In this document: positions 1-64,000 of the stretch, piece after piece
How the letters are laid out: the number at the start of each line of letters is the position of its first letter
Numbering within the stretch: position 1 is the first letter of the stretch
Source: Haliea sp.
GTDB taxonomy: Bacteria > Pseudomonadota > Gammaproteobacteria > Pseudomonadales > Halieaceae
Length of the DNA: 64,000 bases
Direction: 5' to 3'
Assembly: GCA_024642265.1 (NCBI GenBank)
Contig: JAHEBL010000006.1
Coordinates: 1 to 64,000 of the forward strand
Notes under the pieces: model-generated
What the model was told of the DNA's origin: nothing
Database searches by the model: none
The model's input: the letters and a program-made list of their open reading frames with translations, nothing else
Position numbers and translations under genes: made by a program

Positions 1-120
1 AACATCCAGATGGTGGTGACGCTGATCGCCCCGATTGCGATGGAAGATGGCCTGCGTTTTGCGATCCGCGAAGGTGGCCGTACTGTTGGCGCGGGCGTGG
101 TAGCGAAAATCATCGAGTAA
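1..120 (+). CDS. tuf: Elongation factor Tu, C-terminal end (partial)
   Basis: The window opens inside this gene, so only 39 codons and the TAA stop remain. The readable end contains [19 protein letters not shown] and finishes VVAKIIE, which is the conserved last barrel domain of EF-Tu, the GTPase that delivers aminoacyl-tRNA to the ribosome. By known gammaproteobacterial gene order it should be the last gene of a str operon (rpsL-rpsG-fusA-tuf) lying off the left edge. A strong terminator follows 22 bases after the stop. Confidence 0.95.
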
Positions 121-142
121 GCTCTTTACTCAGTTAGCACTG

Positions 143-172
143 AAAAGCCCGGCATTTGCCGGGCTTTTTTTT
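143..172 (+). terminator. Rho-independent terminator after tuf
   Basis: An 11-bp perfect stem (AAAAGCCCGGC, 143-153, with GCCGGGCTTTT, 158-168) closes a 4-base ATTT loop and runs into eight T residues. The minus strand reads through the same stem into four T residues, so it may also end the convergent TM2 gene. Confidence 0.93.
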
Positions 173-205
173 CGTCTATTTTTGTCAGTGGGACGAGCGA
201 TGGAG

Positions 206-604
206 CTAGTAGCCGCTGTTCACATCGGACAGCTGCTCGTTCAGGGTCAGGAAGTCATAGAGGATGCCGACGAAGAACAGGCCGCCGGTGAGCAGGTAGA
301 TGATCCCGGTCAGGAATTTGCCCATGTAGAAGCGGTGGATACCCAGCCAGCCCAGGAAGGTCAGGAGAATCCAGGTGATGTTGTAGTCCACGGGACCCGG
401 TATGAAGCGGCGTCCCGCCTCGCGCTCCATCGAGGGGATCAGGAACAGGTCGATGATCCAGCCGATAAAAAACAGCCCCAGAGTGCAAAACCAGATTACC
501 CCGGAGATTTGCTTGCCATAGTAAAATCGGTGCGCGCCCATGAACCCGAAAATCCACAGCAGGTAACCCATCAGAATCGAATGCGTATTTTCGTTTTGTG
601 CCAC
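206..604 (-). CDS. TM2 domain membrane protein
   Basis: Small integral membrane protein of about 132 residues with two TM2-type units. Each pairs a hydrophobic helix with a G-x-HRFY-x-GK turn: GAHRFYYGK near residue 20 and GIHRFYMGK near residue 84. TM2 proteins are widespread in bacteria and their cellular role is poorly defined. I chose the GTG at 604 because TM2 relatives begin about ten residues before the first helix, an AGGGGG sequence sits upstream, and a promoter at 644-672 leaves a leader of about 33 bases. An in-frame ATG at 760 would add 52 residues upstream of that promoter. The gene faces both the tuf end and the S10 operon. Confidence 0.8.
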   Translation of the reverse strand: MAQNENTHSILMGYLLWIFGFMGAHRFYYGKQISGVIWFCTLGLFFIGWIIDLFLIPSMEREAGRRFIPGPVDYNITWILLTFLGWLGIHRFYMGKFLTGIIYLLTGGLFFVGILYDFLTLNEQLSDVNSGY

Positions 605-643
605 TCGGGCAGCCCCCTGGCGAAGGAATTGGTCGATGAACTC

Positions 644-672
644 ATCATCTGAGCTGGAACAAACCACGTCAA
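644..672 (-). promoter_or_regulatory. Predicted sigma-70 promoter for the TM2 gene
   Basis: On the minus strand TTGACG (672-667) is followed after 17 bases by GATGAT (649-644). Transcription would start near 637, about 33 bases before the GTG at 604. Confidence 0.5.
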
Positions 673-781
673 GCTCATAATATGCACTCCGCGGTAGCCA
701 AAGCTGACCTGGATCATGGTCTTGAGGGCCATTCAGATTATGCTGACGATATCGAAACACCCATTAACCCAAGGAATAGTT

Positions 782-1024
782 ATGTCTGTTGAGCACCATG
801 ATCTGATTCACGAGCTTCCCGAGCTGAAAGATCGAATCCACGCACTGAAAGTGAGCGACGCCCATTTCAGGCGCCTGTTTGACGCCTACCATGAGCTTAC
901 CCGCGAGATCGAGAATATGGAAAACGAGGTGACGCCGGTAGCCACGCATACCGAGGAAGAGGCTAAGGTGAGGCGGGTTCGTCTCAAGGACGAGCTGTAT
1001 AGAATGTTGACGGCGGCGGCCTGA
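782..1024 (+). CDS. YdcH/DUF465-like small protein
   Basis: Eighty-residue, strongly helical, charged protein that opens MSVEHHDLIHELPELKDRI and carries an alternating E/K/R pattern typical of the YdcH (DUF465) family of small coiled-coil proteins. Its function is not known. The ATG at 782 has AAGGAAT about 8 bases upstream and gives the family's usual length; an upstream ATG at 716 would add 22 unlikely residues. The next gene follows 5 bases after the stop, so the two are probably co-transcribed. Confidence 0.8.
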   Translation: MSVEHHDLIHELPELKDRIHALKVSDAHFRRLFDAYHELTREIENMENEVTPVATHTEEEAKVRRVRLKDELYRMLTAAA

Positions 1025-1029
1025 GTACG

Positions 1030-1344
1030 ATGGATTATGACGCGCTGAAAGTGGAGTTGGAGGAGCGGCTTGCGACCATGCAGGCCCGCCTCGCAAGTAT
1101 CAAGAAAGATGTTACCCGGGAGCACTCGGGGGATTCCGCCGAGCAGGCACAGGAGCGGGAGAATGACGAGGTCGTCGATGCTATCGGCAATGAAACGGCC
1201 CAGTCGATTCGCGCTATAGCGGCCGCCCTCGAGCGCATCTCGGCCGGCACTTATGGTATCTGCGAGAGCTGCGGCGAGGATATCGGCCAGGCGAGGCTGC
1301 AGGTAGTGCCCGAGGCAACCCGCTGCGTCAACTGCGCCCAGTAG
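1030..1344 (+). CDS. DksA/TraR-family C4 zinc finger protein
   Basis: Protein of 104 residues. Its N-terminal 75 residues are an acidic helical hairpin, and the C-terminus carries a four-cysteine zinc finger, CESC followed 18 residues later by CVNC. This is the layout of short DksA/TraR-like proteins, some of which bind the secondary channel of RNA polymerase. Whether this one acts on polymerase cannot be seen here. At 104 residues it is shorter than DksA (about 150) and longer than TraR (about 73). It follows the YdcH-like gene closely and lies just upstream of the S10 operon promoter. Confidence 0.85.
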   Translation: MDYDALKVELEERLATMQARLASIKKDVTREHSGDSAEQAQERENDEVVDAIGNETAQSIRAIAAALERISAGTYGICESCGEDIGQARLQVVPEATRCVNCAQ

Positions 1345-1455
1345 GCCCAGGGCCCTGATGGCGGCGTCCTGGGGCCCCCGGCAGGCGGTCCCGGCGGCAC
1401 CGCGGCGCAACCGAAGTTCATTGTCACTCCCCCTGAAATAAATCCAATACCCTGC

Positions 1456-1484
1456 TTGACACCAGCTTGGGGCGTCTTTAGAAT
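1456..1484 (+). promoter_or_regulatory. Sigma-70 promoter of the S10 operon
   Basis: TTGACA (1456-1461), a 17-base spacer and TAGAAT (1479-1484) make a near-consensus promoter about 60 bases upstream of rpsJ. In E. coli the S10 leader mediates L4 autoregulation; I cannot confirm an equivalent leader structure from this sequence. Confidence 0.88.
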
Positions 1485-1536
1485 TCGCGTTCCTTTTTTC
1501 GGGGGACTCCATGGCGGGTCCCTGGTTTTTTATTGA

Positions 1537-1863
<327 letters not shown>

Positions 1864-1984
1864 CTACAGAAAATCGTAGCAAGACCTGCCCGCGGCGGGT
1901 GCCGTGGGTGTGTAACGCCCCGCTGAGTAAACTTTGGGGGGCGGCCATAGAGGGTATAGCCCCGTACACTGAGAGGTTAGCAAA

Positions 1985-2620
1985 ATGGCTATTGGCTTAG
2001 TCGGCCGTAAGTCCGGTATGACTCGTGTTTTTACCGAAGACGGCGTATCCATACCAGTGACCGTAGTGGAGATTTCTCCAAACCGCGTTACTCAGATCAA
2101 AGAGCTCGAAGGCGATGGCTATCGGGCAATCCAGGTCACGGCGGGCAACCGCAAGGCCTCCAGAGTAAGCAAGGCCGAGGCAGGCCACTTCGCGAAAGCG
2201 GGTGTCGAGGCAGGTTCCGGTTTGTGGGAGTTCCGTCTCGAAGAGTCCGATGAGGCGCCTGCAGTGGGCTCTGAGCTGACTGTGGAGCAGTTTCAGGCAG
2301 GCCAGATCGTTGATGTGGCGGGTCAATCCAAGGGCAAGGGTTTCCAGGGCGGTGTGAAGCGCTGGAATTTCAAGATGCAGGACGCTACCCACGGTAACTC
2401 CCTGTCGCATCGCGCCCCGGGTTCAATCGGCCAGAACCAGTCACCTGGCCGGGTATTCAAGGGCAAGAAGATGGCAGGCCACATGGGTGCCAGGAATGTC
2501 ACCACCCAGGGCCTGGAGATTGTCCGTGTTGATGCTGAGCGCAATCTGCTGCTCATAAAGGGCGCAGTACCAGGCGCACCCGGTGGGGACGTAGTCGTAC
2601 GCCCCACGGTCAAGGCATAA
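1985..2620 (+). CDS. rplC: 50S ribosomal protein L3
   Basis: L3, an early-assembly 23S rRNA-binding protein close to the peptidyl transferase centre, 211 residues. The conserved loop [20 protein letters not shown] (about residues 143-162) includes the glutamine that PrmB methylates in E. coli. GAGAGG sits about 8 bases before the ATG. It is followed 18 bases later by rplD. Confidence 0.99.
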
Positions 2621-2638
2621 GGTTAGGGGGTCTCTAAC

Positions 2639-3256
2639 GTGGAATTGAGTGTATTAAAGCCGGGTAACGCCGAGGCGGGCACAGTGTCTGTTTCTGATCT
2701 TGCCTTTGCACGCGAATACAATGAAGACCTGGTTCATCAGGTAGTTACCGCCTATATGGCAGGTGCACGCCAGGGTACTCGCGCCCAGAAAACCCGATCT
2801 GAAGTAGCCGGTGGCGGCAAGAAGCCCTGGCGACAGAAGGGCTCGGGTCGCGCCCGTGCCGGAACCATCCGGTCTCCGATCTGGCGCAGCGGTGGTGTTG
2901 CTTTCGCCGCGCGGCCGCAGGATCACAGCCAGAAGGTAAACCGCAAGATGTACCGTGCGGCCCTGCGCTCCATTATGTCGGAGCTGGCACGCCAGGATCG
3001 CCTGGTGGTAGTCGAGAGCCTGGACCTGGAGGCGCCAAAGACCAAGTTGCTGGCACAGCAGCTCGGTGAATATGGCCTGGACAGCGTGCTGATCGTGTCT
3101 GCCGAGGTGGGTGAAAACCTGTATCTCGCAGCTCGGAACCTGCACAAGGTCGATGTGCGCGATGTTGATGGCATCGATCCGGTTAGCCTGATCGGTCACG
3201 AGAAAGTGATGATCACCGTGGATGCGGTGAAGAAGTTTGAGGAGATGCTGGGATGA
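2639..3256 (+). CDS. rplD: 50S ribosomal protein L4
   Basis: L4, 205 residues, lines the peptide exit tunnel. The conserved loop [18 protein letters not shown] (about residues 59-76) is clear. Translation starts at a GTG (2639) after AGGGGG. In E. coli L4 is the autogenous repressor of this operon; whether that holds here is inference. Its TGA overlaps the rplW start (ATGA at 3253-3256), indicating translational coupling. Confidence 0.98.
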
Positions 3257-3549
3257 ACCAGGAGCGAATATTTCAGGTACTGGAAGCTCCGCACGTTTCC
3301 GAGAAGGCTGCAATTGCGGCAGATTTGAACAACCAGTACGTGTTCAAGGTGGCTGTAAATGCCACCAAATCCGAGATCAAAAAGTCGGTAGAGCAGCTGT
3401 TTAAAGTCAAGGTGGACAATGTTCGCACCTTGCGGGTGAAGGGTAAGGTCAAGCGGAACAAGCACGGCATGAGCGCCAGGACTACCTGGAAGAAAGCGTA
3501 TGTGCGGCTGCAGCAGGGCCAGGATATCGACTTCACGTCGGTTGAATAA
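3253..3549 (+). CDS. rplW: 50S ribosomal protein L23
   Basis: L23, 98 residues, sits at the tunnel exit and is the docking site for trigger factor and SRP in E. coli. The N-terminus reads [19 protein letters not shown] and the body carries the family segment [13 protein letters not shown]. It starts inside the rplD stop (4-base overlap) and ends 14 bases before rplB. Confidence 0.98.
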
Positions 3550-3563
3550 GGAGTAGCTTCGAG

Positions 3564-4391
3564 ATGGCAGTTTTAACAAGCAAGCCCACTTCACCCGGCC
3601 GTCGTCACGTCGTCCGAGTGACCAGTGAAGGTCTGCACAAGGGTGACCCTTACCGGCCCCTGCTGGAGACGCAGACCAGGAATGGTGGTCGTAACAACAA
3701 TGGCCGGATCACCACCCGGCACATTGGTGGCGGCCATAAACAGCATTACCGCATTATCGATTTCAAGCGGATCAAGGACGGGATACCGGCCAAGGTAGAG
3801 CGCATAGAGTACGATCCGAACCGTACCGCCCATATCGCACTGCTGCTGTTTGCCGATGGCGAGCGACGCTACATTATAGCGCCCAAGGGTGTGCAGGCCG
3901 GCGACGTGCTGCAGTCCGGCTCCTCGGCGCCGATCAAGGCCGGCAACTGCCTGCCGCTGCGCAATATTCCGGTCGGCTCGACTGTGCACGCTATCGAGTT
4001 GAAGCCTGGCAAGGGAGCACAGCTGGCGCGTTCAGCTGGAACCTCGGTACAGGTTGTTGCCCGCGAGGGTCAGTACGCGACCCTGCGCCTGCGTTCCGGC
4101 GAGATGCGCAAGGTGTTGTCTGATTGCCGTGCCACCCTGGGTGAGGTCTCCAACTCGGAGCACAGCCTGAAGAAGCTGGGTAAGGCAGGCGCGACCCGCT
4201 GGCGCGGTGTCCGTCCGACGGTGCGCGGTGTGGCCATGAACCCTGTGGACCATCCGCACGGTGGTGGTGAAGGCCGTACCTCGGGTGGTCGTCACCCGGT
4301 GAGCCCGTGGGGCACGCCTACCAAGGGTTACAAGACACGCAAGAACAAGCGTACCAACAACCTGATCGTACGCCGTCGTGGTAAGAAGTAA
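3564..4391 (+). CDS. rplB: 50S ribosomal protein L2
   Basis: L2, 275 residues, is needed for subunit association and peptidyl transferase activity. The C-terminal signature [18 protein letters not shown] contains the conserved histidine region. Length and both RNA-binding lobes are complete. It begins after a GGAG-containing spacer downstream of rplW, and rpsS follows 38 bases later. Confidence 0.99.
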
Positions 4392-4429
4392 ATTCGGTCA
4401 ATAGACCCCAGAGATTAGAGGAACAGATT

Positions 4430-4705
4430 GTGCCGCGTTCACTTAAGAAAGGTCCTTTTATAGACCTTCACCTGATGAAGAAAATCGAAGCCGCGATTGA
4501 AAGCAACGATCGCCGGCCGATCAAGACCTGGTCGCGTCGTTCGATGGTATCGCCGGATATGGTTGGCCTGACCATCGCCGTCCACAATGGCCGCCAGCAC
4601 GTTCCGGTTCTGGTCAATGAGGACATGGTTGGCCACAAGCTGGGTGAATTTGCTGCGACACGCACTTTCAAGGGCCATATCGTGGACAAGAAGGTCAAGC
4701 GCTAA
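4430..4705 (+). CDS. rpsS: 30S ribosomal protein S19
   Basis: S19, 91 residues, is a small-subunit head protein near the A site. It begins [19 protein letters not shown] from a GTG codon with AGAGGAA upstream, and contains the conserved [15 protein letters not shown] segment. It lies between rplB and rplV as in other gammaproteobacterial S10 operons. Confidence 0.98.
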
Positions 4706-4732
4706 GCGCTTGCCGGTAGCGAGGTTAAGGAA

Positions 4733-5071
4733 ATGGAAGTTGCAGCAAGATTGAAGGGCGCGCGGATCTCCGCGCAGAAAGCTCGCCTGGTCGCCGACCA
4801 GGTGCGTGGCAAGCCCGTAGAGGAGGCCTTGAGCCTGCTTGAATTCAGCCCGAAAAAGGCAGCGCATATCGTCAAGAAGATCCTTGACTCTGCGATCGCC
4901 AATGCTGAGAACAATGAAGGTGCGGATGTTGATGAACTGAAAGTATCCAGCATATTCGTAGATGAAGGTATGACAATGAAGCGCCTGCGCCCCCGTGCCA
5001 AGGGTCGTGCAGATCGTATTTTCAAGCGCAGCTGTCATATCACCGTGAAAGTTGCAGACGGCGAAGGCTAA
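4733..5071 (+). CDS. rplV: 50S ribosomal protein L22
   Basis: L22, 112 residues, whose extended hairpin lines the exit tunnel; the hairpin segment [20 protein letters not shown] is visible near residues 82-101. The start reads [27 protein letters not shown] precedes the ATG. rpsC follows after 18 bases. Confidence 0.98.
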
Positions 5072-5089
5072 GTTTAGGAGACAGACCAC

Positions 5090-5761
5090 ATGGGTCAGAA
5101 AGTAAATCCGGTCGGCATTCGGCTAGGTATAGTCAAGGACCATACCTCAATCTGGTATGCAGACAGCAAGAACTATCCCAAGCAGTTGATCAACGACTTG
5201 GAAGCGCGCGCATTCATCGAGAAAGCGCTTGAGAACGCTTCTGTGAGCCGTGTGGTGATCGAGCGTCCGGCGCAGACCGCTCGCATTACGATTCACACCG
5301 CCAGGCCCGGTATCGTTATCGGCAAGAAGGGTGAGGACGTTGACTCCCTGCGCAAGACCCTCACTGAAAAGATGGGTGTCCCCGTGCATATCAACATCGA
5401 GGAAATCCGCAAGCCGGACCTTGACGCCAAGTTGGTTGCACAAAATGTGGCCCAACAGCTTGAGCGTCGCGTGATGTTCCGCCGCGCCATGAAGCGTGTT
5501 GTACAGAACGCCATGCGCCAGGGAGCCGAGGGCGTAAAGGTACAGATTGGTGGTCGTCTGGGTGGGGCTGAGATCGCCCGCACAGAATGGTACCGCGAGG
5601 GCCGTGTTCCGCTGCATACGCTGCGCGCAGATATTGATTACGCGACGTACGAGGCGGTTACCACCTACGGCATCCTGGGTGTAAAGGTTTGGATTTTCAA
5701 AGGCGAGGTTATCGGTAACGAAACGTCGTCCGATGGCGCCAAGAAGACAGCAACTAATTAA
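5090..5761 (+). CDS. rpsC: 30S ribosomal protein S3
   Basis: S3, 223 residues, is a head protein that helps form the mRNA entry channel. A type II KH domain shows the GxxG loop GKKG at residues 78-81, and the C-terminal domain ends in a short basic/polar tail slightly shorter than in E. coli (233 residues). TTTAGGAGA precedes the ATG. rplP follows after 11 bases. Confidence 0.98.
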
Positions 5762-5772
5762 GGGTTACGCAG

Positions 5773-6186
5773 ATGCTTCAACCAAAGCGTACAAAATTTC
5801 GCAAGGCGATGAAGGGCCGCAATCGCGGTCTGGCACATCGTGGCAGCAAGGTAAGTTTCGGTGAATACGGCCTGAAGGCCGTTGGCCGCGGGCGTCTTAC
5901 CGCTCGCCAGATTGAAGCTGCTCGCCGGGCGATGACACGCCACATCAAGCGTGGCGGGAAGATCTGGATCAGGGTTTTTCCTGACAAGCCTATCACCGGG
6001 AAGCCGCTGGAAGTGCGTCAGGGTAAAGGTAAGGGTAACGTTGAATACTGGGTGGCCCAGGTTCAGCCCGGCAAAGTGCTTTATGAAGTGCAGGGTGTAA
6101 CCGAGGAGCTGGCGCGTGAAGCATTCGCCCTGGCCGCTGCCAAGATTCCGCTTGCCACAACATTTGTTAAACGGTCGGTGATGTGA
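5773..6186 (+). CDS. rplP: 50S ribosomal protein L16
   Basis: L16, 137 residues, helps organise the A-site tRNA region. It begins [19 protein letters not shown] and contains the conserved [20 protein letters not shown] segment. Its stop shares one base with the start of rpmC (TGATG), so the two are probably translationally coupled. Confidence 0.98.
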
Positions 6187-6377
6187 TGAAAGCGATTGAA
6201 TTGCGTGAAAAGTCCGCTGAGGACCTGAACAAGGCACTGCTTACCCTGCGTGAAGAGCAGTTCAAGTTGCGCATGCAAAAGTCAACTGGTCAGTTGGGTC
6301 AGACACATCTGCTGAAACAGAACCAGCGCGATATCGCACGCGTGAAGACCGTACTCAACGAGAAGGCGGGTAATTGA
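6186..6377 (+). CDS. rpmC: 50S ribosomal protein L29
   Basis: L29, 63 residues, is a helical protein near the tunnel exit next to L23. It begins [20 protein letters not shown] chose the ATG at 6186, which overlaps the rplP stop, over a GTG at 6183 that would add one residue, because the family starts MKA. The TGA stop ends two bases before the rpsQ ATG. Confidence 0.96.
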
Positions 6378-6379
6378 GC

Positions 6380-6646
6380 ATGTCAGCTGCAGAGAAGCGT
6401 ACACGGGTTGTTACTGGCAAGGTCGTCAGCAACAAAATGGACAAGACCATCACCGTATTGCTGGAGCGCAGGGTAAAGCACCCTGTCTACGGCAAATATA
6501 TTACTCGTTCATCGAAGATTCACGCGCATGACGAGAACAACCAGTGCAGCATTGGCGATACCGTCACTGTTGCGGAGACCCGGCCGATTTCCAAGAGTAA
6601 GTCCTGGAAGCTGCTGGAAGTGGTAGAGAGTGCCGCTCAGGTTTAA
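6380..6646 (+). CDS. rpsQ: 30S ribosomal protein S17
   Basis: S17, 88 residues, is an OB-fold primary 16S rRNA-binding protein. The motif [20 protein letters not shown] is conserved. The ATG at 6380 gives a normal N-terminus ([11 protein letters not shown]); a TTG at 6374 overlapping the rpmC stop would add two residues. It is the last gene of the classical S10 operon. Confidence 0.96.
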
Positions 6647-6686
6647 GCGCAGGCTTAGCTGTATTTATCGCAGTTTGGAGTAGAAG

Positions 6687-7055
6687 ATGATTCAGACACA
6701 GTCGTATTTGGAAGTTGCCGATAACAGCGGTGCCCGTCGTGTGATGTGCATCAAGGTGCTGGGCGGCTCCAAGCGTCGCTATGCCCGCGTTGGTGACCTG
6801 ATCAAGGTATCCGTTAAAGAAGCGATTCCCCGTGGCAAGGTCAAGAAAGGCCAGGTCATGACAGCCGTGGTTGTTCGTACCCGGAAAGGTGTTCGTCGTC
6901 CCGACGGTTCACTGATCAAGTTCGACGACAATGCCGCCGTGCTGCTCAACGCCCAGCAGGCGCCTATCGGGACCCGTATTTTTGGCCCGGTGACCCGCGA
7001 GTTGCGTGGTGAGAAGTTCATGAAGATTATTTCTCTGGCCCCGGAAGTAATCTAG
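6687..7055 (+). CDS. rplN: 50S ribosomal protein L14
   Basis: L14, 122 residues, starts the spc gene block and forms an intersubunit bridge at the factor-binding site. It begins [20 protein letters not shown], a highly conserved start. TTGGAG lies 9 bases upstream of the ATG. I see no strong promoter in the 40-base gap after rpsQ, so S10 and spc genes may be transcribed together. Confidence 0.98.
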
Positions 7056-7080
7056 GCCGGCCAGCAGGAGAGGAAAGGAA

Positions 7081-7395
7081 ATGTTGAAGATCAAGCGCGA
7101 TGACGAGGTGATTATCCTGGCCGGTAAGGACAAGGGTAAGCGCGGTAAGGTCCGCAGGGTACTGGATAACAACAAGCTGATTGTTAGCGGTATCAATATG
7201 GTTAAGAAGCACACGAAGCCAAATCCCCAGGCGGGCGTTGCGGGCGGGATCGTTGAGAAGGAGGCCCCGATTCAGGTCTCCAATGTGGCGATCTTCAATC
7301 CGGCCAGCAGCAAGGCTGATCGTGTAGGTTTTAAGGTGGAAGGGGAGCGCAAGCTGCGCATCTTCAAATCCAGTGGCGAGGCAATTGACTCCTGA
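7081..7395 (+). CDS. rplX: 50S ribosomal protein L24
   Basis: L24, 104 residues, is an assembly initiator with a KOW motif ([20 protein letters not shown], near residues 7-26). An AGGAGAGGAAAGG purine tract precedes the ATG. rplE follows after 36 bases. Confidence 0.98.
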
Positions 7396-7431
7396 GCCTT
7401 TATTGGCTGACCGGGTTAGCAGGAATTAGAC

Positions 7432-7971
7432 ATGGCAAGGTTGAAAGACAAGTACAAGAGCGAAATCGCTCCCCGTCTCAAAGAAGAGCTGGGTCTGGCG
7501 AATGTGATGGAAGTGCCACGCATTACCAAGATCACCCTGAACATGGGCGTTGGCGAAGCTCTGGGCGACAAGAAAGTCCTGGAGAACGCTGTCGCGGACA
7601 TGGAAAAGATCTCGGGTCAGAAAGTGGTTGTGACCAAGGCGCGCAAGTCCATCGCGGGTTTCAAGGTTCGTGACGGCTGGCCGATAGGGTGCAAGGTTAC
7701 CCTGCGTTCGGACCGCATGTACGAGTTCCTGGACCGCCTGATCAGCATCGCCATACCGCGTATCCGTGACTTCCGCGGCGTCAGCCCCAAGTCCTTTGAC
7801 GGGCGCGGCAACTTCGCCATGGGCGTAACCGAGCAGATTATTTTCCCTGAAATCAATTACGACCAGGTGGATGCCTTGCGTGGTATGGATATCACCATTA
7901 CCACCACCGCCCGTACGGACGACGAAGGCCGCGCTCTGCTGCGTGCTTTCAACTTCCCCCTGAAAGCTTGA
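7432..7971 (+). CDS. rplE: 50S ribosomal protein L5
   Basis: L5, 179 residues, binds 5S rRNA and contacts P-site tRNA. The core [20 protein letters not shown] and the C-terminal [20 protein letters not shown] are typical. AGCAGGAA precedes the ATG. In E. coli S8 represses the spc operon by binding near this start; an equivalent site was not established here. Confidence 0.98.
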
Positions 7972-7983
7972 GAGACTTTATAC

Positions 7984-8289
7984 ATGGCTAAAACATCTAT
8001 GGTAATGCGCGAGAAGAAGCGCGCTCTTATGGTGGCGAAGTATGCGGGAAAGCGTGCTGCACTCAAGGCGGTGATCGCCGACCCCAAGGCTTCTGACGAA
8101 GAGAAGTGGGATGCGCAGATCGCCCTGCAGAAGTTGCCGCGTGATGCCAGCCCGGTTCGTGGTCGCAGGCGTTGCCAGGTAACCGGCCGCCCCCACGGCG
8201 TGTATCGCAAGTTTGGCCTGTGTCGAAACAAGTTACGGGAAGCCGCCATGCGCGGTGATGTGCCCGGCCTGGTTAAGGCCAGCTGGTAA
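7984..8289 (+). CDS. rpsN: 30S ribosomal protein S14 (zinc-free long form)
   Basis: S14 in the 101-residue form without the CxxC zinc ribbon. The conserved C-terminal part reads [20 protein letters not shown]. It sits between rplE and rpsH, as is usual in Gammaproteobacteria. Confidence 0.97.
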
Positions 8290-8322
8290 AAGAACCAGTC
8301 GGTTTACGGAGAGAATTAGATT

Positions 8323-8718
8323 ATGAGTATGCAAGATCCACTGTCAGATATGCTGACCCGTATACGCAACGCGCAGATGGCAGGCAAGAAAAGCGTCGAG
8401 ATGCCTGGTTCGAAGCTGAAGGCCGCTGTGGCGCAGGTTTTGAAGGATGAAGGCTACGTTGGCGACTTTGCGGTTTCCGACGAGAGTGGCAAGTCCCGAC
8501 TCGCCATCACCCTGAAATACTACCAGGGCAAGCCGGTCATCGCCGAGATTGACCGCGTGAGCCGCCCTGGCCTGCGCCGCTACAGTGCCAAGGATGAATT
8601 GCCTTCTGTGCGCGCCGGTTTGGGGGTTGCAATTGTGTCGACGTCCAGGGGCGTTATGTCTGATCGCGCGGCGCGCGCTGCCGGTGTCGGCGGCGAAGTT
8701 TTGTGCACCGTTTTCTAA
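8323..8718 (+). CDS. rpsH: 30S ribosomal protein S8
   Basis: S8, 131 residues, is a primary 16S rRNA-binding protein and in E. coli the repressor of the spc operon. It begins [20 protein letters not shown] and ends with the conserved [19 protein letters not shown] tract lies about 10 bases before the ATG. A second ATG at 8329 is less likely because relatives also begin MSMQDP. Confidence 0.98.
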
Positions 8719-8747
8719 AAGTATTTTTGATTTAAAGAGCATTTAAA

Positions 8748-9275
8748 ATGTCTAGAGTCGCAAATAATCCGGTAGAGCTGCCGCGCGGTGTGGAGGTCAA
8801 GCTTGATGGCAATGATCTCACCGTCAAGGGCGGTAAAGGTACGCTGCAGCTGTCATTGGCCGCAGGCATACAGGTAAGCCAGGATGACAACGTTCTGACC
8901 ATCAACTACGACGGGGACCAGTTCAAGGCCATGGCCGGAACTACCCGCGCACTGTTGAATAACATGGTTACGGGCGTCAGCGAGGGTTGGCAGAAGAAGT
9001 TGATTCTGAACGGCGTTGGTTATCGTGCCAAAGCCGACAAGAACAGCGTCAACCTGACAGTGGGTCTTTCCCACCCGGTTGACTATCAGCTGCCTGAAGG
9101 CATTACCGCCGAGACACCAACCCAGACCGAAATCGTGGTCAGCGGTGTCGACAAGCAGGCCGTGGGCCAGGCGGCTGCCGAGATCCGCAGTTTCCGGCCG
9201 CCGGAGCCATACAAGGGTAAAGGTATTCGCTACGCTGACGAGTTTGTTCGTCGCAAAGAAGCCAAGAAAAAGTAG
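8748..9275 (+). CDS. rplF: 50S ribosomal protein L6
   Basis: L6, 175 residues, has two similar alpha/beta domains and lies near the sarcin-ricin loop. It begins [17 protein letters not shown] and ends with the family signature [20 protein letters not shown]. It is complete, and rplR follows after 10 bases. Confidence 0.98.
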
Positions 9276-9285
9276 GTAATCTGAG

Positions 9286-9636
9286 ATGAGTGTAAAGAAT
9301 GAATCAAGGTTGCGTCGCGCACGCCGCGCTCGCGCCCGCATGCGTGACCTGGGCGTAAATCGCCTCAGCGTTCACCGCACCCCAAGGCATATATACGCGC
9401 AGATTATCACCCCTGCCGGCGACAAGGTTCTGGCGAGCGCGTCGACGCTTGACAGTGACCTGCGCGGTGGCAAGACCGGTAATATCGATGCGGCCGCTGC
9501 TGTAGGTAAGCTGGTCGCACAGCGTGCTAAAGAAGCAGGCATCGAGGCGGTAGCCTTTGATCGCGGCGGGTACAAGTACCATGGACGTGTCAAGGCTCTG
9601 GCGGACGCGGCTCGTGAATCTGGACTGAATTTCTAG
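9286..9636 (+). CDS. rplR: 50S ribosomal protein L18
   Basis: L18, 116 residues, helps attach 5S rRNA to the large subunit. It has a basic N-terminus ([12 protein letters not shown]) and the conserved end [20 protein letters not shown]. Start ATG at 9286; rpsE follows after 13 bases. Confidence 0.98.
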
Positions 9637-9649
9637 GGTATAGACAGTT

Positions 9650-10162
9650 ATGGCTTTCAACGATCAGAAAAAGCAGCAACAGGAAGGCGACCTCCAGGAA
9701 AAGCTGGTCCAGGTCAACCGCGTGGCCAAAGTGGTCAAGGGTGGCCGGATTTTCGGTTTCACCGCGCTGACTGTTGTTGGTGACGGTAACGGCAAGGTTG
9801 GCTTCGGTCGGGGCAAGGCGCGTGAAGTGCCGGTTGCGATACAGAAGGCAATGGAGGCGGCCCGTCGCAACATGATTCAGGTTGAGCTGAACAACGGAAC
9901 TATCCAGTATCCGGTGAAAGCGGCGCACGGCGCTTCCAGGGTCTATATGCAGCCCGCATCCGAGGGTACCGGTGTTATCGCCGGCGGCGCGATGCGTGCC
10001 GTATTGGAAATTGCCGGTGTGCATAACGTACTGGCCAAGTGCTACGGCTCTACCAATCCGGTCAATGTTGTGCGCGCTACGTTTAACGGACTGCGCGACA
10101 TGTGTGCTCCGGACGAGGTTGCCGCAAAACGCGGTAAGACCGTTGAAGAGATTCTGAACTAA
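9650..10162 (+). CDS. rpsE: 30S ribosomal protein S5
   Basis: S5, 170 residues, is involved in decoding accuracy and mRNA helicase activity at the entry channel. The double-stranded RNA-binding-like loop [18 protein letters not shown] is intact, as is the C-terminal segment [20 protein letters not shown]. It is followed 18 bases later by rpmD. Confidence 0.98.
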
Positions 10163-10180
10163 TTATTGGGTTTGCTCGTC

Positions 10181-10363
10181 ATGGCTAAAGCAAAAATCAA
10201 GGTTACACAGATCAAGAGTGCCCATGGGCGCCTGAAGAATCACAAGGCCTGTGTGGCTGGTCTGGGTTTGCGTCGTATCGGTCACACCGTGGAAGTGGAA
10301 GACACTCCTTCGGTGCGCGGCATGATTCACGCGGTAAATTACCTCGTTAGGGTTGAGGACTAA
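10181..10363 (+). CDS. rpmD: 50S ribosomal protein L30
   Basis: L30, 60 residues, one ferredoxin-like domain. It reads [20 protein letters not shown] from the ATG at 10181. An upstream in-frame start at 10166 lacks homology and was not used. rplO follows after 3 bases. Confidence 0.96.
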
Positions 10364-10366
10364 ATC

Positions 10367-10813
10367 ATGTCAGAAGTTATGCGACTGAACACTCTGAGCC
10401 CCGCGCCGGGTGCCCGCAAGGACGCCAAGCGCGTTGGGCGCGGTATCGGCAGCGGCCTTGGCAAGACAAGCGGCCGCGGCCACAAGGGCCAGAAGTCACG
10501 CTCCGGCGGCAGGGTAAGACCCGGCTTCGAGGGTGGCCAGATGCCGCTGCAGAAGCGCCTGCCGAAGTATGGTTTTACTTCCAGGATCGGCCGTACAACC
10601 GCACAGGTACGCCTGAGCGAGTTGAACGCGGTAGAAGGCGATATAGTCGATCTCGCCGCGCTGAAAGGTGCCGACCTGATCAACGAGAATATCGCTCGTG
10701 TGAGGGTGTTCCTTTCTGGTGAACTGACAAAACCCGTTACCGTAAAAGGCATCGCGGTTACCAAGGGCGCTCGCGAAGCGATCGAGAAAGCCGGCGGGAA
10801 AGTAGAGGAATAA
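10367..10813 (+). CDS. rplO: 50S ribosomal protein L15
   Basis: L15, 148 residues, is a late-assembly protein with a long glycine/arginine-rich N-terminal extension ([20 protein letters not shown]). I kept the ATG at 10367, which has TTGAGGA upstream; many relatives begin at the position of the ATG at 10379 ([11 protein letters not shown]), so the first four residues are uncertain. The stop directly abuts the secY start. Confidence 0.96.
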
Positions 10814-12142
10814 ATGGCTACACCTCAGCTGCCACAGGTAAACAAAGCGGGACTGGGCGAGCTTTTTGCTCGCCTTCGTTTTGTTCTGCTCGCAATAATT
10901 GTCTATCGGATCGGGACCCATATACCTGTCCCGGGCATAGATCCGAATCAACTTGCAGCATTGTTCAACCAGAATCAGGGAACTATCCTGGGCCTGGCGA
11001 ACATGTTTTCCGGTGGTGCCCTGGAGCGGATGAGTATCCTCGCGCTGGGGATAATGCCCTACATCTCGGCATCGATCATCATGCAGTTGATGGCGGCGGT
11101 GACGCCACAGCTGGAACAGTTGAAGAAAGAGGGTGAGTCCGGCCGTCGCAAGATAAGCCAGTACACGCGCTACCTTACCGTGGTGCTGGCGATTATACAG
11201 GCCACCGGTATGACAGTGGGTATGGCCAACCAGGGCATGTCCTACGACTCTTCACCGTTGTTCTTCGTCATCGCAATCACATCGCTGGTGACTGGTGCCG
11301 TATTCATGATGTGGCTGGGCGAGCAGATTACTGAGAAAGGGGTGGGCAACGGAATTTCGTTGCTGATCTTCGCGGGTATTGTGGCCGGCCTGCCGGCTGC
11401 GATCGGCCAGTCTCTCGAGCAGGCGCGCCAGGGTGAATTGAACATCCTGGTGTTGCTGCTGATACTGACCCTCGCGATCGCCGTTATCTACATGATCGTG
11501 TTCATCGAACGTGGCCAGCGCCGTATCACCGTGAACTACGCGAAGCGGCAGCAGGGGCGCAAGATGTATCAGGCGCAGAGCTCGCACCTGCCGCTCAAGG
11601 TGAATATGGCGGGTGTCATACCGGCCATCTTCGCCAGCAGCATACTGCTGTTCCCGGCGTCTATAGCCCAGTGGTTCGGGTCGTCCGGCTCTGTAGACTG
11701 GCTGCAGGATCTGGCAGTGGCGATTGGTCCGGGCCAGCCCCTGAACATTCTGCTGTTCACGGTGTTTATTGTCTTTTTCTGCTTCTTCTACACCGCCTTG
11801 ATGTTCAACCCGGTGGAAGTGGCAGATAACCTGAAGAAATCAGGCGCGTTTGTGCCGGGAATTCGCCCGGGACAGCAGACCGCCAATTATATCGATGGCG
11901 TGCTGACAAGGCTGACAGTCTTTGGCGCCGCCTACATAGCCCTGGTATGCCTGTTGCCCCAGTTCCTGGTGGTGATGTGGAATGTGCCTTTTTACCTGGG
12001 TGGTACTTCATTGCTGATCGTAGTGGTTGTGGTGATGGATTTCATGGCACAGGTGCAGAGCCACCTGATGTCACACCAGTATGACTCGGTGATGAAAAAG
12101 GCCAATTTGAAAACCTATGGCAGTGCCGGACGGGTTCGCTGA
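10814..12142 (+). CDS. secY: Preprotein translocase subunit SecY
   Basis: SecY, the channel-forming subunit of the SecYEG translocon in the inner membrane, 442 residues with ten predicted membrane helices. The plug-region [20 protein letters not shown] and the cytoplasmic loop [15 protein letters not shown] are conserved. Its ATG immediately follows the rplO stop, so translation is probably coupled. Exported cytochromes and lipoproteins later in this window would use this route. Confidence 0.99.
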
Positions 12143-12188
12143 AGCGATCCGGTTGGCAGGTCTGAGTTAAGGGAAACGGAGTAGTGTC

Positions 12189-12305
12189 ATGAAAGTACGT
12201 GCATCGGTCAAAAAGATCTGCAGGAATTGCAAGGTAGTGCGCCGTAACGGTGTAGTGCGTGTGATCTGCAATACAGACCCGCGCCACAAGCAGCGCCAGG
12301 GCTAA
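12189..12305 (+). CDS. rpmJ: 50S ribosomal protein L36 (zinc-ribbon form)
   Basis: A 38-codon gene easily missed because of its size. The start reads [19 protein letters not shown] and the four zinc ligands C11, C14, C27 and H33 of the canonical zinc-binding L36 are all present. It lies between secY and rpsM, its usual place, and closes the spc block before the alpha-operon promoter. Confidence 0.97.
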
Positions 12306-12315
12306 CATCCGGCGG

Positions 12316-12344
12316 TTGATTTTTTGTAATGATTTCGCTAGAAT
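12316..12344 (+). promoter_or_regulatory. Sigma-70 promoter of the alpha operon
   Basis: TTGATT (12316-12321), a 17-base spacer and TAGAAT (12339-12344). The start would fall near 12351, leaving a leader of about 95 bases before rpsM. In E. coli S4 binds the alpha leader as a repressor; the leader here is long enough, but I did not establish its fold. Confidence 0.8.
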
Positions 12345-12445
12345 GCCGCGCCTTTTGACCGGGACTCGTTGAAATTTGACGAGGTTCAGTGAACCGGGAA
12401 CGAAGTTGCAGCACAGAGCGACGATAAACGATTGGAGAAAGATGG

Positions 12446-12802
12446 ATGGCTCGTATTGCCGGCGTCAACATACCTGATAACAAACATGCTGTTATCTCAT
12501 TGACATACATATTTGGCGTTGGTCGTGCCCAGGCGCGCCGCCTGTGCGCAGATGCCGGTGTTGCGGAGAATGCCAAGATCAGCGATCTGACCGATGGCGA
12601 GATGGACGCGTTGCGTGCCAAGGTCACGGACATGACTGTTGAGGGTGACCTGCGCCGTGAAGTCTCCATGAATATAAAGCGCCTCATGGACCTGGGTTGT
12701 AACCGTGGGCTGCGTCACCGTCGGGGACTTCCCCTGCGCGGACAGCGCACCAAGACCAACGCCCGCACCCGCAAGGGTCCGCGCAAGCCGATTCGCAAAT
12801 AG
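12446..12802 (+). CDS. rpsM: 30S ribosomal protein S13
   Basis: S13, 118 residues, contacts the P-site tRNA and the large subunit. It begins [20 protein letters not shown] and ends in the basic tail [30 protein letters not shown] precedes the ATG. It is first in the alpha operon, downstream of its own promoter. Confidence 0.98.
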
Positions 12803-12878
12803 GGGATAAACCCCGCGAGTCCGATTTTAGTGTAGCTGCACCGAAGTGCAGTGTTGATATTAAAGCAGGAAGTTTATT

Positions 12879-13271
12879 ATGGCCAAGCCAGGTGCCAAAA
12901 GCACTCGTAAGAAGATTACCAAGACCGTTGTGGACGGTATCGCGCACGTGCACGCGTCTTTCAACAACACCATCATCACCATTACCGACAGGCAGGGTAA
13001 TACCCTGAGCTGGGCCACCTCAGGTGGTTCCGGTTTCCGTGGTTCGCGTAAGAGTACCCCTTTCGCCGCGCAGGTTGCGGCTGAGCGTGCCGGTGAGGCA
13101 GCCAAGGAGTACGGTCTCAAGAACCTGGATGTACAGGTCAAGGGACCTGGACCCGGGCGCGAGTCTGCAGTCCGCGCACTCAATGCCTGCGGCTACAAGA
13201 TCAGCAACATCACCGACGTTACGCCGATACCGCACAATGGCTGCCGTCCTCCCAAGAAACGTCGCGTCTAA
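12879..13271 (+). CDS. rpsK: 30S ribosomal protein S11
   Basis: S11, 130 residues, lies on the platform near the E site. Conserved segments [20 protein letters not shown] and the end PPKKRRV are clear. AAAGCAGGAAG precedes the ATG. rpsD follows after 32 bases. Confidence 0.98.
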
Positions 13272-13303
13272 CGCACAGTAAGCGCTTACAGGATAGAATT
13301 GAC

Positions 13304-13924
13304 ATGGCTCGATATATTGGACCCAAGTGCAAGCTCTCCCGTCGTGAAGGAACAGACCTGTTCCTGAAAAGCGGGGTGCGTGCGCTGGAAAGCAAGTGTA
13401 AAGCAGAAGCGGCCCCCGGCCAGCACGGCGCCCGTCGCGGCCGCCTGTCTGACTACGGCGTGCAGCTGCGTGAAAAGCAGAAAGTGCGTCGCATCTATGG
13501 CGTACTGGAGAAGCAGTTCCGCAATTACTACAAGGAAGCAGCCCGCCTGAAGGGCGCTACCGGTGAGAACCTGCTGCAGCTGCTGGAAAGCCGGCTTGAT
13601 AACGTGGTGTACCGGATGGGTTTTGGTTCGACCCGTGCCGAGGCGCGCCAGATGGTCGCCCACAAGGCGATCCTCGTGAATGGCACCGCTGTGAATATCG
13701 CGTCCTACCAGGTCAAGGCGGGCGACGTGGTGTCCCTGCGTGAAAAAGCCAAGAAGCAGCTGCGCGTGCAGTCTGCCATGGCGCTGGCTGCCCAGCGTGG
13801 CGAACCAGAGTGGATTGAAATGAACAGCGAAAAGCTGGAAGGGGTGTTCAAGTCAGTACCCGATCGTCAGGACCTGTCCTCAGACATTAACGAAAACCTG
13901 ATCGTCGAACTTTACTCCAAGTAA
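13304..13924 (+). CDS. rpsD: 30S ribosomal protein S4
   Basis: S4, 206 residues, is a primary 16S rRNA assembly protein with an S4 RNA-binding domain ([20 protein letters not shown], near residues 93-112). It is the E. coli alpha-operon repressor. The N-terminal cysteines that bind zinc in some bacteria are not present as a full set, so this is the zinc-free type. Confidence 0.98.
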
Positions 13925-13960
13925 TCCACTGAAGGACCAACCTACAATACAGGTGCCCCA

Positions 13961-14965
13961 ATGCAGAGTGCAGTGAACGAATTTTTGACACCCCGTGTCA
14001 TCAAGGTTGATGAGAAGAACAATACCCGCGCCCAGGTTACCCTGGAGCCGCTGGAGCGTGGCTTCGGTCACACCCTTGGCAATGCCCTACGCCGAATCCT
14101 GCTGTCCTCCATGCCCGGCTGTGCAATCACCGAGGTAGAGATCGACGGTGTACTGCACGAGTACAGCGCCATCGAGGGTGTCCAGGAAGACGTGATCGAG
14201 ATCCTGCTCAACCTCAAGGGCGTCGCCCTGGTGATGAATGGCAAGGAAGAAGCAGAGCTGACCCTGAGCAAGAAGGGCCCGGGTGTCGTCACCGCTGCGG
14301 ATATCCAGGTGGATCACGACATCGAGGTGCGCAATCCCGACCACGTGATCTGTCATCTGAACGGCAAGTCCGAAATCAGCATGAAACTCACTGTGGCTCG
14401 CGGCCGCGGCTACTCACCGGCGGATTCCCGGGAGAACCCTGAAGAGGAGACCCGCTCCATCGGTCGCCTGCAGCTGGACGCCACATTTTCGCCGGTCCAT
14501 CGCGTATCCTATGTTGTTGAAGCTGCCCGTGTTGAGCAGCGCACTGACCTCGACAAGCTGGTTCTCGATCTGGAAACCAACGGAACTATAGACCCGGAAG
14601 AAGCGATTCGTCGCGCAGCGACCATACTGCAGCAGCAGTTGGCGGTGTTCGTTGACCTTGAGAGCGAGAGCGAATCTGTCTCTGTCATCGAAGAAGACGA
14701 GGTCGACCCGATACTGCTGCGCCCGGTGGACGATCTGGAGCTGACCGTGCGCTCCGCGAACTGCCTGAAGGCAGAGAATATTTACTACATCGGTGACCTG
14801 GTGCAGCGCACTGAAGTAGAACTGCTCAAGACGCCGAACCTGGGCAAGAAGTCACTGACCGAAATCAAGGACGTTCTGGCCTCGCGCGGTTTGTCCCTGG
14901 GTATGCGGCTGGACAACTGGCCGCCCGCGAGTCTGAAAAACGACGACAGGGTATTGAGCGTTTAA
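13961..14965 (+). CDS. rpoA: DNA-directed RNA polymerase subunit alpha
   Basis: Alpha subunit, 334 residues. The N-terminal domain (about 1-235) dimerises and nucleates the enzyme ([20 protein letters not shown] near residues 35-54). An acidic linker leads to the C-terminal domain (about 250-325), whose [18 protein letters not shown] helix contacts UP elements and activators. It lies between rpsD and rplQ as in nearly all Gammaproteobacteria. Confidence 0.99.
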
Positions 14966-15054
14966 CAAAACGACGATCGGGTCTGGCCCTAGGGGAAAGC
15001 CCGCATCACAAGTTAGCCGTGCTGAGATAGCACAGACAGTATAGGATTGGAAAA

Positions 15055-15444
15055 ATGCGTCATCGTCATAGTGGACGTCAGTTAAACAGGAACAGCTCCC
15101 ACCGCAAGGCCATGTTCCGCAATATGGCCGTTTCCCTGGTGGAGCACGAGCTGATCAAAACCACCTTGCCCAAGGCAAAGGAGCTGCGCAGCTACGCGGA
15201 GCCCCTGATCACCCTGGCCAAGAAGGACAGCGTTGCGAATCGCCGCCTTGCGTTCGACCGCACCCGCAGCAAAGAAGCTGTCGGTAAGCTGTTCGGCGAG
15301 TTGGGTCCGCGCTACCAGGAGCGTCCCGGTGGTTACATCCGCATACTCAAGTGTGGCTACCGCACCGGTGACAAGGCGCCAATGGCCTATGTCGAGCTGG
15401 TGGATCGTCCCCAGGCAGAGCAGCAGGTTGACGACGAGGATTAA
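15055..15444 (+). CDS. rplQ: 50S ribosomal protein L17
   Basis: L17, 129 residues, begins [20 protein letters not shown], the family signature. It lies at the tunnel exit region. It is the last gene of the alpha operon, with a terminator starting 26 bases after the stop. Confidence 0.98.
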
Positions 15445-15469
15445 GATTCCACCTCAGTCATTATCAAAG

Positions 15470-15496
15470 AAGCCGGGCATTGCCCGGCTTTTTTTT
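15470..15496 (+). terminator. Rho-independent terminator after rplQ
   Basis: AAGCCGGGC (15470-15478) pairs with GCCCGGCTT (15482-15490) around the loop ATT and is followed by a run of T residues. The stem resembles the one after tuf (GCCCGGC core). Confidence 0.92.
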
Positions 15497-15533
15497 GCCT
15501 GGGATGGTCTCCTGCCACCTGGTCGCCCCGTGC

Positions 15534-17387
15534 TCAGGGCGAGTCGTCGCGATAGCTGGTGGCCAGTTGGGGGCGGCCGAAAAACAGCGCGGCACTCAGC
15601 ATCAGCCGCTCGGCGCTGCTCATATCCGCCCGTTGAGCCAACACCTCGCGAGCCAGGGCGGGTTCGTCGGTTATCACGCCGTCCACCCCCATGGACATCC
15701 AGCGTGACAGGGAGAGGGCGTCATTGACGGTCCAGACGAAAACGCCCTTGCCCGCCGCGTGGGCGCGGCGGATGAAGGCTCTGCTTGCCATGGCCTGGTT
15801 TACCGCAAGGAAATCGACATCCAGGCGCGACAGGTCACCCACCGCGCTGGCCGCCAGTAAGCCGGCGGTCCAGTCGGGGCGCAGGGCCTTGAGCTTTTGG
15901 ACACCCTCCAGTTTCAGTGACATCACCACCACATCCTGGCTCATACCGGCCTGCTCCACGATGTCCACCACCCGCTGTTCCAGCTGCTGGTCGTGGCCGT
16001 AGTACTTGAGTTCGATAACCAGCTTCGAGCGGCCTTTTATCTCAGCGAGTACTTCCTGCAGGGTCGGTACCCGCTGGTCTGAGAATCCGGGGTCGAACCA
16101 GCTGCCGATATCGATCTGCCGGATCTCGGCCAGGTTTCCCTCCCAGATTTTCAGGGGATTGCCCGCCAGTTTCATGAAGTCGCTGTCGTGTACCACCACG
16201 ACCTCGCCGTCCCTCGTCTCCTGTACGTCAATTTCCACCCAGTCGGTGCCGTCATTTACGGCCCGCCGTACTGACGCCAGGGTGTTTTCCGGCGCGGCTC
16301 CCGCTGCGCCGCGGTGCGCGACTACCAGTACCGCATCATCAGGTTTTACCTCCCGCAGTAGCCACAGGCCCGCCAGTACCGCCAGCGTGGTTGCGGCAAG
16401 CGCCCCTATGACCCAGGGGCCGGTACCCGCGGTCCCGGGCCGGTCTGCCGCCCGTTGCAGGTTTTGCAGGAGCTTCTCTCCCGAGACAGACGGGCTGTAG
16501 CGTTTGAAGGCCGCTGCCACAACGAAGGTGAAGCTGGTCATGGTGAAAGCGGTGGCGACAAAATTGAGACAGGTCCACAGCACTGCAGTCGCGCCCAGCA
16601 GCAGCACCAGCACGGACAGGTTCTGCCCCTGGGATGTCGCGGCAACAGCCGTTGCCGCACTGAGAAATGCCAGGGGTATCAGTGAGACTGCCAGCGCCAG
16701 CAACAGCCAGCGTACAAAGGCGCCCAGTAATTCCGCCCGCCTGCCCGCCGTCAGCTGTTCGCTGGCGGCGAAAGCGGCGCCCGGCGCGGTGTCCGTAAAC
16801 AGGACCAGTGGCAGTGCCATGCTCCAGCCGATCAACCTGCGGCCCAGTAACCAGACCAGCAACAACAGCAGCGGGGCGGCCATGGCCAGGGCCTGGTAAA
16901 AAGCCGGCGGGCGTTGGGAGAGATAGTAATTGATGTCGTAGTCGCCCAGCAGCCACCAGGCGATCAGGCCGATAGCCGCCAAAAAAGGCAACAGGTAAGC
17001 CAGTACCCTGACCGTGAGGCCAATAGTCAGCCGCAACAGCTGTTGCGCATGCCGCAGTGAGAATCGCACGGCGGCCAGCGGCGCAATCTTCAGGGAGTGT
17101 TGCGCCCCCTGTGCGATGGCCTGCAGCGCACCCAGCTCCAGACCGGCAATGGCAAGCAGCAGGCCTATCAGGAAAATCGCCGAGGCCAGCCCCAGCGGGC
17201 TGAGCAGCAATAGCGCGATATCCTGGTCGGCAACCGCGGCGTTACCCGAGAGGGCCAGCAGCCCCTGCAGGGCCACGCCGAACAGGGGCGTAAACAGGGC
17301 AATCCCAAGCAGGGTAAACAGCAGGTGCACCACCAGAGCCGGGCGCCAGTAGCGGCGTGCCTGGCTCAACACGGAAGAAAGTTGCAT
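15534..17387 (-). CDS. Membrane-anchored glycerophosphodiester phosphodiesterase
   Basis: Protein of 617 residues. The first roughly 345 residues contain multiple hydrophobic helices (GDPD-associated membrane domain), and the remainder is a GDPD catalytic domain. Catalytic landmarks are H358-R359-G360, E385/D387 in VEIDVQE, and H400-D401 in VVHDSD. GDPDs cleave glycerophosphodiesters to glycerol-3-phosphate and an alcohol, using a divalent metal. The domain order suggests activity at the membrane on lipid head-group products or lipids. AGGAG precedes the ATG. The gene is convergent with rplQ; its substrate is not evident. Confidence 0.9.
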   Translation of the reverse strand: MQLSSVLSQARRYWRPALVVHLLFTLLGIALFTPLFGVALQGLLALSGNAAVADQDIALLLLSPLGLASAIFLIGLLLAIAGLELGALQAIAQGAQHSLKIAPLAAVRFSLRHAQQLLRLTIGLTVRVLAYLLPFLAAIGLIAWWLLGDYDINYYLSQRPPAFYQALAMAAPLLLLLVWLLGRRLIGWSMALPLVLFTDTAPGAAFAASEQLTAGRRAELLGAFVRWLLLALAVSLIPLAFLSAATAVAATSQGQNLSVLVLLLGATAVLWTCLNFVATAFTMTSFTFVVAAAFKRYSPSVSGEKLLQNLQRAADRPGTAGTGPWVIGALAATTLAVLAGLWLLREVKPDDAVLVVAHRGAAGAAPENTLASVRRAVNDGTDWVEIDVQETRDGEVVVVHDSDFMKLAGNPLKIWEGNLAEIRQIDIGSWFDPGFSDQRVPTLQEVLAEIKGRSKLVIELKYYGHDQQLEQRVVDIVEQAGMSQDVVVMSLKLEGVQKLKALRPDWTAGLLAASAVGDLSRLDVDFLAVNQAMASRAFIRRAHAAGKGVFVWTVNDALSLSRWMSMGVDGVITDEPALAREVLAQRADMSSAERLMLSAALFFGRPQLATSYRDDSP

Positions 17388-17535
17388 GGCCTGCTCCTGT
17401 GGATACGCGAGGGGCTAACATAACATGCCGATGCCGGCGCCGCATTCGGCTCGGGGTAAGCGCGGGCTGATCCGCCTTGCACACAGGTGATCCTATGCTA
17501 GGCTGCCAGCTCAGATTCACGCAAGAGGCATACCC

Positions 17536-18408
17536 GTGACCGATACAACCGTACTGACCGGTGGGCTGCATTTCGGCGAAGGACCGCGCTGGCACCAGGG
17601 GCGACTGTGGTTCAGCGATTTCTACGACCACGCGGTCAAGTCCGTCGACCCCGCCGGGCAGCTCAGAACCGAATACAGCTTCGATGACCAGACCTCGGGC
17701 CTCGGCTGGCTGCCGGACGGGCGCCTGCTGGTGGTGTCCATGCGGCAGCTGGCTGTGCTGCGACAGGAGGGTGACCGCTTTGTAGTGCATGCCGATCTCT
17801 CGGGACTGGCGCGTCACCTGTGCAATGACATGGTGGTGGATGGTGCCGGCCGGGCCTGGGTCGGGAATTTCGGCTTTGATCTCGATGCCGAGCTCGACCG
17901 GCGCAGCCCGGAAGCCGTATTTGCGGATCATCCCGCTGCCAATCTTGCCCGGGTAGACCCCGATGGCAGTGTGCACCTGGCGGCTGCGGACATGCATTTT
18001 CCCAATGGCAGTGTGGTGACACCCGATGGCAAGACCCTGATCGTGGCTGAAACCCTCGCCATGTGCCTGACCGCATTCGATATTGGTGATGACGGCGAGT
18101 TGCTGAACCGGCGCATCTGGGCCCCGGTGGGTATGCGGGCACCGGACGGTATCTGTCTCGATGCCAACGGCAATATCTGGGTAGCCAATGCTCTCGCCCC
18201 GGAGTGCGTCTTGTTTGCCCCGGGTGGCGAGGAGTTGCAGGTCGTCGGCACCAGCCAGAACTGTTATGCCTGTATGCTGGGAGGCGCCGACGGCCGCGAT
18301 CTGCATCTTGTGACTGCGCCCTCCAGCCACCGTGGCACGGCGTCGGTCGAGCGGGCGGGCAGGATCGAAACCTGCAGGGTCGACGTGCCGGGCGCGGGCT
18401 GGCCCTGA
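17536..18408 (+). CDS. SMP-30/gluconolactonase-family protein
   Basis: Protein of 290 residues with a six-bladed propeller pattern of the SMP-30/gluconolactonase/LRE family. It carries the expected metal ligand positions: E15 in HFGEGPRW, an Asn-Asp pair in CNDMVVDGAGRAWVG, and an Asp in APDGICLDANGNIWVANA. Family members hydrolyse sugar lactones or similar esters; the substrate here is unknown. Translation begins at GTG 17536 with AGAGG upstream. The gene is convergent with uvrA and has no obvious partner. Confidence 0.85.
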   Translation: MTDTTVLTGGLHFGEGPRWHQGRLWFSDFYDHAVKSVDPAGQLRTEYSFDDQTSGLGWLPDGRLLVVSMRQLAVLRQEGDRFVVHADLSGLARHLCNDMVVDGAGRAWVGNFGFDLDAELDRRSPEAVFADHPAANLARVDPDGSVHLAAADMHFPNGSVVTPDGKTLIVAETLAMCLTAFDIGDDGELLNRRIWAPVGMRAPDGICLDANGNIWVANALAPECVLFAPGGEELQVVGTSQNCYACMLGGADGRDLHLVTAPSSHRGTASVERAGRIETCRVDVPGAGWP

Positions 18409-18432
18409 GGTCCTCCCGGGCCCACCCCGGGC

Positions 18433-21282
18433 TCAGGCGGCGCGCTTGCCCGCTTTGCGCTGTTTCAGCATGGGGGCCAGGAACTGCCCGGTAAATGACT
18501 GCTTGGCCTTGGCCACCGCTTCGGGCGTGCCGGTGGCGATAATCTGGCCGCCGCCGCTGCCACCCTCGGGCCCCAGGTCGACTATCCAGTCGGCGGTTTT
18601 GATGACGTCGAGATTGTGCTCGATGATGACGATGGTATTGCCGTGGTCGCGCAGACGGTGCAGCACTGCCAACAGTTGCTTGATGTCCTCGAAATGCAGG
18701 CCGGTGGTAGGTTCATCCAGGATATACAGGGTCTTGCCGGTATCCCGTTTTGACAGCTCGCGAGACAGTTTCACCCGCTGGGCCTCGCCGCCCGACAGGG
18801 TGGTGGCGGCCTGGCCGAGGCGGATGTAGGACAGCCCCACGTCCATCAGCGTCTGCAGTTTGCGGGCGATCGCCGGAACCGGTTCAAAGAAGACCAGGGC
18901 GTCCTCCACGGTCATTTCCAGCACCTCGTGGATATTCCGCCCCTTGTAGCGCACCTCGAGGGTTTCCCGGTTGTAGCGCTTGCCCTTGCAGATATCGCAT
19001 GGCACATAGATATCCGGCAGAAAGTGCATCTCTACCTTGGTGACGCCGTCGCCCTGGCAGGCTTCACAGCGCCCCCCCTTCACATTGAAGCTGAAGCGAC
19101 CCGCCTTGTAGCCGCGTGAGCGGGCTTCGTGGGTGCCCGCGAACAACTCCCTCACCGGCGTGAAAATCCCGGTATAGGTGGCGGGATTGGAGCGCGGTGT
19201 GCGCCCGATCGGGCTCTGGTCGATATCGATGCACTTGTCTATCTGGTCCATGCCCTCAATGGAGTGATAGGGCGCCGGGGTGAGCGTGGTGGCGCCATTG
19301 AGTTCCGTTGCGGCGATCGGGTACAGGGTGCCGTTGATCAGCGTGGACTTGCCGGAGCCGGAGACGCCGGTCACGCAGGTGAGCAGTCCCAGGGGTATCT
19401 CCAGGGTCACCGACTGCAGGTTGTTGCCGGCCGCGCCCGCCAGCACCAGCTGGCGCCCGGGATCATTGGGCGTGCGCCGCGCCGGGATGTCGATCCTGCG
19501 TTTGCCTGACAGGTAGGCCCCGGTAAGGGATTCCTCGTTGTTGAGGATATCCTTGAGCTTGCCCTGGGCAACTATCCGTCCACCGTGTACTCCGGCGCCC
19601 GGACCGATATCGATGATGTGATCGGCGCTTCGTATCGCGTCTTCGTCGTGTTCTACCACCAGCACCGTATTGCCCAGATCGCGCAGGTGGGTGAGGGTGG
19701 CGAGCAGTCGCTCATTGTCCCGCTGGTGCAGGCCGATAGAGGGTTCGTCGAGGATGTACATCACCCCTACCAGTCCCGCCCCGATCTGGGACGCGAGCCG
19801 GATGCGCTGGGCCTCGCCGCCGGAGAGGGTTTCTGCGCTGCGATTGAGCGTGAGGTAGTTGAGGCCCACATCGACCAGGAAACGGTAGCGCGCCCGCAGC
19901 TCCTTCATGATCTTGTTGGCAATTTCTCCCTTGCGGCCCTCGAGCTGCAACTGACCGAAGTAAAGTTCGGCCTCCCCAACCGGCATGCTGGTAATGCTGG
20001 GCAGGGTGCGTTCGTCCACAAACACATTGCGCGCATCGCGCCGCAGGCGGGTGCCCTCGCAGTCCGGGCAGGGATGGTTGGAGAGAAACCGCGCCAGTTC
20101 CTCGCGTACCGACGAGGAGTCCGTGTCCCGGTAGCGCCTTTCCATATTCGGGATGATGCCCTCGAAGGGGTGGGTGCGCTTGAACACGTCGCCGCGGTCA
20201 TTGACATAGGCGAAGGCGATCTCCTGCTTGCCGCTGCCCTGCAGGATTATCTGGCGGTGTTTCTTGCTCAGTTGTTCGAAGGGGGTGTCGATATCGAAGC
20301 CGTAATGCTCGGCCAGTGATGTGAGCATGTGGAAGTAGTACACGTTGCGCCGGTCCCAGCCGCGAATGGCACCCTCGGACAGGCTTGCTTCCGGGTGCAG
20401 CACGACCCGCTCCTCATCGAAATACTGACGTACACCGAGACCGTCGCAGCTGGCACAGGCCCCGGCGGGGTTGTTGAACGAGAACAGTCGGGGCTCCAGT
20501 TCATCGATACTGTGGCCGCATTCCGGACAGGCGAAGCGGGCGGAAAAGCTGATGTCGTCGCCGTCGCCTTCCATATAGCTGATCGAAGCCAGGCCGTCGG
20601 TCAGACCGAGCGCTGTCTCGAAGGATTCGGCCAGCCGGATCCCCAGGTCCTCGCGCACCTTGAAGCGGTCCACGACCACCTCGATCCGGTGCTTCTTTTT
20701 CTTGTCCAGTGTCGGCAGGTCGTCCAGGTCAGTGACAATGCCATTGACCCGGGCTCTGACAAACCCGCCCGCGCGCAATTCCTCGAAAACGTGCAGGTGC
20801 TCGCCCTTGCGGTCTCTCACCACCGGTGCCAGCAGCATCAGTTTGCTGCCCTCAGGCAGGGCCAGCACGGTATCCACCATCTGGCTGACGGTCTGGGCCT
20901 GCAGGTTGTGGCCGTGATCGGGGCAGCGGGGTTCTCCCACCCGCGCAAACAGCAGCCTGAGGTAGTCGTATATCTCGGTGATGGTGCCCACGGTAGAGCG
21001 TGGATTGTGAGAGGTGGATTTCTGCTCGATGGAAATGGCGGGCGACAGGCCCTCGATATGGTCCATGTCCGGCTTTTCCATCATGGACAGGAACTGCCGG
21101 GCGTAGGTGGACAGGGATTCCACGTAGCGGCGCTGCCCCTCCGCGTACAGCGTGTCGAACGCGAGCGATGACTTGCCGGAGCCCGATAGCCCGGTAATCA
21201 CCACCAGCTTGTCCCTGGGGATGTCCAGGTCGATATTCTTGAGGTTGTGGGTGCGCGCCCCACGTACTTGAATGGTGTCCAT
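18433..21282 (-). CDS. uvrA: Excinuclease ABC subunit UvrA
   Basis: UvrA, 949 residues, is the damage-recognition ATPase of nucleotide excision repair; it loads UvrB at DNA lesions. Two ABC ATPase halves are visible: Walker [10 protein letters not shown] at residues 31-39 and [10 protein letters not shown] in the second half, each with an LSGGEAQR signature. Zinc modules are present as CPECGH...CASCDG and CEACQGDG...CDICKGKR. Length is normal and no frame break is seen. A good promoter lies at 21319-21347 and a palindrome overlaps it. The uvrA<>MFS-ssb arrangement matches that in pseudomonads. Confidence 0.99.
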
Positions 21283-21312
21283 AAGTGGCCCGATACCGCT
21301 GTGAAAGCGAAA

Positions 21313-21332
21313 CCAGGCAGTATATGCCCTGG
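21313..21332. repeat. Inverted repeat over the uvrA -10 element
   Basis: CCAGG (21313-21317) and CCTGG (21328-21332) flank ten bases, and inside lies GGCA-N5-TGCC (21316-21328). It covers the uvrA -10 hexamer, so it could be an operator. It does not fit the LexA consensus CTG-N10-CAG. Confidence 0.4.
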
Positions 21333-21347
21333 CTCATGTGGCTGCAA
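21319..21347 (-). promoter_or_regulatory. Predicted promoter of uvrA
   Basis: On the minus strand TTGCAG (21347-21342), 17-base spacer, TATACT (21324-21319). Transcription would begin about 30 bases before the ATG at 21282. Confidence 0.75.
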
Positions 21348-21443
21348 AACTCGTTTTAAATACGACGCGGGCAGGCCGGTGGATGTGCCGGCGGCGCCGA
21401 AACTGCTATCATTGGCGATTGTAAATTCGAAGAACAAATCCCT

Positions 21444-22655
21444 GTGATCACTGAACATCCGATGACAGCGCTGGAGCGGCGCGCGGTAAGCTCCCTGGCG
21501 CTGCTGTACAGCTTTCGTATGCTGGGCCTCTTCATGGTCCTGCCCCTGCTTGCGCTCTATGCCGCCGACCTGCCCGATGCCACGCCCAGCCTGATCGGCC
21601 TGGCACTGGGGATCTATGGCCTTACCCAGGCACTGTTGCAGGTGCCACTGGGCTGGTTGTCCGACCAGGTGGGGCGCAAGCCGGTGATCATCGGCGGCCT
21701 GCTGCTGTTCGCCGCCGGCAGTGTGCTGGCGGCGGTGGCGGACAGCCTGTGGGGCATTGTCCTTGGGCGGGCCCTGCAGGGTGCCGGGGCAATCGCCGCG
21801 ACGGTAATGGCCCTGGTGGCCGACCTGACCAGCGAGGAGCAGCGCACCAAGGCCATGGCCATAGTGGGCGTGAGTATTGGCCTGTCATTTGCCGTCGCGC
21901 TGGTGCTCGGTCCGGTCATCGCGGCAGCCGGTGGACTGGCCTCGGTGTTCTGGGTTACCGCGCTGCTTGCGCTGGGTGGCATCGCCGTCGTGCTGCTGCT
22001 GGTGCCCAATCCCGCTGCTGCGCCGGTTGATCACAGCGATGTGGGCGCGCGGAAGGGCATGTTTCTCCAGGCGCTGCGGGATCCGGCATTGCTCAGGCTG
22101 GATTTTGGCGTATTCAGCCTGCATTTCATTCTTGTCGCCTGCTTTCTGGTGGTGCCGGGGGCGCTGGAGCAGCTCGCCGGCGTGGATCGCGCCCATCACT
22201 GGCAGGTCTACCTGCCGGTGCTGGCGTTGTCGATCCTCGGCATGCTGCCGCTGATGCGTATGGCCGAGCGCGGTGGTCTCCCTCACCAGATGTTTCTCAG
22301 CGGTATCGGCTTGCTGGTGGCCGCCGTGCTGGTGCTCGGAGTGGCTGCAAGGCCCTGGCTGTTTTTTCTTGGACTCTGGCTGTTTTTTGTCGGTTTCAAT
22401 TACCTGGAAGCGACCTTGCCTTCCCAGATCAGCAAGTCCGTGTTTGCCGGGGGCAAGGGTACTGCCCTGGGGGTTTTCTCCACCTGCCAGTTTTTCGGTG
22501 CCTTTGCCGGTGGTGCTGGCGGCGGCTGGGTATTGCAGCATTTGGGCCAGACCTACCTGATAGGACTCTCCCTGGCGCTGGCCGGGGTATGGTTTGTGCT
22601 GATGCTGGGTGCCGGTAACACCATGGTTTCCCAGCCGCAGCGCGCCTCCCGCTAG
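21444..22655 (+). CDS. Major facilitator superfamily transporter
   Basis: Inner-membrane transporter of 403 residues with twelve predicted helices. The MFS motif A in loop 2-3 reads GWLSDQVGRKPVI (about residues 70-82), and RALQGAGAIAATVMAL corresponds to the helix 4 region. It is probably a drug/proton antiporter-like member; the substrate is not evident. The start is either GTG 21444 or ATG 21462 (MTALERRAV). Placement between uvrA and ssb is conserved in pseudomonads, although no functional link is known. Confidence 0.9.
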   Translation: MITEHPMTALERRAVSSLALLYSFRMLGLFMVLPLLALYAADLPDATPSLIGLALGIYGLTQALLQVPLGWLSDQVGRKPVIIGGLLLFAAGSVLAAVADSLWGIVLGRALQGAGAIAATVMALVADLTSEEQRTKAMAIVGVSIGLSFAVALVLGPVIAAAGGLASVFWVTALLALGGIAVVLLLVPNPAAAPVDHSDVGARKGMFLQALRDPALLRLDFGVFSLHFILVACFLVVPGALEQLAGVDRAHHWQVYLPVLALSILGMLPLMRMAERGGLPHQMFLSGIGLLVAAVLVLGVAARPWLFFLGLWLFFVGFNYLEATLPSQISKSVFAGGKGTALGVFSTCQFFGAFAGGAGGGWVLQHLGQTYLIGLSLALAGVWFVLMLGAGNTMVSQPQRASR

Positions 22656-22790
22656 GGCCGCGTGGGCCCGGCCCGCGCCGCGGCAAATGATGAAACACGG
22701 CCGCCCGGGTTGTCGCAATTGGGTGGCGGGATTGCTATAGTCGGCGGTTCATCTGCTACACCGATTTTGTATTTAATTTGAGGAATTCCT

Positions 22791-23276
22791 ATGGCTTCAC
22801 GGGGCGTCAATAAAGTCATCCTGGTGGGTAACCTGGGCAACGACCCGGAAACGCGTTTTTTCCCCGATGGCGGGGCCGTCACAAATGCCAGCATTGCCAC
22901 CAGTGAAAGCTGGAAGGACAAGCAGACCGGACAGATGCAGGAAAAGACGGAGTGGCACCGGGTGGTATTTCGCGATCGCGGTAACTTCCGCCTCGGGCAG
23001 ATAGCCGGGGAGTACCTCAAGAAGGGCTCCAAGGTGTACGTCGAGGGCAGGCTCCAGACGCGCAAGTGGCAGGACAAGGCAGGCGTGGATCACTACACCA
23101 CCGAGATCCTGGCAAGCGAGATGCAAATGCTGGACAGCCGCAACGCTGGTTCTGGCGGTGAATACAACGCTGCCGCCGAGGCACCCAGGAGCGCTCCCCG
23201 GGCGCCTTCACAGGCACCGGCAGCCAGCTCACAGCCAGCCGATTTCGGCGACTTTGACGACGACATACCGTTTTGA
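22791..23276 (+). CDS. ssb: Single-stranded DNA-binding protein
   Basis: SSB, 161 residues. An N-terminal OB-fold ([20 protein letters not shown] at the start, about residues 1-110) is followed by a flexible Ala/Pro/Gln-rich linker and the acidic tail DFDDDIPF that recruits repair and replication partners. It coats single-stranded DNA as a tetramer. TTGAGGAAT precedes the ATG. Location next to uvrA is the usual gammaproteobacterial arrangement. Confidence 0.99.
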
Positions 23277-23328
23277 CGGGGCTTCACTGACCGTCGGTTG
23301 AACGCTTCCCGAACAGTGGCATAAAGCC

Positions 23329-24204
23329 GTGCGTGTACTCATACTTGGATCGGACACCCCTCTGGGTCACGCCCTGGTGGAGCGCCTGCAGTATCTGGGT
23401 CGCCACCAGACGGTATCGATTACCCGCGCGACCTGCCGCTGGAAGAGCGAACGCCAGGCCAAGAAGGCGGTGGTGCGGGCGAAGTGCGAGATCCTGGTGG
23501 ACTTGCGTATCTCGGCCGCCGCTGACGGGGTTGATCAACTCCAGGAACTGGACCTGAAACGCTGCCACTGGGTAGCCAAGGCCTGCCAGCGCAGTGGCAT
23601 GACCTACCTCTATACGTCGACCTCGAGGGTGTTTTCCGGCCAGTTGGACCGACCCTACACCGAGGAAGACTATCCCGACAACGAAACCGACTTCGGCACC
23701 ATGCTCGCCGATGGCGAGCAGCTGGTGCGGGACAGCTGCGAGCGGCATCTGATCCTGCGCCTGGGGCCGGTTTTTTCCTTCGAGGGCACCAACCTGATTA
23801 CCCAGATGCTGGGCGAGCTGGGAACAAACGGTGGCAGCCTGGTAATGGACAACAACCTGCGCGGCTGTCCCGTGGCGGCCGAGGATGGCGCCCGGGTGAT
23901 TTCGGCGCTGCTGGACCAGCTCAGCACCGGCTTGCAGGCAAACGGGATATACCACTACTGCAGCTCCGACACGGCCACCTTCTACGAATTCGCCGAGGCC
24001 TTGCTGGCCTCTGCATCCCAGTTTTCCGAGTTCAGCCCCACGGCCGTGCAGCTGCAACGCCAGCCGGAGGGTCTTGCTCCCCTCAACCGCTCCCTGAATT
24101 GCAGCAAGATTCGCAACACCTTTGCCATCAAGCAGGCGCCCTGGCGCACCGCGGTGCCGCGCATCGTGAAGCAGTACTTTGAGCATCAACGCAACAAGAT
24201 ATGA
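23329..24204 (+). CDS. Sugar-nucleotide reductase-like (RfbD/SDR-type) protein
   Basis: Protein of 291 residues with a Rossmann start (MRVLILGSDTPLGHALVERL), an STSRVFSG strand and a C-terminal substrate-binding part, resembling dTDP-4-dehydrorhamnose reductase (RfbD). The catalytic Tyr-x3-Lys normally seen in a YG-x-SK-x-x-GE context reads FGTMLADGE here (near residue 125), so both catalytic residues appear lost. Similar degenerate homologues occur in pseudomonads and may bind NAD(P) without reductase activity. Translation starts at GTG 23329. moaB follows after 9 bases. Confidence 0.75.
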   Translation: MRVLILGSDTPLGHALVERLQYLGRHQTVSITRATCRWKSERQAKKAVVRAKCEILVDLRISAAADGVDQLQELDLKRCHWVAKACQRSGMTYLYTSTSRVFSGQLDRPYTEEDYPDNETDFGTMLADGEQLVRDSCERHLILRLGPVFSFEGTNLITQMLGELGTNGGSLVMDNNLRGCPVAAEDGARVISALLDQLSTGLQANGIYHYCSSDTATFYEFAEALLASASQFSEFSPTAVQLQRQPEGLAPLNRSLNCSKIRNTFAIKQAPWRTAVPRIVKQYFEHQRNKI

Positions 24205-24213
24205 GGCAATCCC

Positions 24214-24744
24214 ATGGCAAAAGCCACCGATGAGCAGGCCAGGCCACTGGCTGTGGCGGTCCTGACCGTTTCCGACACCCGCACAGGGGAGACAGACAGC
24301 TCGGGTGACTACCTGGTGGATGCGCTCACCGCGGAGGGCCACAGGCCGGCGGCCAGGACCATCGTCATAGATGATATCTACCAGATCAGGGCGGTGCTCT
24401 CCAACTGGATAGCCGATCCTGGTATCGATGCGGTGCTGGTCACGGGGGGTACGGGCTTTTCCGGGCGGGATTCGACGCCTGAGGCGGTGCGTCCTCTGTT
24501 CGACAAGGATATCGACGGCTTTGGCGAGGTATTCAGGGCGTTGTCCCATGCCGAAATTGGCTCCTCGACCATCCAGTCAAGAGCCGTGGCCGGTTTTGCC
24601 AATGATACTGTGATTTTTTGCATGCCGGGATCGACCGGGGCCTGCAGGACCGCCTGGCAGGGCGTGATTCGCGAGCAGCTCGACAGCAGTCACCGGCCCT
24701 GTAATTTTGTGGGCGTACTGAAAGTGCGGGAGCGGGAGGCTTGA
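24214..24744 (+). CDS. moaB: Molybdenum cofactor biosynthesis protein B
   Basis: MoaB, 176 residues, belongs to the MogA/MoaB family that adenylylates molybdopterin before metal insertion. The nucleotide-binding motif VTGGTGFSGRDSTPEAV (near residues 75-91) and the MPGSTGACRTAW segment are typical. The TGA stop (24742-24744) overlaps the TTG start of moeA by four bases, so the two are coupled. Its presence implies molybdoenzymes elsewhere in the genome. Confidence 0.93.
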   Translation: MAKATDEQARPLAVAVLTVSDTRTGETDSSGDYLVDALTAEGHRPAARTIVIDDIYQIRAVLSNWIADPGIDAVLVTGGTGFSGRDSTPEAVRPLFDKDIDGFGEVFRALSHAEIGSSTIQSRAVAGFANDTVIFCMPGSTGACRTAWQGVIREQLDSSHRPCNFVGVLKVREREA

Positions 24745-25946
24745 CGCCACTGCTGCCGGTGGCGGAAGCCCTGGCGCGGGTGCTGGCGCAGGCCAGTCCC
24801 TGCCAGGCGGTGATGGAGGTGGCGCTGATCGATGCCCTGGGCGCGGTGCTGGCCGAGGACGTGTCAGCTGATATCGCGGTGCCCGGCGACGACAACAGCG
24901 CGATGGACGGCTACGCCCTGCGGGCGGCGGAAGCGGAAGCGCCGTTGCAGGTCAGCCAGCGTATTGCCGCGGGCAGCAGTGCAGGTGCTTTTCTGCAGGC
25001 TGGCACGGCCGCGAGGATATTTACCGGCGCGCCGATTCCGCCGGGTGCTGACGCGGTGGTAATGCAGGAAAACTGTGAAGAGCGCGATGGTGTGCTGGCG
25101 GTTTCGGGCCCGGTCGTGGCGGGGCAAAATATTCGCCCGCGCGGCCAGGACATCGCGGCGGGTTCTACCGTGCTGGTGCGGGGCAGGGTGCTGCGGCCCC
25201 AGGATATGGGCCTGCTCGCGTCCATCGGCCGCGCCACCGCCAGGGTATACCGGCCGCTGCGGGTGGCGGTGCTGTCAACGGGGGATGAACTGCTGGAGCC
25301 CGGCAGCGCCGGACTGGAGCGTGGGCAGCTATACAACTCCAACCGCTACACCCTGGCGGGCCTGGTGAGAACCCTGGGTATGACCTTTGTCGATGGTGGC
25401 ATCGTGCCCGATGACCCCGACGCCACCGCGCAGGCGCTTACCGACGCGGCCGCTGCGGCCGATTGCGTCATTACCTCAGGCGGGGTCTCGGTGGGCGAGG
25501 AGGATCACGTCAAGGCCCAGGTGGAGCGCCTCGGGCAGCTGGATCTCTGGAAGCTCGCCATCAAGCCGGGCAAGCCGCTGGCCTTTGGCCGGATCGGCAA
25601 CACTCCCTTCATTGGCCTGCCAGGCAATCCCACCTCGGTTTTCGTCACCTTCTGCCTGATCGCGCGCCCTTTCCTGCTGCAGTTGCAGGGCGTGAGTGAA
25701 CCGGCTCCCGCCAGACTGTATGCCAGGGCAATGTTTGTCGTCGGCAAACCGGGCGGGCGTCAGGAGTACCTGCGCGTGACCCTGGGCAACGACGGCACCG
25801 AGCTGCAGGCGAACTTGTTCGCCAACCAGAGTTCCGGGGTATTGAGTTCGGTGAGTCACAGCAATGCCCTCGCGGTAATCCCGCCGGGTACGAGGGTCGA
25901 AGTGGGCGATCTTCTGGAGGTGATACCGCTCGACGCGCTGGTGTAG
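24741..25946 (+). CDS. moeA: Molybdopterin molybdenumtransferase MoeA
   Basis: MoeA, 401 residues, inserts molybdate into adenylylated molybdopterin. Conserved segments include DDNSAMDGYALR (near residue 51), TGAPIPPGADAVVMQE, and the MoCF-domain motifs STGDELLEPG, SGGVSVGEEDHV and GLPGNPTSV. It starts at TTG 24741 inside the moaB stop, with a GGGAGCGGGAGG tract upstream that supports this start. It converges with fabB. Confidence 0.95.
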   Translation: MTPLLPVAEALARVLAQASPCQAVMEVALIDALGAVLAEDVSADIAVPGDDNSAMDGYALRAAEAEAPLQVSQRIAAGSSAGAFLQAGTAARIFTGAPIPPGADAVVMQENCEERDGVLAVSGPVVAGQNIRPRGQDIAAGSTVLVRGRVLRPQDMGLLASIGRATARVYRPLRVAVLSTGDELLEPGSAGLERGQLYNSNRYTLAGLVRTLGMTFVDGGIVPDDPDATAQALTDAAAAADCVITSGGVSVGEEDHVKAQVERLGQLDLWKLAIKPGKPLAFGRIGNTPFIGLPGNPTSVFVTFCLIARPFLLQLQGVSEPAPARLYARAMFVVGKPGGRQEYLRVTLGNDGTELQANLFANQSSGVLSSVSHSNALAVIPPGTRVEVGDLLEVIPLDALV

Positions 25947-25981
25947 CCCCTGTGTGCGGGCATGTGCCGCAGCGGTGCAGG

Positions 25982-27208
25982 CTAGTCGGCGTACTTCTGG
26001 AACACCAGGGAGGCGTTGGTGCCGCCAAAGCCGAAGCTGTTGGACATCACCCTTTGCAGATCCACGTTGTCATGTCGCTGCAATGCGATGGGCAGCCCCT
26101 CCGCTTCCGGATCAAGGGTCTCAATATTCGCTGAGGCCGCTATGAAGCCCTTTTGCTGCATCAGCAGGGAGTAAATGGCCTCCTGCACTCCGGCGGCACC
26201 AAGCGAGTGACCGGACAGTGATTTGGTGGAGCCGACCACCGGGATATGGTCCCTGTCCTGATAGGCCGTGCGCACCGCTTTCAGCTCCTGGATATCACCG
26301 GCGGGTGTGCTGGTGCCGTGGGCGTTGATGTAGTCCACCGGGCCGCTCACCGTGGCAAGCGCCTGTTGCATACAGCGCACCGCGCCCTCGCCCGAGGGGG
26401 CGACCATGTCGTAGCCGTCAGAGGTGGCACCGTAGCCCACCAGTTCCGCATAGATCTTCGCCCCGCGCTTGAGCGCATGCTCCAGTTCTTCCACCACGAG
26501 CATGCCCCCGCCGCCGGCGATGACGAAGCCATCGCGGTTGGCATCATAGGCCCGCGAGGCGCGCTCAGGTGTATCGTTGTACTTGGTTGACAGTGCGCCC
26601 ATGGCGTCAAACAGGCAGCTCAGGGCCCAGTGCAACTCCTCGCCGCCGCCGGCGAAAACGATATCCTGCTTACCCAGCTGGATCTGTTCCATGGCGTTGC
26701 CGATACAGTGCGCGCTGGTGGAGCAGGCGGAGGATATCGAGTAATTCACGCCCTTGATTTTGAAGGGTGTAGCGAGGCAGGCCGATACCGTGCTGCCCAT
26801 GGTCTGGGTGACGCGGTAGGGCCCGACCCGGCGTATGCCGCGCTCGCGTAACACGTCGGCGGCCTCCACCTGCATGGCCGCTGAGGCGCCGCCGGAGCCG
26901 GCGATAATGCCGGTGCGTACGTTGGAGATATCGGCGTCCTTGAGCCGGGCGTCATCGATAGCCTGCTGCATGGCGATGTAGGCGTAAGCGGCCGCATCCC
27001 CCATGAAACGCAATTGTTTGCGATCGACCAGTGCAGGGATGTCCACCTGCGGTGCGCCTGCCACGTGTGAGCGCATGCCCATGTCGATCTGTTCCTGGCG
27101 CATGCCGATACCGGAGCGGCCCTCGTACAGTGACTGGCAGACTGACTGCGCGTCGTTGCCGAGGCAGGAAACGATGCCAAGTCCGGTGATGACTACTCTT
27201 CTGGGCAT
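25982..27208 (-). CDS. fabB: Beta-ketoacyl-ACP synthase I
   Basis: FabB, 408 residues, condenses acyl-ACP with malonyl-ACP and is needed to elongate the cis-unsaturated intermediate made by FabA. The Cys-His-His triad is visible: C162 in [10 protein letters not shown]297 in [11 protein letters not shown] and H334 in [10 protein letters not shown]. It lies 4 bases downstream of fabA on the same strand, so the two form an operon for unsaturated fatty acid synthesis. Confidence 0.98.
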
Positions 27209-27212
27209 GGTA

Positions 27213-27728
27213 TTAAAAAGACTCCGTCGATTTGAACAGGCCTACCCGCAAGTCGGAAGCGGTGTATATTTCGCGACCATCCACCGAGACACTGCCATCG
27301 GCAATACCCATAACCAGTTTGCGCTCGATGACCCGCCTCACATGGATGTTATAGACCACTTTCGATGCAGATGGGAGCACCTGCCCGCTGAACTTGACCT
27401 CGCCACAGCCCAGCGCGCGCCCCCGACCAGGGTTGCCGCGCCAGCCCAGGAAAAAACCCACCAGCTGCCACAGGGCATCAAGGCCGAGGCAGCCGGGCAT
27501 AACGGGGTCGCCGGGGAAGTGGCACTGGAAAAACCACAGGTCGGGATGGATATCCAGTTCGGCGATTATTTCCCCCTTGCCATACTGACCGCCTGCAGAA
27601 CTGATGTGGGTTATGCGATCCAGCATCAGCATGTTGTCAGTGGGTAATTGTGCATTGCCGGGGCCGAACAGTTTGCCGTTGCCGCAGGTGATCAGATCGT
27701 CCTTGCTATAGGCACTTTTTGCTGTCAT
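27213..27728 (-). CDS. fabA: 3-hydroxydecanoyl-ACP dehydratase/isomerase
   Basis: FabA, 171 residues, dehydrates 3-hydroxydecanoyl-ACP and isomerises trans-2- to cis-3-decenoyl-ACP, the branch point of anaerobic-type unsaturated fatty acid synthesis. Catalytic H70 ([14 protein letters not shown]) and D84 (GLDALWQL) match the E. coli numbering exactly. It is first in the fabA-fabB pair. Together they mark the genome as gammaproteobacterial. Confidence 0.98.
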
Positions 27729-28029
27729 AGGTTGTCCAGTGTCGGCTTGAAATCCGCGCCTCCGGATCCTCGCTGGCGACAGCCTTGTCGCTGGAATCAG
27801 AACGGCGCTCCGGGGAGCCTGCCCATTTTAATAGTTAAGGCTCACAAGTCCAGCGCAATTCGGCCGGGGTGTCTCTTTCCATCGAAGTGTTAAGCCGCGC
27901 ACATCCGCGCCTGTTGGCCGGTAGCCAATGATATGGCCATCCGCTACCATAAGGCGGATTTCGCGTTACATTGCGCGCATTTACAATAATTTTCTCACCG
28001 TGAGCCCTGTCGGTGACACAGGAAAAAAT
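27729..28029. other. Divergent intergenic region, fabA<>manC
   Basis: No gene is seen in these 301 bases. On the minus strand TTGCGC (27857-27852) precedes an A/T-rich CTATTAAAAT (about 27834-27825) that could serve fabA, but spacing is imperfect. On the plus strand TTTCGC (27959-27964), 17 bases and TACAAT (27982-27987) could serve manC. Both are weak. I found no convincing FabR, FadR or DesT site by eye. Confidence 0.35.
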
Positions 28030-29439
28030 ATGTTAACACCTGTTCTTCTGTCCGGTGGAGTGGGAAGCCGGCTCTGGCCGGTCTCGCGCGAGACTCACCC
28101 CAAACAGTTCTTGCCGCTGGCCGGCGAGTTGTCGATGTTGCAGGAAACCCTGCGGCGCACCTCCGGGCTGGAGGAGACTGCACCGCTGGTAGTCTGTAAT
28201 GAAGAGCACCGTTTCATGGTGGCCGAGCAGCTGCGCGAGGTTAACATCAAGGCGAGCGCACTTATTCTGGAGCCCGAGGGGCGCAATACCGCTCCGGCGG
28301 TCGCGCTGGCGGCCATACAGGCCCTGGCGAGCGACCCTGAAGCGCTGTTGCTGGTGTTGCCTGCCGACCACGTGATCCGCGATGTCGATGCCTTTGCGCA
28401 GGCTGTCGGCAGGGCCGTACCACTGGCGGAGCAGGGGCGCCTCATGACGTTTGGTGTAGTGCCAATGAGCCCGGAAACCGGTTACGGCTACATCAAATGC
28501 GGTGCCGAGCTGGATACCGGTCTTTATGACCTGGAGCGCTTCGTCGAGAAACCGGATGTCGCGACAGCCCAGGCTTATCTCGACAGCGGTAACTACCTGT
28601 GGAACAGCGGTATGTTCCTGCTGCGCGCCGCGACCTATCTGGAGCAGTTGGCTGAGCATGCCCCGGGCATGCTCAGCTGCTGCCGCGAGGCGATGGCTGG
28701 CGCCACCGTCGATATGGATTTTGTGCGGCCCGCGGCTGATAAATTTCTCGCCTGCCCGAGTGACAGCATCGACTACGCGGTAATGGAAAGAACCGGCGCC
28801 GGTGGCGTGGTTTCCCTCGATTGCGGCTGGAGTGACGTGGGCGCCTGGTCCGCCCTGTGGGATGTCGCCACGCGCGACAGTGACGGCAATGCCTGCAAGG
28901 GCGACGTCATGCTCGAAAATTGCACAGGCAGCTATATTCGCAGCGAGTCGCGTCTGGTGGCAGCCATCGGGGTTTCCGACCTGGTGGTCGTCGAAACTGC
29001 GGATGCCGTGCTGGTGTCGGACCGCACCAATGTGCAGGATGTAAAGCGGATCGTAAACCGCCTGAAGGACCTGCAGCGCCCTGAGGTTTCCCAGCACAGG
29101 CGCGTGTACCGGCCCTGGGGCTCCTACGAATCCCTGGTGACGTCCCAGCGCTTTCAGGTCAAGAGAATTGTCGTCAACCCCGGGCAGACCCTCTCGCTGC
29201 AAATGCATCATCACCGGGCCGAGCACTGGATCGTCGTGCACGGTACCGCCGAGGTGACCTGCGAGGAGCGGGTGTTCATGCTGGGAGAGGACGAGTCGAC
29301 CTATATTCCTCTGGGACATAAACACCGGCTGTCGAATCCGGGTCGCATCCCGTTGGAGCTGATCGAGGTGCAATCCGGTGCCTACCTTGGCGAGGACGAT
29401 ATCGTGCGCTACGAGGATGTTTACGGGCGCAGCAAGTAG
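28030..29439 (+). CDS. manC: Mannose-1-phosphate guanylyltransferase / mannose-6-phosphate isomerase
   Basis: Bifunctional type II enzyme of 469 residues. The N-terminal nucleotidyltransferase (LLSGGVGSRLWPVSRETHPK at residues 6-25) makes GDP-mannose. The C-terminal cupin domain (RPWGSYESL, PGQTLSLQMHHHRAEHWIVV) isomerises fructose-6-phosphate and mannose-6-phosphate. The ATG at 28030 is the homologous start; the reading frame stays open upstream to 27928 without similarity. It leads manC-galU-manB, which supplies GDP-mannose and UDP-glucose for polysaccharide or glycolipid synthesis. No glycosyltransferases are adjacent. Confidence 0.95.
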   Translation: MLTPVLLSGGVGSRLWPVSRETHPKQFLPLAGELSMLQETLRRTSGLEETAPLVVCNEEHRFMVAEQLREVNIKASALILEPEGRNTAPAVALAAIQALASDPEALLLVLPADHVIRDVDAFAQAVGRAVPLAEQGRLMTFGVVPMSPETGYGYIKCGAELDTGLYDLERFVEKPDVATAQAYLDSGNYLWNSGMFLLRAATYLEQLAEHAPGMLSCCREAMAGATVDMDFVRPAADKFLACPSDSIDYAVMERTGAGGVVSLDCGWSDVGAWSALWDVATRDSDGNACKGDVMLENCTGSYIRSESRLVAAIGVSDLVVVETADAVLVSDRTNVQDVKRIVNRLKDLQRPEVSQHRRVYRPWGSYESLVTSQRFQVKRIVVNPGQTLSLQMHHHRAEHWIVVHGTAEVTCEERVFMLGEDESTYIPLGHKHRLSNPGRIPLELIEVQSGAYLGEDDIVRYEDVYGRSK

Positions 29440-29466
29440 CACCGGTTTTACCTACACGGAGGTTCC

Positions 29467-30297
29467 ATGAATATCACCAAATGCCTGTTTCCCGTCGCCG
29501 GTTACGGCACCCGCTTCCTGCCGGCAACCAAGAGTATGCCCAAGGAAATGTTGCCGATAGTCAACAAACCGCTGGTGCAATACGGTGTGGAGGAGGCTAT
29601 CGCCGCGGGGATGACCACCTGTGCCATGGTCACTGGCCGTGGCAAGCGCGCGATCGCGGACCACTTCGACATCAGCTTCGAGCTTGAGCACCAGATATCC
29701 GGCAGTGGCAAGGAAGTCTACCTTGAGAGTATTCGCAATGTGCTGGACAAGGGCGTTTTCACCATGGTGCGCCAGCGCGAGATGAAAGGGCTGGGGCACG
29801 CCATCCTCACCGGCCAGTCGCTGATTGGCAATGAGCCCTTCGGTGTTCTGTTGTCCGACGACCTGTGCCTGAATGACGGCCCGGGAGTGCTGGCCCAGAT
29901 GGCGGAGCTGTACAAGCAGTTTCGCTGCTCGATCGTGGCCATTCAGGAGGTGCCCCTGGAGGATGTGGGCAGCTACGGGGTGATTGCGGGGGAAAGCCTG
30001 CGGGACGGGATTTACCGGGTGGATGAAATGGTGGAGAAGCCCGATCCCAAGGACGCGCCGTCAAACCTCGCCATCATCGGCCGCTATATCCTGACGCCGG
30101 ACATATTCGATATTATTCGTGAGACCCCGCCCGGCGCCAATGGTGAAATCCAGTTGACTGATGCGCTGCAGATACAGGCCCGTCGGGGCTGCGTCATGGC
30201 GTATAAGTTCAAGGGCCGCCGCTTCGATTGCGGTAGTGTGCCCGGCTTCGTCGAGGCAACCAACTATGTGTACGAACACTACTACGCCAAACCCTGA
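29467..30297 (+). CDS. galU: UTP-glucose-1-phosphate uridylyltransferase
   Basis: GalU, 276 residues, makes UDP-glucose. The nucleotide-binding signature GYGTRFLPATKSMPKEMLPI (near residues 14-33) and the substrate segment MVEKPDPKDAPSNLAIIGRY are typical. ACGGAGG precedes the ATG. It lies 27 bases after manC and 12 bases before manB, consistent with a single transcript. Confidence 0.97.
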   Translation: MNITKCLFPVAGYGTRFLPATKSMPKEMLPIVNKPLVQYGVEEAIAAGMTTCAMVTGRGKRAIADHFDISFELEHQISGSGKEVYLESIRNVLDKGVFTMVRQREMKGLGHAILTGQSLIGNEPFGVLLSDDLCLNDGPGVLAQMAELYKQFRCSIVAIQEVPLEDVGSYGVIAGESLRDGIYRVDEMVEKPDPKDAPSNLAIIGRYILTPDIFDIIRETPPGANGEIQLTDALQIQARRGCVMAYKFKGRRFDCGSVPGFVEATNYVYEHYYAKP

Positions 30298-30309
30298 GGA
30301 GCCCTGCCA

Positions 30310-31662
30310 GTGACAAAAATCACCTGTTTCAAGGCATATGACGTCCGCGGTCGTGTACCGGATCAGCTGAACGAGGAAATCGCGCACCGGATTGGCCGCG
30401 CCTTTGCCGAGGTGGTCAAGCCTCGCCAGGTGGTGGTCGGGCACGACATACGACTGACCAGCGAGGCCATCAAGGGTGCTCTTGTGAAGGGTTTGCTGGA
30501 GCAGGGAGTCGATGTCTATGACATCGGCCTGTGCGGCACCGAGGAAATATATTTCGCCACGTCCCACGCTGGCATGGACGGCGGCATCGCAGTTACAGCC
30601 AGTCACAACCCGAAAGACTATAACGGCATGAAGTTTGTGCGGGAGGAGTCAAAACCGATTTCCGGTGATACCGGCCTGTTCGATATACAGGCGCTGGCGG
30701 AGAAGGACGAATTTGTGGCCGCAGAGCGGCCCGGGCAACTCCATGCCCTCGATACCTCCGAGGCCTATGTCAAACACCTGTTGTCCTATGTGGATGTCGC
30801 CGCGCTGAAACCCCTGAAGATTGTCGTGGACGCCGGCAACGGTGGTGCGGGCAGGGTGGTCGACCTGCTGGAACCCCACCTGCCGTTTGAGTTTATCAAG
30901 CTGCATCACGAGCCCGACGGGAATTTTCCCAACGGTGTACCGAACCCCCTGGTGCCGGAAAATCGCCAGGCAACCATCGACGCAGTGCGCGAACACGGCG
31001 CCGATCTGGGCCTTGGCTGGGACGGTGATTTCGATCGCTGCTTTTTCTTCGATGAGCACGGCGACTTTATCGAGGGCTACTACGTGGTGGGCCTGCTTGC
31101 CGAGGCTTTTCTCAAGCGGCAGGGCCCCGCAAGAGTGGTGCACGATCCGCGCCTGATCTGGAACACGATCGATATCGTGGAGTCGCTGGGTGGCGAGGCG
31201 GTGCAGAGCAAAACCGGCCACGCATTTATCAAGGAGCGCATGCGGCTGGAAAACGCTGTTTATGGCGGAGAAATGAGCGCGCACCATTACTTCCGCGATT
31301 TTGCCTACTGTGACAGCGGTATGATCCCGTGGCTGCTGGTAACCGCCCTGATCGGCGCTGCCGGACAGCCGCTGTCATCCCTGGTGGCGCAGCGTATGGC
31401 GGCCTATCCCTGTAGCGGTGAAATCAATCGCACTATCGAAAACCCCGCTGCGGTCTTGTCCCGGGTGGAGGATACCTATCGGGAGCAGGCCGGGACGATC
31501 GAGCACGTGGATGGCTTGAGCATGGTTCTCGGGGAGTGGCGCTTCAACCTGCGCATGTCCAACACCGAGCCGGTGGTGCGGCTCAATGTCGAGAGTCGCG
31601 GCGATGTGGCCTTGATGCAGGCCAGGACCGAGGAGCTGCTCGCCCTGATCGACGCCGGCTGA
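30310..31662 (+). CDS. manB: Phosphomannomutase (CpsG/ManB type)
   Basis: Alpha-phosphohexomutase of 450 residues that interconverts mannose-6- and mannose-1-phosphate. The phosphoserine is S98 in [14 protein letters not shown]. The metal loop [11 protein letters not shown] and the phosphate-binding [15 protein letters not shown] are present. The N-terminal [18 protein letters not shown] is of the CpsG rather than the AlgC type. The GTG start at 30310 has GAGGAG upstream. With manC it completes GDP-mannose synthesis from fructose-6-phosphate. Confidence 0.94.
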
Positions 31663-31677
31663 TCCCGGCGGGATCAG
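31659..31677. repeat. Palindromic hairpin between convergent manB and pgi
   Basis: CTGATCCC (31659-31666) and GGGATCAG (31670-31677) form an 8-bp perfect stem with a 3-base loop. It spans both stop codons. There is no T tract, so it is at best an atypical bidirectional terminator. Confidence 0.5.
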
Positions 31678-33311
31678 GCTTGCGCATCCCGCCACTCGGC
31701 CATCAGGCGCTCGGTGGCCGGATCCATCGGGCCTGATCCGGGCTCTCCCGACAGGCGCGCGAGGATTTGCGTGCCTATTTCCTTCCCCAGTTCCACTCCC
31801 CACTGATCAAACGGATTGATGCCCCATAGCCGGGCGCTGCAGAAGGTGCGATGCTCATACAGCGCCAGCAGCGCGCCGAGGCTCCCCGGGTTGACTGAGG
31901 CCATGGTGATCACGGTACTCGGTCGGTTGCCGGGCATCGCCATATGCGGTGCGAGCCTGCGTGCCTCCTGTTCGGTCAGTCCGCGCTGCAGCAGGACTGC
32001 ATGCGCGTCCTCCCGGGAGCGGCCTACCATCAGGGTTCGGCTCTGGGCCAGGCAGTTGGCCACCAGCCGTCGATGCTGCCCGCTCATGCCGGTATGGGTC
32101 GTCAGCGGCAGTATGAAATCGGCGGGGCACAGCTGCGTGCCCTGGTGCAATAGCTGGTGGAAGGAGTGCTGGCCCATGGTGCCTGCTGATCCCCACAGCA
32201 CGGGCCCTGTCGTATAGCTCAGGGGCTTGCCGTCTGCGTTGACACGCTTGCCATTACTCTCCATGGTCAGCTGCTGCAGGAAGTCAGGCAGTCGCCGCAG
32301 GCTGTTGTCGTAGGGCAGTACGACATGGTTGCCGGCACCCAGGAAATTGCAGTACCAAAGCTCCAGCAGGCTCAGCAGCAGGGGCGCATTCTCACCCGGT
32401 GCGCTGCTGCGGAAATGTTCGTCCATCGCTGCGGCGCCGTCCAGGAACTCCTCAAAGCTGTCCCAGCCAACGGCAATCGCGCAACTCAGGCCGATGGCGG
32501 ACCACACCGAGTAGCGCCCGCCCACCCAGTCCCACATCGGCAGGCAGTTATCGGCGGGAATGCCGAAGTCGGCGGCGGCCTGCAGGTTGGAGGTGACGGC
32601 GACGAAATGTTTGTCGAGGTCGGATTCGCCGGCGCCCGCGTTGAGCAGCCAGGCTCTGGCCGCCAGGCTGTTGGTGAGCGTCTCTTCCGTGCGAAAGGAT
32701 TTGGAGCAAACGACAAAAAGAGTGGATTCGGGGTCGAGGTCCAGCAGGGTGTCCTGCAGGTCCGCTGGGTCGACATTGGCGACATAGTGACAGCTGACGT
32801 TGCCATGGTAAGGTTTCAATGCCTCGGTAACCAGGCGCGGCCCCAGGTCTGAGCCGCCAATGCCGATATTTACGACATCGGTAATGGTAGCGCCGGAATA
32901 GCCCTTACGGCTGCCGTCGTTGAGGCTGTCGGCCCACTGCTTCATCAGCGCGCGGGCCGCCACCACCTGTGCGAATTTCTCCTCATGGCCGTGGCTGCCG
33001 GAGGCGCGCAGCAGGGTATGCAGGGCAGGTCTGTCCTCTGTGTTATTGATGTGTACGCCGTCGAACAGGGCAGCGACGTCCATCTGCAGTCCGCTGCGTT
33101 CGACCAGCTCCAGCAGTTGCGTCATGGCGGGCCTGGTCAGCAGGTGCTTGGAAAAATCCAGCTGCAGTCCGGCTGCGCGCAGGGTGAAATCCACGGCGCG
33201 TTGTGGGTCCTGTGCGAACAGCTCTGCCATGGACGCAGACCGCAGTTCGTCTGCCAGTGCCTGTAATTCGCCATAGCCGGATAACTCGGAAAGGAGTGCG
33301 CTTGCTGCCAT
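31674..33311 (-). CDS. pgi: Glucose-6-phosphate isomerase
   Basis: PGI, 545 residues, interconverts glucose-6- and fructose-6-phosphate and so feeds manC/manB and galU. The sugar-phosphate sites NIGIGGSDLGPRLVTEAL and SKSFRTEETLTNS and the C-terminal FDQWGVELGK lysine region are intact. The signature that reads GEPGTNGQH in E. coli reads GSAGTMGQH here, so the usual catalytic Glu position is S375. The ATG at 33311 gives the expected N-terminus; the frame extends to 33368 without support. Confidence 0.93.
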   Translation of the reverse strand: MAASALLSELSGYGELQALADELRSASMAELFAQDPQRAVDFTLRAAGLQLDFSKHLLTRPAMTQLLELVERSGLQMDVAALFDGVHINNTEDRPALHTLLRASGSHGHEEKFAQVVAARALMKQWADSLNDGSRKGYSGATITDVVNIGIGGSDLGPRLVTEALKPYHGNVSCHYVANVDPADLQDTLLDLDPESTLFVVCSKSFRTEETLTNSLAARAWLLNAGAGESDLDKHFVAVTSNLQAAADFGIPADNCLPMWDWVGGRYSVWSAIGLSCAIAVGWDSFEEFLDGAAAMDEHFRSSAPGENAPLLLSLLELWYCNFLGAGNHVVLPYDNSLRRLPDFLQQLTMESNGKRVNADGKPLSYTTGPVLWGSAGTMGQHSFHQLLHQGTQLCPADFILPLTTHTGMSGQHRRLVANCLAQSRTLMVGRSREDAHAVLLQRGLTEQEARRLAPHMAMPGNRPSTVITMASVNPGSLGALLALYEHRTFCSARLWGINPFDQWGVELGKEIGTQILARLSGEPGSGPMDPATERLMAEWRDAQA

Positions 33312-33401
33312 GCTCGGACCTTGTCGGGCGGGAGGATTAAAGACCCGAGTATAGCCAATCGCGCGCAATGCCGTTACCGGTATTGCTGCCGATATAGCGG
33401 C

Positions 33402-34364
33402 TCAGTGGTCGCGATGAATCGAGAGGTGGGTAATCCGCTCCAGCGCGCTGCGCCAGGTATTGGCCGGCAGCTGCTGCAACCGCGCCAGCGCCAGGTCGTG
33501 GTAGTGGCGTGCCTGCGCCCGGGTGTAGTCCAGCGAGCCGCAGCCTTGTACCGCCTGGACGATTGCATTCAGCTCGCTGGCGCTTCTGTTGGTGATTGCA
33601 TCGCGAATCAGCGTTCGCTCCGCCTCGCTACCTTCCTGCATGGCGTGGATCAGGGGCAGGGTGGTTTTGCCTTCCGTCAGGTCGTCCCCGACATTTTTGC
33701 CCATGGTGGCGGGATCACCCTCGTAGTCCAGCACATCATCGATCATCTGAAAAGCGATGCCGAGGTTGAGGCCAAATTCTCGCATGGCCTGGCGCAGGGG
33801 CGGCTCTGCACCACTCAGGGAGGCAGCGCCGTAGCACGCGGCCGCGAAGAGGATGGCCGTCTTGCGGGTGATGACTTCGAGATACTGTTCGCGGGAGGTG
33901 TCGGCCAGGCCGGCGCGCGCCAGCTGCAGGACCTCGCCCTCGGCGATGGTGTTGGTGGTATCGGCCATGTGGTCGAGTATGCTCATGTCTCCCAGCTGCA
34001 CCATCAGCTGGAAGGCCCGGGTGTAGAGAAAGTCCCCCACCAGCACAGACGGGGCATTGCCGAACTCGGCGTTGGCGGTGGGCCGGCCGCGGCGCAGGCT
34101 GGAAATATCCACTACATCGTCGTGCAGCAGTGTGGCCGTATGGATAAATTCGATGATGGCCGCGAACTTGATGTGGGCGGGGCCGCAGCTGCCGAGGGCG
34201 GAAGCGGACAGCAGCACCAGCAGGGGCCGCAGGCGTTTGCCGCCGGCGTCAACAATATAGTGACCAACGTTCTCCACCATGGGCACGTCGGAGTGCAACT
34301 GGTCGATGATGAGCTGGTTGACCTGCTCAAATTCCCTGCTGACGGTAGCGCGTACTTCTTGCAT
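33402..34364 (-). CDS. ispB: Octaprenyl diphosphate synthase
   Basis: Trans-long-chain polyprenyl diphosphate synthase, 320 residues, which builds the isoprenoid tail of ubiquinone and menaquinone. The two aspartate-rich motifs are LLHDDVVD (first) and IDDVLDYEGD (second), and GGKRLRP is the IPP-binding segment. Divergence from rplU-rpmA is the classical gammaproteobacterial layout. The ATG at 34364 lies about 23 bases downstream of the predicted start of the promoter at 34393-34421. An upstream in-frame ATG at 34421 overlaps that promoter. Confidence 0.96.
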   Translation of the reverse strand: MQEVRATVSREFEQVNQLIIDQLHSDVPMVENVGHYIVDAGGKRLRPLLVLLSASALGSCGPAHIKFAAIIEFIHTATLLHDDVVDISSLRRGRPTANAEFGNAPSVLVGDFLYTRAFQLMVQLGDMSILDHMADTTNTIAEGEVLQLARAGLADTSREQYLEVITRKTAILFAAACYGAASLSGAEPPLRQAMREFGLNLGIAFQMIDDVLDYEGDPATMGKNVGDDLTEGKTTLPLIHAMQEGSEAERTLIRDAITNRSASELNAIVQAVQGCGSLDYTRAQARHYHDLALARLQQLPANTWRSALERITHLSIHRDH

Positions 34365-34392
34365 GACCCGGGTGGCTTGAAAGTGCCCGGGC

Positions 34393-34421
34393 ATGCTAGG
34401 TTGCCGCCACCGACCTGTCAA
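34393..34421 (-). promoter_or_regulatory. Predicted promoter of ispB
   Basis: On the minus strand TTGACA (34421-34416), 17-base spacer, TAGCAT (34398-34393). This near-consensus site supports the ATG at 34364. Confidence 0.8.
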
Positions 34422-34483
34422 CCCGGCTGCCCGTGTTAGCGGCCGCCGGTCTTAAGTTATTGTTTTTATGAAATAAGTAAGCC

Positions 34484-34512
34484 TTGCCGTGAGCGGCTGA
34501 TTTGAGTAAAAT
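34484..34512 (+). promoter_or_regulatory. Predicted promoter of rplU-rpmA
   Basis: TTGCCG (34484-34489), 17-base spacer, TAAAAT (34507-34512). This leaves a leader of roughly 130 bases before rplU. Confidence 0.7.
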
Positions 34513-34647
34513 CGCCGCCCTCTGACCCCTGTCGCACCCAGTGCCGGCGCGGGTCAGTCTTAACCAACTGTTAGTGCCGGTCTCTGCCCCCTTGATTTAC
34601 AAGGGTTTTTTTCCAACAGCGAGCAGGCTAACTCAACGGAGCACAAT

Positions 34648-34959
34648 ATGTACGCAGTAATCGAGAGCGGTGGCAAGCAGCATCGCGTGGTGGAAGGCGA
34701 AACCCTGAAGCTGGAAAAAATTGAAGCCGCAACCGGCGATACAGTCGAATTCGACAAAGTATTGATGGTTGGTGGCGGTGACAGCGTCAAGATCGGCACT
34801 CCCGTGGTTGCCGGCAGCAAGGTAATCGCAGAGGTGGTTGCCCATGGTCGTCACAAGAAGGTCAAGATCGTTAAGTTCAGTCGCCGTAAGCACTACCGGA
34901 GAGAAACTGGTCACCGCCAGTGGTTCACCGAGGTGAAGATCACCGGCATTACGGCGTAA
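34648..34959 (+). CDS. rplU: 50S ribosomal protein L21
   Basis: L21, 103 residues, begins [20 protein letters not shown] and contains the basic segment [20 protein letters not shown]. It lies 16 bases upstream of rpmA, the invariant partner, and is divergent from ispB. Confidence 0.98.
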
Positions 34960-34975
34960 CAGGAGGGTTTGAGCA

Positions 34976-35233
34976 ATGGCACACAAGAAAGCTGGTGGTA
35001 GTACCCGTAACGGACGTGATTCCGAAAGTAAGCGACTGGGCGTCAAGCGCTTTGGTGGTGAAACCGTGCAGGCAGGCAGCATCATCGTGCGCCAGCGTGG
35101 CACGCGCTTCCACGCCGGCACCAACGTGGGTATCGGCAAGGATCACACCCTGTTTGCTACCGCTGACGGCAAGGTCGAGTTCGTAACCAAGGGCCCCAAC
35201 AGCCGCAAGTTCGTTCAGATAGTGAGCGCCTGA
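34976..35233 (+). CDS. rpmA: 50S ribosomal protein L27
   Basis: L27, 85 residues, whose N-terminus reaches the peptidyl transferase centre. It begins [20 protein letters not shown], so no N-terminal processing peptide is predicted (unlike in Firmicutes). CAGGAGG precedes the ATG. A terminator follows 26 bases after the stop, so rpmA is separated from obgE. Confidence 0.98.
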
Positions 35234-35259
35234 GGCGCGGCTTCAAGCCGGGTAACGCG

Positions 35260-35289
35260 AAGCCTCGTCGTTGGACGGGGCTTTTTTTT
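35260..35289 (+). terminator. Rho-independent terminator after rpmA
   Basis: AAGCCTCGTC (35260-35269) pairs with GACGGGGCTT (35274-35283), with one G-T pair, around the loop GTTG, and is followed by a T run to 35288. Confidence 0.9.
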
Positions 35290-35396
35290 GCCTGATCCCC
35301 TTATCTATGGGTAGAGCGCCGTTCCATTCGCGGTGGCGGGCGGGTGTTGCCTCGCTTCACGGCTGCCTCCCTCCACTCCCCCGACCTGCGGCCGTA

Positions 35397-35426
35397 TTGG
35401 CGCAGCCACTAAGGTGGACATAATTT
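35397..35426 (+). promoter_or_regulatory. Possible promoter of obgE
   Basis: TTGGCG (35397-35402), 18 bases and TAATTT (35421-35426). A second -10-like TATACT lies at 35430-35435 without a good -35. Because a terminator separates obgE from rpmA, some promoter must lie in this gap. Confidence 0.35.
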
Positions 35427-35428
35427 AG

Positions 35429-36685
<1,257 letters not shown>

Positions 36686-36693
36686 GATCCGCC

Positions 36694-37815
36694 ATGTCTG
36701 ACAGGCACGAAATAGCCGAGGCGAGGCGCTGGGTCGTAAAGGTCGGCAGTGCATTGCTGACCAATGACGGCCGCGGACTGGACGCCAGTATTATCGCGAC
36801 TCTGGTCGACCAGCTGGTGCAGCTGCGCGCGCGGGGCTGTGAGGTAGTGCTGGTTTCCAGTGGTGCGGTGGCCGCCGGTATTGTCCGGCTGGGCTGGAGT
36901 TCACGCCCGCACCTGCTGCACAAGTTGCAGGCAGCCGCTGCCGTCGGGCAGTCGGTGCTGGTGCAGCACTATGAAAACGCATTCAGGGAGCACGGTATTG
37001 CCACTGCCCAGATCCTGCTGGTGCACGACGATGTGACCGCGCGGGATCGCTATCTCAATGCACGGGGTACGCTCAACACCCTGCTGGAACTGGGGGTGGT
37101 GCCGGTGGTCAACGAAAATGACACGGTGGTCACCGACGAAATACGCTTCGGTGATAACGACACCCTGGCGGCCCTGGTGGCCAACCTGATCGATGCGGAC
37201 GCCCTGTTGCTGTTGACCGACCAGCAGGGCATGTACCGGGAGGACCCCAGGCACAACCCCAATGCCAGGCTGCTGGACAATTGTGACGTTCACGACCCGC
37301 AGCTGGATGGTATGGCAGGGGAGGGCGGCGCACTGGGCCGTGGCGGTATGGTGACCAAGCTGCGCGCGGCCCGGCTGGCCGCCCGCTCGGGCACGGAAAC
37401 CATAATCGCCTCCGGACGCGAGGCCAATATCGTTGCCGCCGTCACTGCCGGTAACAAGGCGGGCACCTGGTTGCGCACCGGTAAACAGCCCCAGAATGCC
37501 CGCAAACAGTGGCTGGCGGGTATGGTGCAGGTGCAGGGCAGCCTGGAACTGGATGAGGGGGCGGTGCGGGTGCTGCGTGAATCGGGCCGCAGCCTGCTGG
37601 CCGTCGGGGTGCGGGCGGTGCACGGTAATTTCACCCTGGGGGAGATGGTGTCCTGCAAGGACGGCAGCGGTCGTGAGATAGCCCGGGGGCTGGTCAATTA
37701 CAACGCCGAGGAAACCCGGCGCATCATGGGCCTGCCGTCACGCGAGATCGAGGGCGTGCTGGGCTACCTGCGCGATGCAGAGCTCATTCACCGCGACAAC
37801 CTGGTGTTGTGCTAG
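36694..37815 (+). CDS. proB: Glutamate 5-kinase
   Basis: ProB, 373 residues, phosphorylates glutamate in the first step of proline synthesis. An amino acid kinase domain ([47 protein letters not shown]) is followed by a C-terminal PUA domain from about residue 280. It follows obgE directly, as in many gammaproteobacteria. Its stop lies inside a palindrome shared with the convergent aldehyde dehydrogenase gene. Confidence 0.97.
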
Positions 37816-37826
37816 GCCCGGCCTAG
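37812..37826. repeat. Palindrome holding both convergent stop codons
   Basis: CTAGGC-CCG-GCCTAG is a perfect 6-bp stem with a 3-base loop. The proB TAG (37813-37815) is in one arm and the aldehyde dehydrogenase TAG (37825-37823, minus) is in the other. There is no T tract. Confidence 0.6.
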
Positions 37827-39364
37827 CTCATCCAGCGGCCGATTGGCGTTTTCACCCAGAGAAAGTTCATCAGTTTCTTCATGCCCTCCGCGCTCTTCGC
37901 GCTGTAAGGGTAGGCGTTCTGCATCTTGCCGCCGAAGCGGTCGATCACGATCGGCATTTCATGGCAGTAGCCGAGCAGGCCTTTCTTGCCATTGACCTGG
38001 CCCAGCCCTGAATTCTTGCGCCCGCCGAAAGGGGCTGCGGGAATGCCGTAACTCACCGCCATGTCGTTGACGCTGCAGGAGCCGGTGTCGATGGCGGCCG
38101 CCAGCTGGTAACCCCTGTCCTTGTCTTTGGTCCAGACATTGCCGTTGAGGCCGAATTCAGAATCATTGGCCAGGGCGACGGCCTCCTCTTCGCTCGCGAC
38201 TTTCTGGATGCACAGGACGGGGCCGAAGGTCTCGTGGAGCATGATGTCCATGCTGTTGTCGACCCCGGTGATGACCGTCGGTTCGTAGTACAGCCCGGCA
38301 AGATCAGGGTTGCGCCGGCCGCCCATCAGGATGTTGGCGCCCTTGGCCCGGGCATCCTCCACGTGCGCCTCGATGATAGCCATCTGGCGGTCCCAGAACA
38401 CCGCGCCTACGTCTTCTTCCCAGCCGTGTTGCTGCCCCTGGCGCAGGTGCTTGCCCTTGTCGAGCACCAGGCGCAGGAATTCATCGTACACCGCTGCCAC
38501 GACATAAATGCGTTCCGTACCGCAACAGTAGTGGCCGGTATTCATGCAGGAGCCCAGCCAGGCGCCGTCCGCCGCCCGGTCGAGATCCGCGTCGGCGCAG
38601 ACGATCATGGCGTCATTGCCGCCCAGTTCCAGGGTACAGGGAATGAGTTGGCTGGCGCAGGCTTCGGCGACCTTGCGCCCGGTGGCCACGCTGCCGGTAA
38701 ACGAGACCTTGTCCACCCCGCCGCGCACGATCGCGGCACCGGTCTCACCGTCGCCAAGCAGGACCTGCAGTACGCCATCGGGCAGGCCCGCCCGGGTGAA
38801 AATAGTCTCTGCCAGTCGCGCCGAGAACGGCGTGACCTCCGATCCCTTGGCGACCACCGTATTGCCCGCCAGGATAGCCTGGACAGCCTGATTCATCACC
38901 AGCACGAAGGGACCATTCCAGGGGGTGATCAGGCCGATCACTCCCAGCGGCTTGTAGAGTATCCGCAGTTGTTTGACGATACCCAGCAGGCCGTGCACGC
39001 GCCGCTTGTGGGGCTTGAGGAATTTCCCGGCGTTCTTGGCGTAGTAACACAGGGAGTCCGCCACGGAGAAGATTTCCATGCTCATGGCATCGGTGCGCGC
39101 CTTGCCGGTCTCCGCTACCACCGTATCGATAATCTCGTCCTGGCTCTCCAGTACGATCTGCAGCGCCCGCTCCACAATGGCCGCGCGCTCCTTCATGGTG
39201 GTTCTGGCCCACACGGGTTGCACCGCCCTGGCCCTGGCAATTGCGGCGGCGACATCCTCGGCATTGGCGCAAACCAGCTCGCCGGTGGGCTCCATGGTGA
39301 CGGGGCTGCGCAGTTGCAGGTGCCGGCGGGCATCGCTGGAGGCGATCGGTTCGTAAATAGACAT
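37823..39364 (-). CDS. NAD(P)-dependent aldehyde dehydrogenase
   Basis: ALDH superfamily enzyme, 513 residues, oxidising an aldehyde to the acid. Catalytic landmarks are N150 (TPWN), the Rossmann segment SFTGSVATGRKVAEAC, E246 (LELGGND) and the nucleophile C280 in GHYCCGTER. It resembles the succinate-semialdehyde/medium-chain aldehyde group, but the substrate cannot be named. AGGAG precedes the ATG. The promoter at 39390-39418 contains an operator-like inverted repeat, so the gene is probably under its own repressor. No regulator gene is adjacent. Confidence 0.9.
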   Translation of the reverse strand: MSIYEPIASSDARRHLQLRSPVTMEPTGELVCANAEDVAAAIARARAVQPVWARTTMKERAAIVERALQIVLESQDEIIDTVVAETGKARTDAMSMEIFSVADSLCYYAKNAGKFLKPHKRRVHGLLGIVKQLRILYKPLGVIGLITPWNGPFVLVMNQAVQAILAGNTVVAKGSEVTPFSARLAETIFTRAGLPDGVLQVLLGDGETGAAIVRGGVDKVSFTGSVATGRKVAEACASQLIPCTLELGGNDAMIVCADADLDRAADGAWLGSCMNTGHYCCGTERIYVVAAVYDEFLRLVLDKGKHLRQGQQHGWEEDVGAVFWDRQMAIIEAHVEDARAKGANILMGGRRNPDLAGLYYEPTVITGVDNSMDIMLHETFGPVLCIQKVASEEEAVALANDSEFGLNGNVWTKDKDRGYQLAAAIDTGSCSVNDMAVSYGIPAAPFGGRKNSGLGQVNGKKGLLGYCHEMPIVIDRFGGKMQNAYPYSAKSAEGMKKLMNFLWVKTPIGRWMS

Positions 39365-39389
39365 GGCTTACTCCTGAAGATGTCCGGAC

Positions 39390-39418
39390 AAACTATTGGT
39401 CATTAGTTTTGCTGTCAA
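39390..39418 (-). promoter_or_regulatory. Promoter with overlapping operator, aldehyde dehydrogenase gene
   Basis: On the minus strand TTGACA (39418-39413), 17-base spacer, TAGTTT (39395-39390). The -10 hexamer is one arm of the inverted repeat AAACTA-N8-TAGTTT (39390-39409). A second perfect palindrome, TGTCCGGACA (39381-39390), lies at the expected start of transcription. The layout suggests a dimeric repressor such as a TetR-family protein. Confidence 0.7.
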
Positions 39419-39513
39419 TGTCTTTTGGTATGGCACCAGAGGGCGGGTATGAATTACAAGACCGCGGTACTGTGGGATAATCGGCGGCCTTTGACTCCAG
39501 AATAAGAAACATC

Positions 39514-40389
39514 ATGACCCTGGCCGCCGAGCTACAGCTGATTCTCTACTGCATTGCCATAGCGGGTGTCTCGCTGGTGGGCGGTTTGCTGCCCAACTGG
39601 GTAAAGATGACCCATACCCGCACCCAGGTGGCAATGAGCCTGGTCTCGGGTCTGATGCTGGGTGTGGCCTTCTACCATCTGCTGCCCCACAGCGTGGCCA
39701 TGCTGGGCGGCCCGGGTGCGGCGGACACGTCGGTCCGGTGGTTGATGGTGGGGCTGATAACCATGTTGCTGCTGCTGCGTATGTTTCATTTTCACCAGCA
39801 TGATTTCAGCCATGAGGAAGAGGACCTGCACGACCATCACCTGGGCCATGATCACGGGCACGGTCATGCCCACGCTTCCGCCACTCCTGTGCACAGCATG
39901 AGCTGGTTGGGGATAGCGCTGGGCCTGGCGGTGCACACGCTGATTGACGGCATAGCCCTGGGGGCAGTCATGCAGGGTGAGGTTAGCGATGGCGCCACGG
40001 GCCTGCTCGGTGTGGGCGTGTTCCTGGCCATCCTGCTGCACAAGCCATTGGATGCCATGTCGATAACCACGGTCATGGCGGCAGGCGGCTGGAGTCGGCG
40101 CGCGCGCGCCACCAATAACCTGGTGTTCGCCCTGATGTGCCCCCTGGGCGCACTGCTGTTCTATTTCGGGGTGGATTCGCTGGGCGACAACCGGGATTAC
40201 CTGGTGGCTGCGGCGCTGGCATTTTCAGCGGGGGCGTTCATCTGTATCGCCCTGAGTGACCTGTTGCCCGAGGTCCACTTTCACAGCCACGACCGCACCA
40301 AGTTGACCGTGGCTTTTCTCCTGGGTATCGGCCTGGCCTACGGTATCGGCGTACTTGAGCCGGCCAATTTTCATCTTCCCAACCACTGA
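39514..40389 (+). CDS. ZIP-family metal transporter
   Basis: Integral membrane protein of 291 residues with about eight helices and a long histidine-rich loop between helices 3 and 4 (HHLGHDHGHGHAHA near residues 110-123). The helix-4 motif AVHTLIDGIALGA and the helix-5 HKPLDAMSI contain the expected metal-site His/Asp residues of ZIP transporters. It probably imports zinc or a related divalent metal. No Zur-type site was recognised upstream. Confidence 0.88.
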   Translation: MTLAAELQLILYCIAIAGVSLVGGLLPNWVKMTHTRTQVAMSLVSGLMLGVAFYHLLPHSVAMLGGPGAADTSVRWLMVGLITMLLLLRMFHFHQHDFSHEEEDLHDHHLGHDHGHGHAHASATPVHSMSWLGIALGLAVHTLIDGIALGAVMQGEVSDGATGLLGVGVFLAILLHKPLDAMSITTVMAAGGWSRRARATNNLVFALMCPLGALLFYFGVDSLGDNRDYLVAAALAFSAGAFICIALSDLLPEVHFHSHDRTKLTVAFLLGIGLAYGIGVLEPANFHLPNH

Positions 40390-40406
40390 GCGAGCGGAGG
40401 CACTCC

Positions 40407-40856
40407 ATGGTCAAGCGTGTTATCTATCCCCCCGTCTGGCTGCTGCTGGGCCTTATCGCCATCTTTAGCCTGAACGAACTGTATCCGCTGCTCCGCTTTA
40501 CCAGCCTGGCAGCCCAACTCGTCGGCGGGGTGATCATAGTTGTGGGGCTGTTGCTGCTGGTATCAGCCAATGGCCTGTTTGTGCGGGCCGGTACCGATGT
40601 CATACCGTTTCGCAATGTCAGCGCCCTGGTGACGGGCGGTGTCTTCCGTTACACCCGCAATCCCATGTACCTGGGCATGGCGGCCGTGCTGCTGGGCTGC
40701 GCGGTCACGGTAGGTGCCGTTTCCGCCCTGCCCGTGCCGTTGGTTTTTGCCGTTATTGTGCAGGCGCGGTTTATCCTGCCTGAGGAGGACATGCTGCGCG
40801 GCCTGTTTCCCGTCGAGTACCCGGCTTATTGTCAGCGCGTGCGGCGCTGGCTTTAG
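40407..40856 (+). CDS. Isoprenylcysteine methyltransferase-like membrane protein
   Basis: Small membrane protein of 149 residues with about four helices. The motif TGGVFRYTRNPMYLGMAAVL (near residues 76-95) and the end EYPAYCQRVRRWL match the ICMT/PEMT (phospholipid methyltransferase-like) family, which binds S-adenosylmethionine in the membrane. The methylated substrate in bacteria is mostly unknown. It starts 17 bases after the ZIP gene, so the two are likely co-transcribed. Confidence 0.85.
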   Translation: MVKRVIYPPVWLLLGLIAIFSLNELYPLLRFTSLAAQLVGGVIIVVGLLLLVSANGLFVRAGTDVIPFRNVSALVTGGVFRYTRNPMYLGMAAVLLGCAVTVGAVSALPVPLVFAVIVQARFILPEEDMLRGLFPVEYPAYCQRVRRWL

Positions 40857-40903
40857 CTGTTCAGAGTTTTTCTGACGAATAATCCACCAGTGGAGGAAGT
40901 TCC

Positions 40904-42022
40904 ATGTTACTAGGTGTACCCAAGGAAATAAAAACCCACGAATACCGTGTAGGCCTGACCACCGGCAGTGTGCTGGAACTGGTGCACCACGGGCACCAGG
41001 TGATCGTACAAAGCGGCGCGGGAGAGGGCATCGGGCTCAGCGACGATATGTACCGGGAGGTCGGTGCCGAGATCGTGGCCAGTGCGGGAGAGGTATTCGA
41101 GCGCGCCGAGATGGTGGTCAAGGTGAAGGAACCCCAGCCCGCGGAATGTGCGATGTTGCGGGAGGGTCAGGTGTTGTTCACCTACCTGCACCTGGCTCCT
41201 GATCCGGGCCAGACCCGGGCCCTGCTGGATTCCGGTTGTATCGCCATAGCCTACGAGACGGTCACCGGCCCCAATAACACCCTCCCGCTGCTGTCGCCCA
41301 TGAGCGAGGTGGCGGGCCGCATGTCGGTGCAGGCCGGCGCCCACTGCCTGGAGAAGGAACAGGGCGGCTCGGGGATCCTGCTCGGCGGGGTGCCGGGGGT
41401 CGAGGCGGCCCGGGTGGTGGTGATCGGGGGCGGTGTCGTGGGGACCAATGCGGTGCGCATGGCGATGGGCATGGAAGCTCACGTAACCGTGCTCGACCGC
41501 TCCCTGCAGCGCCTGAAGGAACTGGATTTCCAGTTCGGCTGCATGCTCAATACCGTGTATTCCACCCGCGAAGCGCTGGGTCGCTACGTTGCCAGTGCGG
41601 ACCTGTTGATCGGGGCTGTACTGGTCCCGGGAGCCGCGGCGCCGAAGCTGGTAGACCGCGAAATGCTGCGCACCATGAAACCCGGTTCAGTGCTGGTTGA
41701 CGTGGCTATCGACCAGGGGGGGTGTTTTGAAACCAGCCGGCCGACCACCCATGCCGAACCCACCTATGTGGAGGAGGGCATCGTGCACTATTGCGTGGCC
41801 AATATGCCCGGCGCGGTGGCGCGCACGTCCACTTTTGCGCTGAACAATGCGACGCTGCCCTTTACCCTGAACCTGGCCAACAAAGGCTATCGGCAGGCGC
41901 TGCGGGATGACCCTAACCTCTGTGCCGGCCTGAACGTCCATCGTGGGCAGCTCACCTACAAGGCGGTGGCGGACGATCTGGGGCTGGAATACGTGCCCGC
42001 CAGGGACGCCCTGGCGGATTGA
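40904..42022 (+). CDS. ald: Alanine dehydrogenase
   Basis: Ald, 372 residues, catalyses reversible NAD-dependent deamination of L-alanine to pyruvate. It begins [20 protein letters not shown]. The catalytic lysine/histidine region shows MVVKVKEPQ and FTYLHLAPD, and the NAD fold reads [30 protein letters not shown] precedes the ATG. It ends 37 bases before the convergent DUF2950 gene. Confidence 0.96.
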
Positions 42023-42059
42023 CGGGAAGTTTCAGGCCATGGCGCCTGCGGTGCTTGCC

Positions 42060-43001
42060 TCAGGAGTTGTCCTCGGCTTCGACCACGGACCATGAGTCTT
42101 CGGGATCGAAGACCTGGATGCTCTCCACGGCGGCACCCGTATCCTCACCCAGGTCCTTCTGGTATACCAGGCCCGCCTGGTTGATCATGAAGCTCATCAC
42201 GCCGCTGGCCCCGTAATTCGCGGGCCATGCCAGGAGCGCGATGCCGCCGGTCAACTCGCCATCCTGGAAATACTCCATGGCGCCCCCGTCTGCGTCGGCG
42301 CCCTGGGCATACAGCATGCGGTAGTAATAACCGTGATAGGGCTTCTGTTTGCCGGCTACAGCCCGGTAACCCTCAGCCGCCGCTCTGGCAACGGCCTCAC
42401 CGATCGGGCTCTGTGCTTCGCCCTCAGCCGCGGGCCAATACAGCCCGTTATGCTCACCGGGATCGCTGCGCAACTTGGCGGCAAATATGCCCGGCTCGTT
42501 GCCATCGTGTCCCTGGGCGGCGTACTCGATTTGTGCATCGATAAAGCCGCGGCAAACGGCAATAGCGCCGAGCTCGTTGCGCCCGATCCGCCGGTAGATA
42601 ATCTCGTCGGCACCGGCGTCGCCATCGACATACCACTTGCCGTCAACCTTGGTAAAGGGAACAGGGAGCGGCCAGTCTTCGGGTCCGACCTGCAGGACCA
42701 TGGTGTTTTCGCCGTCTGCCACCAGCTCGTGCTGTTCCCGGTAATGCGCCAGGAAGTTCGCGCGGGCATTGGCGTCCGCCACGTCATCGCCGGATGAAAA
42801 TACATCCTCGTTTCCCGGACCCAGCAACTTGCCAAGCATGGCAACGTCATTTGTTTCAAGCGCTGCGATCAGCGCGGCCTCCGCGTCCGCAGCGGAGTCG
42901 AAGGACGCGTGGTCCTGCGCCCGGGCGGAGGTGGCGGCCACAAGCACCAGCAGGGCTGCCAGCACTGGCCACAGCAGGCCTTTTCCGTAAAAGTTTGTCA
43001 T
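42060..43001 (-). CDS. DUF2950 family exported protein
   Basis: Protein of 313 residues with an N-terminal signal peptide (hydrophobic run LLWPVLAALLVLVAATSARA, cleavage expected after ARA). The mature part matches DUF2950, a periplasmic family of unknown function. Its ATG overlaps the TGA of the upstream DUF3300 gene by four bases (ATGA at 42998-43001). DUF3300 and DUF2950 genes are commonly paired, so the products probably act together. Confidence 0.88.
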   Translation of the reverse strand: MTNFYGKGLLWPVLAALLVLVAATSARAQDHASFDSAADAEAALIAALETNDVAMLGKLLGPGNEDVFSSGDDVADANARANFLAHYREQHELVADGENTMVLQVGPEDWPLPVPFTKVDGKWYVDGDAGADEIIYRRIGRNELGAIAVCRGFIDAQIEYAAQGHDGNEPGIFAAKLRSDPGEHNGLYWPAAEGEAQSPIGEAVARAAAEGYRAVAGKQKPYHGYYYRMLYAQGADADGGAMEYFQDGELTGGIALLAWPANYGASGVMSFMINQAGLVYQKDLGEDTGAAVESIQVFDPEDSWSVVEAEDNS

Positions 43002-44617
43002 CTCTTTGCCCCCTTTTTAGAGCCAATATTACCCTTGGCTGGCCGTTTGGCGCCCGTGGGCATACTCTTGCGGCCGCGCTCGCTGGCCGCGCGTGCAGAC
43101 TTGCCGTTGCCGCCCGCGCCCTGGAGACCGCTGGGTCGTGACGGCGACGCCTGCCTGGACGTAGAGGTTTGGACGGCCGGTCGGGAGGCACTCGTGGGCC
43201 GATTCGCAGTGTCAACGCGGCCCCTGTCGCGAGCGCCGCCAGTCTGGGGCTTGGCTACCGTGGTAGCTGGACGCTTGGCGCCGGCATAACTCCCGGTGGG
43301 TGTTTTCGCTGCCGTTGCGGGCCGCTGGGCGATCTTTTCCTTGGCGCCCGGCTTGGCGCCGGCGTAAGTGCCGGCCGGGGTGCTCACAGTTGTTGCGGGT
43401 CGCTGGGCGGCCTTTTCCCTGGCACCGGCATAGCTGGTGCCGCCCTGCACCTGGCGACTATCCCGCTGACCTGACGCAGCTGATCGCGCAGCTGTCTGTG
43501 AGCGCTGGTTCAATGAATTGAGTTCCGGGCGATCAGGTCGCGCTGCGGTGATGGGGCTCTTCGGATTCTTCCGATAATTGTTCTTGCCGCCTTCAAATTG
43601 GTTGAAGTAATTCTTGTTACCCGTGTTGATATAAATATTGTTGTTGTTGAAGCTGTTCTTGTAGTTTTTCGGTGGGTTATAGCTGTGAGCGGGCCGGTAG
43701 CCATTGCCGTAGCGCGGGCGGTAGGGTGGCGGATAGTAGGGCGGCCGGCCGTAGCCATAGCCGTAGGAAGGATAGTAGTAGTTGTGGTTGTGGTCATCGT
43801 CGTCAAAAATCTCGTTCACGAGAATGCCTGCCCCGAAGGCCAGCAGACCGGTAGTCACCAGCGCTCCCGTACTGTGGCCGGTACTGGTGGAGGTGGCGAC
43901 CGTCGTGGAGGAAACCTGGGTCGGTGCGGGCGTGGTATACACCGCAGCCGGATCGTACTGCGGAACATAGACGACCTCGGGTTGCGCCGGCTCCACTATG
44001 ATCACCTGCTGATTGTTCTGGGTCTCGGTGGCCACTTTCATCTGCTCCGAGCTCTGCAGGTTTCCCATGTCGGTGGCCTGCTGGCGCAGGCGTTGCACCG
44101 CATCCAGGACGCCGGGTTCGTCCACCAGGAACGCGGAACCCAGTTCCGTGGTCCAGTCCATTTCCACGCACATCATGTCAACCACCGTGGGGAACTGGAC
44201 CAGCGCAACCATCGGCGGTGTGAAGCCCACGGCAGTGGCTGCCGCTTGCAGATCCTCTGCTGTGAGGTCCGCGTTCTGCAGCAGCCAGTTGCCGGCGTCG
44301 AGAACCTCCTGGGGATTGGTCGAGGTGGCAAGCACCTGCGCGAGTACCGGATCCGGGTAGAGTGCCACCGGCGCGAGCAGACTTTCGAGCGCCTCGGGAC
44401 TATAGGTTTCCAATGGGGCATCGCCCACCGTTACCGTGGTGGGCGTCGCCACCGCGCCTGGTTCAACGATCGTTGCCGGCTGCTGCGGCATTGTCTGGGT
44501 TGCCGCTGGGGCGGCCTGGGCCACGGCGGGTGGCTGATCCTCGCCGCAAGCCGACAGCAGCGCACCCAGCGCGGGCGTGGCTAACGCTAAAACGGCGGCC
44601 AAAGCAGATTTTTTCAT
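42998..44617 (-). CDS. DUF3300 family lipoprotein
   Basis: Protein of 539 residues from the ATG at 44617. A lipoprotein signal is visible (ALGALLSACGED, Cys near residue 24). The DUF3300 core (about residues 75-210) begins APVALYPDPVLAQVLATSTN. A low-complexity Tyr/Pro/Asn-rich middle and a basic C-terminal tail with YAGA-containing repeats follow. Function is unknown. AAAGGAC precedes the ATG. The in-frame ATG at 44650 was rejected because it would bury the signal peptide. Confidence 0.88.
   Translation of the reverse strand: MKKSALAAVLALATPALGALLSACGEDQPPAVAQAAPAATQTMPQQPATIVEPGAVATPTTVTVGDAPLETYSPEALESLLAPVALYPDPVLAQVLATSTNPQEVLDAGNWLLQNADLTAEDLQAAATAVGFTPPMVALVQFPTVVDMMCVEMDWTTELGSAFLVDEPGVLDAVQRLRQQATDMGNLQSSEQMKVATETQNNQQVIIVEPAQPEVVYVPQYDPAAVYTTPAPTQVSSTTVATSTSTGHSTGALVTTGLLAFGAGILVNEIFDDDDHNHNYYYPSYGYGYGRPPYYPPPYRPRYGNGYRPAHSYNPPKNYKNSFNNNNIYINTGNKNYFNQFEGGKNNYRKNPKSPITAARPDRPELNSLNQRSQTAARSAASGQRDSRQVQGGTSYAGAREKAAQRPATTVSTPAGTYAGAKPGAKEKIAQRPATAAKTPTGSYAGAKRPATTVAKPQTGGARDRGRVDTANRPTSASRPAVQTSTSRQASPSRPSGLQGAGGNGKSARAASERGRKSMPTGAKRPAKGNIGSKKGAKR
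43271..43445 (-). repeat. Tandem repeat in the DUF3300 gene
   Basis: Imperfect units of about 70-75 bases encode repeats of roughly 24-25 residues built around YAGA followed by KxAQRPAT and a TPxG segment. Two full units and a partial third are visible. They make a Lys/Ala/Pro-rich linker-like tail. Confidence 0.7.
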
Positions 44618-44655
44618 ATTGCTGTCCTTTCTTATTCTCAATCCAGTCAACAGGA

Positions 44656-44685
44656 AGTATAGGTAGCAATCAAATGGTATTGCAA
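44656..44685 (-). promoter_or_regulatory. Predicted promoter of the DUF3300-DUF2950 pair
   Basis: On the minus strand TTGCAA (44685-44680), 18-base spacer, TATACT (44661-44656), giving a start near 44649 and a leader of about 32 bases. Confidence 0.7.
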
Positions 44686-44777
44686 AAAATTTCCTCCGTC
44701 GTGTTTATCCAGCCTGAGCTGAACCGGGCGCGGCGTGGGGGCGTATTGTCAAATACACTTACGCGGAGGAAGCCAGG

Positions 44778-44897
44778 ATGCAAACAAAGATAGTAGGGAT
44801 CTGGAACAGCATAATGGATAGTCGCCACAACCCACTGAGGCACCTCGATCTGGCCTCACAGCACTATTTAATGCAGGTGCGCGGGGGTGGTGGATGA
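44778..44897 (+). CDS. Small protein, 39 residues
   Basis: A short open frame begins at ATG 44778, 4 bases after GGAGGAAGCCAGG, one of the better ribosome binding sites in the window. The product starts MQTKIVGIWNSIMDSRHN and ends QHYLMQVRGGGG. Its TGA (44895-44897) overlaps the ATG of the next gene (44894), a classic coupling arrangement. I do not recognise the family with certainty. It has an amphipathic first half and no signal peptide. The ribosome binding site and the overlap are the main evidence. Confidence 0.65.
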   Translation: MQTKIVGIWNSIMDSRHNPLRHLDLASQHYLMQVRGGGG

Positions 44898-45217
44898 CCA
44901 TAACGCTGGATGCATTGCGGCGCTCAGGCGACCCTGTCGATGCAATATTGTATTCAATTGAAGGCTCCATCTATCGGCTCAGCGTAGTGGTCGACGGGCA
45001 TGAGCAACGGGTACTGGACACGGATGGAAAGACTTTCCAGCGCAGGTCGGTCACTCATGTGCGGGAAGCGCTCAGGGACGTGGCGGTCGCGAGAATGACG
45101 TTGCGCCAGCACTCGGCCTACGATGAAATGATAGGGCAGGGTGAACGCTTACAGGCCAATACACTGACAGTGCCACTCGCCGTGGCGCGCCACGGGTGGC
45201 CACCGCAGGTGGCATAG
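44894..45217 (+). CDS. DUF6482-like protein
   Basis: Protein of 107 residues without signal peptide or membrane helix. The segments ILYSIEGSIYRLSVVVDG and SVTHVREAL, with a later SAYDEMIGQGE, resemble a small conserved family in pseudomonads and relatives (DUF6482 as I recall it). Function is unknown. It is translationally coupled to the 39-residue gene before it. Confidence 0.65.
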   Translation: MTITLDALRRSGDPVDAILYSIEGSIYRLSVVVDGHEQRVLDTDGKTFQRRSVTHVREALRDVAVARMTLRQHSAYDEMIGQGERLQANTLTVPLAVARHGWPPQVA

Positions 45218-45374
45218 TTTGCACAATCCGGGAGGCAGCCCCGGCAGGGAAGGCGTGTTGAGGCCGGGGGAGAGGGCTGCCCGGCCGGGGTGAGGGTCTT
45301 GTCAGTACTGTGGGGCATAGTGCCGATTCCATTGGTTATATGTGTCTGAATAAAAAACGTACGTGGGCGCAGCA
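45218..45374. other. Intergenic region between convergent small genes
   Basis: No gene seen. GGCAGCCC (45234-45241) can pair with GGGCTGCC (45274-45281), with a further CGGC/GCCG pairing inside, making a GC-rich bulged hairpin that lacks a T tract. Confidence 0.4.
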
Positions 45375-45617
45375 CTAGTTTTTCCGACCAAAAAAACGAC
45401 GCCACCAGGGCGTGGGGGGGCGCTTTGTGGCCTGCAGGTGGCTGGCGGGTACGCCATGTTGGGCGTACCACTGTTCCCATTCGTAGGGCGTGAGAGTAGT
45501 CGGCAGCGCCGCGCTCCTCGCGCGCGCCAGCGATTTGGCGCGCAGGGAGGTGTCAGCGGTTTGTTGGCCACTGTCCAGCAGTCGCGCAATGTGCGCGTGG
45601 GGGTCGGGGTCTACCAT
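45375..45617 (-). CDS. Conserved-looking small protein, 80 residues
   Basis: The ATG at 45617 overlaps the TAG stop (45613-45611) of the acyl-CoA dehydrogenase gene upstream on the same strand. The product begins MVDPDPHAHIARLL and ends in a basic Trp/Pro-rich tail (PTPWWRRFFGRKN). The segment LTPYEWEQWYAQHGVP looks like a conserved motif in small gammaproteobacterial proteins of unknown function. Overlap with the dehydrogenase suggests a coupled accessory gene, but no function can be given. Confidence 0.6.
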   Translation of the reverse strand: MVDPDPHAHIARLLDSGQQTADTSLRAKSLARARSAALPTTLTPYEWEQWYAQHGVPASHLQATKRPPTPWWRRFFGRKN

Positions 45618-47380
45618 TGCTCGGCGGTGAGCGCCATCACGCTGTCCTTGCCGCCCACGATATCTGCGAGCAGCCAACGGCTTTCAGGCAGCAGCTTTTC
45701 GAAGTAATAGCGCGCCGAAACCAGTTTGCCCTCGAGCATGTCAGTATGGCCCTCGCCAGCCGCGAGCTGCTGCTCCGCGACGGCGGCCATTCTCGACCAG
45801 AGGTAGGCGATAACCGTGAGCGCGGTCAGGCGCAGGTAGGGAGTGGCGGCTGCGCCGGCCTGTTCCGGATCCTGCATGCCATTGGTTGCGATCCACGTGG
45901 TCGCCTCTTCCAGGGATTGCAGCGCGCTTGCCAGCTCAGCGTGATGAGGGGCGTCTCCGTGTGCCGCCAGAAAGGACTTGATGGTATCGAACAGCAGGCC
46001 GATCAGCCTGCCGCCTTTCAGGCCGAGTTTGCGGCCCACCAGATCCATTGCCTGGATGCCGTTGGTGCCCTCGTAGATTCTGGGAATGCGACCATCGCGC
46101 ACCAGCTGCTCCAGAGGCCAGTCCGTGGTGAAGCCCGCGCCGCCCAGGACTTGCAGGCCCATGTTGGCATTGTTGAATCCTTCATCGGTGAGGAACGCTT
46201 TTACGACAGGCGTAAGCAGTTGCACCAGGTCGTCTCCCGCCTGGCGCACGGCCTCATCCGGATGGGCGACAGAGAGGTCCAGCTGGTGGCCGGTAAACAA
46301 CGCGAGGGCGCGCATACCTTCATTCAGCACCTTCTGGCGCATCAGCATGCGTCGTACATCGGGGTGGACGATGATCGGATCTGCGGGGCCGTCCGCGTTC
46401 TTTGGCCCAGTCAGCGAGCGCCCCTGCAGTCGCTCCAGCGCAAATCCCAGGCTTTCCTGGTAGGCCATTTCCGCGACGCCCAGTCCCTGCATGCCGACCA
46501 TCAGCCGCGCCTCGTTCATCATGGTGAACATGGCGCGCATGCCGTCATTGGGCTCCCCGACCATCCACCCCTGGGCATCTTCGAAATTGATTACCGCGGT
46601 TGCCGAGCCCTTGATGCCCATCTTGTGCTCGAGGCCGCCGCAGTAGACCGGGTTGCGCTCGCCGCTGTGCGGTAATACCTTGGGAACGACAAACAGGGAG
46701 ATGCCCTTGGTGCTGTCAGGTGCGCCCGGGAGTTTGGCCAGTACGAGGTGGACGATATTGTCGACCAGGTCGTGCTCGCCGCCCGTGATCCAGATTTTTG
46801 TTCCCTCGATGCCGTAGCTGCCGTCCGCCCTGGGTGTGGCTCTTGTACGGATCATGCCCAGGTCTGTACCGCACTGGGGTTCCGTCAGGCACATGGTCCC
46901 CGTCCACTCGCCGCTGACCAGCTGACTGAGATAGGTTTTTTTCAGCTCATCCGAGCCGTGGGCGTAGAGGGCGCTGATCGCGCCGTGGGTAAGGCCGGGA
47001 TACATGCCCAGCGACAGGTTGGCGGAGCAGACCATTTCATCAACAATGAATTTCAGGGTGTGCGGCAACCCCTGCCCGCCGAACTCGACTGGCGCGTCCA
47101 GCGACGCCCAGCCACCCTCGGTAAATTGTTTGTAGGCCTCCTTGAAACCGTCGGGCGTGGTGACGGCGTGGGTGTCGGGGTCGTAGCGGCAGCCCTGCTG
47201 GTCGCCAATCTTGTTGACGGGTTGCAGGACCTCTGCGGCCAGCTTGCCAGCCTCCTCGATAACCGCGGAAATGATATCCGGCGTGGCATCGGCGTATTTC
47301 TCGAAGGAATGCAGCTGGTCTGCGCCAAGAACGTCAAACAGGATGAATTTGATGTCGTTTACAGGCGGCTGGTATTGCAT
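45611..47380 (-). CDS. Acyl-CoA dehydrogenase, long form
   Basis: FAD-dependent acyl-CoA dehydrogenase of 589 residues, catalysing the first step of beta-oxidation. It belongs to the long type with a C-terminal extra domain (about residues 465-589). The FAD/substrate motifs MCLTEPQCGTDLGMIRTRA and KIWITGGEHD are present. The segment YEGTNGIQAMDLVGRK is where the catalytic Glu lies in this type. The ATG at 47380 has CACGGAGC upstream; the open frame to 47446 lacks support. Chain-length preference is not visible. Confidence 0.92.
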   Translation of the reverse strand: MQYQPPVNDIKFILFDVLGADQLHSFEKYADATPDIISAVIEEAGKLAAEVLQPVNKIGDQQGCRYDPDTHAVTTPDGFKEAYKQFTEGGWASLDAPVEFGGQGLPHTLKFIVDEMVCSANLSLGMYPGLTHGAISALYAHGSDELKKTYLSQLVSGEWTGTMCLTEPQCGTDLGMIRTRATPRADGSYGIEGTKIWITGGEHDLVDNIVHLVLAKLPGAPDSTKGISLFVVPKVLPHSGERNPVYCGGLEHKMGIKGSATAVINFEDAQGWMVGEPNDGMRAMFTMMNEARLMVGMQGLGVAEMAYQESLGFALERLQGRSLTGPKNADGPADPIIVHPDVRRMLMRQKVLNEGMRALALFTGHQLDLSVAHPDEAVRQAGDDLVQLLTPVVKAFLTDEGFNNANMGLQVLGGAGFTTDWPLEQLVRDGRIPRIYEGTNGIQAMDLVGRKLGLKGGRLIGLLFDTIKSFLAAHGDAPHHAELASALQSLEEATTWIATNGMQDPEQAGAAATPYLRLTALTVIAYLWSRMAAVAEQQLAAGEGHTDMLEGKLVSARYYFEKLLPESRWLLADIVGGKDSVMALTAEQW

Positions 47381-47515
47381 GGGAAGCTCCGTGGTGAGCG
47401 CGTATGAGAGTGTAGTACATACGGCAGCTGCGACTTGTTGGTTCATGATCCCCGGTTTCAGCCATCCGGGAGCGCACCGCGCGCGTATGCTTGTGCAGGT
47501 TATAAGGGGGCAAAC

Positions 47516-48265
47516 ATGTCCGGGTCTGCAGAAAATGACGGCGTCGTGCTGGTGGTGGGTGCTTCCGGCGGGATCGGCAGGGCGGTCCTGCTGTATTACC
47601 TCGCCGTGGCGGAGTACGCCCGTGTCGTCGCCGTCAGTCGCGGCGAGCGGCCAGCGGAACTCGCGCCGCAGGGGGAGCGCTTGTCCTGGCTGGTTTCAGA
47701 CTATACGGAAGCTTCCATAGCGCAGCTTGTGCGGGCCACCCTGTCGGACGGGGAAAGGCTGGCGAGGGTCGTCATCTGCAATGGTATTTTGCATAACGCA
47801 GAGCTGGAACCCGAAAAGTCGATTACCAGGCTAAACGCATCCGCCATGCACGAGGTGCTCCATGCGAACCTGGTTGTACCTTCTTTGTGGTTGGCGGCAT
47901 TGCCGCAAGTGCTGCGCGGCAGTGATTCGTGTCGAATCGCGGTATTGAGCGCGCGGGTTGGCAGCATCGGCGATAACCGGCTGGGCGGCTGGTACAGTTA
48001 CCGTGCCTCGAAGGCGGCGTTGAATATGGTTTTGAAGTCGGCAGCTGTGGAATTCCGGCGGCGGTTTCCGCAGGTGAAACTGCTCGCATTTCACCCCGGC
48101 ACTACCGACACCGGGTTGTCGAAGCCATTCCAGCGCGGCGTTGCCCCGGGGAAGTTATTCACGCCGGCGTTCGTCGCCGAGCGGCTCGCTACATTGCTTA
48201 ACCAGCTCGAGCCGGACGGGGAGCTGTCGTATCTGGCCTGGGACGGCGCCGAGGTCGGGTGGTGA
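47516..48265 (+). CDS. Short-chain dehydrogenase/reductase
   Basis: SDR of 249 residues. The cofactor motif VVGASGGIGRAVLLYYL, the NAG-equivalent CNGILHN, the catalytic YSYRASKAALN (Tyr-x3-Lys) and the HPGTTDTGLSKPF segment resemble the CsgA-like group of SDRs. Substrate unknown. The ATG at 47516 follows TAAGGGGG; the frame upstream to 47435 is not supported. It is divergent from the acyl-CoA dehydrogenase gene and converges with the rhodanese gene. Confidence 0.88.
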   Translation: MSGSAENDGVVLVVGASGGIGRAVLLYYLAVAEYARVVAVSRGERPAELAPQGERLSWLVSDYTEASIAQLVRATLSDGERLARVVICNGILHNAELEPEKSITRLNASAMHEVLHANLVVPSLWLAALPQVLRGSDSCRIAVLSARVGSIGDNRLGGWYSYRASKAALNMVLKSAAVEFRRRFPQVKLLAFHPGTTDTGLSKPFQRGVAPGKLFTPAFVAERLATLLNQLEPDGELSYLAWDGAEVGW

Positions 48266-48308
48266 AACAAACAGGAAAACCGGCACGCAACGCAGGAATC
48301 TGCCCGCC

Positions 48309-48650
48309 TCAGTGTTCGGTTTCTGCGGCCAGCTTCCGGGCGTTCTCCAGCCCGCCCGCATTGGTCACATTGGTGTAACCCTCCGCCAGCAGGGTCTGCC
48401 TGGCCTTTTCGGCCCGCCCCCCCACCGCGCAGTACAGGTAGATGGGCGTGTCCTTGGCCAACGCCAGGCGGGCGACACCCGCCTGAATGCCGTCAAATGG
48501 AATCAACTGCGCCTGCTGTAAATGGCCGCCGGCGTACTCGGCAGGGGTTCGCACATCGATCCAGACGGCGTCAGCGGGTATTTCCGCGCGCAGGCCGGCG
48601 CTGACCAGCACTGCGATAAATAACATGCCGACGGTAGCTTTTATGTTCAT
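48309..48650 (-). CDS. Periplasmic rhodanese-like protein (PspE-like)
   Basis: Single rhodanese domain of 113 residues with a signal peptide (MNIKATVGMLFIAVLVSAGL, cleavage near residue 22). The active-site loop is CAVGGR with Cys74 as sulfur acceptor and Arg79. The start of the domain, VWIDVRTPAEYAGGH, is typical. Rhodaneses transfer sulfane sulfur; this one should act in the periplasm. It lies 12 bases downstream of hemH on the same strand. Confidence 0.88.
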   Translation of the reverse strand: MNIKATVGMLFIAVLVSAGLRAEIPADAVWIDVRTPAEYAGGHLQQAQLIPFDGIQAGVARLALAKDTPIYLYCAVGGRAEKARQTLLAEGYTNVTNAGGLENARKLAAETEH

Positions 48651-48662
48651 GGTGCAGGCCCT

Positions 48663-49745
48663 CTAGTGTGCCGCGCCCAGAGCCAGTGCGCGAGCTTTGG
48701 TATTGGCGCTGTCGTCTATGTCATCAAGCCATCCTGACAACTGCTCCGCTATGATGGCGGCCAGGGCCTCGATATGGCCCGGCTCGCTGTTGAGACAGGG
48801 AATATAGTCGAATGTTTCCCCGCCGGCCGACAGGAAATAGTCGCGGTTTTCCTCTCCTATCTCCTCGATCGTCTCCAGACAGTCCGCGGCAAAACCCGGG
48901 CAGACCACCTGCACACTCTTTATGCCCTGGCCCGGCAGAGTCTTGAGGGTGGCGTCGGTGTAGGGCTGCAGCCATTCGGCCTTGCCAAAACGCGACTGGA
49001 AGGTGGTCAGGTAAGAGGACTCGGACAAGCCCAGCTCCTGTGCCACCAGGCGCGTGGTCTTGTGGCACTGGCAGTGGTAGGGGTCGCCCTGGTCGAGGTA
49101 GCGCCGTGGCTCACCGTGGTATGAAAACAGCAGTTTGTCGGCACTGCCATGCCGCTCGCGGTGCGCGCGGATGCTGTCGGCCACGGCACTGATATAGGCC
49201 GGGTGGTCGTGGTACTGGCTGACAAAACGCAATTGTGGCAGCCAGCGGCGCCGGGTGAAGTCCGCCCCCAGTGCGTCGAAGGTCGAACCGGTAGTCGCGC
49301 CGCTGTACTGGGGATACAGGGGCAGTACCAGCAGTTTTGTGACGCCCTGATCGATCATGCCCTGCAGTGTCCCGGCAATGTCCGGGGTGCCGTAGCGCAT
49401 GGCGAAATCGACGATCAGCTGTTCGCCGAAGCGCGCCTGCAGTGTCCTGCCCAGAGCCTGCGCCTGGTCGCTGGTGTGAAACATCAGGGGTGAGCCCCGC
49501 TCTGTCCAGATCTTGCGGTAGTTGGCTGCCGAGCGCGACGGGCGGATCCGGAGAATGATCCCGTGCAGGATCAGCCACCAGACCGGCCTGGGAATCTCCA
49601 CCACCCTGGGGTCCCAGAGGAATTGTCGCAGGTACTTGCGCAGGGCTTTGCTGTCCGCTGCGTCCGGGGTGCCGAGATTGGTAAGGAGAACGCCTACGCG
49701 TGGGCGCATCCCGTGGTCGAAATTCTTGCTGCCGATATATTTCAT
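48663..49745 (-). CDS. hemH: Ferrochelatase
   Basis: HemH, 360 residues, inserts Fe(II) into protoporphyrin IX, the last step of heme synthesis. GVLLTNLGTPDAADSKALRK is the N-terminal signature. The catalytic region includes LLFSYHGEPRRYLDQGD and VQVVCPGFAADCLETIEEI. The start MKYIGSKNFDHG (49745) matches marine gammaproteobacterial relatives as I recall them. The promoter at 49753-49781 places transcription start about at the ATG. The neighbouring cytochromes demand large amounts of heme, but co-regulation is not shown. Confidence 0.95.
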   Translation of the reverse strand: MKYIGSKNFDHGMRPRVGVLLTNLGTPDAADSKALRKYLRQFLWDPRVVEIPRPVWWLILHGIILRIRPSRSAANYRKIWTERGSPLMFHTSDQAQALGRTLQARFGEQLIVDFAMRYGTPDIAGTLQGMIDQGVTKLLVLPLYPQYSGATTGSTFDALGADFTRRRWLPQLRFVSQYHDHPAYISAVADSIRAHRERHGSADKLLFSYHGEPRRYLDQGDPYHCQCHKTTRLVAQELGLSESSYLTTFQSRFGKAEWLQPYTDATLKTLPGQGIKSVQVVCPGFAADCLETIEEIGEENRDYFLSAGGETFDYIPCLNSEPGHIEALAAIIAEQLSGWLDDIDDSANTKARALALGAAH

Positions 49746-49752
49746 GGTGGCC

Positions 49753-49781
49753 AATATACGTATGCCCGGGGCCGATGCCAA
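49753..49781 (-). promoter_or_regulatory. Predicted promoter of hemH
   Basis: On the minus strand TTGGCA (49781-49776), 17-base spacer, TATATT (49758-49753). The -10 ends only 7 bases before the ATG, so the mRNA may be leaderless. Confidence 0.6.
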
Positions 49782-49810
49782 GTGATGGGCCCAGAGATAG
49801 CGGCCGGAAT

Positions 49811-49840
49811 AAAAAACCCCCGCACAGGGCGGGGGTTATT
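49811..49840 (-). terminator. Terminator of the cytochrome operon
   Basis: AACCCCCGC (49815-49823) pairs with GCGGGGGTT (49829-49837) around a 5-base loop. On the minus strand the stem is followed by TTTTTTATT, a good U tract. It lies about 20 bases after the stop of the OmcA/MtrC-type gene. Confidence 0.9.
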
Positions 49841-49857
49841 GTTGTGCGACCAGGAAA

Positions 49858-52167
49858 CTAGTCTCCGACAGGGTGCACCACGCTCACATCCGCTGTGCGT
49901 CCGGAGCCGTGGCAAACAGAGCACTGTTCCACCACCTCGCCGCTGTCGATGTCCTCCTGGCTGGTGTCGAAGCTACCGCCATTGGCAACCATGTGGGCTG
50001 CGGCTTCCCCACCGTCGTGGCAGCTTGAACAGGCTGAGGTGACCGGTGTGATCACCGTATCGTCTACCGGGCTCTCGTGGTCCGCGCCGGTATCGATGGT
50101 GGTACCGAGTACTCCTGAAGGCAGCGGCAGGGTGTAGCCGCTGTCAGTGTGACACGTCACACAGTTGCCCAGGTTGCCGGGGTAATGCACGGTATTTTCA
50201 TCGTAGACATAGGTGCTGAAGCCCCTGAAGCCGACGATCTGCAGCGGGTTCTCGCGGATACCGGCCGCGTGTATGCCGTGCACCATGCGTGCGAAGTCGA
50301 GTGATTCCTCATCCTTGCCGTCAGTCGGCGGGTTGGAGGCGATCCCGCGCACTTCGCGATCGGTGTTGCGCGGATTGTGGCAGGTGACGCAGACCTGCAG
50401 GTCGTCGGTGCGGTTGCTGCCGTGCAGGCTGAGTGACTGGTGGCAGCTCAGGCAGTTCTCCAGCTCAACCGGGCTGCGGCGGGGTACCGCCTGGCCGTCC
50501 GCCTCATTGATGTTGAAGAACTGATGGGCGTTGGTGAACGCGATGCGCTGCTCGTCGGGCTCCTCCTCACTGCCGAGGTTAACCGCCGGGTGGCCTTCAA
50601 TAGCCGCCACGCCACTGCCTTCAGCGGGAATAAAGGGGCGCTCGTCGCCATCGGGGATAGCAACGCTCGACTGGACGATGTAGCTGCCATCGCCAACCGG
50701 TGTGCCCTGCAATGCATCCAGGCTGACCGCGCTGGCGTCCTCTGCACCGTTGCCGGTGTTGGTGTAATCAGTGGTACTCCAGGCCAGGTCGATCGCCAGG
50801 CGGCTCGCACCGCTGGCCACCTGGGTCCAGACCGGGTCAGTCGTCAGGTCGTAGGCATCGCCGCTGGTCGGGTTGAACACCTTGTACTGCACTTTCGGGA
50901 ACTGGCCCTGGCGGGTGTTGCTGACCGCCACGATTTCCGCGGCGAAGTTCTTGCGTGCTTCATCCGTGGGAATCTGGTGGCTGTCCTCGATGCTGCCTGC
51001 GATACCGCCGCTGGAGTGACAGCTGGCGCATTTGCTGTCATCCGGCTGACCCCCGGCGTGTCGGGTGAAGTCCAGTGCATCATGGCAGCTGCCACAGGCG
51101 GCCTGGCTGGGATAGTTGGCCCAGTTGTCGCCCTGGGAAGTGAGGGTGACGTCATTGTCCGAGCCATTCGGGAACTTGAGATCCGCACCCGTCGCACTGC
51201 CCGCGTGACAGTTCACGCAGTTGCGGATGTCCTGGGGGTAGTGGAGGTTCGAGTAGTCGTGCACGCTGCCGCGGAAACCGACGATGTAATAGGGATTGCC
51301 CTCCTGCACGCTGGGCAGGTTGGCGCCCATGTGGATCTTGTGGATCATTACTTTCATATCCACTGTGTTGGTGCTCTCGGGGTCAACCGACCCGGGGTTG
51401 TGGCAGGCAACGCAGTATTTGATTTCCTGGCGGCCGCCACCGTGCAGTGCCAGGGGATCATGACAGCGGTTGCAGTTGGCGGTAGCGGCGATATCCATGC
51501 TCGCGATGCCGTCGGTCGCCCCGGTGGCGGGTACCCAGTCCCGGTTGGGGTTGGCCTTGCCGGGCGCATTGTCGAACTGGATAACCACCCGGTGGGTAAG
51601 ATTCGGATTATAGGACAGGTCGAGGCCCTCTTCTGCGGCCTGGTCCAGGATGTCCTGGGGCAGATTTGTCAGGCTGGTCTCATACTGATAAGAATAAATG
51701 CCTTCACCATTGTTGGTGAACACGCCGCTGCGCTCATAGGTCGCCTGCAGCTGAGGTTCGGTGCCCGGGAAGTCGCCTTCCGGCTCTGCGATCGCATTGA
51801 CATAGGACTGCCAGCTGCCGGTCATACTACCCTGGGCGCTGGTTTCGAGCTTGGCTACCACAAAGCGCACATCGTCGACCGTCAGGTCGGTGATGGCGAC
51901 ATTGTTCTCGTCGCTGAGTTGGAACGTGATCACCGGCTGGTCGTCGCCGTTCAGGCTCGCCTCGGTGATAAAGGCATTGAGGACCGTTGCCTCCGCGTAG
52001 GGGTTCGCAGACGGTGTCGGCGGAATCGGTTCCGGTGGTATCGGCTGCCCGGGAGGCGGCGGTCCGGGCTCCACGCCGGGGGCACTGTTGCCACCGCCCC
52101 CGCCGCCACAGGCGACGAGCAGGCCAAGTGTGCCGGCCATTATCCAGTTGCGCGTGTTTGTAAGCAT
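49858..52167 (-). CDS. mtrC: OmcA/MtrC-family decaheme outer-membrane cytochrome
   Basis: Protein of 769 residues with a lipoprotein signal (LLVACGGGG, Cys20) and ten CXXCH heme motifs, at C232, C252, C317, C358, C380, C572, C593, C669, C713 and C749. The layout is that of surface MtrC/OmcA cytochromes: beta domain I (about 60-220), five hemes, beta domain III (about 395-565), five hemes. Such proteins pass electrons from the MtrAB conduit to extracellular acceptors, or the reverse. It is the last gene of the operon, 19 bases after the porin gene and before a terminator. The terminal acceptor cannot be inferred. Confidence 0.95.
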   Translation of the reverse strand: MLTNTRNWIMAGTLGLLVACGGGGGGNSAPGVEPGPPPPGQPIPPEPIPPTPSANPYAEATVLNAFITEASLNGDDQPVITFQLSDENNVAITDLTVDDVRFVVAKLETSAQGSMTGSWQSYVNAIAEPEGDFPGTEPQLQATYERSGVFTNNGEGIYSYQYETSLTNLPQDILDQAAEEGLDLSYNPNLTHRVVIQFDNAPGKANPNRDWVPATGATDGIASMDIAATANCNRCHDPLALHGGGRQEIKYCVACHNPGSVDPESTNTVDMKVMIHKIHMGANLPSVQEGNPYYIVGFRGSVHDYSNLHYPQDIRNCVNCHAGSATGADLKFPNGSDNDVTLTSQGDNWANYPSQAACGSCHDALDFTRHAGGQPDDSKCASCHSSGGIAGSIEDSHQIPTDEARKNFAAEIVAVSNTRQGQFPKVQYKVFNPTSGDAYDLTTDPVWTQVASGASRLAIDLAWSTTDYTNTGNGAEDASAVSLDALQGTPVGDGSYIVQSSVAIPDGDERPFIPAEGSGVAAIEGHPAVNLGSEEEPDEQRIAFTNAHQFFNINEADGQAVPRRSPVELENCLSCHQSLSLHGSNRTDDLQVCVTCHNPRNTDREVRGIASNPPTDGKDEESLDFARMVHGIHAAGIRENPLQIVGFRGFSTYVYDENTVHYPGNLGNCVTCHTDSGYTLPLPSGVLGTTIDTGADHESPVDDTVITPVTSACSSCHDGGEAAAHMVANGGSFDTSQEDIDSGEVVEQCSVCHGSGRTADVSVVHPVGD

Positions 52168-52186
52168 GGTCTTTCTCTCCCGGGTT

Positions 52187-54451
52187 CTATTCCCAGTGAT
52201 AAATCACTGATGCGCCCACATAGTTGATCTGTTCGTTCGGGTTGCCCTGGCCGAAGGTCAGCACCTTGCCGATCGTATCCGGCTGCACACCTTGCCAGGC
52301 CCAGTCGTCGCTCTTGTAATCGTAGAACTGGTAATCCAGCTGCAGGAACAGGTTCTCCTGCATGTGCCAGATACCGCTGAGGCGCACGTTGTGCAGGGTG
52401 GTGTTGACCGTCGGCAGGTTGCTGGCCACAAGGCTGCTGGTGGCCCTGGTGCCCAGGTTCTGCTCTGCCTGGGTGTCGACATAGCTGTAGTCAAAGCTGA
52501 CCTCGACATCCTTGGTCACCTGCCACTGGACGTTGGCGCCCAGGGTGATGCTGGTGTCCTCCGCTTCGCCCGTCCAGTTCTGGTTGGGGTCGCTGGCCTG
52601 CGGCAGTGGGGGGTATACCACAAATGCATTTTTCTCCGGCCCGCCGCGGAAAGCCCGGCTGCTCTGGTCCGCGCTGTAGTAGTCATAGCCCCCGTACAGG
52701 CTGGCGGACAGTGTTTCGCTGACGATATAACTGGCACTCAGGTGACCGCGGTACCACTCGTCCTCGGTCAGGCCGAGCTCGCTCGCGCCGTAATCGTTGT
52801 CAATCCACTGCAGGTTGAGGCTCAGGTTCCACTGGTCCGTGGGCAGAAAGTTGAAATCCGCGCTGGTCTGCCACTGATCCCGGTTAGCCATGTAGTATTT
52901 CATGAGTTCGGGATGGCTGATGTAGCGCTCGGTATCCGGGGTGGCGTTGATCAGCTCGGTATCCAGCAGGGCGTAGTAATTCTGCGCCCATTCGTAGGTA
53001 TCCGCCGCGCGGTCGGCATAACTCACTTCCAGCCGGGTGGTGAAGTTCGACCAGGGCTGGATGCGGTAACCGAGGGTGTAGCGATCCTGTTCGGTTTCCT
53101 CCACGGGTGCGTTTTCCCGGGTCACTTTCTCGTATTCGTACTCGAAGCTCAGCTTGCTGCGCATGGGCAGGCGGTAGCTGACCTCAAAACCGGGGGTTTC
53201 GGAGCGGTAATCGTGGTTGGTGTTGTATACCGTCAAGGCGGTGCCGGGCTGGTTGCTGCCGTCGCCGCGTATATACTGGTAGCCATTGCGATCGGCGTCG
53301 TAATCCCGGTTGCGGTACTTGTAGAACACCTCCGCGCTGAGTTTCGGCAGCGGGTTCAGCAGCAGGCGGGTATTGAAGGTACTGTTGTCCACCTCGCCGT
53401 CGTAGCTGTTTTTCGGCACAGGTACGGTCACCGCCAATGCCGGGTTGACACTGTAGTCGAGGAAATCCTGGTTCTGGGAGGCCACCGCGTAGCTGCCGTC
53501 CACCTGCAAGCGGATGGTCGGGGAGAAAATGTACTGGCCGATCACCCGTCCGCCCATCTGGTCGTTATCGGGCGCCAGGCCGAGGCCGCCGATACCCGCA
53601 GGGTAGCGGACATTGGGGCCATAGGAGCTGTAGGGGTTCTGCCAGGTCAGCACGTCGTCCTGGTTGTCGAATTCCGAGTAGAACAGCCGGCCTTCCAGGC
53701 TGAGTTTGCTGTCACTGTAGGCCAGGCCCAGGTCGAAATCGGTGGTGCGATAATCTATGGGCTGATTCAGCAGCACCGCGTCCGCGGAGGAGCCATCGAT
53801 GTAGATCCCTGCACCGATGTCATTGTTGCCTGTTTTTTCCTCATAGGACAGATTGGTGTCCACAGTCCAGTGCTTGTTGAGACGGGTATCCGCCTTGAGA
53901 TACACCCGCTCCCGCTTGAGCTCCTGGTCAAAACCGTGCAATGACTGGTTCAGGTTGGTCCAGTCCGAGGTGGTAAGACCGCTCACCCAGTCGTCGGGGA
54001 GTTTCAGGCTGGTACCGCCGCTGAACGGTGTGCGTCCCTCGTCATTGCTGACCTGTATCTGTGAGTCAAAGCCGGCGCTGAGAGAAAATCGTCCCGCCTT
54101 GCCCCAGGTGAGCTCACCCTCGCGGGTATCCAGCCCCAGGTTGGAAAAATAACCCTGCCAGAAACTGTCGCCGCTGCTGAAATCCTGCCACTGCAGGTTG
54201 CCTATAACGGTGGCGCCTTCCTCGTGGAGGCCGTTGTACTCGCCGAACATGTAGTTGTCATCGCTGGTGTAATCAACTCCCAGCTGCACTATCAGCGGCC
54301 TGTCGGCCTGCCAGGCGGTCTTCAGCGGGGGGCGATTCTGCAGGGCCAGCGGGGCGTACTGCCCGGCCTCCTGGGCCACCACGCCACAGGCTGCCAGTAC
54401 CAGGCTGCTGGCTGCCCCCAGGTGGCAGGGAAAGCGGTTCATGCTCTTCAT
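52187..54451 (-). CDS. mtrB: MtrB/PioB-family outer-membrane porin
   Basis: Protein of 754 residues with a signal peptide (cleavage near residue 26, VVAQ) and a long series of alternating amphipathic strands, as expected for the large MtrB barrel that sheathes MtrA. It has no cysteine after the signal peptide, so the N-terminal CXXC described in Shewanella MtrB is absent. Its ATG overlaps the mtrA stop (ATGA at 54448-54451). Its position between the decaheme MtrA and the surface decaheme protein supports a porin-cytochrome complex. Confidence 0.93.
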   Translation of the reverse strand: MKSMNRFPCHLGAASSLVLAACGVVAQEAGQYAPLALQNRPPLKTAWQADRPLIVQLGVDYTSDDNYMFGEYNGLHEEGATVIGNLQWQDFSSGDSFWQGYFSNLGLDTREGELTWGKAGRFSLSAGFDSQIQVSNDEGRTPFSGGTSLKLPDDWVSGLTTSDWTNLNQSLHGFDQELKRERVYLKADTRLNKHWTVDTNLSYEEKTGNNDIGAGIYIDGSSADAVLLNQPIDYRTTDFDLGLAYSDSKLSLEGRLFYSEFDNQDDVLTWQNPYSSYGPNVRYPAGIGGLGLAPDNDQMGGRVIGQYIFSPTIRLQVDGSYAVASQNQDFLDYSVNPALAVTVPVPKNSYDGEVDNSTFNTRLLLNPLPKLSAEVFYKYRNRDYDADRNGYQYIRGDGSNQPGTALTVYNTNHDYRSETPGFEVSYRLPMRSKLSFEYEYEKVTRENAPVEETEQDRYTLGYRIQPWSNFTTRLEVSYADRAADTYEWAQNYYALLDTELINATPDTERYISHPELMKYYMANRDQWQTSADFNFLPTDQWNLSLNLQWIDNDYGASELGLTEDEWYRGHLSASYIVSETLSASLYGGYDYYSADQSSRAFRGGPEKNAFVVYPPLPQASDPNQNWTGEAEDTSITLGANVQWQVTKDVEVSFDYSYVDTQAEQNLGTRATSSLVASNLPTVNTTLHNVRLSGIWHMQENLFLQLDYQFYDYKSDDWAWQGVQPDTIGKVLTFGQGNPNEQINYVGASVIYHWE

Positions 54452-55335
54452 CGTGTCAAGCGCGCTCCCGACGGATGGTTGGATCCATGAATCTGGCTGT
54501 GGCAGTTGAGGCAGTTTTTACCCAGCATGTTCTGGTTCGCTCTCCCGCCGGGCAGGCCCTCGCTGCCATAGGGCTGGCTGGGATGGAAGGCTGCCGCGTG
54601 ACACTGCTGGCACAGGGCCGGCCCGCGGGCGGTCAACAGGGGTTCATTGACCGAACCGTGGGGTTTGTGACACAGGGTGCAATCCTCAGCCGCCGGCGGG
54701 TGTTCCCACAGGAACGGGCCGCGTTTGTCGGCGTGGCAGCTGAAACAGTTATCGTTGACGGACACTTGCTGCAGGGCGGCCTCACCCAGTCCCCCGTGGG
54801 GGTTGTGGCAGTCGGTACAAGCGGTCTTGCCCTCGGCAATGGGGTGTCGGGAGGGCAGGTGCATTTCGGAACGCACCTGGGTATGGCAGTCCAGGCAGAT
54901 TTTTTCAGCTTCCTGCGTGCCCATCACGAGATCCTGCTGCTGGTGGGCATCGTGACAGCTGTCGCAGGCCAGGTTTTCCTGCTGGTGGGCGCTGCCGGTC
55001 CACAGGGCGTGTTCACCGGTGTTGTGGCAGGTCTGGCAGCTGGCGCTGCGCACCGCGGGATCGGACGGCCACTCGGGGCCGAAACTGACGTCCGGCGGGT
55101 TCTTGGTAGCCTTCTGTTTATGGGCCGTACTGGGGCCGTGACAGGCTACGCAGCTGTCACTGCCACCACCGGCCAGCGAGCCGTGTACCGTGTTGCCAAT
55201 GGCATGTATCGCCTCATCATCGTCGTGGCAGTCCAGGCACTGGCGCTCGGGTTTCTGTGCATGCGCCAACATGCCGGCGGCGGCAAGGGCAAGTCCGCAG
55301 CAGGCCAGCAGGAGTTTACGGTGGTTTCCAGCCAT
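54448..55335 (-). CDS. mtrA: MtrA/DmsE-family periplasmic decaheme cytochrome
   Basis: Protein of 295 residues with a signal peptide (cleavage near AHA, residue 26) and ten CXXCH motifs at C33, C62, C100, C124, C147, C173, C197, C219, C242 and C275. This matches MtrA/PioA/DmsE in length and heme spacing. In the known complex MtrA spans the outer membrane inside MtrB and hands electrons to MtrC. The family segment VSFGPEWP (near residue 83) is shared with the cytochrome encoded 2 bases upstream. No DMSO reductase genes are nearby, so the MtrA role is preferred over DmsE. Confidence 0.95.
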   Translation of the reverse strand: MAGNHRKLLLACCGLALAAAGMLAHAQKPERQCLDCHDDDEAIHAIGNTVHGSLAGGGSDSCVACHGPSTAHKQKATKNPPDVSFGPEWPSDPAVRSASCQTCHNTGEHALWTGSAHQQENLACDSCHDAHQQQDLVMGTQEAEKICLDCHTQVRSEMHLPSRHPIAEGKTACTDCHNPHGGLGEAALQQVSVNDNCFSCHADKRGPFLWEHPPAAEDCTLCHKPHGSVNEPLLTARGPALCQQCHAAAFHPSQPYGSEGLPGGRANQNMLGKNCLNCHSQIHGSNHPSGARLTR

Positions 55336-55337
55336 TC

Positions 55338-56900
55338 TTATTGTTGCTCCACCTTGAAGTCGGTTTCGTCGCCAGAGAAGCTCATGGTCAGCGGCAGGGA
55401 CACCCAGTGTCGTCCCGCCGGATTGGCCGCCCCGTGGAGAGCGATACCAAAAGTATACTTTCCATCCGGGGTGAAGGGCTTCAGGGAATCAGTATTGTTC
55501 AGAGGGGCTGTCAAAGCCACCGTCCAGTGCCCCTTGCTGTAGCTATTATTGATCTGTATCAAGTTACCGGGCTGCCAAACCACGTCAGCCAGCAGTGCGG
55601 CAACCTCAAGCTCTCCCGTGGCCAGCTTTACCCGCCACATCTCCACGAAGTCGCCCTCGGCCAGCAGTTGTTCCAGCTCTGCCGCCGGGCGCAGCAGGGA
55701 GGGCTGGCCGATGCGTTGCCGCTGGGAACGGGAACTCCACAGGTATTTGCCCGTGTGCTGGCCGCGATCCCGGGACATCCCGGGCAGGTCGCTGTGGCAG
55801 GCTGCAAAGCAGCCGCCGCGCCGGAATGCGTCATTGCCGCCATCGTCCCACATCAGGGCGATATCCGCGTCGTCTGCGGGCCCTTCCCAGTCCAGCGTGA
55901 TGGTTATCTGGTCCTGGTCCCGGGCAAAAGCCACTGTGACTTCCCGGGAAGCGGGCGCAATCCTGCTGGCCTGGACTTCACCCATGGCGGCTTCCTCGCC
56001 CCGGTGGCATTGCTGGCAGTTCCGGCCCTGCCGCAGGGGCTGGGAGCCGGGGTGGCCCTGCAACAGCCAGTCGCTGTCGGCCATGCCGGGGTAAAACAGG
56101 GTGACTGTGCGGTGGTCGACGGGTTCGGGCACCATGGCGGTCACAGCGTCAGCCGGGGCGTGGGCGACACCTTCATGGCAATCAAGGCAACTGTGGTCCG
56201 GCTGCAGTGCCCGCCGGTGGTAGCCCTTCACCTTCTCACGGATCTCCGGGTCACGCGCCATGCGCTCCAGGTTGTGACAGCTGCGGCACCCTTGCGAGCT
56301 GTTGCGCAGCATCTCGTGTTCCGCCGACTCGTGGTCGTGGGGGTTGTGACAGGTGGTGCAGGCAGGATTGTACTCCGCCAACTCCTCGAGGCCATGAATA
56401 CCCTTTTTCTGGGTCTTGTGGCAGGTCGTGCATACCTGTGCCTGCTGGTCGGGAAACAGCACCCGGTCCTGTTCGACGTGCAGGTCGTGACAGGTGACAC
56501 AGGTCAGGTTGTTGAACATGTGCAGGGCGTCTTTCCAGTGGGCGGCCTGGCCGGCCTCGTGGCAGGCCAGGCACTGGGCGTCCTGGGCGCCAGCGGTGGC
56601 GCTCCAGCGCGGGCCAAAACTGACGCTCGGGGAGACCAGGGTCGGTGCCCGGGCGTGTTCGGCACTGGTGCCGTGGCAATCCTGGCAGCCACGTCGGCCA
56701 AGCATCTCCCCGGGGTTGTCGCTGGTGCCGTGGGAGCCGGCCTGTACCTGGTGCACGGGGGAGTCGGGTCCGAAGTCATGACAGCCCAGGCAAAGGGCGG
56801 CATCGCCCGGGTCGGCGCCGGTGTCAGCGCGGGCCAACAGGGCGGTAGCGGCCAGCAACAGTGCGGCCGCGGTCTTTACAACCGGTCTCATTGTTTTCAT
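55338..56900 (-). CDS. Mosaic multiheme cytochrome with EB_dh-like domain
   Basis: Exported protein of 520 residues (signal peptide to about ARA, residue 25). Nine CXXCH motifs lie at C37, C72, C110, C134, C157, C181, C205, C238 and C295, and a CX3CH motif (CFAACH) at C364-H369. Residues 30-190 resemble the first half of MtrA, sharing VSFGPRW and CHNPH contexts. Residues 200-250 resemble the last two hemes of NapC/CymA proteins. Residues from about 310 to 515 look like an ethylbenzene-dehydrogenase-type heme-binding domain. It lies between the CymA-like and MtrA genes, so a periplasmic electron relay is the likeliest role. The function is not established. Confidence 0.85.
   Translation of the reverse strand: MKTMRPVVKTAAALLLAATALLARADTGADPGDAALCLGCHDFGPDSPVHQVQAGSHGTSDNPGEMLGRRGCQDCHGTSAEHARAPTLVSPSVSFGPRWSATAGAQDAQCLACHEAGQAAHWKDALHMFNNLTCVTCHDLHVEQDRVLFPDQQAQVCTTCHKTQKKGIHGLEELAEYNPACTTCHNPHDHESAEHEMLRNSSQGCRSCHNLERMARDPEIREKVKGYHRRALQPDHSCLDCHEGVAHAPADAVTAMVPEPVDHRTVTLFYPGMADSDWLLQGHPGSQPLRQGRNCQQCHRGEEAAMGEVQASRIAPASREVTVAFARDQDQITITLDWEGPADDADIALMWDDGGNDAFRRGGCFAACHSDLPGMSRDRGQHTGKYLWSSRSQRQRIGQPSLLRPAAELEQLLAEGDFVEMWRVKLATGELEVAALLADVVWQPGNLIQINNSYSKGHWTVALTAPLNNTDSLKPFTPDGKYTFGIALHGAANPAGRHWVSLPLTMSFSGDETDFKVEQQ
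55794..55811 (-). other. CX3CH heme-attachment motif
   Basis: The codons TGC TTT GCA GCC TGC CAC encode Cys-Phe-Ala-Ala-Cys-His (residues 364-369 of the mosaic cytochrome). This is one residue longer than the standard CXXCH. The frame is open on both sides, so it is not a sequencing slip that breaks the gene. Confidence 0.8.
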
Positions 56901-56926
56901 CCGTGGTGTGCGGCCGGCGTTATTTT

Positions 56927-57496
56927 TTAGTCAGTATTGTCGGGGTGAGCGATACCTGAGTGACAGTCGATACAGGTACGTTCCCCGCTCAGCATTTTCT
57001 TATGGAATTTCTGGGCCCGCGTGCTCTGCAGCTCGAGTACCATGTGTTCAGTGTCGTGGCAGTTGCGGCACTCCTGGGAATCATTGGCTTTCAGGCGGTT
57101 TATTTCCCGCTCTTTCATAGCGGGGGCGTGAGCCGCGTATTTCTCCGGGGTATCGATTATTCCGGTAAAGTGGCCCCATACTTCCCTGGACGCCTCCACC
57201 TTGCGCACCATCTTGGGCAGGAATTCTTTCGGCAGGTGGCAGTCCGAACAGCTGGCGTGCACGCCTATCGCATTCTGGAAGTGCTGGGTTTTTTCCACCT
57301 GTACCAGCGGGTTGTCCGACATTTCGTGGCAACTGGTACAGAAGGCGTCTGTGCTGGTGGCGTGCATGGTGGCATCGAAAGCGAGTACGGCGCCGATGCC
57401 AAGCACCAGACCGATGACCAGCAGGCTCAAAACCGAGCGGGTCGGCGATGGACGCAGCAGGGAGCGCAGCCAGCCTCCGGATGACGAATCGCTCAT
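56927..57496 (-). CDS. NapC/NirT-family tetraheme quinol dehydrogenase (CymA-like)
   Basis: Protein of 189 residues with one N-terminal membrane anchor (about 20-42) and four CXXCH motifs at C53 (CTSCHEM), C83, C143 and C175. This is the NapC/NirT/CymA plan: an inner-membrane protein that oxidises menaquinol or ubiquinol and feeds periplasmic cytochromes. It starts the tight run cymA-like, mosaic cytochrome, mtrA, mtrB, mtrC (gaps 26, 2, -4 and 19 bases). A GGGGG run lies upstream of the ATG. An FNR-like box is centred about 98 bases upstream of the start codon. Confidence 0.94.
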   Translation of the reverse strand: MSDSSSGGWLRSLLRPSPTRSVLSLLVIGLVLGIGAVLAFDATMHATSTDAFCTSCHEMSDNPLVQVEKTQHFQNAIGVHASCSDCHLPKEFLPKMVRKVEASREVWGHFTGIIDTPEKYAAHAPAMKEREINRLKANDSQECRNCHDTEHMVLELQSTRAQKFHKKMLSGERTCIDCHSGIAHPDNTD

Positions 57497-57587
57497 GTTC
57501 TGTAACCCCCTTTTGTTGTCTACCGGGAAATACCCGGGCTTTAAGCGTTAACCTACCCAAGTTTGAGGCATTTGGCCAATGCCGCGC

Positions 57588-57601
57588 TTGATTCATATCA
57601 T
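57588..57601. promoter_or_regulatory. Possible FNR/Anr box upstream of the cytochrome operon
   Basis: TTGAT-TCAT-ATCAT matches nine of ten defined bases of TTGAT-N4-ATCAA. It overlaps the stop of the UbiA-like gene and lies 92-105 bases before the CymA-like ATG. About two such one-mismatch sites are expected by chance in 64 kb, so position is the main argument. No convincing -10 was found at the ideal distance. Confidence 0.4.
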
Positions 57602-58590
57602 GACAGCAGCGTATCGACGACCACCCCCAGCAGGAACAGCGCGGTAAATTGCCGGGTGTGGCGAAAGGCCTGGGCGGAGAACCACAGGGGCCATACCTCC
57701 GCCGGGTAGTTTTCAGGCATCGCGGAGGGTTTTGGCCGGCTGAACACGCTGAACAACGGGGGCAGCCTGGGCAGGTTGATAAACACCAGCAACAGGGCCC
57801 AGCCGAAGTTGCCCATGGCCACCAGCGCCAGGCACAGCAGATACTGGGCGGCAATCATCGCCACTACCCAGTGGCGGGAGCGTTTTTCACCGAGAATTAC
57901 CGGCAGGGTGTTGACGCCCTTTACCTTGTCGGCTTCCAGTTTGTCGGTGTGCTTGCCAAACAGAACGGTGGTTGGCCCCAGGGCAAAAACCAGGCTGAGC
58001 CAGGTCACGCTCCAGCTCCACTGCCCGGCCAGCACATAGTAGCTGCCACCCACCATCAGCGGGCCCCACACCAGCAGCACGGCGGGTTCCCCCAGCCCGT
58101 AATATTTGAGTGGCCAGGTGTAAAACAGCACAAAAAAGCCGCCTGCCAGCATCAGGTCCAGGGTGAGTCCGCTGCGCTGTGAAATGAGCCACGCCCCCAG
58201 CAGCAGGGCGATTCCGGCGGTGACCCCCAGATAGCCCCAGAACTGGCGCTCACTCATCAGGCCATCCTCGAGCACGTGCACACCGTACTGGTTGCGGTAG
58301 TAGTTGTCCTTGTCGATGCCCCGTCGCGAGTCGGTGAAATCATTCAGCAGGTTATTGGTGGCGTGAGCAAACATCAGGCCAAGCACCGTGGCCAGCCACA
58401 GGTTCCACTCAAACAGGCCGGCGCGCCAGGCCATCAGCCCGCCCAGGGCCGACGCTGTAAAGGTCATGAACAGCACCGAGGCGCGACAGGCAATCAGCCA
58501 TTTAGCCACCGGATCCATGGCCTGCCATTCGCTCTGGGACAGTTTGGGCATCTGGGCGAGGGCGCGGCCCCACATTCTTACATCGATCAT
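57598..58590 (-). CDS. UbiA-superfamily prenyltransferase (MenA-like)
   Basis: Membrane protein of 330 residues with about eight or nine helices. The two aspartate motifs of the UbiA superfamily are NDFTDSRRGID (N83, D84, D87, D93) and KHTDKLEADKVKGVNTL (D216, D221). The spacing after the first motif, with GVHVLEDGLMS, resembles MenA (dihydroxynaphthoate prenyltransferase) more than UbiA, but the substrate is uncertain. It lies between nnrS (28-base gap) and the CymA-like gene (101 bases). A role in making the quinone used by that operon is an inference. Confidence 0.85.
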   Translation of the reverse strand: MIDVRMWGRALAQMPKLSQSEWQAMDPVAKWLIACRASVLFMTFTASALGGLMAWRAGLFEWNLWLATVLGLMFAHATNNLLNDFTDSRRGIDKDNYYRNQYGVHVLEDGLMSERQFWGYLGVTAGIALLLGAWLISQRSGLTLDLMLAGGFFVLFYTWPLKYYGLGEPAVLLVWGPLMVGGSYYVLAGQWSWSVTWLSLVFALGPTTVLFGKHTDKLEADKVKGVNTLPVILGEKRSRHWVVAMIAAQYLLCLALVAMGNFGWALLLVFINLPRLPPLFSVFSRPKPSAMPENYPAEVWPLWFSAQAFRHTRQFTALFLLGVVVDTLLS

Positions 58591-58618
58591 CTGTGCTGGT
58601 TTCCTTTGCGCAGCGGTC

Positions 58619-59791
58619 CTAGCCGGGTTTGCCGTCCACTCTGGGGCGAGTGAGTATTGGCAGGTAACGATAGAGGAAAATACTGAATACCACTATCCAT
58701 AACAAGGCGGATACCCGCCATGAGAGCAGTGTGAGAGTCGCATCGGCAAGCGGCAGCGCCGCGCGAACGATGGCCGCAGTCAGTATAAGGGCGAAAGCCA
58801 GGGCGAGGTAGTGGGGTACCTCCAGGGGGCGGCCGGTATGCCCTAGTGATACCCGCGACATCATGGCCAGAATCATGCCGCCGACAGCGCCAATGGCCAG
58901 CAGGTGAATGATGTTCTTGTCCGCCGCGGGGTCGCCGCCGGCCACTGTCAGGCCGAGCAATGCCAGGGGTATGCAGAGGTAGCTGAGGTGCATCGACCAC
59001 AGCAGCGGCACATGCATAGCCTTCCATCCCTGCCAGTGGGCCAGGCGGTAAAAGTGCAGGGCGCTGGTTGCCAGGCACAGCGTTGCCAGCCAGGCAGCGT
59101 ACCGCCCCGTGGGGCCAATTGCGCTGGCCAGGCCGACCACGGCGACGCTGCCGATCGCGAGATACTCAAGCCAGGCTGGCAGCGGTGTTATTGTCAGGCC
59201 GAGTCGATTGCCGGTGAACAGGGGTATAACCCTGCCGCCGATAATGACTATGAATACGGCAATCATCCACACCGCGCCATAGTGCAGGCGGGTGGCCGCC
59301 GCGGGCTGGTCGGCGCTGAGGTAGCTCGCGCCGCACAGCAGCAGAAGTACCAGCAGTACCGGCAGGAACAGCAGATTGCGCCACTGGCGCCGGGCCCATA
59401 CCCGCTGTCCAAGCTCAAAGGCCAGCAGCAGGATGAACAGCGTCTCCGCGAGCCAGGCAAACAGCAGCCACTGGGGTGCAAACCAGAGCAGCGTGCGGGC
59501 CGCCAGCCACAGGCCGAACAGCAGCTGCAGGCGCCAGCCGCGCGTGCCCGGAAGGTTGGTCCAGGTCGCTACCGCCGTCAGCAGGAAGCCGGCAACCACC
59601 GGCATGGCGAACCCGAAAATCATTTCGTGCGCATGCCACCATACCGGCGAGATCGCTCTGGGCCAGGCCTGTGGCCAGGAAATCCAGAGGAGCCAGCGTA
59701 TCATGGCCGCGACGCCGAAGCCGGCTGCCGCAAGGAAGCCGGCCCGGAAGGCCAGCTGCCACAAAGGCGCTATAAATGCTCCGGTATTCAT
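58619..59791 (-). CDS. nnrS: NnrS family membrane protein
   Basis: Protein of 390 residues with about twelve hydrophobic helices. WWHAHEMIFGFAMPVVAGFL (residues 51-70) is the NnrS signature, with candidate heme- or metal-ligand histidines. NnrS proteins are linked to nitric oxide stress and denitrification in proteobacteria; the exact activity is unsettled. The ATG at 59791 gives the family start (MNTGAFIAPLWQL); the frame stays open to 59947 without support. It heads the minus-strand redox locus. No nitrite or NO reductase genes are present here. Confidence 0.85.
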   Translation of the reverse strand: MNTGAFIAPLWQLAFRAGFLAAAGFGVAAMIRWLLWISWPQAWPRAISPVWWHAHEMIFGFAMPVVAGFLLTAVATWTNLPGTRGWRLQLLFGLWLAARTLLWFAPQWLLFAWLAETLFILLLAFELGQRVWARRQWRNLLFLPVLLVLLLLCGASYLSADQPAAATRLHYGAVWMIAVFIVIIGGRVIPLFTGNRLGLTITPLPAWLEYLAIGSVAVVGLASAIGPTGRYAAWLATLCLATSALHFYRLAHWQGWKAMHVPLLWSMHLSYLCIPLALLGLTVAGGDPAADKNIIHLLAIGAVGGMILAMMSRVSLGHTGRPLEVPHYLALAFALILTAAIVRAALPLADATLTLLSWRVSALLWIVVFSIFLYRYLPILTRPRVDGKPG

Positions 59792-59986
59792 CGGTTCGCG
59801 ACCGTTCTGCAAGGTAATGTTGCTCTGCAAGGGGGTTGGGAAGAGCCAGCCTAGCCCAATTGAGTGCCACCGCAAAGACGTCTTTCCCCCGTGGACGGGA
59901 TACTCCCCGCGTCCGGCATATAGTATGGTTGGGCCCCGCCGGCACAACAGGCGCGAACGGGCGGCGCGCAGATGCGGAGATAAAGC

Positions 59987-60625
59987 ATGAAATTATGGCA
60001 CTGTAATGGCGCGCGCTCCCTGCGACCCCTGTGGGCGCTGGAGGAAATGGGGCTGGAGTATGAACTGGAGGTACTGCCCTTCCCGCCGCGCCTGTTCAAG
60101 CGCGAATACCTGGAAGTGAACAGCCTCGGCACGGTGCCTTTCCTGCAGGACGGCGCAACCGAAATGACCGAATCCAGCGCGATCTGCCAGTACCTGGTGG
60201 ACCGCTACCAGCAGTATGATTTCGGTCTGCGGCCGGATCACCCGGAATATGGCGCCTACCTGAACTGGCTGCACCACGCCGACGCCACGCTGACCTTTCC
60301 CCAGACGCTCACCATGCGCTATTACTACCTGGAGCCCACGCCGGAAAAGCAGGCTGTGGGGGATGACTACGCCAAGTGGTTTATCGCGCGGCTGCGGCGT
60401 CTGGATACCCATCTTGAAAACAACGACTACCTGGTTGATGGACGTTTCACCATAGCGGACATCGCGGTCGGCTACGCGCTCTACCTGGCCTGCTCGCTGC
60501 AGCTGGACGAGCGCTTTGCGCCCCAGACCCGTGCCTACCTCGAGCGCCTGAAGGAGCGGCCGGCGTTTCAGCGTGCAGACGGCTTCGGCGAGCCACTGGT
60601 TCTGCCGCCGCGGGCCGGCCGCTGA
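59987..60625 (+). CDS. Glutathione S-transferase family protein
   Basis: Protein of 212 residues with a thioredoxin-like N-terminal domain (MKLWHCNGARSLRPLWALEE, then VPFLQDG and the glutathione-site ESSAICQYL) and a helical C-terminal domain. It is a cytosolic GST of unassigned class; the substrate is unknown. GCGGAGATAAAGC precedes the ATG. It is divergent from nnrS. Confidence 0.88.
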   Translation: MKLWHCNGARSLRPLWALEEMGLEYELEVLPFPPRLFKREYLEVNSLGTVPFLQDGATEMTESSAICQYLVDRYQQYDFGLRPDHPEYGAYLNWLHHADATLTFPQTLTMRYYYLEPTPEKQAVGDDYAKWFIARLRRLDTHLENNDYLVDGRFTIADIAVGYALYLACSLQLDERFAPQTRAYLERLKERPAFQRADGFGEPLVLPPRAGR

Positions 60626-60647
60626 GCAAACCCGGGTCGCCACCGAT

Positions 60648-60705
60648 ATTGGGGCGGGGCAAATCCGCGATGGCAGCCGCCATCGTATATACTGTGCGCC
60701 CCAAT
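60648..60705. repeat. Nested inverted repeats upstream of the first ABC1 gene
   Basis: ATTGGGGCG (60648-60656) is perfectly inverted at CGCCCCAAT (60697-60705). Between them GATGGC (60669-60674) is inverted at GCCATC (60679-60684) with a 4-base loop. A -10-like TATACT lies at 60688-60693, inside the outer repeat. This could be an operator pair or an RNA structure. Confidence 0.5.
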
Positions 60706-60724
60706 TCGTGAACAGCCCCATGTT

Positions 60725-62134
60725 ATGTCCAAAAAACCTCGCAGCCTGAAACGCCGGGCCATCCCGCGCAGTCTTTCCGTATCCCTGGCCGGTATCCGGG
60801 CGGGCGGTGCGCTGGCGGTGGATGGCGCGATGCAGAAACTCCTGCGCCGCGACTCCAGCTCAGAGGATTCGGAGTTCGCCCGGCGCGAGGCCCGGCGCTT
60901 TGTCAATGAGCTGGGCAAGCTGAAGGGCACCTATGTCAAGATCGGCCAGATGATGGCCCTGTTTGGCGAGCACTTCCTGCCGCCGGTGCTGGCCGAGGCC
61001 ATGCACAACCTGGGTGACCAGACGGAACCGTTGCACTGGGAAGCGATCGAGCCGGTGCTGCGGGCCAGTCTCGGCGACCGCTATGCCGAACTCGATATAG
61101 AGCGGGAAGCGCTGGCAGCCGCCTCACTGGCCCAGGTGCACGTGGCCACCGTGCGCGCCAGCGGCGAGCGCATCTGCCTGAAGGTGCAGTATCCCGGGCT
61201 CGCCGATGTGATCGATTCGGACTTCGACGCGGTGGTGCGCATGTTGATGCTCGCGCGCTGGTTGCAGGCGGGTCGTGACCTGGACGACTGGCTGGAATCC
61301 ATGCGCACCCATCTCCACAACGAAATCGACTACCGCCGCGAGGCAACCCTGACCGCCCGCATGGCGGAACTGGTGCAGGCAGTTGAGGTCAGCGGTGTCG
61401 GCTATGCGGTGCCCAAGCTGCACACGCGCTATTGTACCGATGTGGTGCTGGCGCTGGAGTACATGCAGGGCCTGCCGGTAACGGCCCGCCCGGTAGCGGA
61501 ACTGCCGCTGGAGCGCCGCAACGCGCTGGCGGTGGGTATGCTGGAGCTGTTTTTCTACGAGCTGTATGACTGGGGCTGCCTGCAGACGGATCCCAATTTC
61601 GGCAATTACCTGTTGCGCCTCGACGACCGGCGCAGGAAGCAGGCTCAGGATACCCTGGTGCTGCTGGATTTCGGCTCTATCCTCGATTGCAGTGACGAAT
61701 TCCTCTTCCACCTGCGCAACACCATCGATGCGGGCCTGCGCCAGGACGTCAAACTGCTGGGTGACAGCCTGGTAGGGCTGGGCTGCCTGAAAGAAAACGC
61801 CGGCGAAGAGGCGCGCCGGCTGTTTGCCGACTTCTGCCTGCACCTGCTGGAACCGCTGCGGCCCCCCGCTGATCTGCCCGCGGCCTATCTGAATTCGGCG
61901 GGGCAGTACCGCTGGGCGCAATCGCGCCTGATGCACCGGGCCGGCAAGCAGGCCGCCTTGTCGGCCACCAGTCGGCACTTCACCGCGCCTTCCCGGGAGT
62001 TTGCCCTGATCGCCCGCAAGCTGACCGGGGTATTCACATTTATCGCCGTGCTGGAGGCTGAATTCAATGCCTACGATATGGTGGCTGCCCACATAGCCCG
62101 TTGGCGGGAGAGAGAGCGTCTTGGCAAAGGATAA
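60725..62134 (+). CDS. ABC1/UbiB-family atypical kinase
   Basis: Protein of 469 residues of the ABC1 (AarF/UbiB/COQ8) family. The diagnostic KxGQ motif is KIGQ at 72-75. The alanine-rich loop AAASLAQVHVA, the catalytic QTDPNFGNYLLR and the metal site LLDFGSIL are intact. Family members are ATPases or kinases, several of them supporting ubiquinone synthesis or lipid handling. No C-terminal membrane helices as in UbiB are evident. It overlaps the next family member by 14 bases, so the two are co-translated. Confidence 0.88.
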   Translation: MSKKPRSLKRRAIPRSLSVSLAGIRAGGALAVDGAMQKLLRRDSSSEDSEFARREARRFVNELGKLKGTYVKIGQMMALFGEHFLPPVLAEAMHNLGDQTEPLHWEAIEPVLRASLGDRYAELDIEREALAAASLAQVHVATVRASGERICLKVQYPGLADVIDSDFDAVVRMLMLARWLQAGRDLDDWLESMRTHLHNEIDYRREATLTARMAELVQAVEVSGVGYAVPKLHTRYCTDVVLALEYMQGLPVTARPVAELPLERRNALAVGMLELFFYELYDWGCLQTDPNFGNYLLRLDDRRRKQAQDTLVLLDFGSILDCSDEFLFHLRNTIDAGLRQDVKLLGDSLVGLGCLKENAGEEARRLFADFCLHLLEPLRPPADLPAAYLNSAGQYRWAQSRLMHRAGKQAALSATSRHFTAPSREFALIARKLTGVFTFIAVLEAEFNAYDMVAAHIARWRERERLGKG

Positions 62135-63464
62135 AGACAAGGATACCCAGCGCAAGGACCCCAACCAGAAGGCCATTCCCACCTCGAGGGTGGGGCGCTT
62201 CGCCCGGGTGGCGCGCATGGCCAGTGGTGTCGCCGGCGGTATGCTGGCGGAGGGTACCCGGCAATTGCGGGCGGGCAAACGTCCCCGGGCCCGTGACATG
62301 CTGCTGACCCCGGCCAACGCGCGGCGGGTGGCGGACCAGCTGGCAACCATGCGGGGCGCCGCCATGAAGGTGGGGCAGATCCTGTCCATGGATACGGGCG
62401 ATTTCCTGCCCCGGGAGCTGGCCGATATTCTCGCCAGGCTGCGCTCCGACGCCCGTTACATGCCCACGCAGCAGTTGCGCAAGGTGATGTCGGATGCCTA
62501 CGGGGCGGACTGGGAGCAACTGTTTTATGGCTTTGAAATCAAGCCGCTGGCCGCGGCCTCTATCGGCCAGGTGCACAAAGCGGTAGCGCCGGATGGCCGG
62601 GAAATGGTGCTCAAGGTGCAATACCCCGGGGTGGCCTCCAGTATCGACAGCGACGTGGACAATATTGCCACCCTGCTGCGCATGTCGGGGCTGTTACCGG
62701 CGGAACTGGATATCCAGCCGCTGTTGAACGACGCCAAGCAGCAGCTGAAGGACGAGGCTGACTACCACAAGGAGGCCGATTTCCTGCAGGCGTTTGGCGA
62801 CCTGCTGCGGGACGATGAACGCTTTCTGGTGCCGGAGTTACTGCCGGACCTGAGCCGGCGCACGGTGCTTGCGATGACCTATGTCAGCGGCAAACCCATC
62901 GAATCGATAGTGGCGCTGCCCCAGGCCGAACGCGACCGGGTCATGACGGCGCTGGTCGAGCTGATGTTCCTGGAGTTGTTCGAGCTGCGCATGGTCCAGA
63001 CTGACCCCAATTTCGCCAATTACCTCTACCGCAGCAGTACCGGCCAGATTGTGTTGCTGGACTTTGGTGCGACCCGTCACTTCAAGGCGGGCTTCGTCAA
63101 TAATTATCGCAAGCTGCTGGGCGCGGCCATGAGCCATGACCATGCCAGACTGGTGGCGGCTGCGGAGCGTATCGGCTATGCCATGGGGGATGAAGACAGC
63201 CAGTACCGCGCGCTGGTGCTGGAGCTGTTCCTGCTGGCGCTGGAGCCGCTGCGGCACGAGGGTGTGTACGACTTCGCGCATTCGGATATGGCGCGGCGTA
63301 TGTCCGAGCTGGCGGAGGAAGTGGCCGACTACCGTGATTTCTGGCGCGCGCCGCCCACTGACGCCATGTACTTTCACCGCAAGCTGGGGGGCATGTTCCT
63401 GCTCGCCAGCCGCGTGAAGGCGCGGGTGGACGTCAACCAGCTGATCAAACGATTCATCAGCTGA
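62121..63464 (+). CDS. Second ABC1/UbiB-family atypical kinase
   Basis: Protein of 447 residues, a divergent paralogue of the preceding gene. KVGQ is at 83-86, followed by DTGDFLPRELADILARL. The loop AAASIGQVHKA, the catalytic QTDPNFANYLYR and LLDFGATR are present. The N-terminus is lysine-rich and lacks a signal peptide. It begins at TTG 62121 inside the previous gene, with GGGAGAGAGAG upstream. Tandem ABC1 genes next to an acyltransferase suggest a lipid-related role, by inference only. Confidence 0.88.
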   Translation: MAKDKDKDTQRKDPNQKAIPTSRVGRFARVARMASGVAGGMLAEGTRQLRAGKRPRARDMLLTPANARRVADQLATMRGAAMKVGQILSMDTGDFLPRELADILARLRSDARYMPTQQLRKVMSDAYGADWEQLFYGFEIKPLAAASIGQVHKAVAPDGREMVLKVQYPGVASSIDSDVDNIATLLRMSGLLPAELDIQPLLNDAKQQLKDEADYHKEADFLQAFGDLLRDDERFLVPELLPDLSRRTVLAMTYVSGKPIESIVALPQAERDRVMTALVELMFLELFELRMVQTDPNFANYLYRSSTGQIVLLDFGATRHFKAGFVNNYRKLLGAAMSHDHARLVAAAERIGYAMGDEDSQYRALVLELFLLALEPLRHEGVYDFAHSDMARRMSELAEEVADYRDFWRAPPTDAMYFHRKLGGMFLLASRVKARVDVNQLIKRFIS

Positions 63465-63491
63465 GCACCGCACCGGTCCAGCCCAACCCGT

Positions 63492-64000
63492 TCAGCGTTT
63501 GGCTTTCTTCTTCGGCTGCACTTTTTTGGCCCTGGCTTTTTTGCGTGCCCTGGCGGCGGGTTTCCCTTTGGCTGCAGCCAGCGCGGCCGCCCGCAGTTCC
63601 TCGAAACTGTCCTGCAGGCAGTCCGCATAGAAGCCCGGGTCGGGCAGCATATCCCGGCACGCGGTGAAAGACAGGGTGACTGAACCCTGCTTGTCCTGCA
63701 CGGTGCTGTAAACGATATGGAACAGGCCGACGTTGGGCAGCAGTGGACCCAGGCTGATAGACCCGACCAGCGCTGCCCCGCACAGGTAGAGCTGTACTGG
63801 CGCACCCGGTACATTGGTGACGATGGTGTTGAACATGGTGCTGGCCTCGGCCAGGCCGGTGGCACTGGCGGTCCTTATCGCCAGCGACAGGACATTGCCT
63901 GGCATGACATCGGTCAGGTCCACGGCAAAGCGGGGTCCAAGGGCCTCGGCGTAGGCCTTGGCCGAGAGGGCTTCCCGGTGTACCGCGGCAAGACGCGCCA
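63492..64000 (-). CDS. Wax ester synthase/diacylglycerol acyltransferase, C-terminal part
   Basis: The gene enters from the right edge and is 5' truncated; about 169 residues are visible. The segments NTIVTNVPGAPVQLYLCGA and ISLGPLLPNVGLFHIVYST match the C-terminal (DUF1298-type) domain of WS/DGAT enzymes, which make wax esters or triacylglycerol as storage lipid. The HHxxxDG catalytic site would lie outside the window. The last 30 or so residues are an unusual Lys/Ala/Arg tail ending QPKKKAKR. It converges with the ABC1 genes. Confidence 0.88.
   Translation of the reverse strand, partial: ARLAAVHREALSAKAYAEALGPRFAVDLTDVMPGNVLSLAIRTASATGLAEASTMFNTIVTNVPGAPVQLYLCGAALVGSISLGPLLPNVGLFHIVYSTVQDKQGSVTLSFTACRDMLPDPGFYADCLQDSFEELRAAALAAAKGKPAARARKKARAKKVQPKKKAKR

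Follow-up and report, generated by a model that had tools for sequence, protein, structure and literature searches.

A three-part cytochrome with MtrA-like, NapC-like and diheme EB_dh parts in an mtr gene cluster of Halieaceae

A cytochrome of 520 residues encoded next to mtrA in Haliea sp. joins the first six hemes of MtrA, hemes 3-4 of NapC and a diheme EB_dh module in one polypeptide. The gene lies in a window of 64,000 nucleotides (contig JAHEBL010000006.1, positions 1 to 64,000), which is the whole stretch of DNA that was analysed. The layout is already in print, since Baker et al. named mtrA-DOMON in 2022 from mtrCAB clusters of their Group 6 (Halieaceae) (PMC8805035), and the window protein is a further, uncharacterised member of this family. 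An earlier note on the sequence had known of no characterised protein with this layout; the family is indeed uncharacterised, but it had already been named. The present analysis adds a tenth candidate heme site, relatives of the EB_dh head and forms that lack this head. Our favored view, with moderate confidence, is that the protein carries electrons in the periplasm, either soluble or loosely attached, that it connects a NapC-type quinol dehydrogenase to MtrAB and that it bears an accessory diheme head.

The following genes make up the locus (positions in the window):

57598-58590: MenA-like prenyltransferase, preceding the cluster, beside cymA
56927..57496, minus strand: CymA/NapC-type tetraheme quinol dehydrogenase (Pfam Cytochrom_NNT, E 5e-62)
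55338..56900, minus strand: fused cytochrome gene (MtrA-DOMON of Baker et al. 2022), an ORF with ATG start and 520 aa, recognized by heme motifs and domain matches
54448..55335, minus strand: mtrA, decaheme, DmsE/MtrA family (NCBIfam TIGR03508, 264.7 bits, above cut-off)
52187..54451, minus strand: mtrB, outer-membrane barrel (Pfam MtrB_PioB, E 3e-117)
49858..52167, minus strand: OmcA/MtrC-family decaheme surface cytochrome (NCBIfam TIGR03507, 502 bits, above cut-off)
48663-49781: hemH, after the OmcA/MtrC end of the cluster

The gene order is CymA/NapC-type gene, fused cytochrome, mtrA, mtrB and OmcA/MtrC gene. Only 26 bases separate the fused gene from the CymA/NapC-type gene and 2 bases from mtrA, which is an operon-like spacing. 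An NnrS-like gene is present upstream of the cluster within the window. The nearest relative of the prenyltransferase gene, a member of the UbiA family, was 1,4-dihydroxy-2-naphthoate polyprenyltransferase, yet the match remained below the cut-offs. The genome from which the window derives (4.2 Mb, 242 contigs, 97.7% complete) had no MenD match above the cut-off (best 64 vs 244 bits).

The fused cytochrome contains nine CXXCH motifs, at residues 37, 72, 110, 134, 157, 181, 205, 238 and 295, and beyond these a single CX3CH motif (CFAACH) at residue 364. Its parts are distributed as follows:

56826..56900, minus strand: signal-peptide-like start, residues 1-25 (by eye: positive start, hydrophobic stretch, ARA)
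56316..56813, minus strand: MtrA-like arm, hemes 1-6, residues 30-195 (HMM and hhalign against 27 MtrA)
56136..56327, minus strand: NapC/CymA-like hemes 3-4, residues 192-255, with CXXCH at 205 and 238 (HMM and hhalign against 19 CymA)
55341..56135, minus strand: diheme EB_dh (DOMON-like) module, residues 256-520 (Pfam, 50-module alignment, fold matches)
56004..56018, minus strand: ninth heme site CQQCH, residues 295-299 (kept in 50/50 modules)
55794..55811, minus strand: tenth candidate heme site CFAACH, CX3CH, residues 364-369 (C364, C368 and H369 in 50/50 modules)
55407..55409, minus strand: H498, candidate second axial ligand of the tenth heme (49/50 modules)

Each part was searched separately with profiles and matched its own family. 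HMMs were built from 27 MtrA and 19 CymA proteins and applied to 18 family members; this set omits L053, which is cut by a contig end, and L057, which is frameshifted and has seven CXXCH motifs. Residues 30-195 reached a median of 120.9 bits with the MtrA HMM vs 8.0 with the CymA HMM, and the comparison to MtrA by hhalign gave E 3e-43. For residues 192-255 the median was 55.1 bits with the CymA HMM vs 12.9 with the MtrA HMM, and hhalign against CymA gave E 1e-20. The NapC-like piece of the window protein maps to CymA positions 134-188, which correspond to hemes 3-4. These results bear out two by-eye assignments of the earlier note, residues 30-190 as the first six hemes of MtrA (the border agrees within a few residues) and residues 200-250 as the last two hemes of NapC/CymA. 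The MtrA-like arm also matched PDB chain 6r2q_A (E 9e-24), which we take to be MtrA. The molecule name of this chain reads 'Cystathionine beta-synthase' in the PDB copy searched.

Profiles of complete families matched the fused protein only in part. TIGR03508 matched residues 35-213 with model positions 3-178 of 258 at 100.3 bits, below its cut-off of 192.2, and the protein thus does not pass as a member of the MtrA/DmsE decaheme family. TIGR02161 gave 26.7 vs 310.6 bits, so that it does not pass as a whole-tetraheme NapC/NirT protein either; Pfam PF03264 passed its cut-off (44.2 vs 24.1), and the CymA HMM scores the heme 3-4 part only. Pfam EB_dh (PF09459) matched with E 3.5e-13 and 50.6 bits, above the gathering cut-off of 33.3. 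TIGR03477 for the heme b subunit of type II DMSO reductases reached only 13.3 and 15.8 bits vs 169.85. The EB_dh match had been predicted for residues 310-515; the match itself held, but the module starts near residue 256 and brings its own CXXCH at residue 295.

We aligned 50 EB_dh modules, 20 from fused proteins, 22 from NapC fusions and 8 from separate genes. L048, L049, L051 and L052 were dropped as copies of L053, L054, L109 and L113, and modules with less than 230 residues (L114, L117) were also dropped; L053 and L057 were retained among the 20 mosaic modules of the module tree. A second alignment (A2) comprised 48 of the 50 modules and omitted L083 and one L074 module with unknown residues. 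All 48 aligned modules matched Pfam EB_dh at E <= 0.01, and just 3 of the 48 matched Pfam DOMON itself. C295, C298, H299, C364, C368 and H369 were invariant in all 50 modules. H498 was present in 49 (the exception, L083, is gapped there), H283 in 48 and M350 in 46 of the 50. Residues 295-312 weakly resembled cytochrome c'' (1e8e, E 0.05) and DUF1924 (2/48 modules).

An AlphaFold model built from six sequences had a mean pLDDT of 50, with 70-93 in the EB_dh core and poor values in the rest. The best PDB match of the modelled EB_dh domain was the gamma subunit of EbDH (2ivf_C; Foldseek E 7.3e-8; VIA Z 14.3, 172 residues aligned, rmsd 4.8), followed by NXR-C, CBM9 and DOMON-type domains. Dopamine beta-hydroxylase and the cytochrome domain of cellobiose dehydrogenase were among the fold matches at Z 9-10. 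Since immunoglobulin-like chains came next at about Z 8, only the top fold matches carry weight.

The fold raises the question of which type of heme is bound. In the gamma subunit of EbDH heme b is held by Met and Lys, and the soluble gamma subunit of perchlorate reductase carries heme c (PMC8840923). The earlier note had considered a b-type heme and a substrate of its own for this part, which would make the EB_dh domain a separate reaction site. The kinship to EbDH gamma and NXR-C, which are heme b binders (PMC8840923, PMC8387239), speaks for this, as does M350, which falls into the conserved-Met region of those proteins and is present in most modules. The invariant CX3CH, which is located in the pocket region of the module, argues for a c-type over a b-type heme. 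A conserved lysine was not found at the place matching the EbDH lysine ligand, and H498 is located nearby instead; the profile match ends one residue before H498. Moreover, the gamma-subunit heme of EbDH and NXR relays electrons and is not a catalytic site (PMC8840923, PMC8387239), and neither the cd1 clusters nor the PcrO/NapO work described below hint at a substrate. A b-type site with its own substrate is therefore quite improbable. A CXXXCH motif binds heme in MmcA of Methanosarcina, as shown by mass spectrometry (PMC11024163). We conclude that the heme of the EB_dh domain is probably of the c-type and attached through the candidate CX3CH site, which bacterial maturation would have to accept.

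To see how the gene is distributed, 140 genomes of the family were searched with residues 25-255 as query, and strong matches other than MtrA were counted. Matches occurred in 24 genomes, with 19 fused proteins, 4 eight-heme forms that lack the module (G001, G036, G447, G019) and one fragment at a contig end (G450). One of the 19 fused genes is frameshifted (G035) and another is cut by a contig end (G004). Of these genomes, 23 of 24 also had MtrA, and in 22 it shared the contig. In G034 it is located on another contig, and the contig with the fused gene ends inside an OmcA gene. The expectation that the protein always adjoins mtrAB was thus nearly correct. The reverse rule failed, since 11 further genomes had a match to MtrA and neither the fused nor the eight-heme form. 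The module alone was matched in 22 and MtrB in 35 of the 140 genomes, two of the MtrB matches being weak or partial (G451, G515). A weak remnant was seen in G002.

A CymA gene of the Mtr type was present in the fetched stretch of 14 of the 19 fused loci and one locus was not callable; none was found in the fetched stretch of the other four (L061, L111, L113, L115). CymA is therefore not an obligate neighbor. In three of the seven well-contexted clusters lacking both forms (L131, L136, L138), CymA and MtrA follow each other with nothing between. The existence of MtrA clusters without the fused and the eight-heme form implies that the pathway can do without the protein. In G519, broken pieces of the fused gene were seen on one contig (L114 9310-10135) with no mtr genes nearby; a second contig (L136) carries the mtr cluster with CymA directly before MtrA. 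A divergent pair made up of an NrfH-like tetraheme gene and an octaheme gene (about 437 aa, Multi-haem_cyto) was seen at L054 12995-14868. Similar NrfH-like/octaheme pairs lie near the mtr clusters of L061, L111, L113, L115, L129 and L132, and L131 has similar matches. Baker et al. probably had this pair in view with their c-cyt group 6 and ohc.

Outside this family the module was matched in 38 of 369 genomes of a class sample and in 15 of 58 genomes of a relatives sample. In these it is either fused behind a NapC tetraheme domain or encoded by a separate gene of about 320 aa. Of the NapC-fused loci (n = 18, counting L071 although its contig ends inside), 16 had a cytochrome cd1 match over 400 bits nearby and two had weaker ones (L071 with 147 bits; L078 with 108 bits and with 99 bits where the contig end truncates the match). 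Pfam confirmed cd1 in L072, L074 and L084, and cytochrome cd1 is an annotated gene product on the Azospirillum brasilense and Ruegeria plasmids. Only one of the eight separate loci had a cd1 match (L084, the source of the query). NapC followed by two EB_dh modules was observed in L073, L074, L079 and L080; in L074 the two copies hardly differ, with branches of 0.006 and 0.012, which is a recent doubling.

The separate module gene adjoins a tetraheme gene in six of the eight separate loci and in three of five further loci (L145, L146, L148); in L147, ORFs of fitting size and heme number were seen by ORF reading alone. In L069 and L081 the separate module gene is part of a cluster that also holds MtrA and MtrB matches. 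In L145 8073-11762 and L148 6840-10492 a tetraheme gene and the separate EB_dh diheme gene are accompanied by a cytochrome with two CXXCH motifs and by an ORF whose start resembles that of a sulfide dehydrogenase flavoprotein. In L064 (7956-9185), L065 (10781-12016) and L067 (8252-9454) the separate EB_dh gene is followed by another protein, which has roughly 400 aa and one CXXCH and had no Pfam match at E 1e-4. None of the five further loci, in which a minority of the ORFs was scanned, was seen to be a nap cluster, and no NapO gene in a nap cluster was found.

Published work gives an indication of what separate modules may do. PcrO and NapO of Azospira suillum PS are diheme c-type cytochromes that were called homologous to EbDH gamma and are paired with the NapC-type proteins PcrQ and NapC (PMC5845722). 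A double mutant that lacked pcrO and napO no longer grew anaerobically on nitrate or on perchlorate, and either gene restored growth (PMC5845722). In Pseudomonas stutzeri RCH2 the gene Psest_0817, annotated 'Ethylbenzene dehydrogenase', showed lower fitness under chromate with nitrate, as did nirS and nirF (PMC5554334).

Since homologous modules serve clusters of cd1 nitrite reductase, the window protein might feed another periplasmic acceptor (a reductase of nitrogen oxides or the octaheme protein, for example) and merely share its locus with mtrAB. The NnrS-like gene upstream and the octaheme/NrfH-like pairs near several related clusters are in line with this. On the other hand, none of 33 control loci, 32 of them chosen as mtr or mtrC-type and including the tested fused loci, had a cd1 match. 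The nearly constant presence of MtrA in genomes with the gene also speaks against another acceptor, and the MtrA-like arm points to MtrA as the partner. We regard this alternative as improbable.

The eight-heme forms end just after heme 8, retain all eight CXXCH motifs and occupy the same slot before mtrA. That they are frameshift artefacts was rejected, as there are four of them, each with all eight heme motifs and a stop right after heme 8. G001 and G036 had no module match anywhere in the genome, and in G447 a module remnant with stops lies behind the eight-heme form. A single origin of the eight-heme forms was rejected (p-AU 1.5e-4), and the starred branches of the tree force at least three changes when G447 and G019 are counted as one. 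With MtrA as outgroup the fused forms were basal, in a tree that held three of the four eight-heme forms. These changes seem to represent repeated loss of the head, although the number of changes alone would fit gain too.

Loss of the EB_dh part or of the whole gene could mean that the protein is a dispensable passenger in decay. The at least three changes that led to four eight-heme forms, the remnant with stops in G447, the fragments of G519 away from its mtr cluster and the weak remnant of G002 all agree with decay. Against it, both forms keep their heme motifs and the pN/pS ratios are well below 1, with 0.23-0.55 for three of the four eight-heme forms vs relatives and 0.13-0.44 in three intact pairs, synonymous sites being saturated in several pairs including three octaheme pairs. 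The fused form is also kept in 19 genomes, with the two defective or truncated copies mentioned above. Decay is thus highly improbable. Since four genomes retain only the eight-heme arm, we consider the arm as the core of the protein and the EB_dh head as accessory.

The fused proteins were separated from all others by one branch in each of three part trees, the module tree (20 rows, 100/100), the MtrA-part tree (18 rows, 100/99) and the NapC-part tree (18 rows, 100/100). From this the fusion looks like a single event. An origin of the mosaic from a NapC-EB_dh fusion by a swapped-in MtrA half was tested as well, and grouping with the NapC fusions was rejected (p-AU 0.024). This test used the 64-residue NapC piece, in whose tree the mosaic joins the Halieaceae CymA side, and grouping it with Mtr-linked CymA was not rejected (p-AU 0.18). 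The piece is short, its branch is long and separate CymA genes are mixed among the fusions, so that neither result fixes the origin.

Several lines of evidence point to the carrier role favored above: the operon-like spacing and order together with MtrA in nearly all genomes that have the gene, the Mtr-type CymA in most fused loci together with relatives that hold the same functional slot, the joint requirement of PcrO/NapO for anaerobic growth on nitrate or perchlorate, and the eight-heme forms with complete CXXCH sets at low pN/pS. The head and the NapC-like hemes would be reduced by the NapC-type quinol dehydrogenase, much as carriers of the PcrO/NapO type are when nitrate or perchlorate is respired. 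Electrons would then pass through the MtrA-like arm to MtrA, which sits inside the MtrB barrel, and from there to OmcA/MtrC. The EB_dh head would be accessory and might help to dock a particular donor. The suggestion of the earlier note that a single protein spares a separate shuttle is plausible on this basis, as pdsA was reported to be absent from Group 6 (PMC8805035) and the relatives of the module appear carrier-like.

The same carrier could also run in the opposite direction and serve electron uptake by oxidation of external donors. MtrAB homologs work both ways, and Baker et al. left the direction open (PMC8805035). The CymA-type partner and the MenA-like neighbor weakly suggest outward flow, and we consider uptake rather unlikely.

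We also propose, more tentatively, that the diffusing periplasmic shuttle of the Mtr pathway has given way to a fixed bridge of ten hemes, with a swinging plug-in head that was added once and dropped at least three times; this is possible but doubtful. The MtrA-derived arm would stack on MtrA, and the NapC-derived pair would mimic the exit of the quinol dehydrogenase. The heme b pocket of EB_dh would have been turned into a c-type site through CX3CH, and the head would act as donor adapter. If the bridge existed, the family would be a natural domain-deletion series.

How electrons cross the periplasm differs among Mtr lineages. Halieaceae are common marine bacteria, in which this protein may be the link that is missing so far. 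As ten-heme, eight-heme and absent states occur within one family, the role of each part is directly testable. The conserved CX3CH points to a possible conversion of a heme b fold to a c-type cytochrome, which can be checked.

Among known systems, the decaheme cytochromes MtrA/DmsE have hemes 1-6 in common with the arm of the window protein, which lacks their last four hemes and stays below the TIGR03508 cut-off. PdsA, a periplasmic diheme shuttle of Vibrio and Aeromonas mtr clusters, would likewise act between the quinol dehydrogenase and MtrA. Proteins of about 200-270 aa with two CXXCH motifs near the mtr genes of L119, L120, L121 and L122 are presumably PdsA. They showed no EB_dh match and pdsA was reported to be missing from Group 6 (PMC8805035), for which reasons we rejected an identity of PdsA with the separate EB_dh diheme gene.

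The NapC-EB_dh fusions of nirS (cytochrome cd1) clusters, annotated as 'NapC/NirT family cytochrome c' in the Azospirillum and Ruegeria plasmids, share NapC hemes 3-4 followed by the same module with CXXCH and CX3CH. They differ by carrying the N-terminal half of NapC where the window protein has the MtrA arm, and their modules lie across a 100/100 branch from those of the fused proteins. PcrO and NapO, as they are described, resemble the separate modules found here in being diheme, EbDH gamma-like and paired with a NapC-type partner. The window module shares these traits, with two heme motifs in an EB_dh protein and the CymA-type gene at 56927-57496 alongside, but PcrO/NapO are separate proteins of nitrate and perchlorate respiration without an MtrA arm. 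The gamma subunit of EbDH (EbdC) and NXR-C have the fold in common with the module; they bind heme b, whereas the window module has CX3CH.

The closest counterpart is MtrA-DOMON itself. No open paper other than PMC8805035 was found to use the term mtrA-DOMON, and no joint treatment of EB_dh and MtrA was found in the open literature. In the main-text sections of PMC8805035 we found no reference to a NapC piece, to a tenth site or to headless forms. The window protein agrees with the description of MtrA-DOMON in its nine CXXCH motifs, a match to the MtrA family by HMM, a DOMON-like domain or fold, adjacency to mtrCAB and occurrence in Halieaceae. MtrA-DOMON is also predicted to be periplasmic, and the window protein has a start that by eye resembles a signal peptide. 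The hemH gene at the end of the cluster is common to the Group 6 clusters and the window, and the strain label HSLHS9 (Parahaliea) is common to PMC8805035 and our locus L051.
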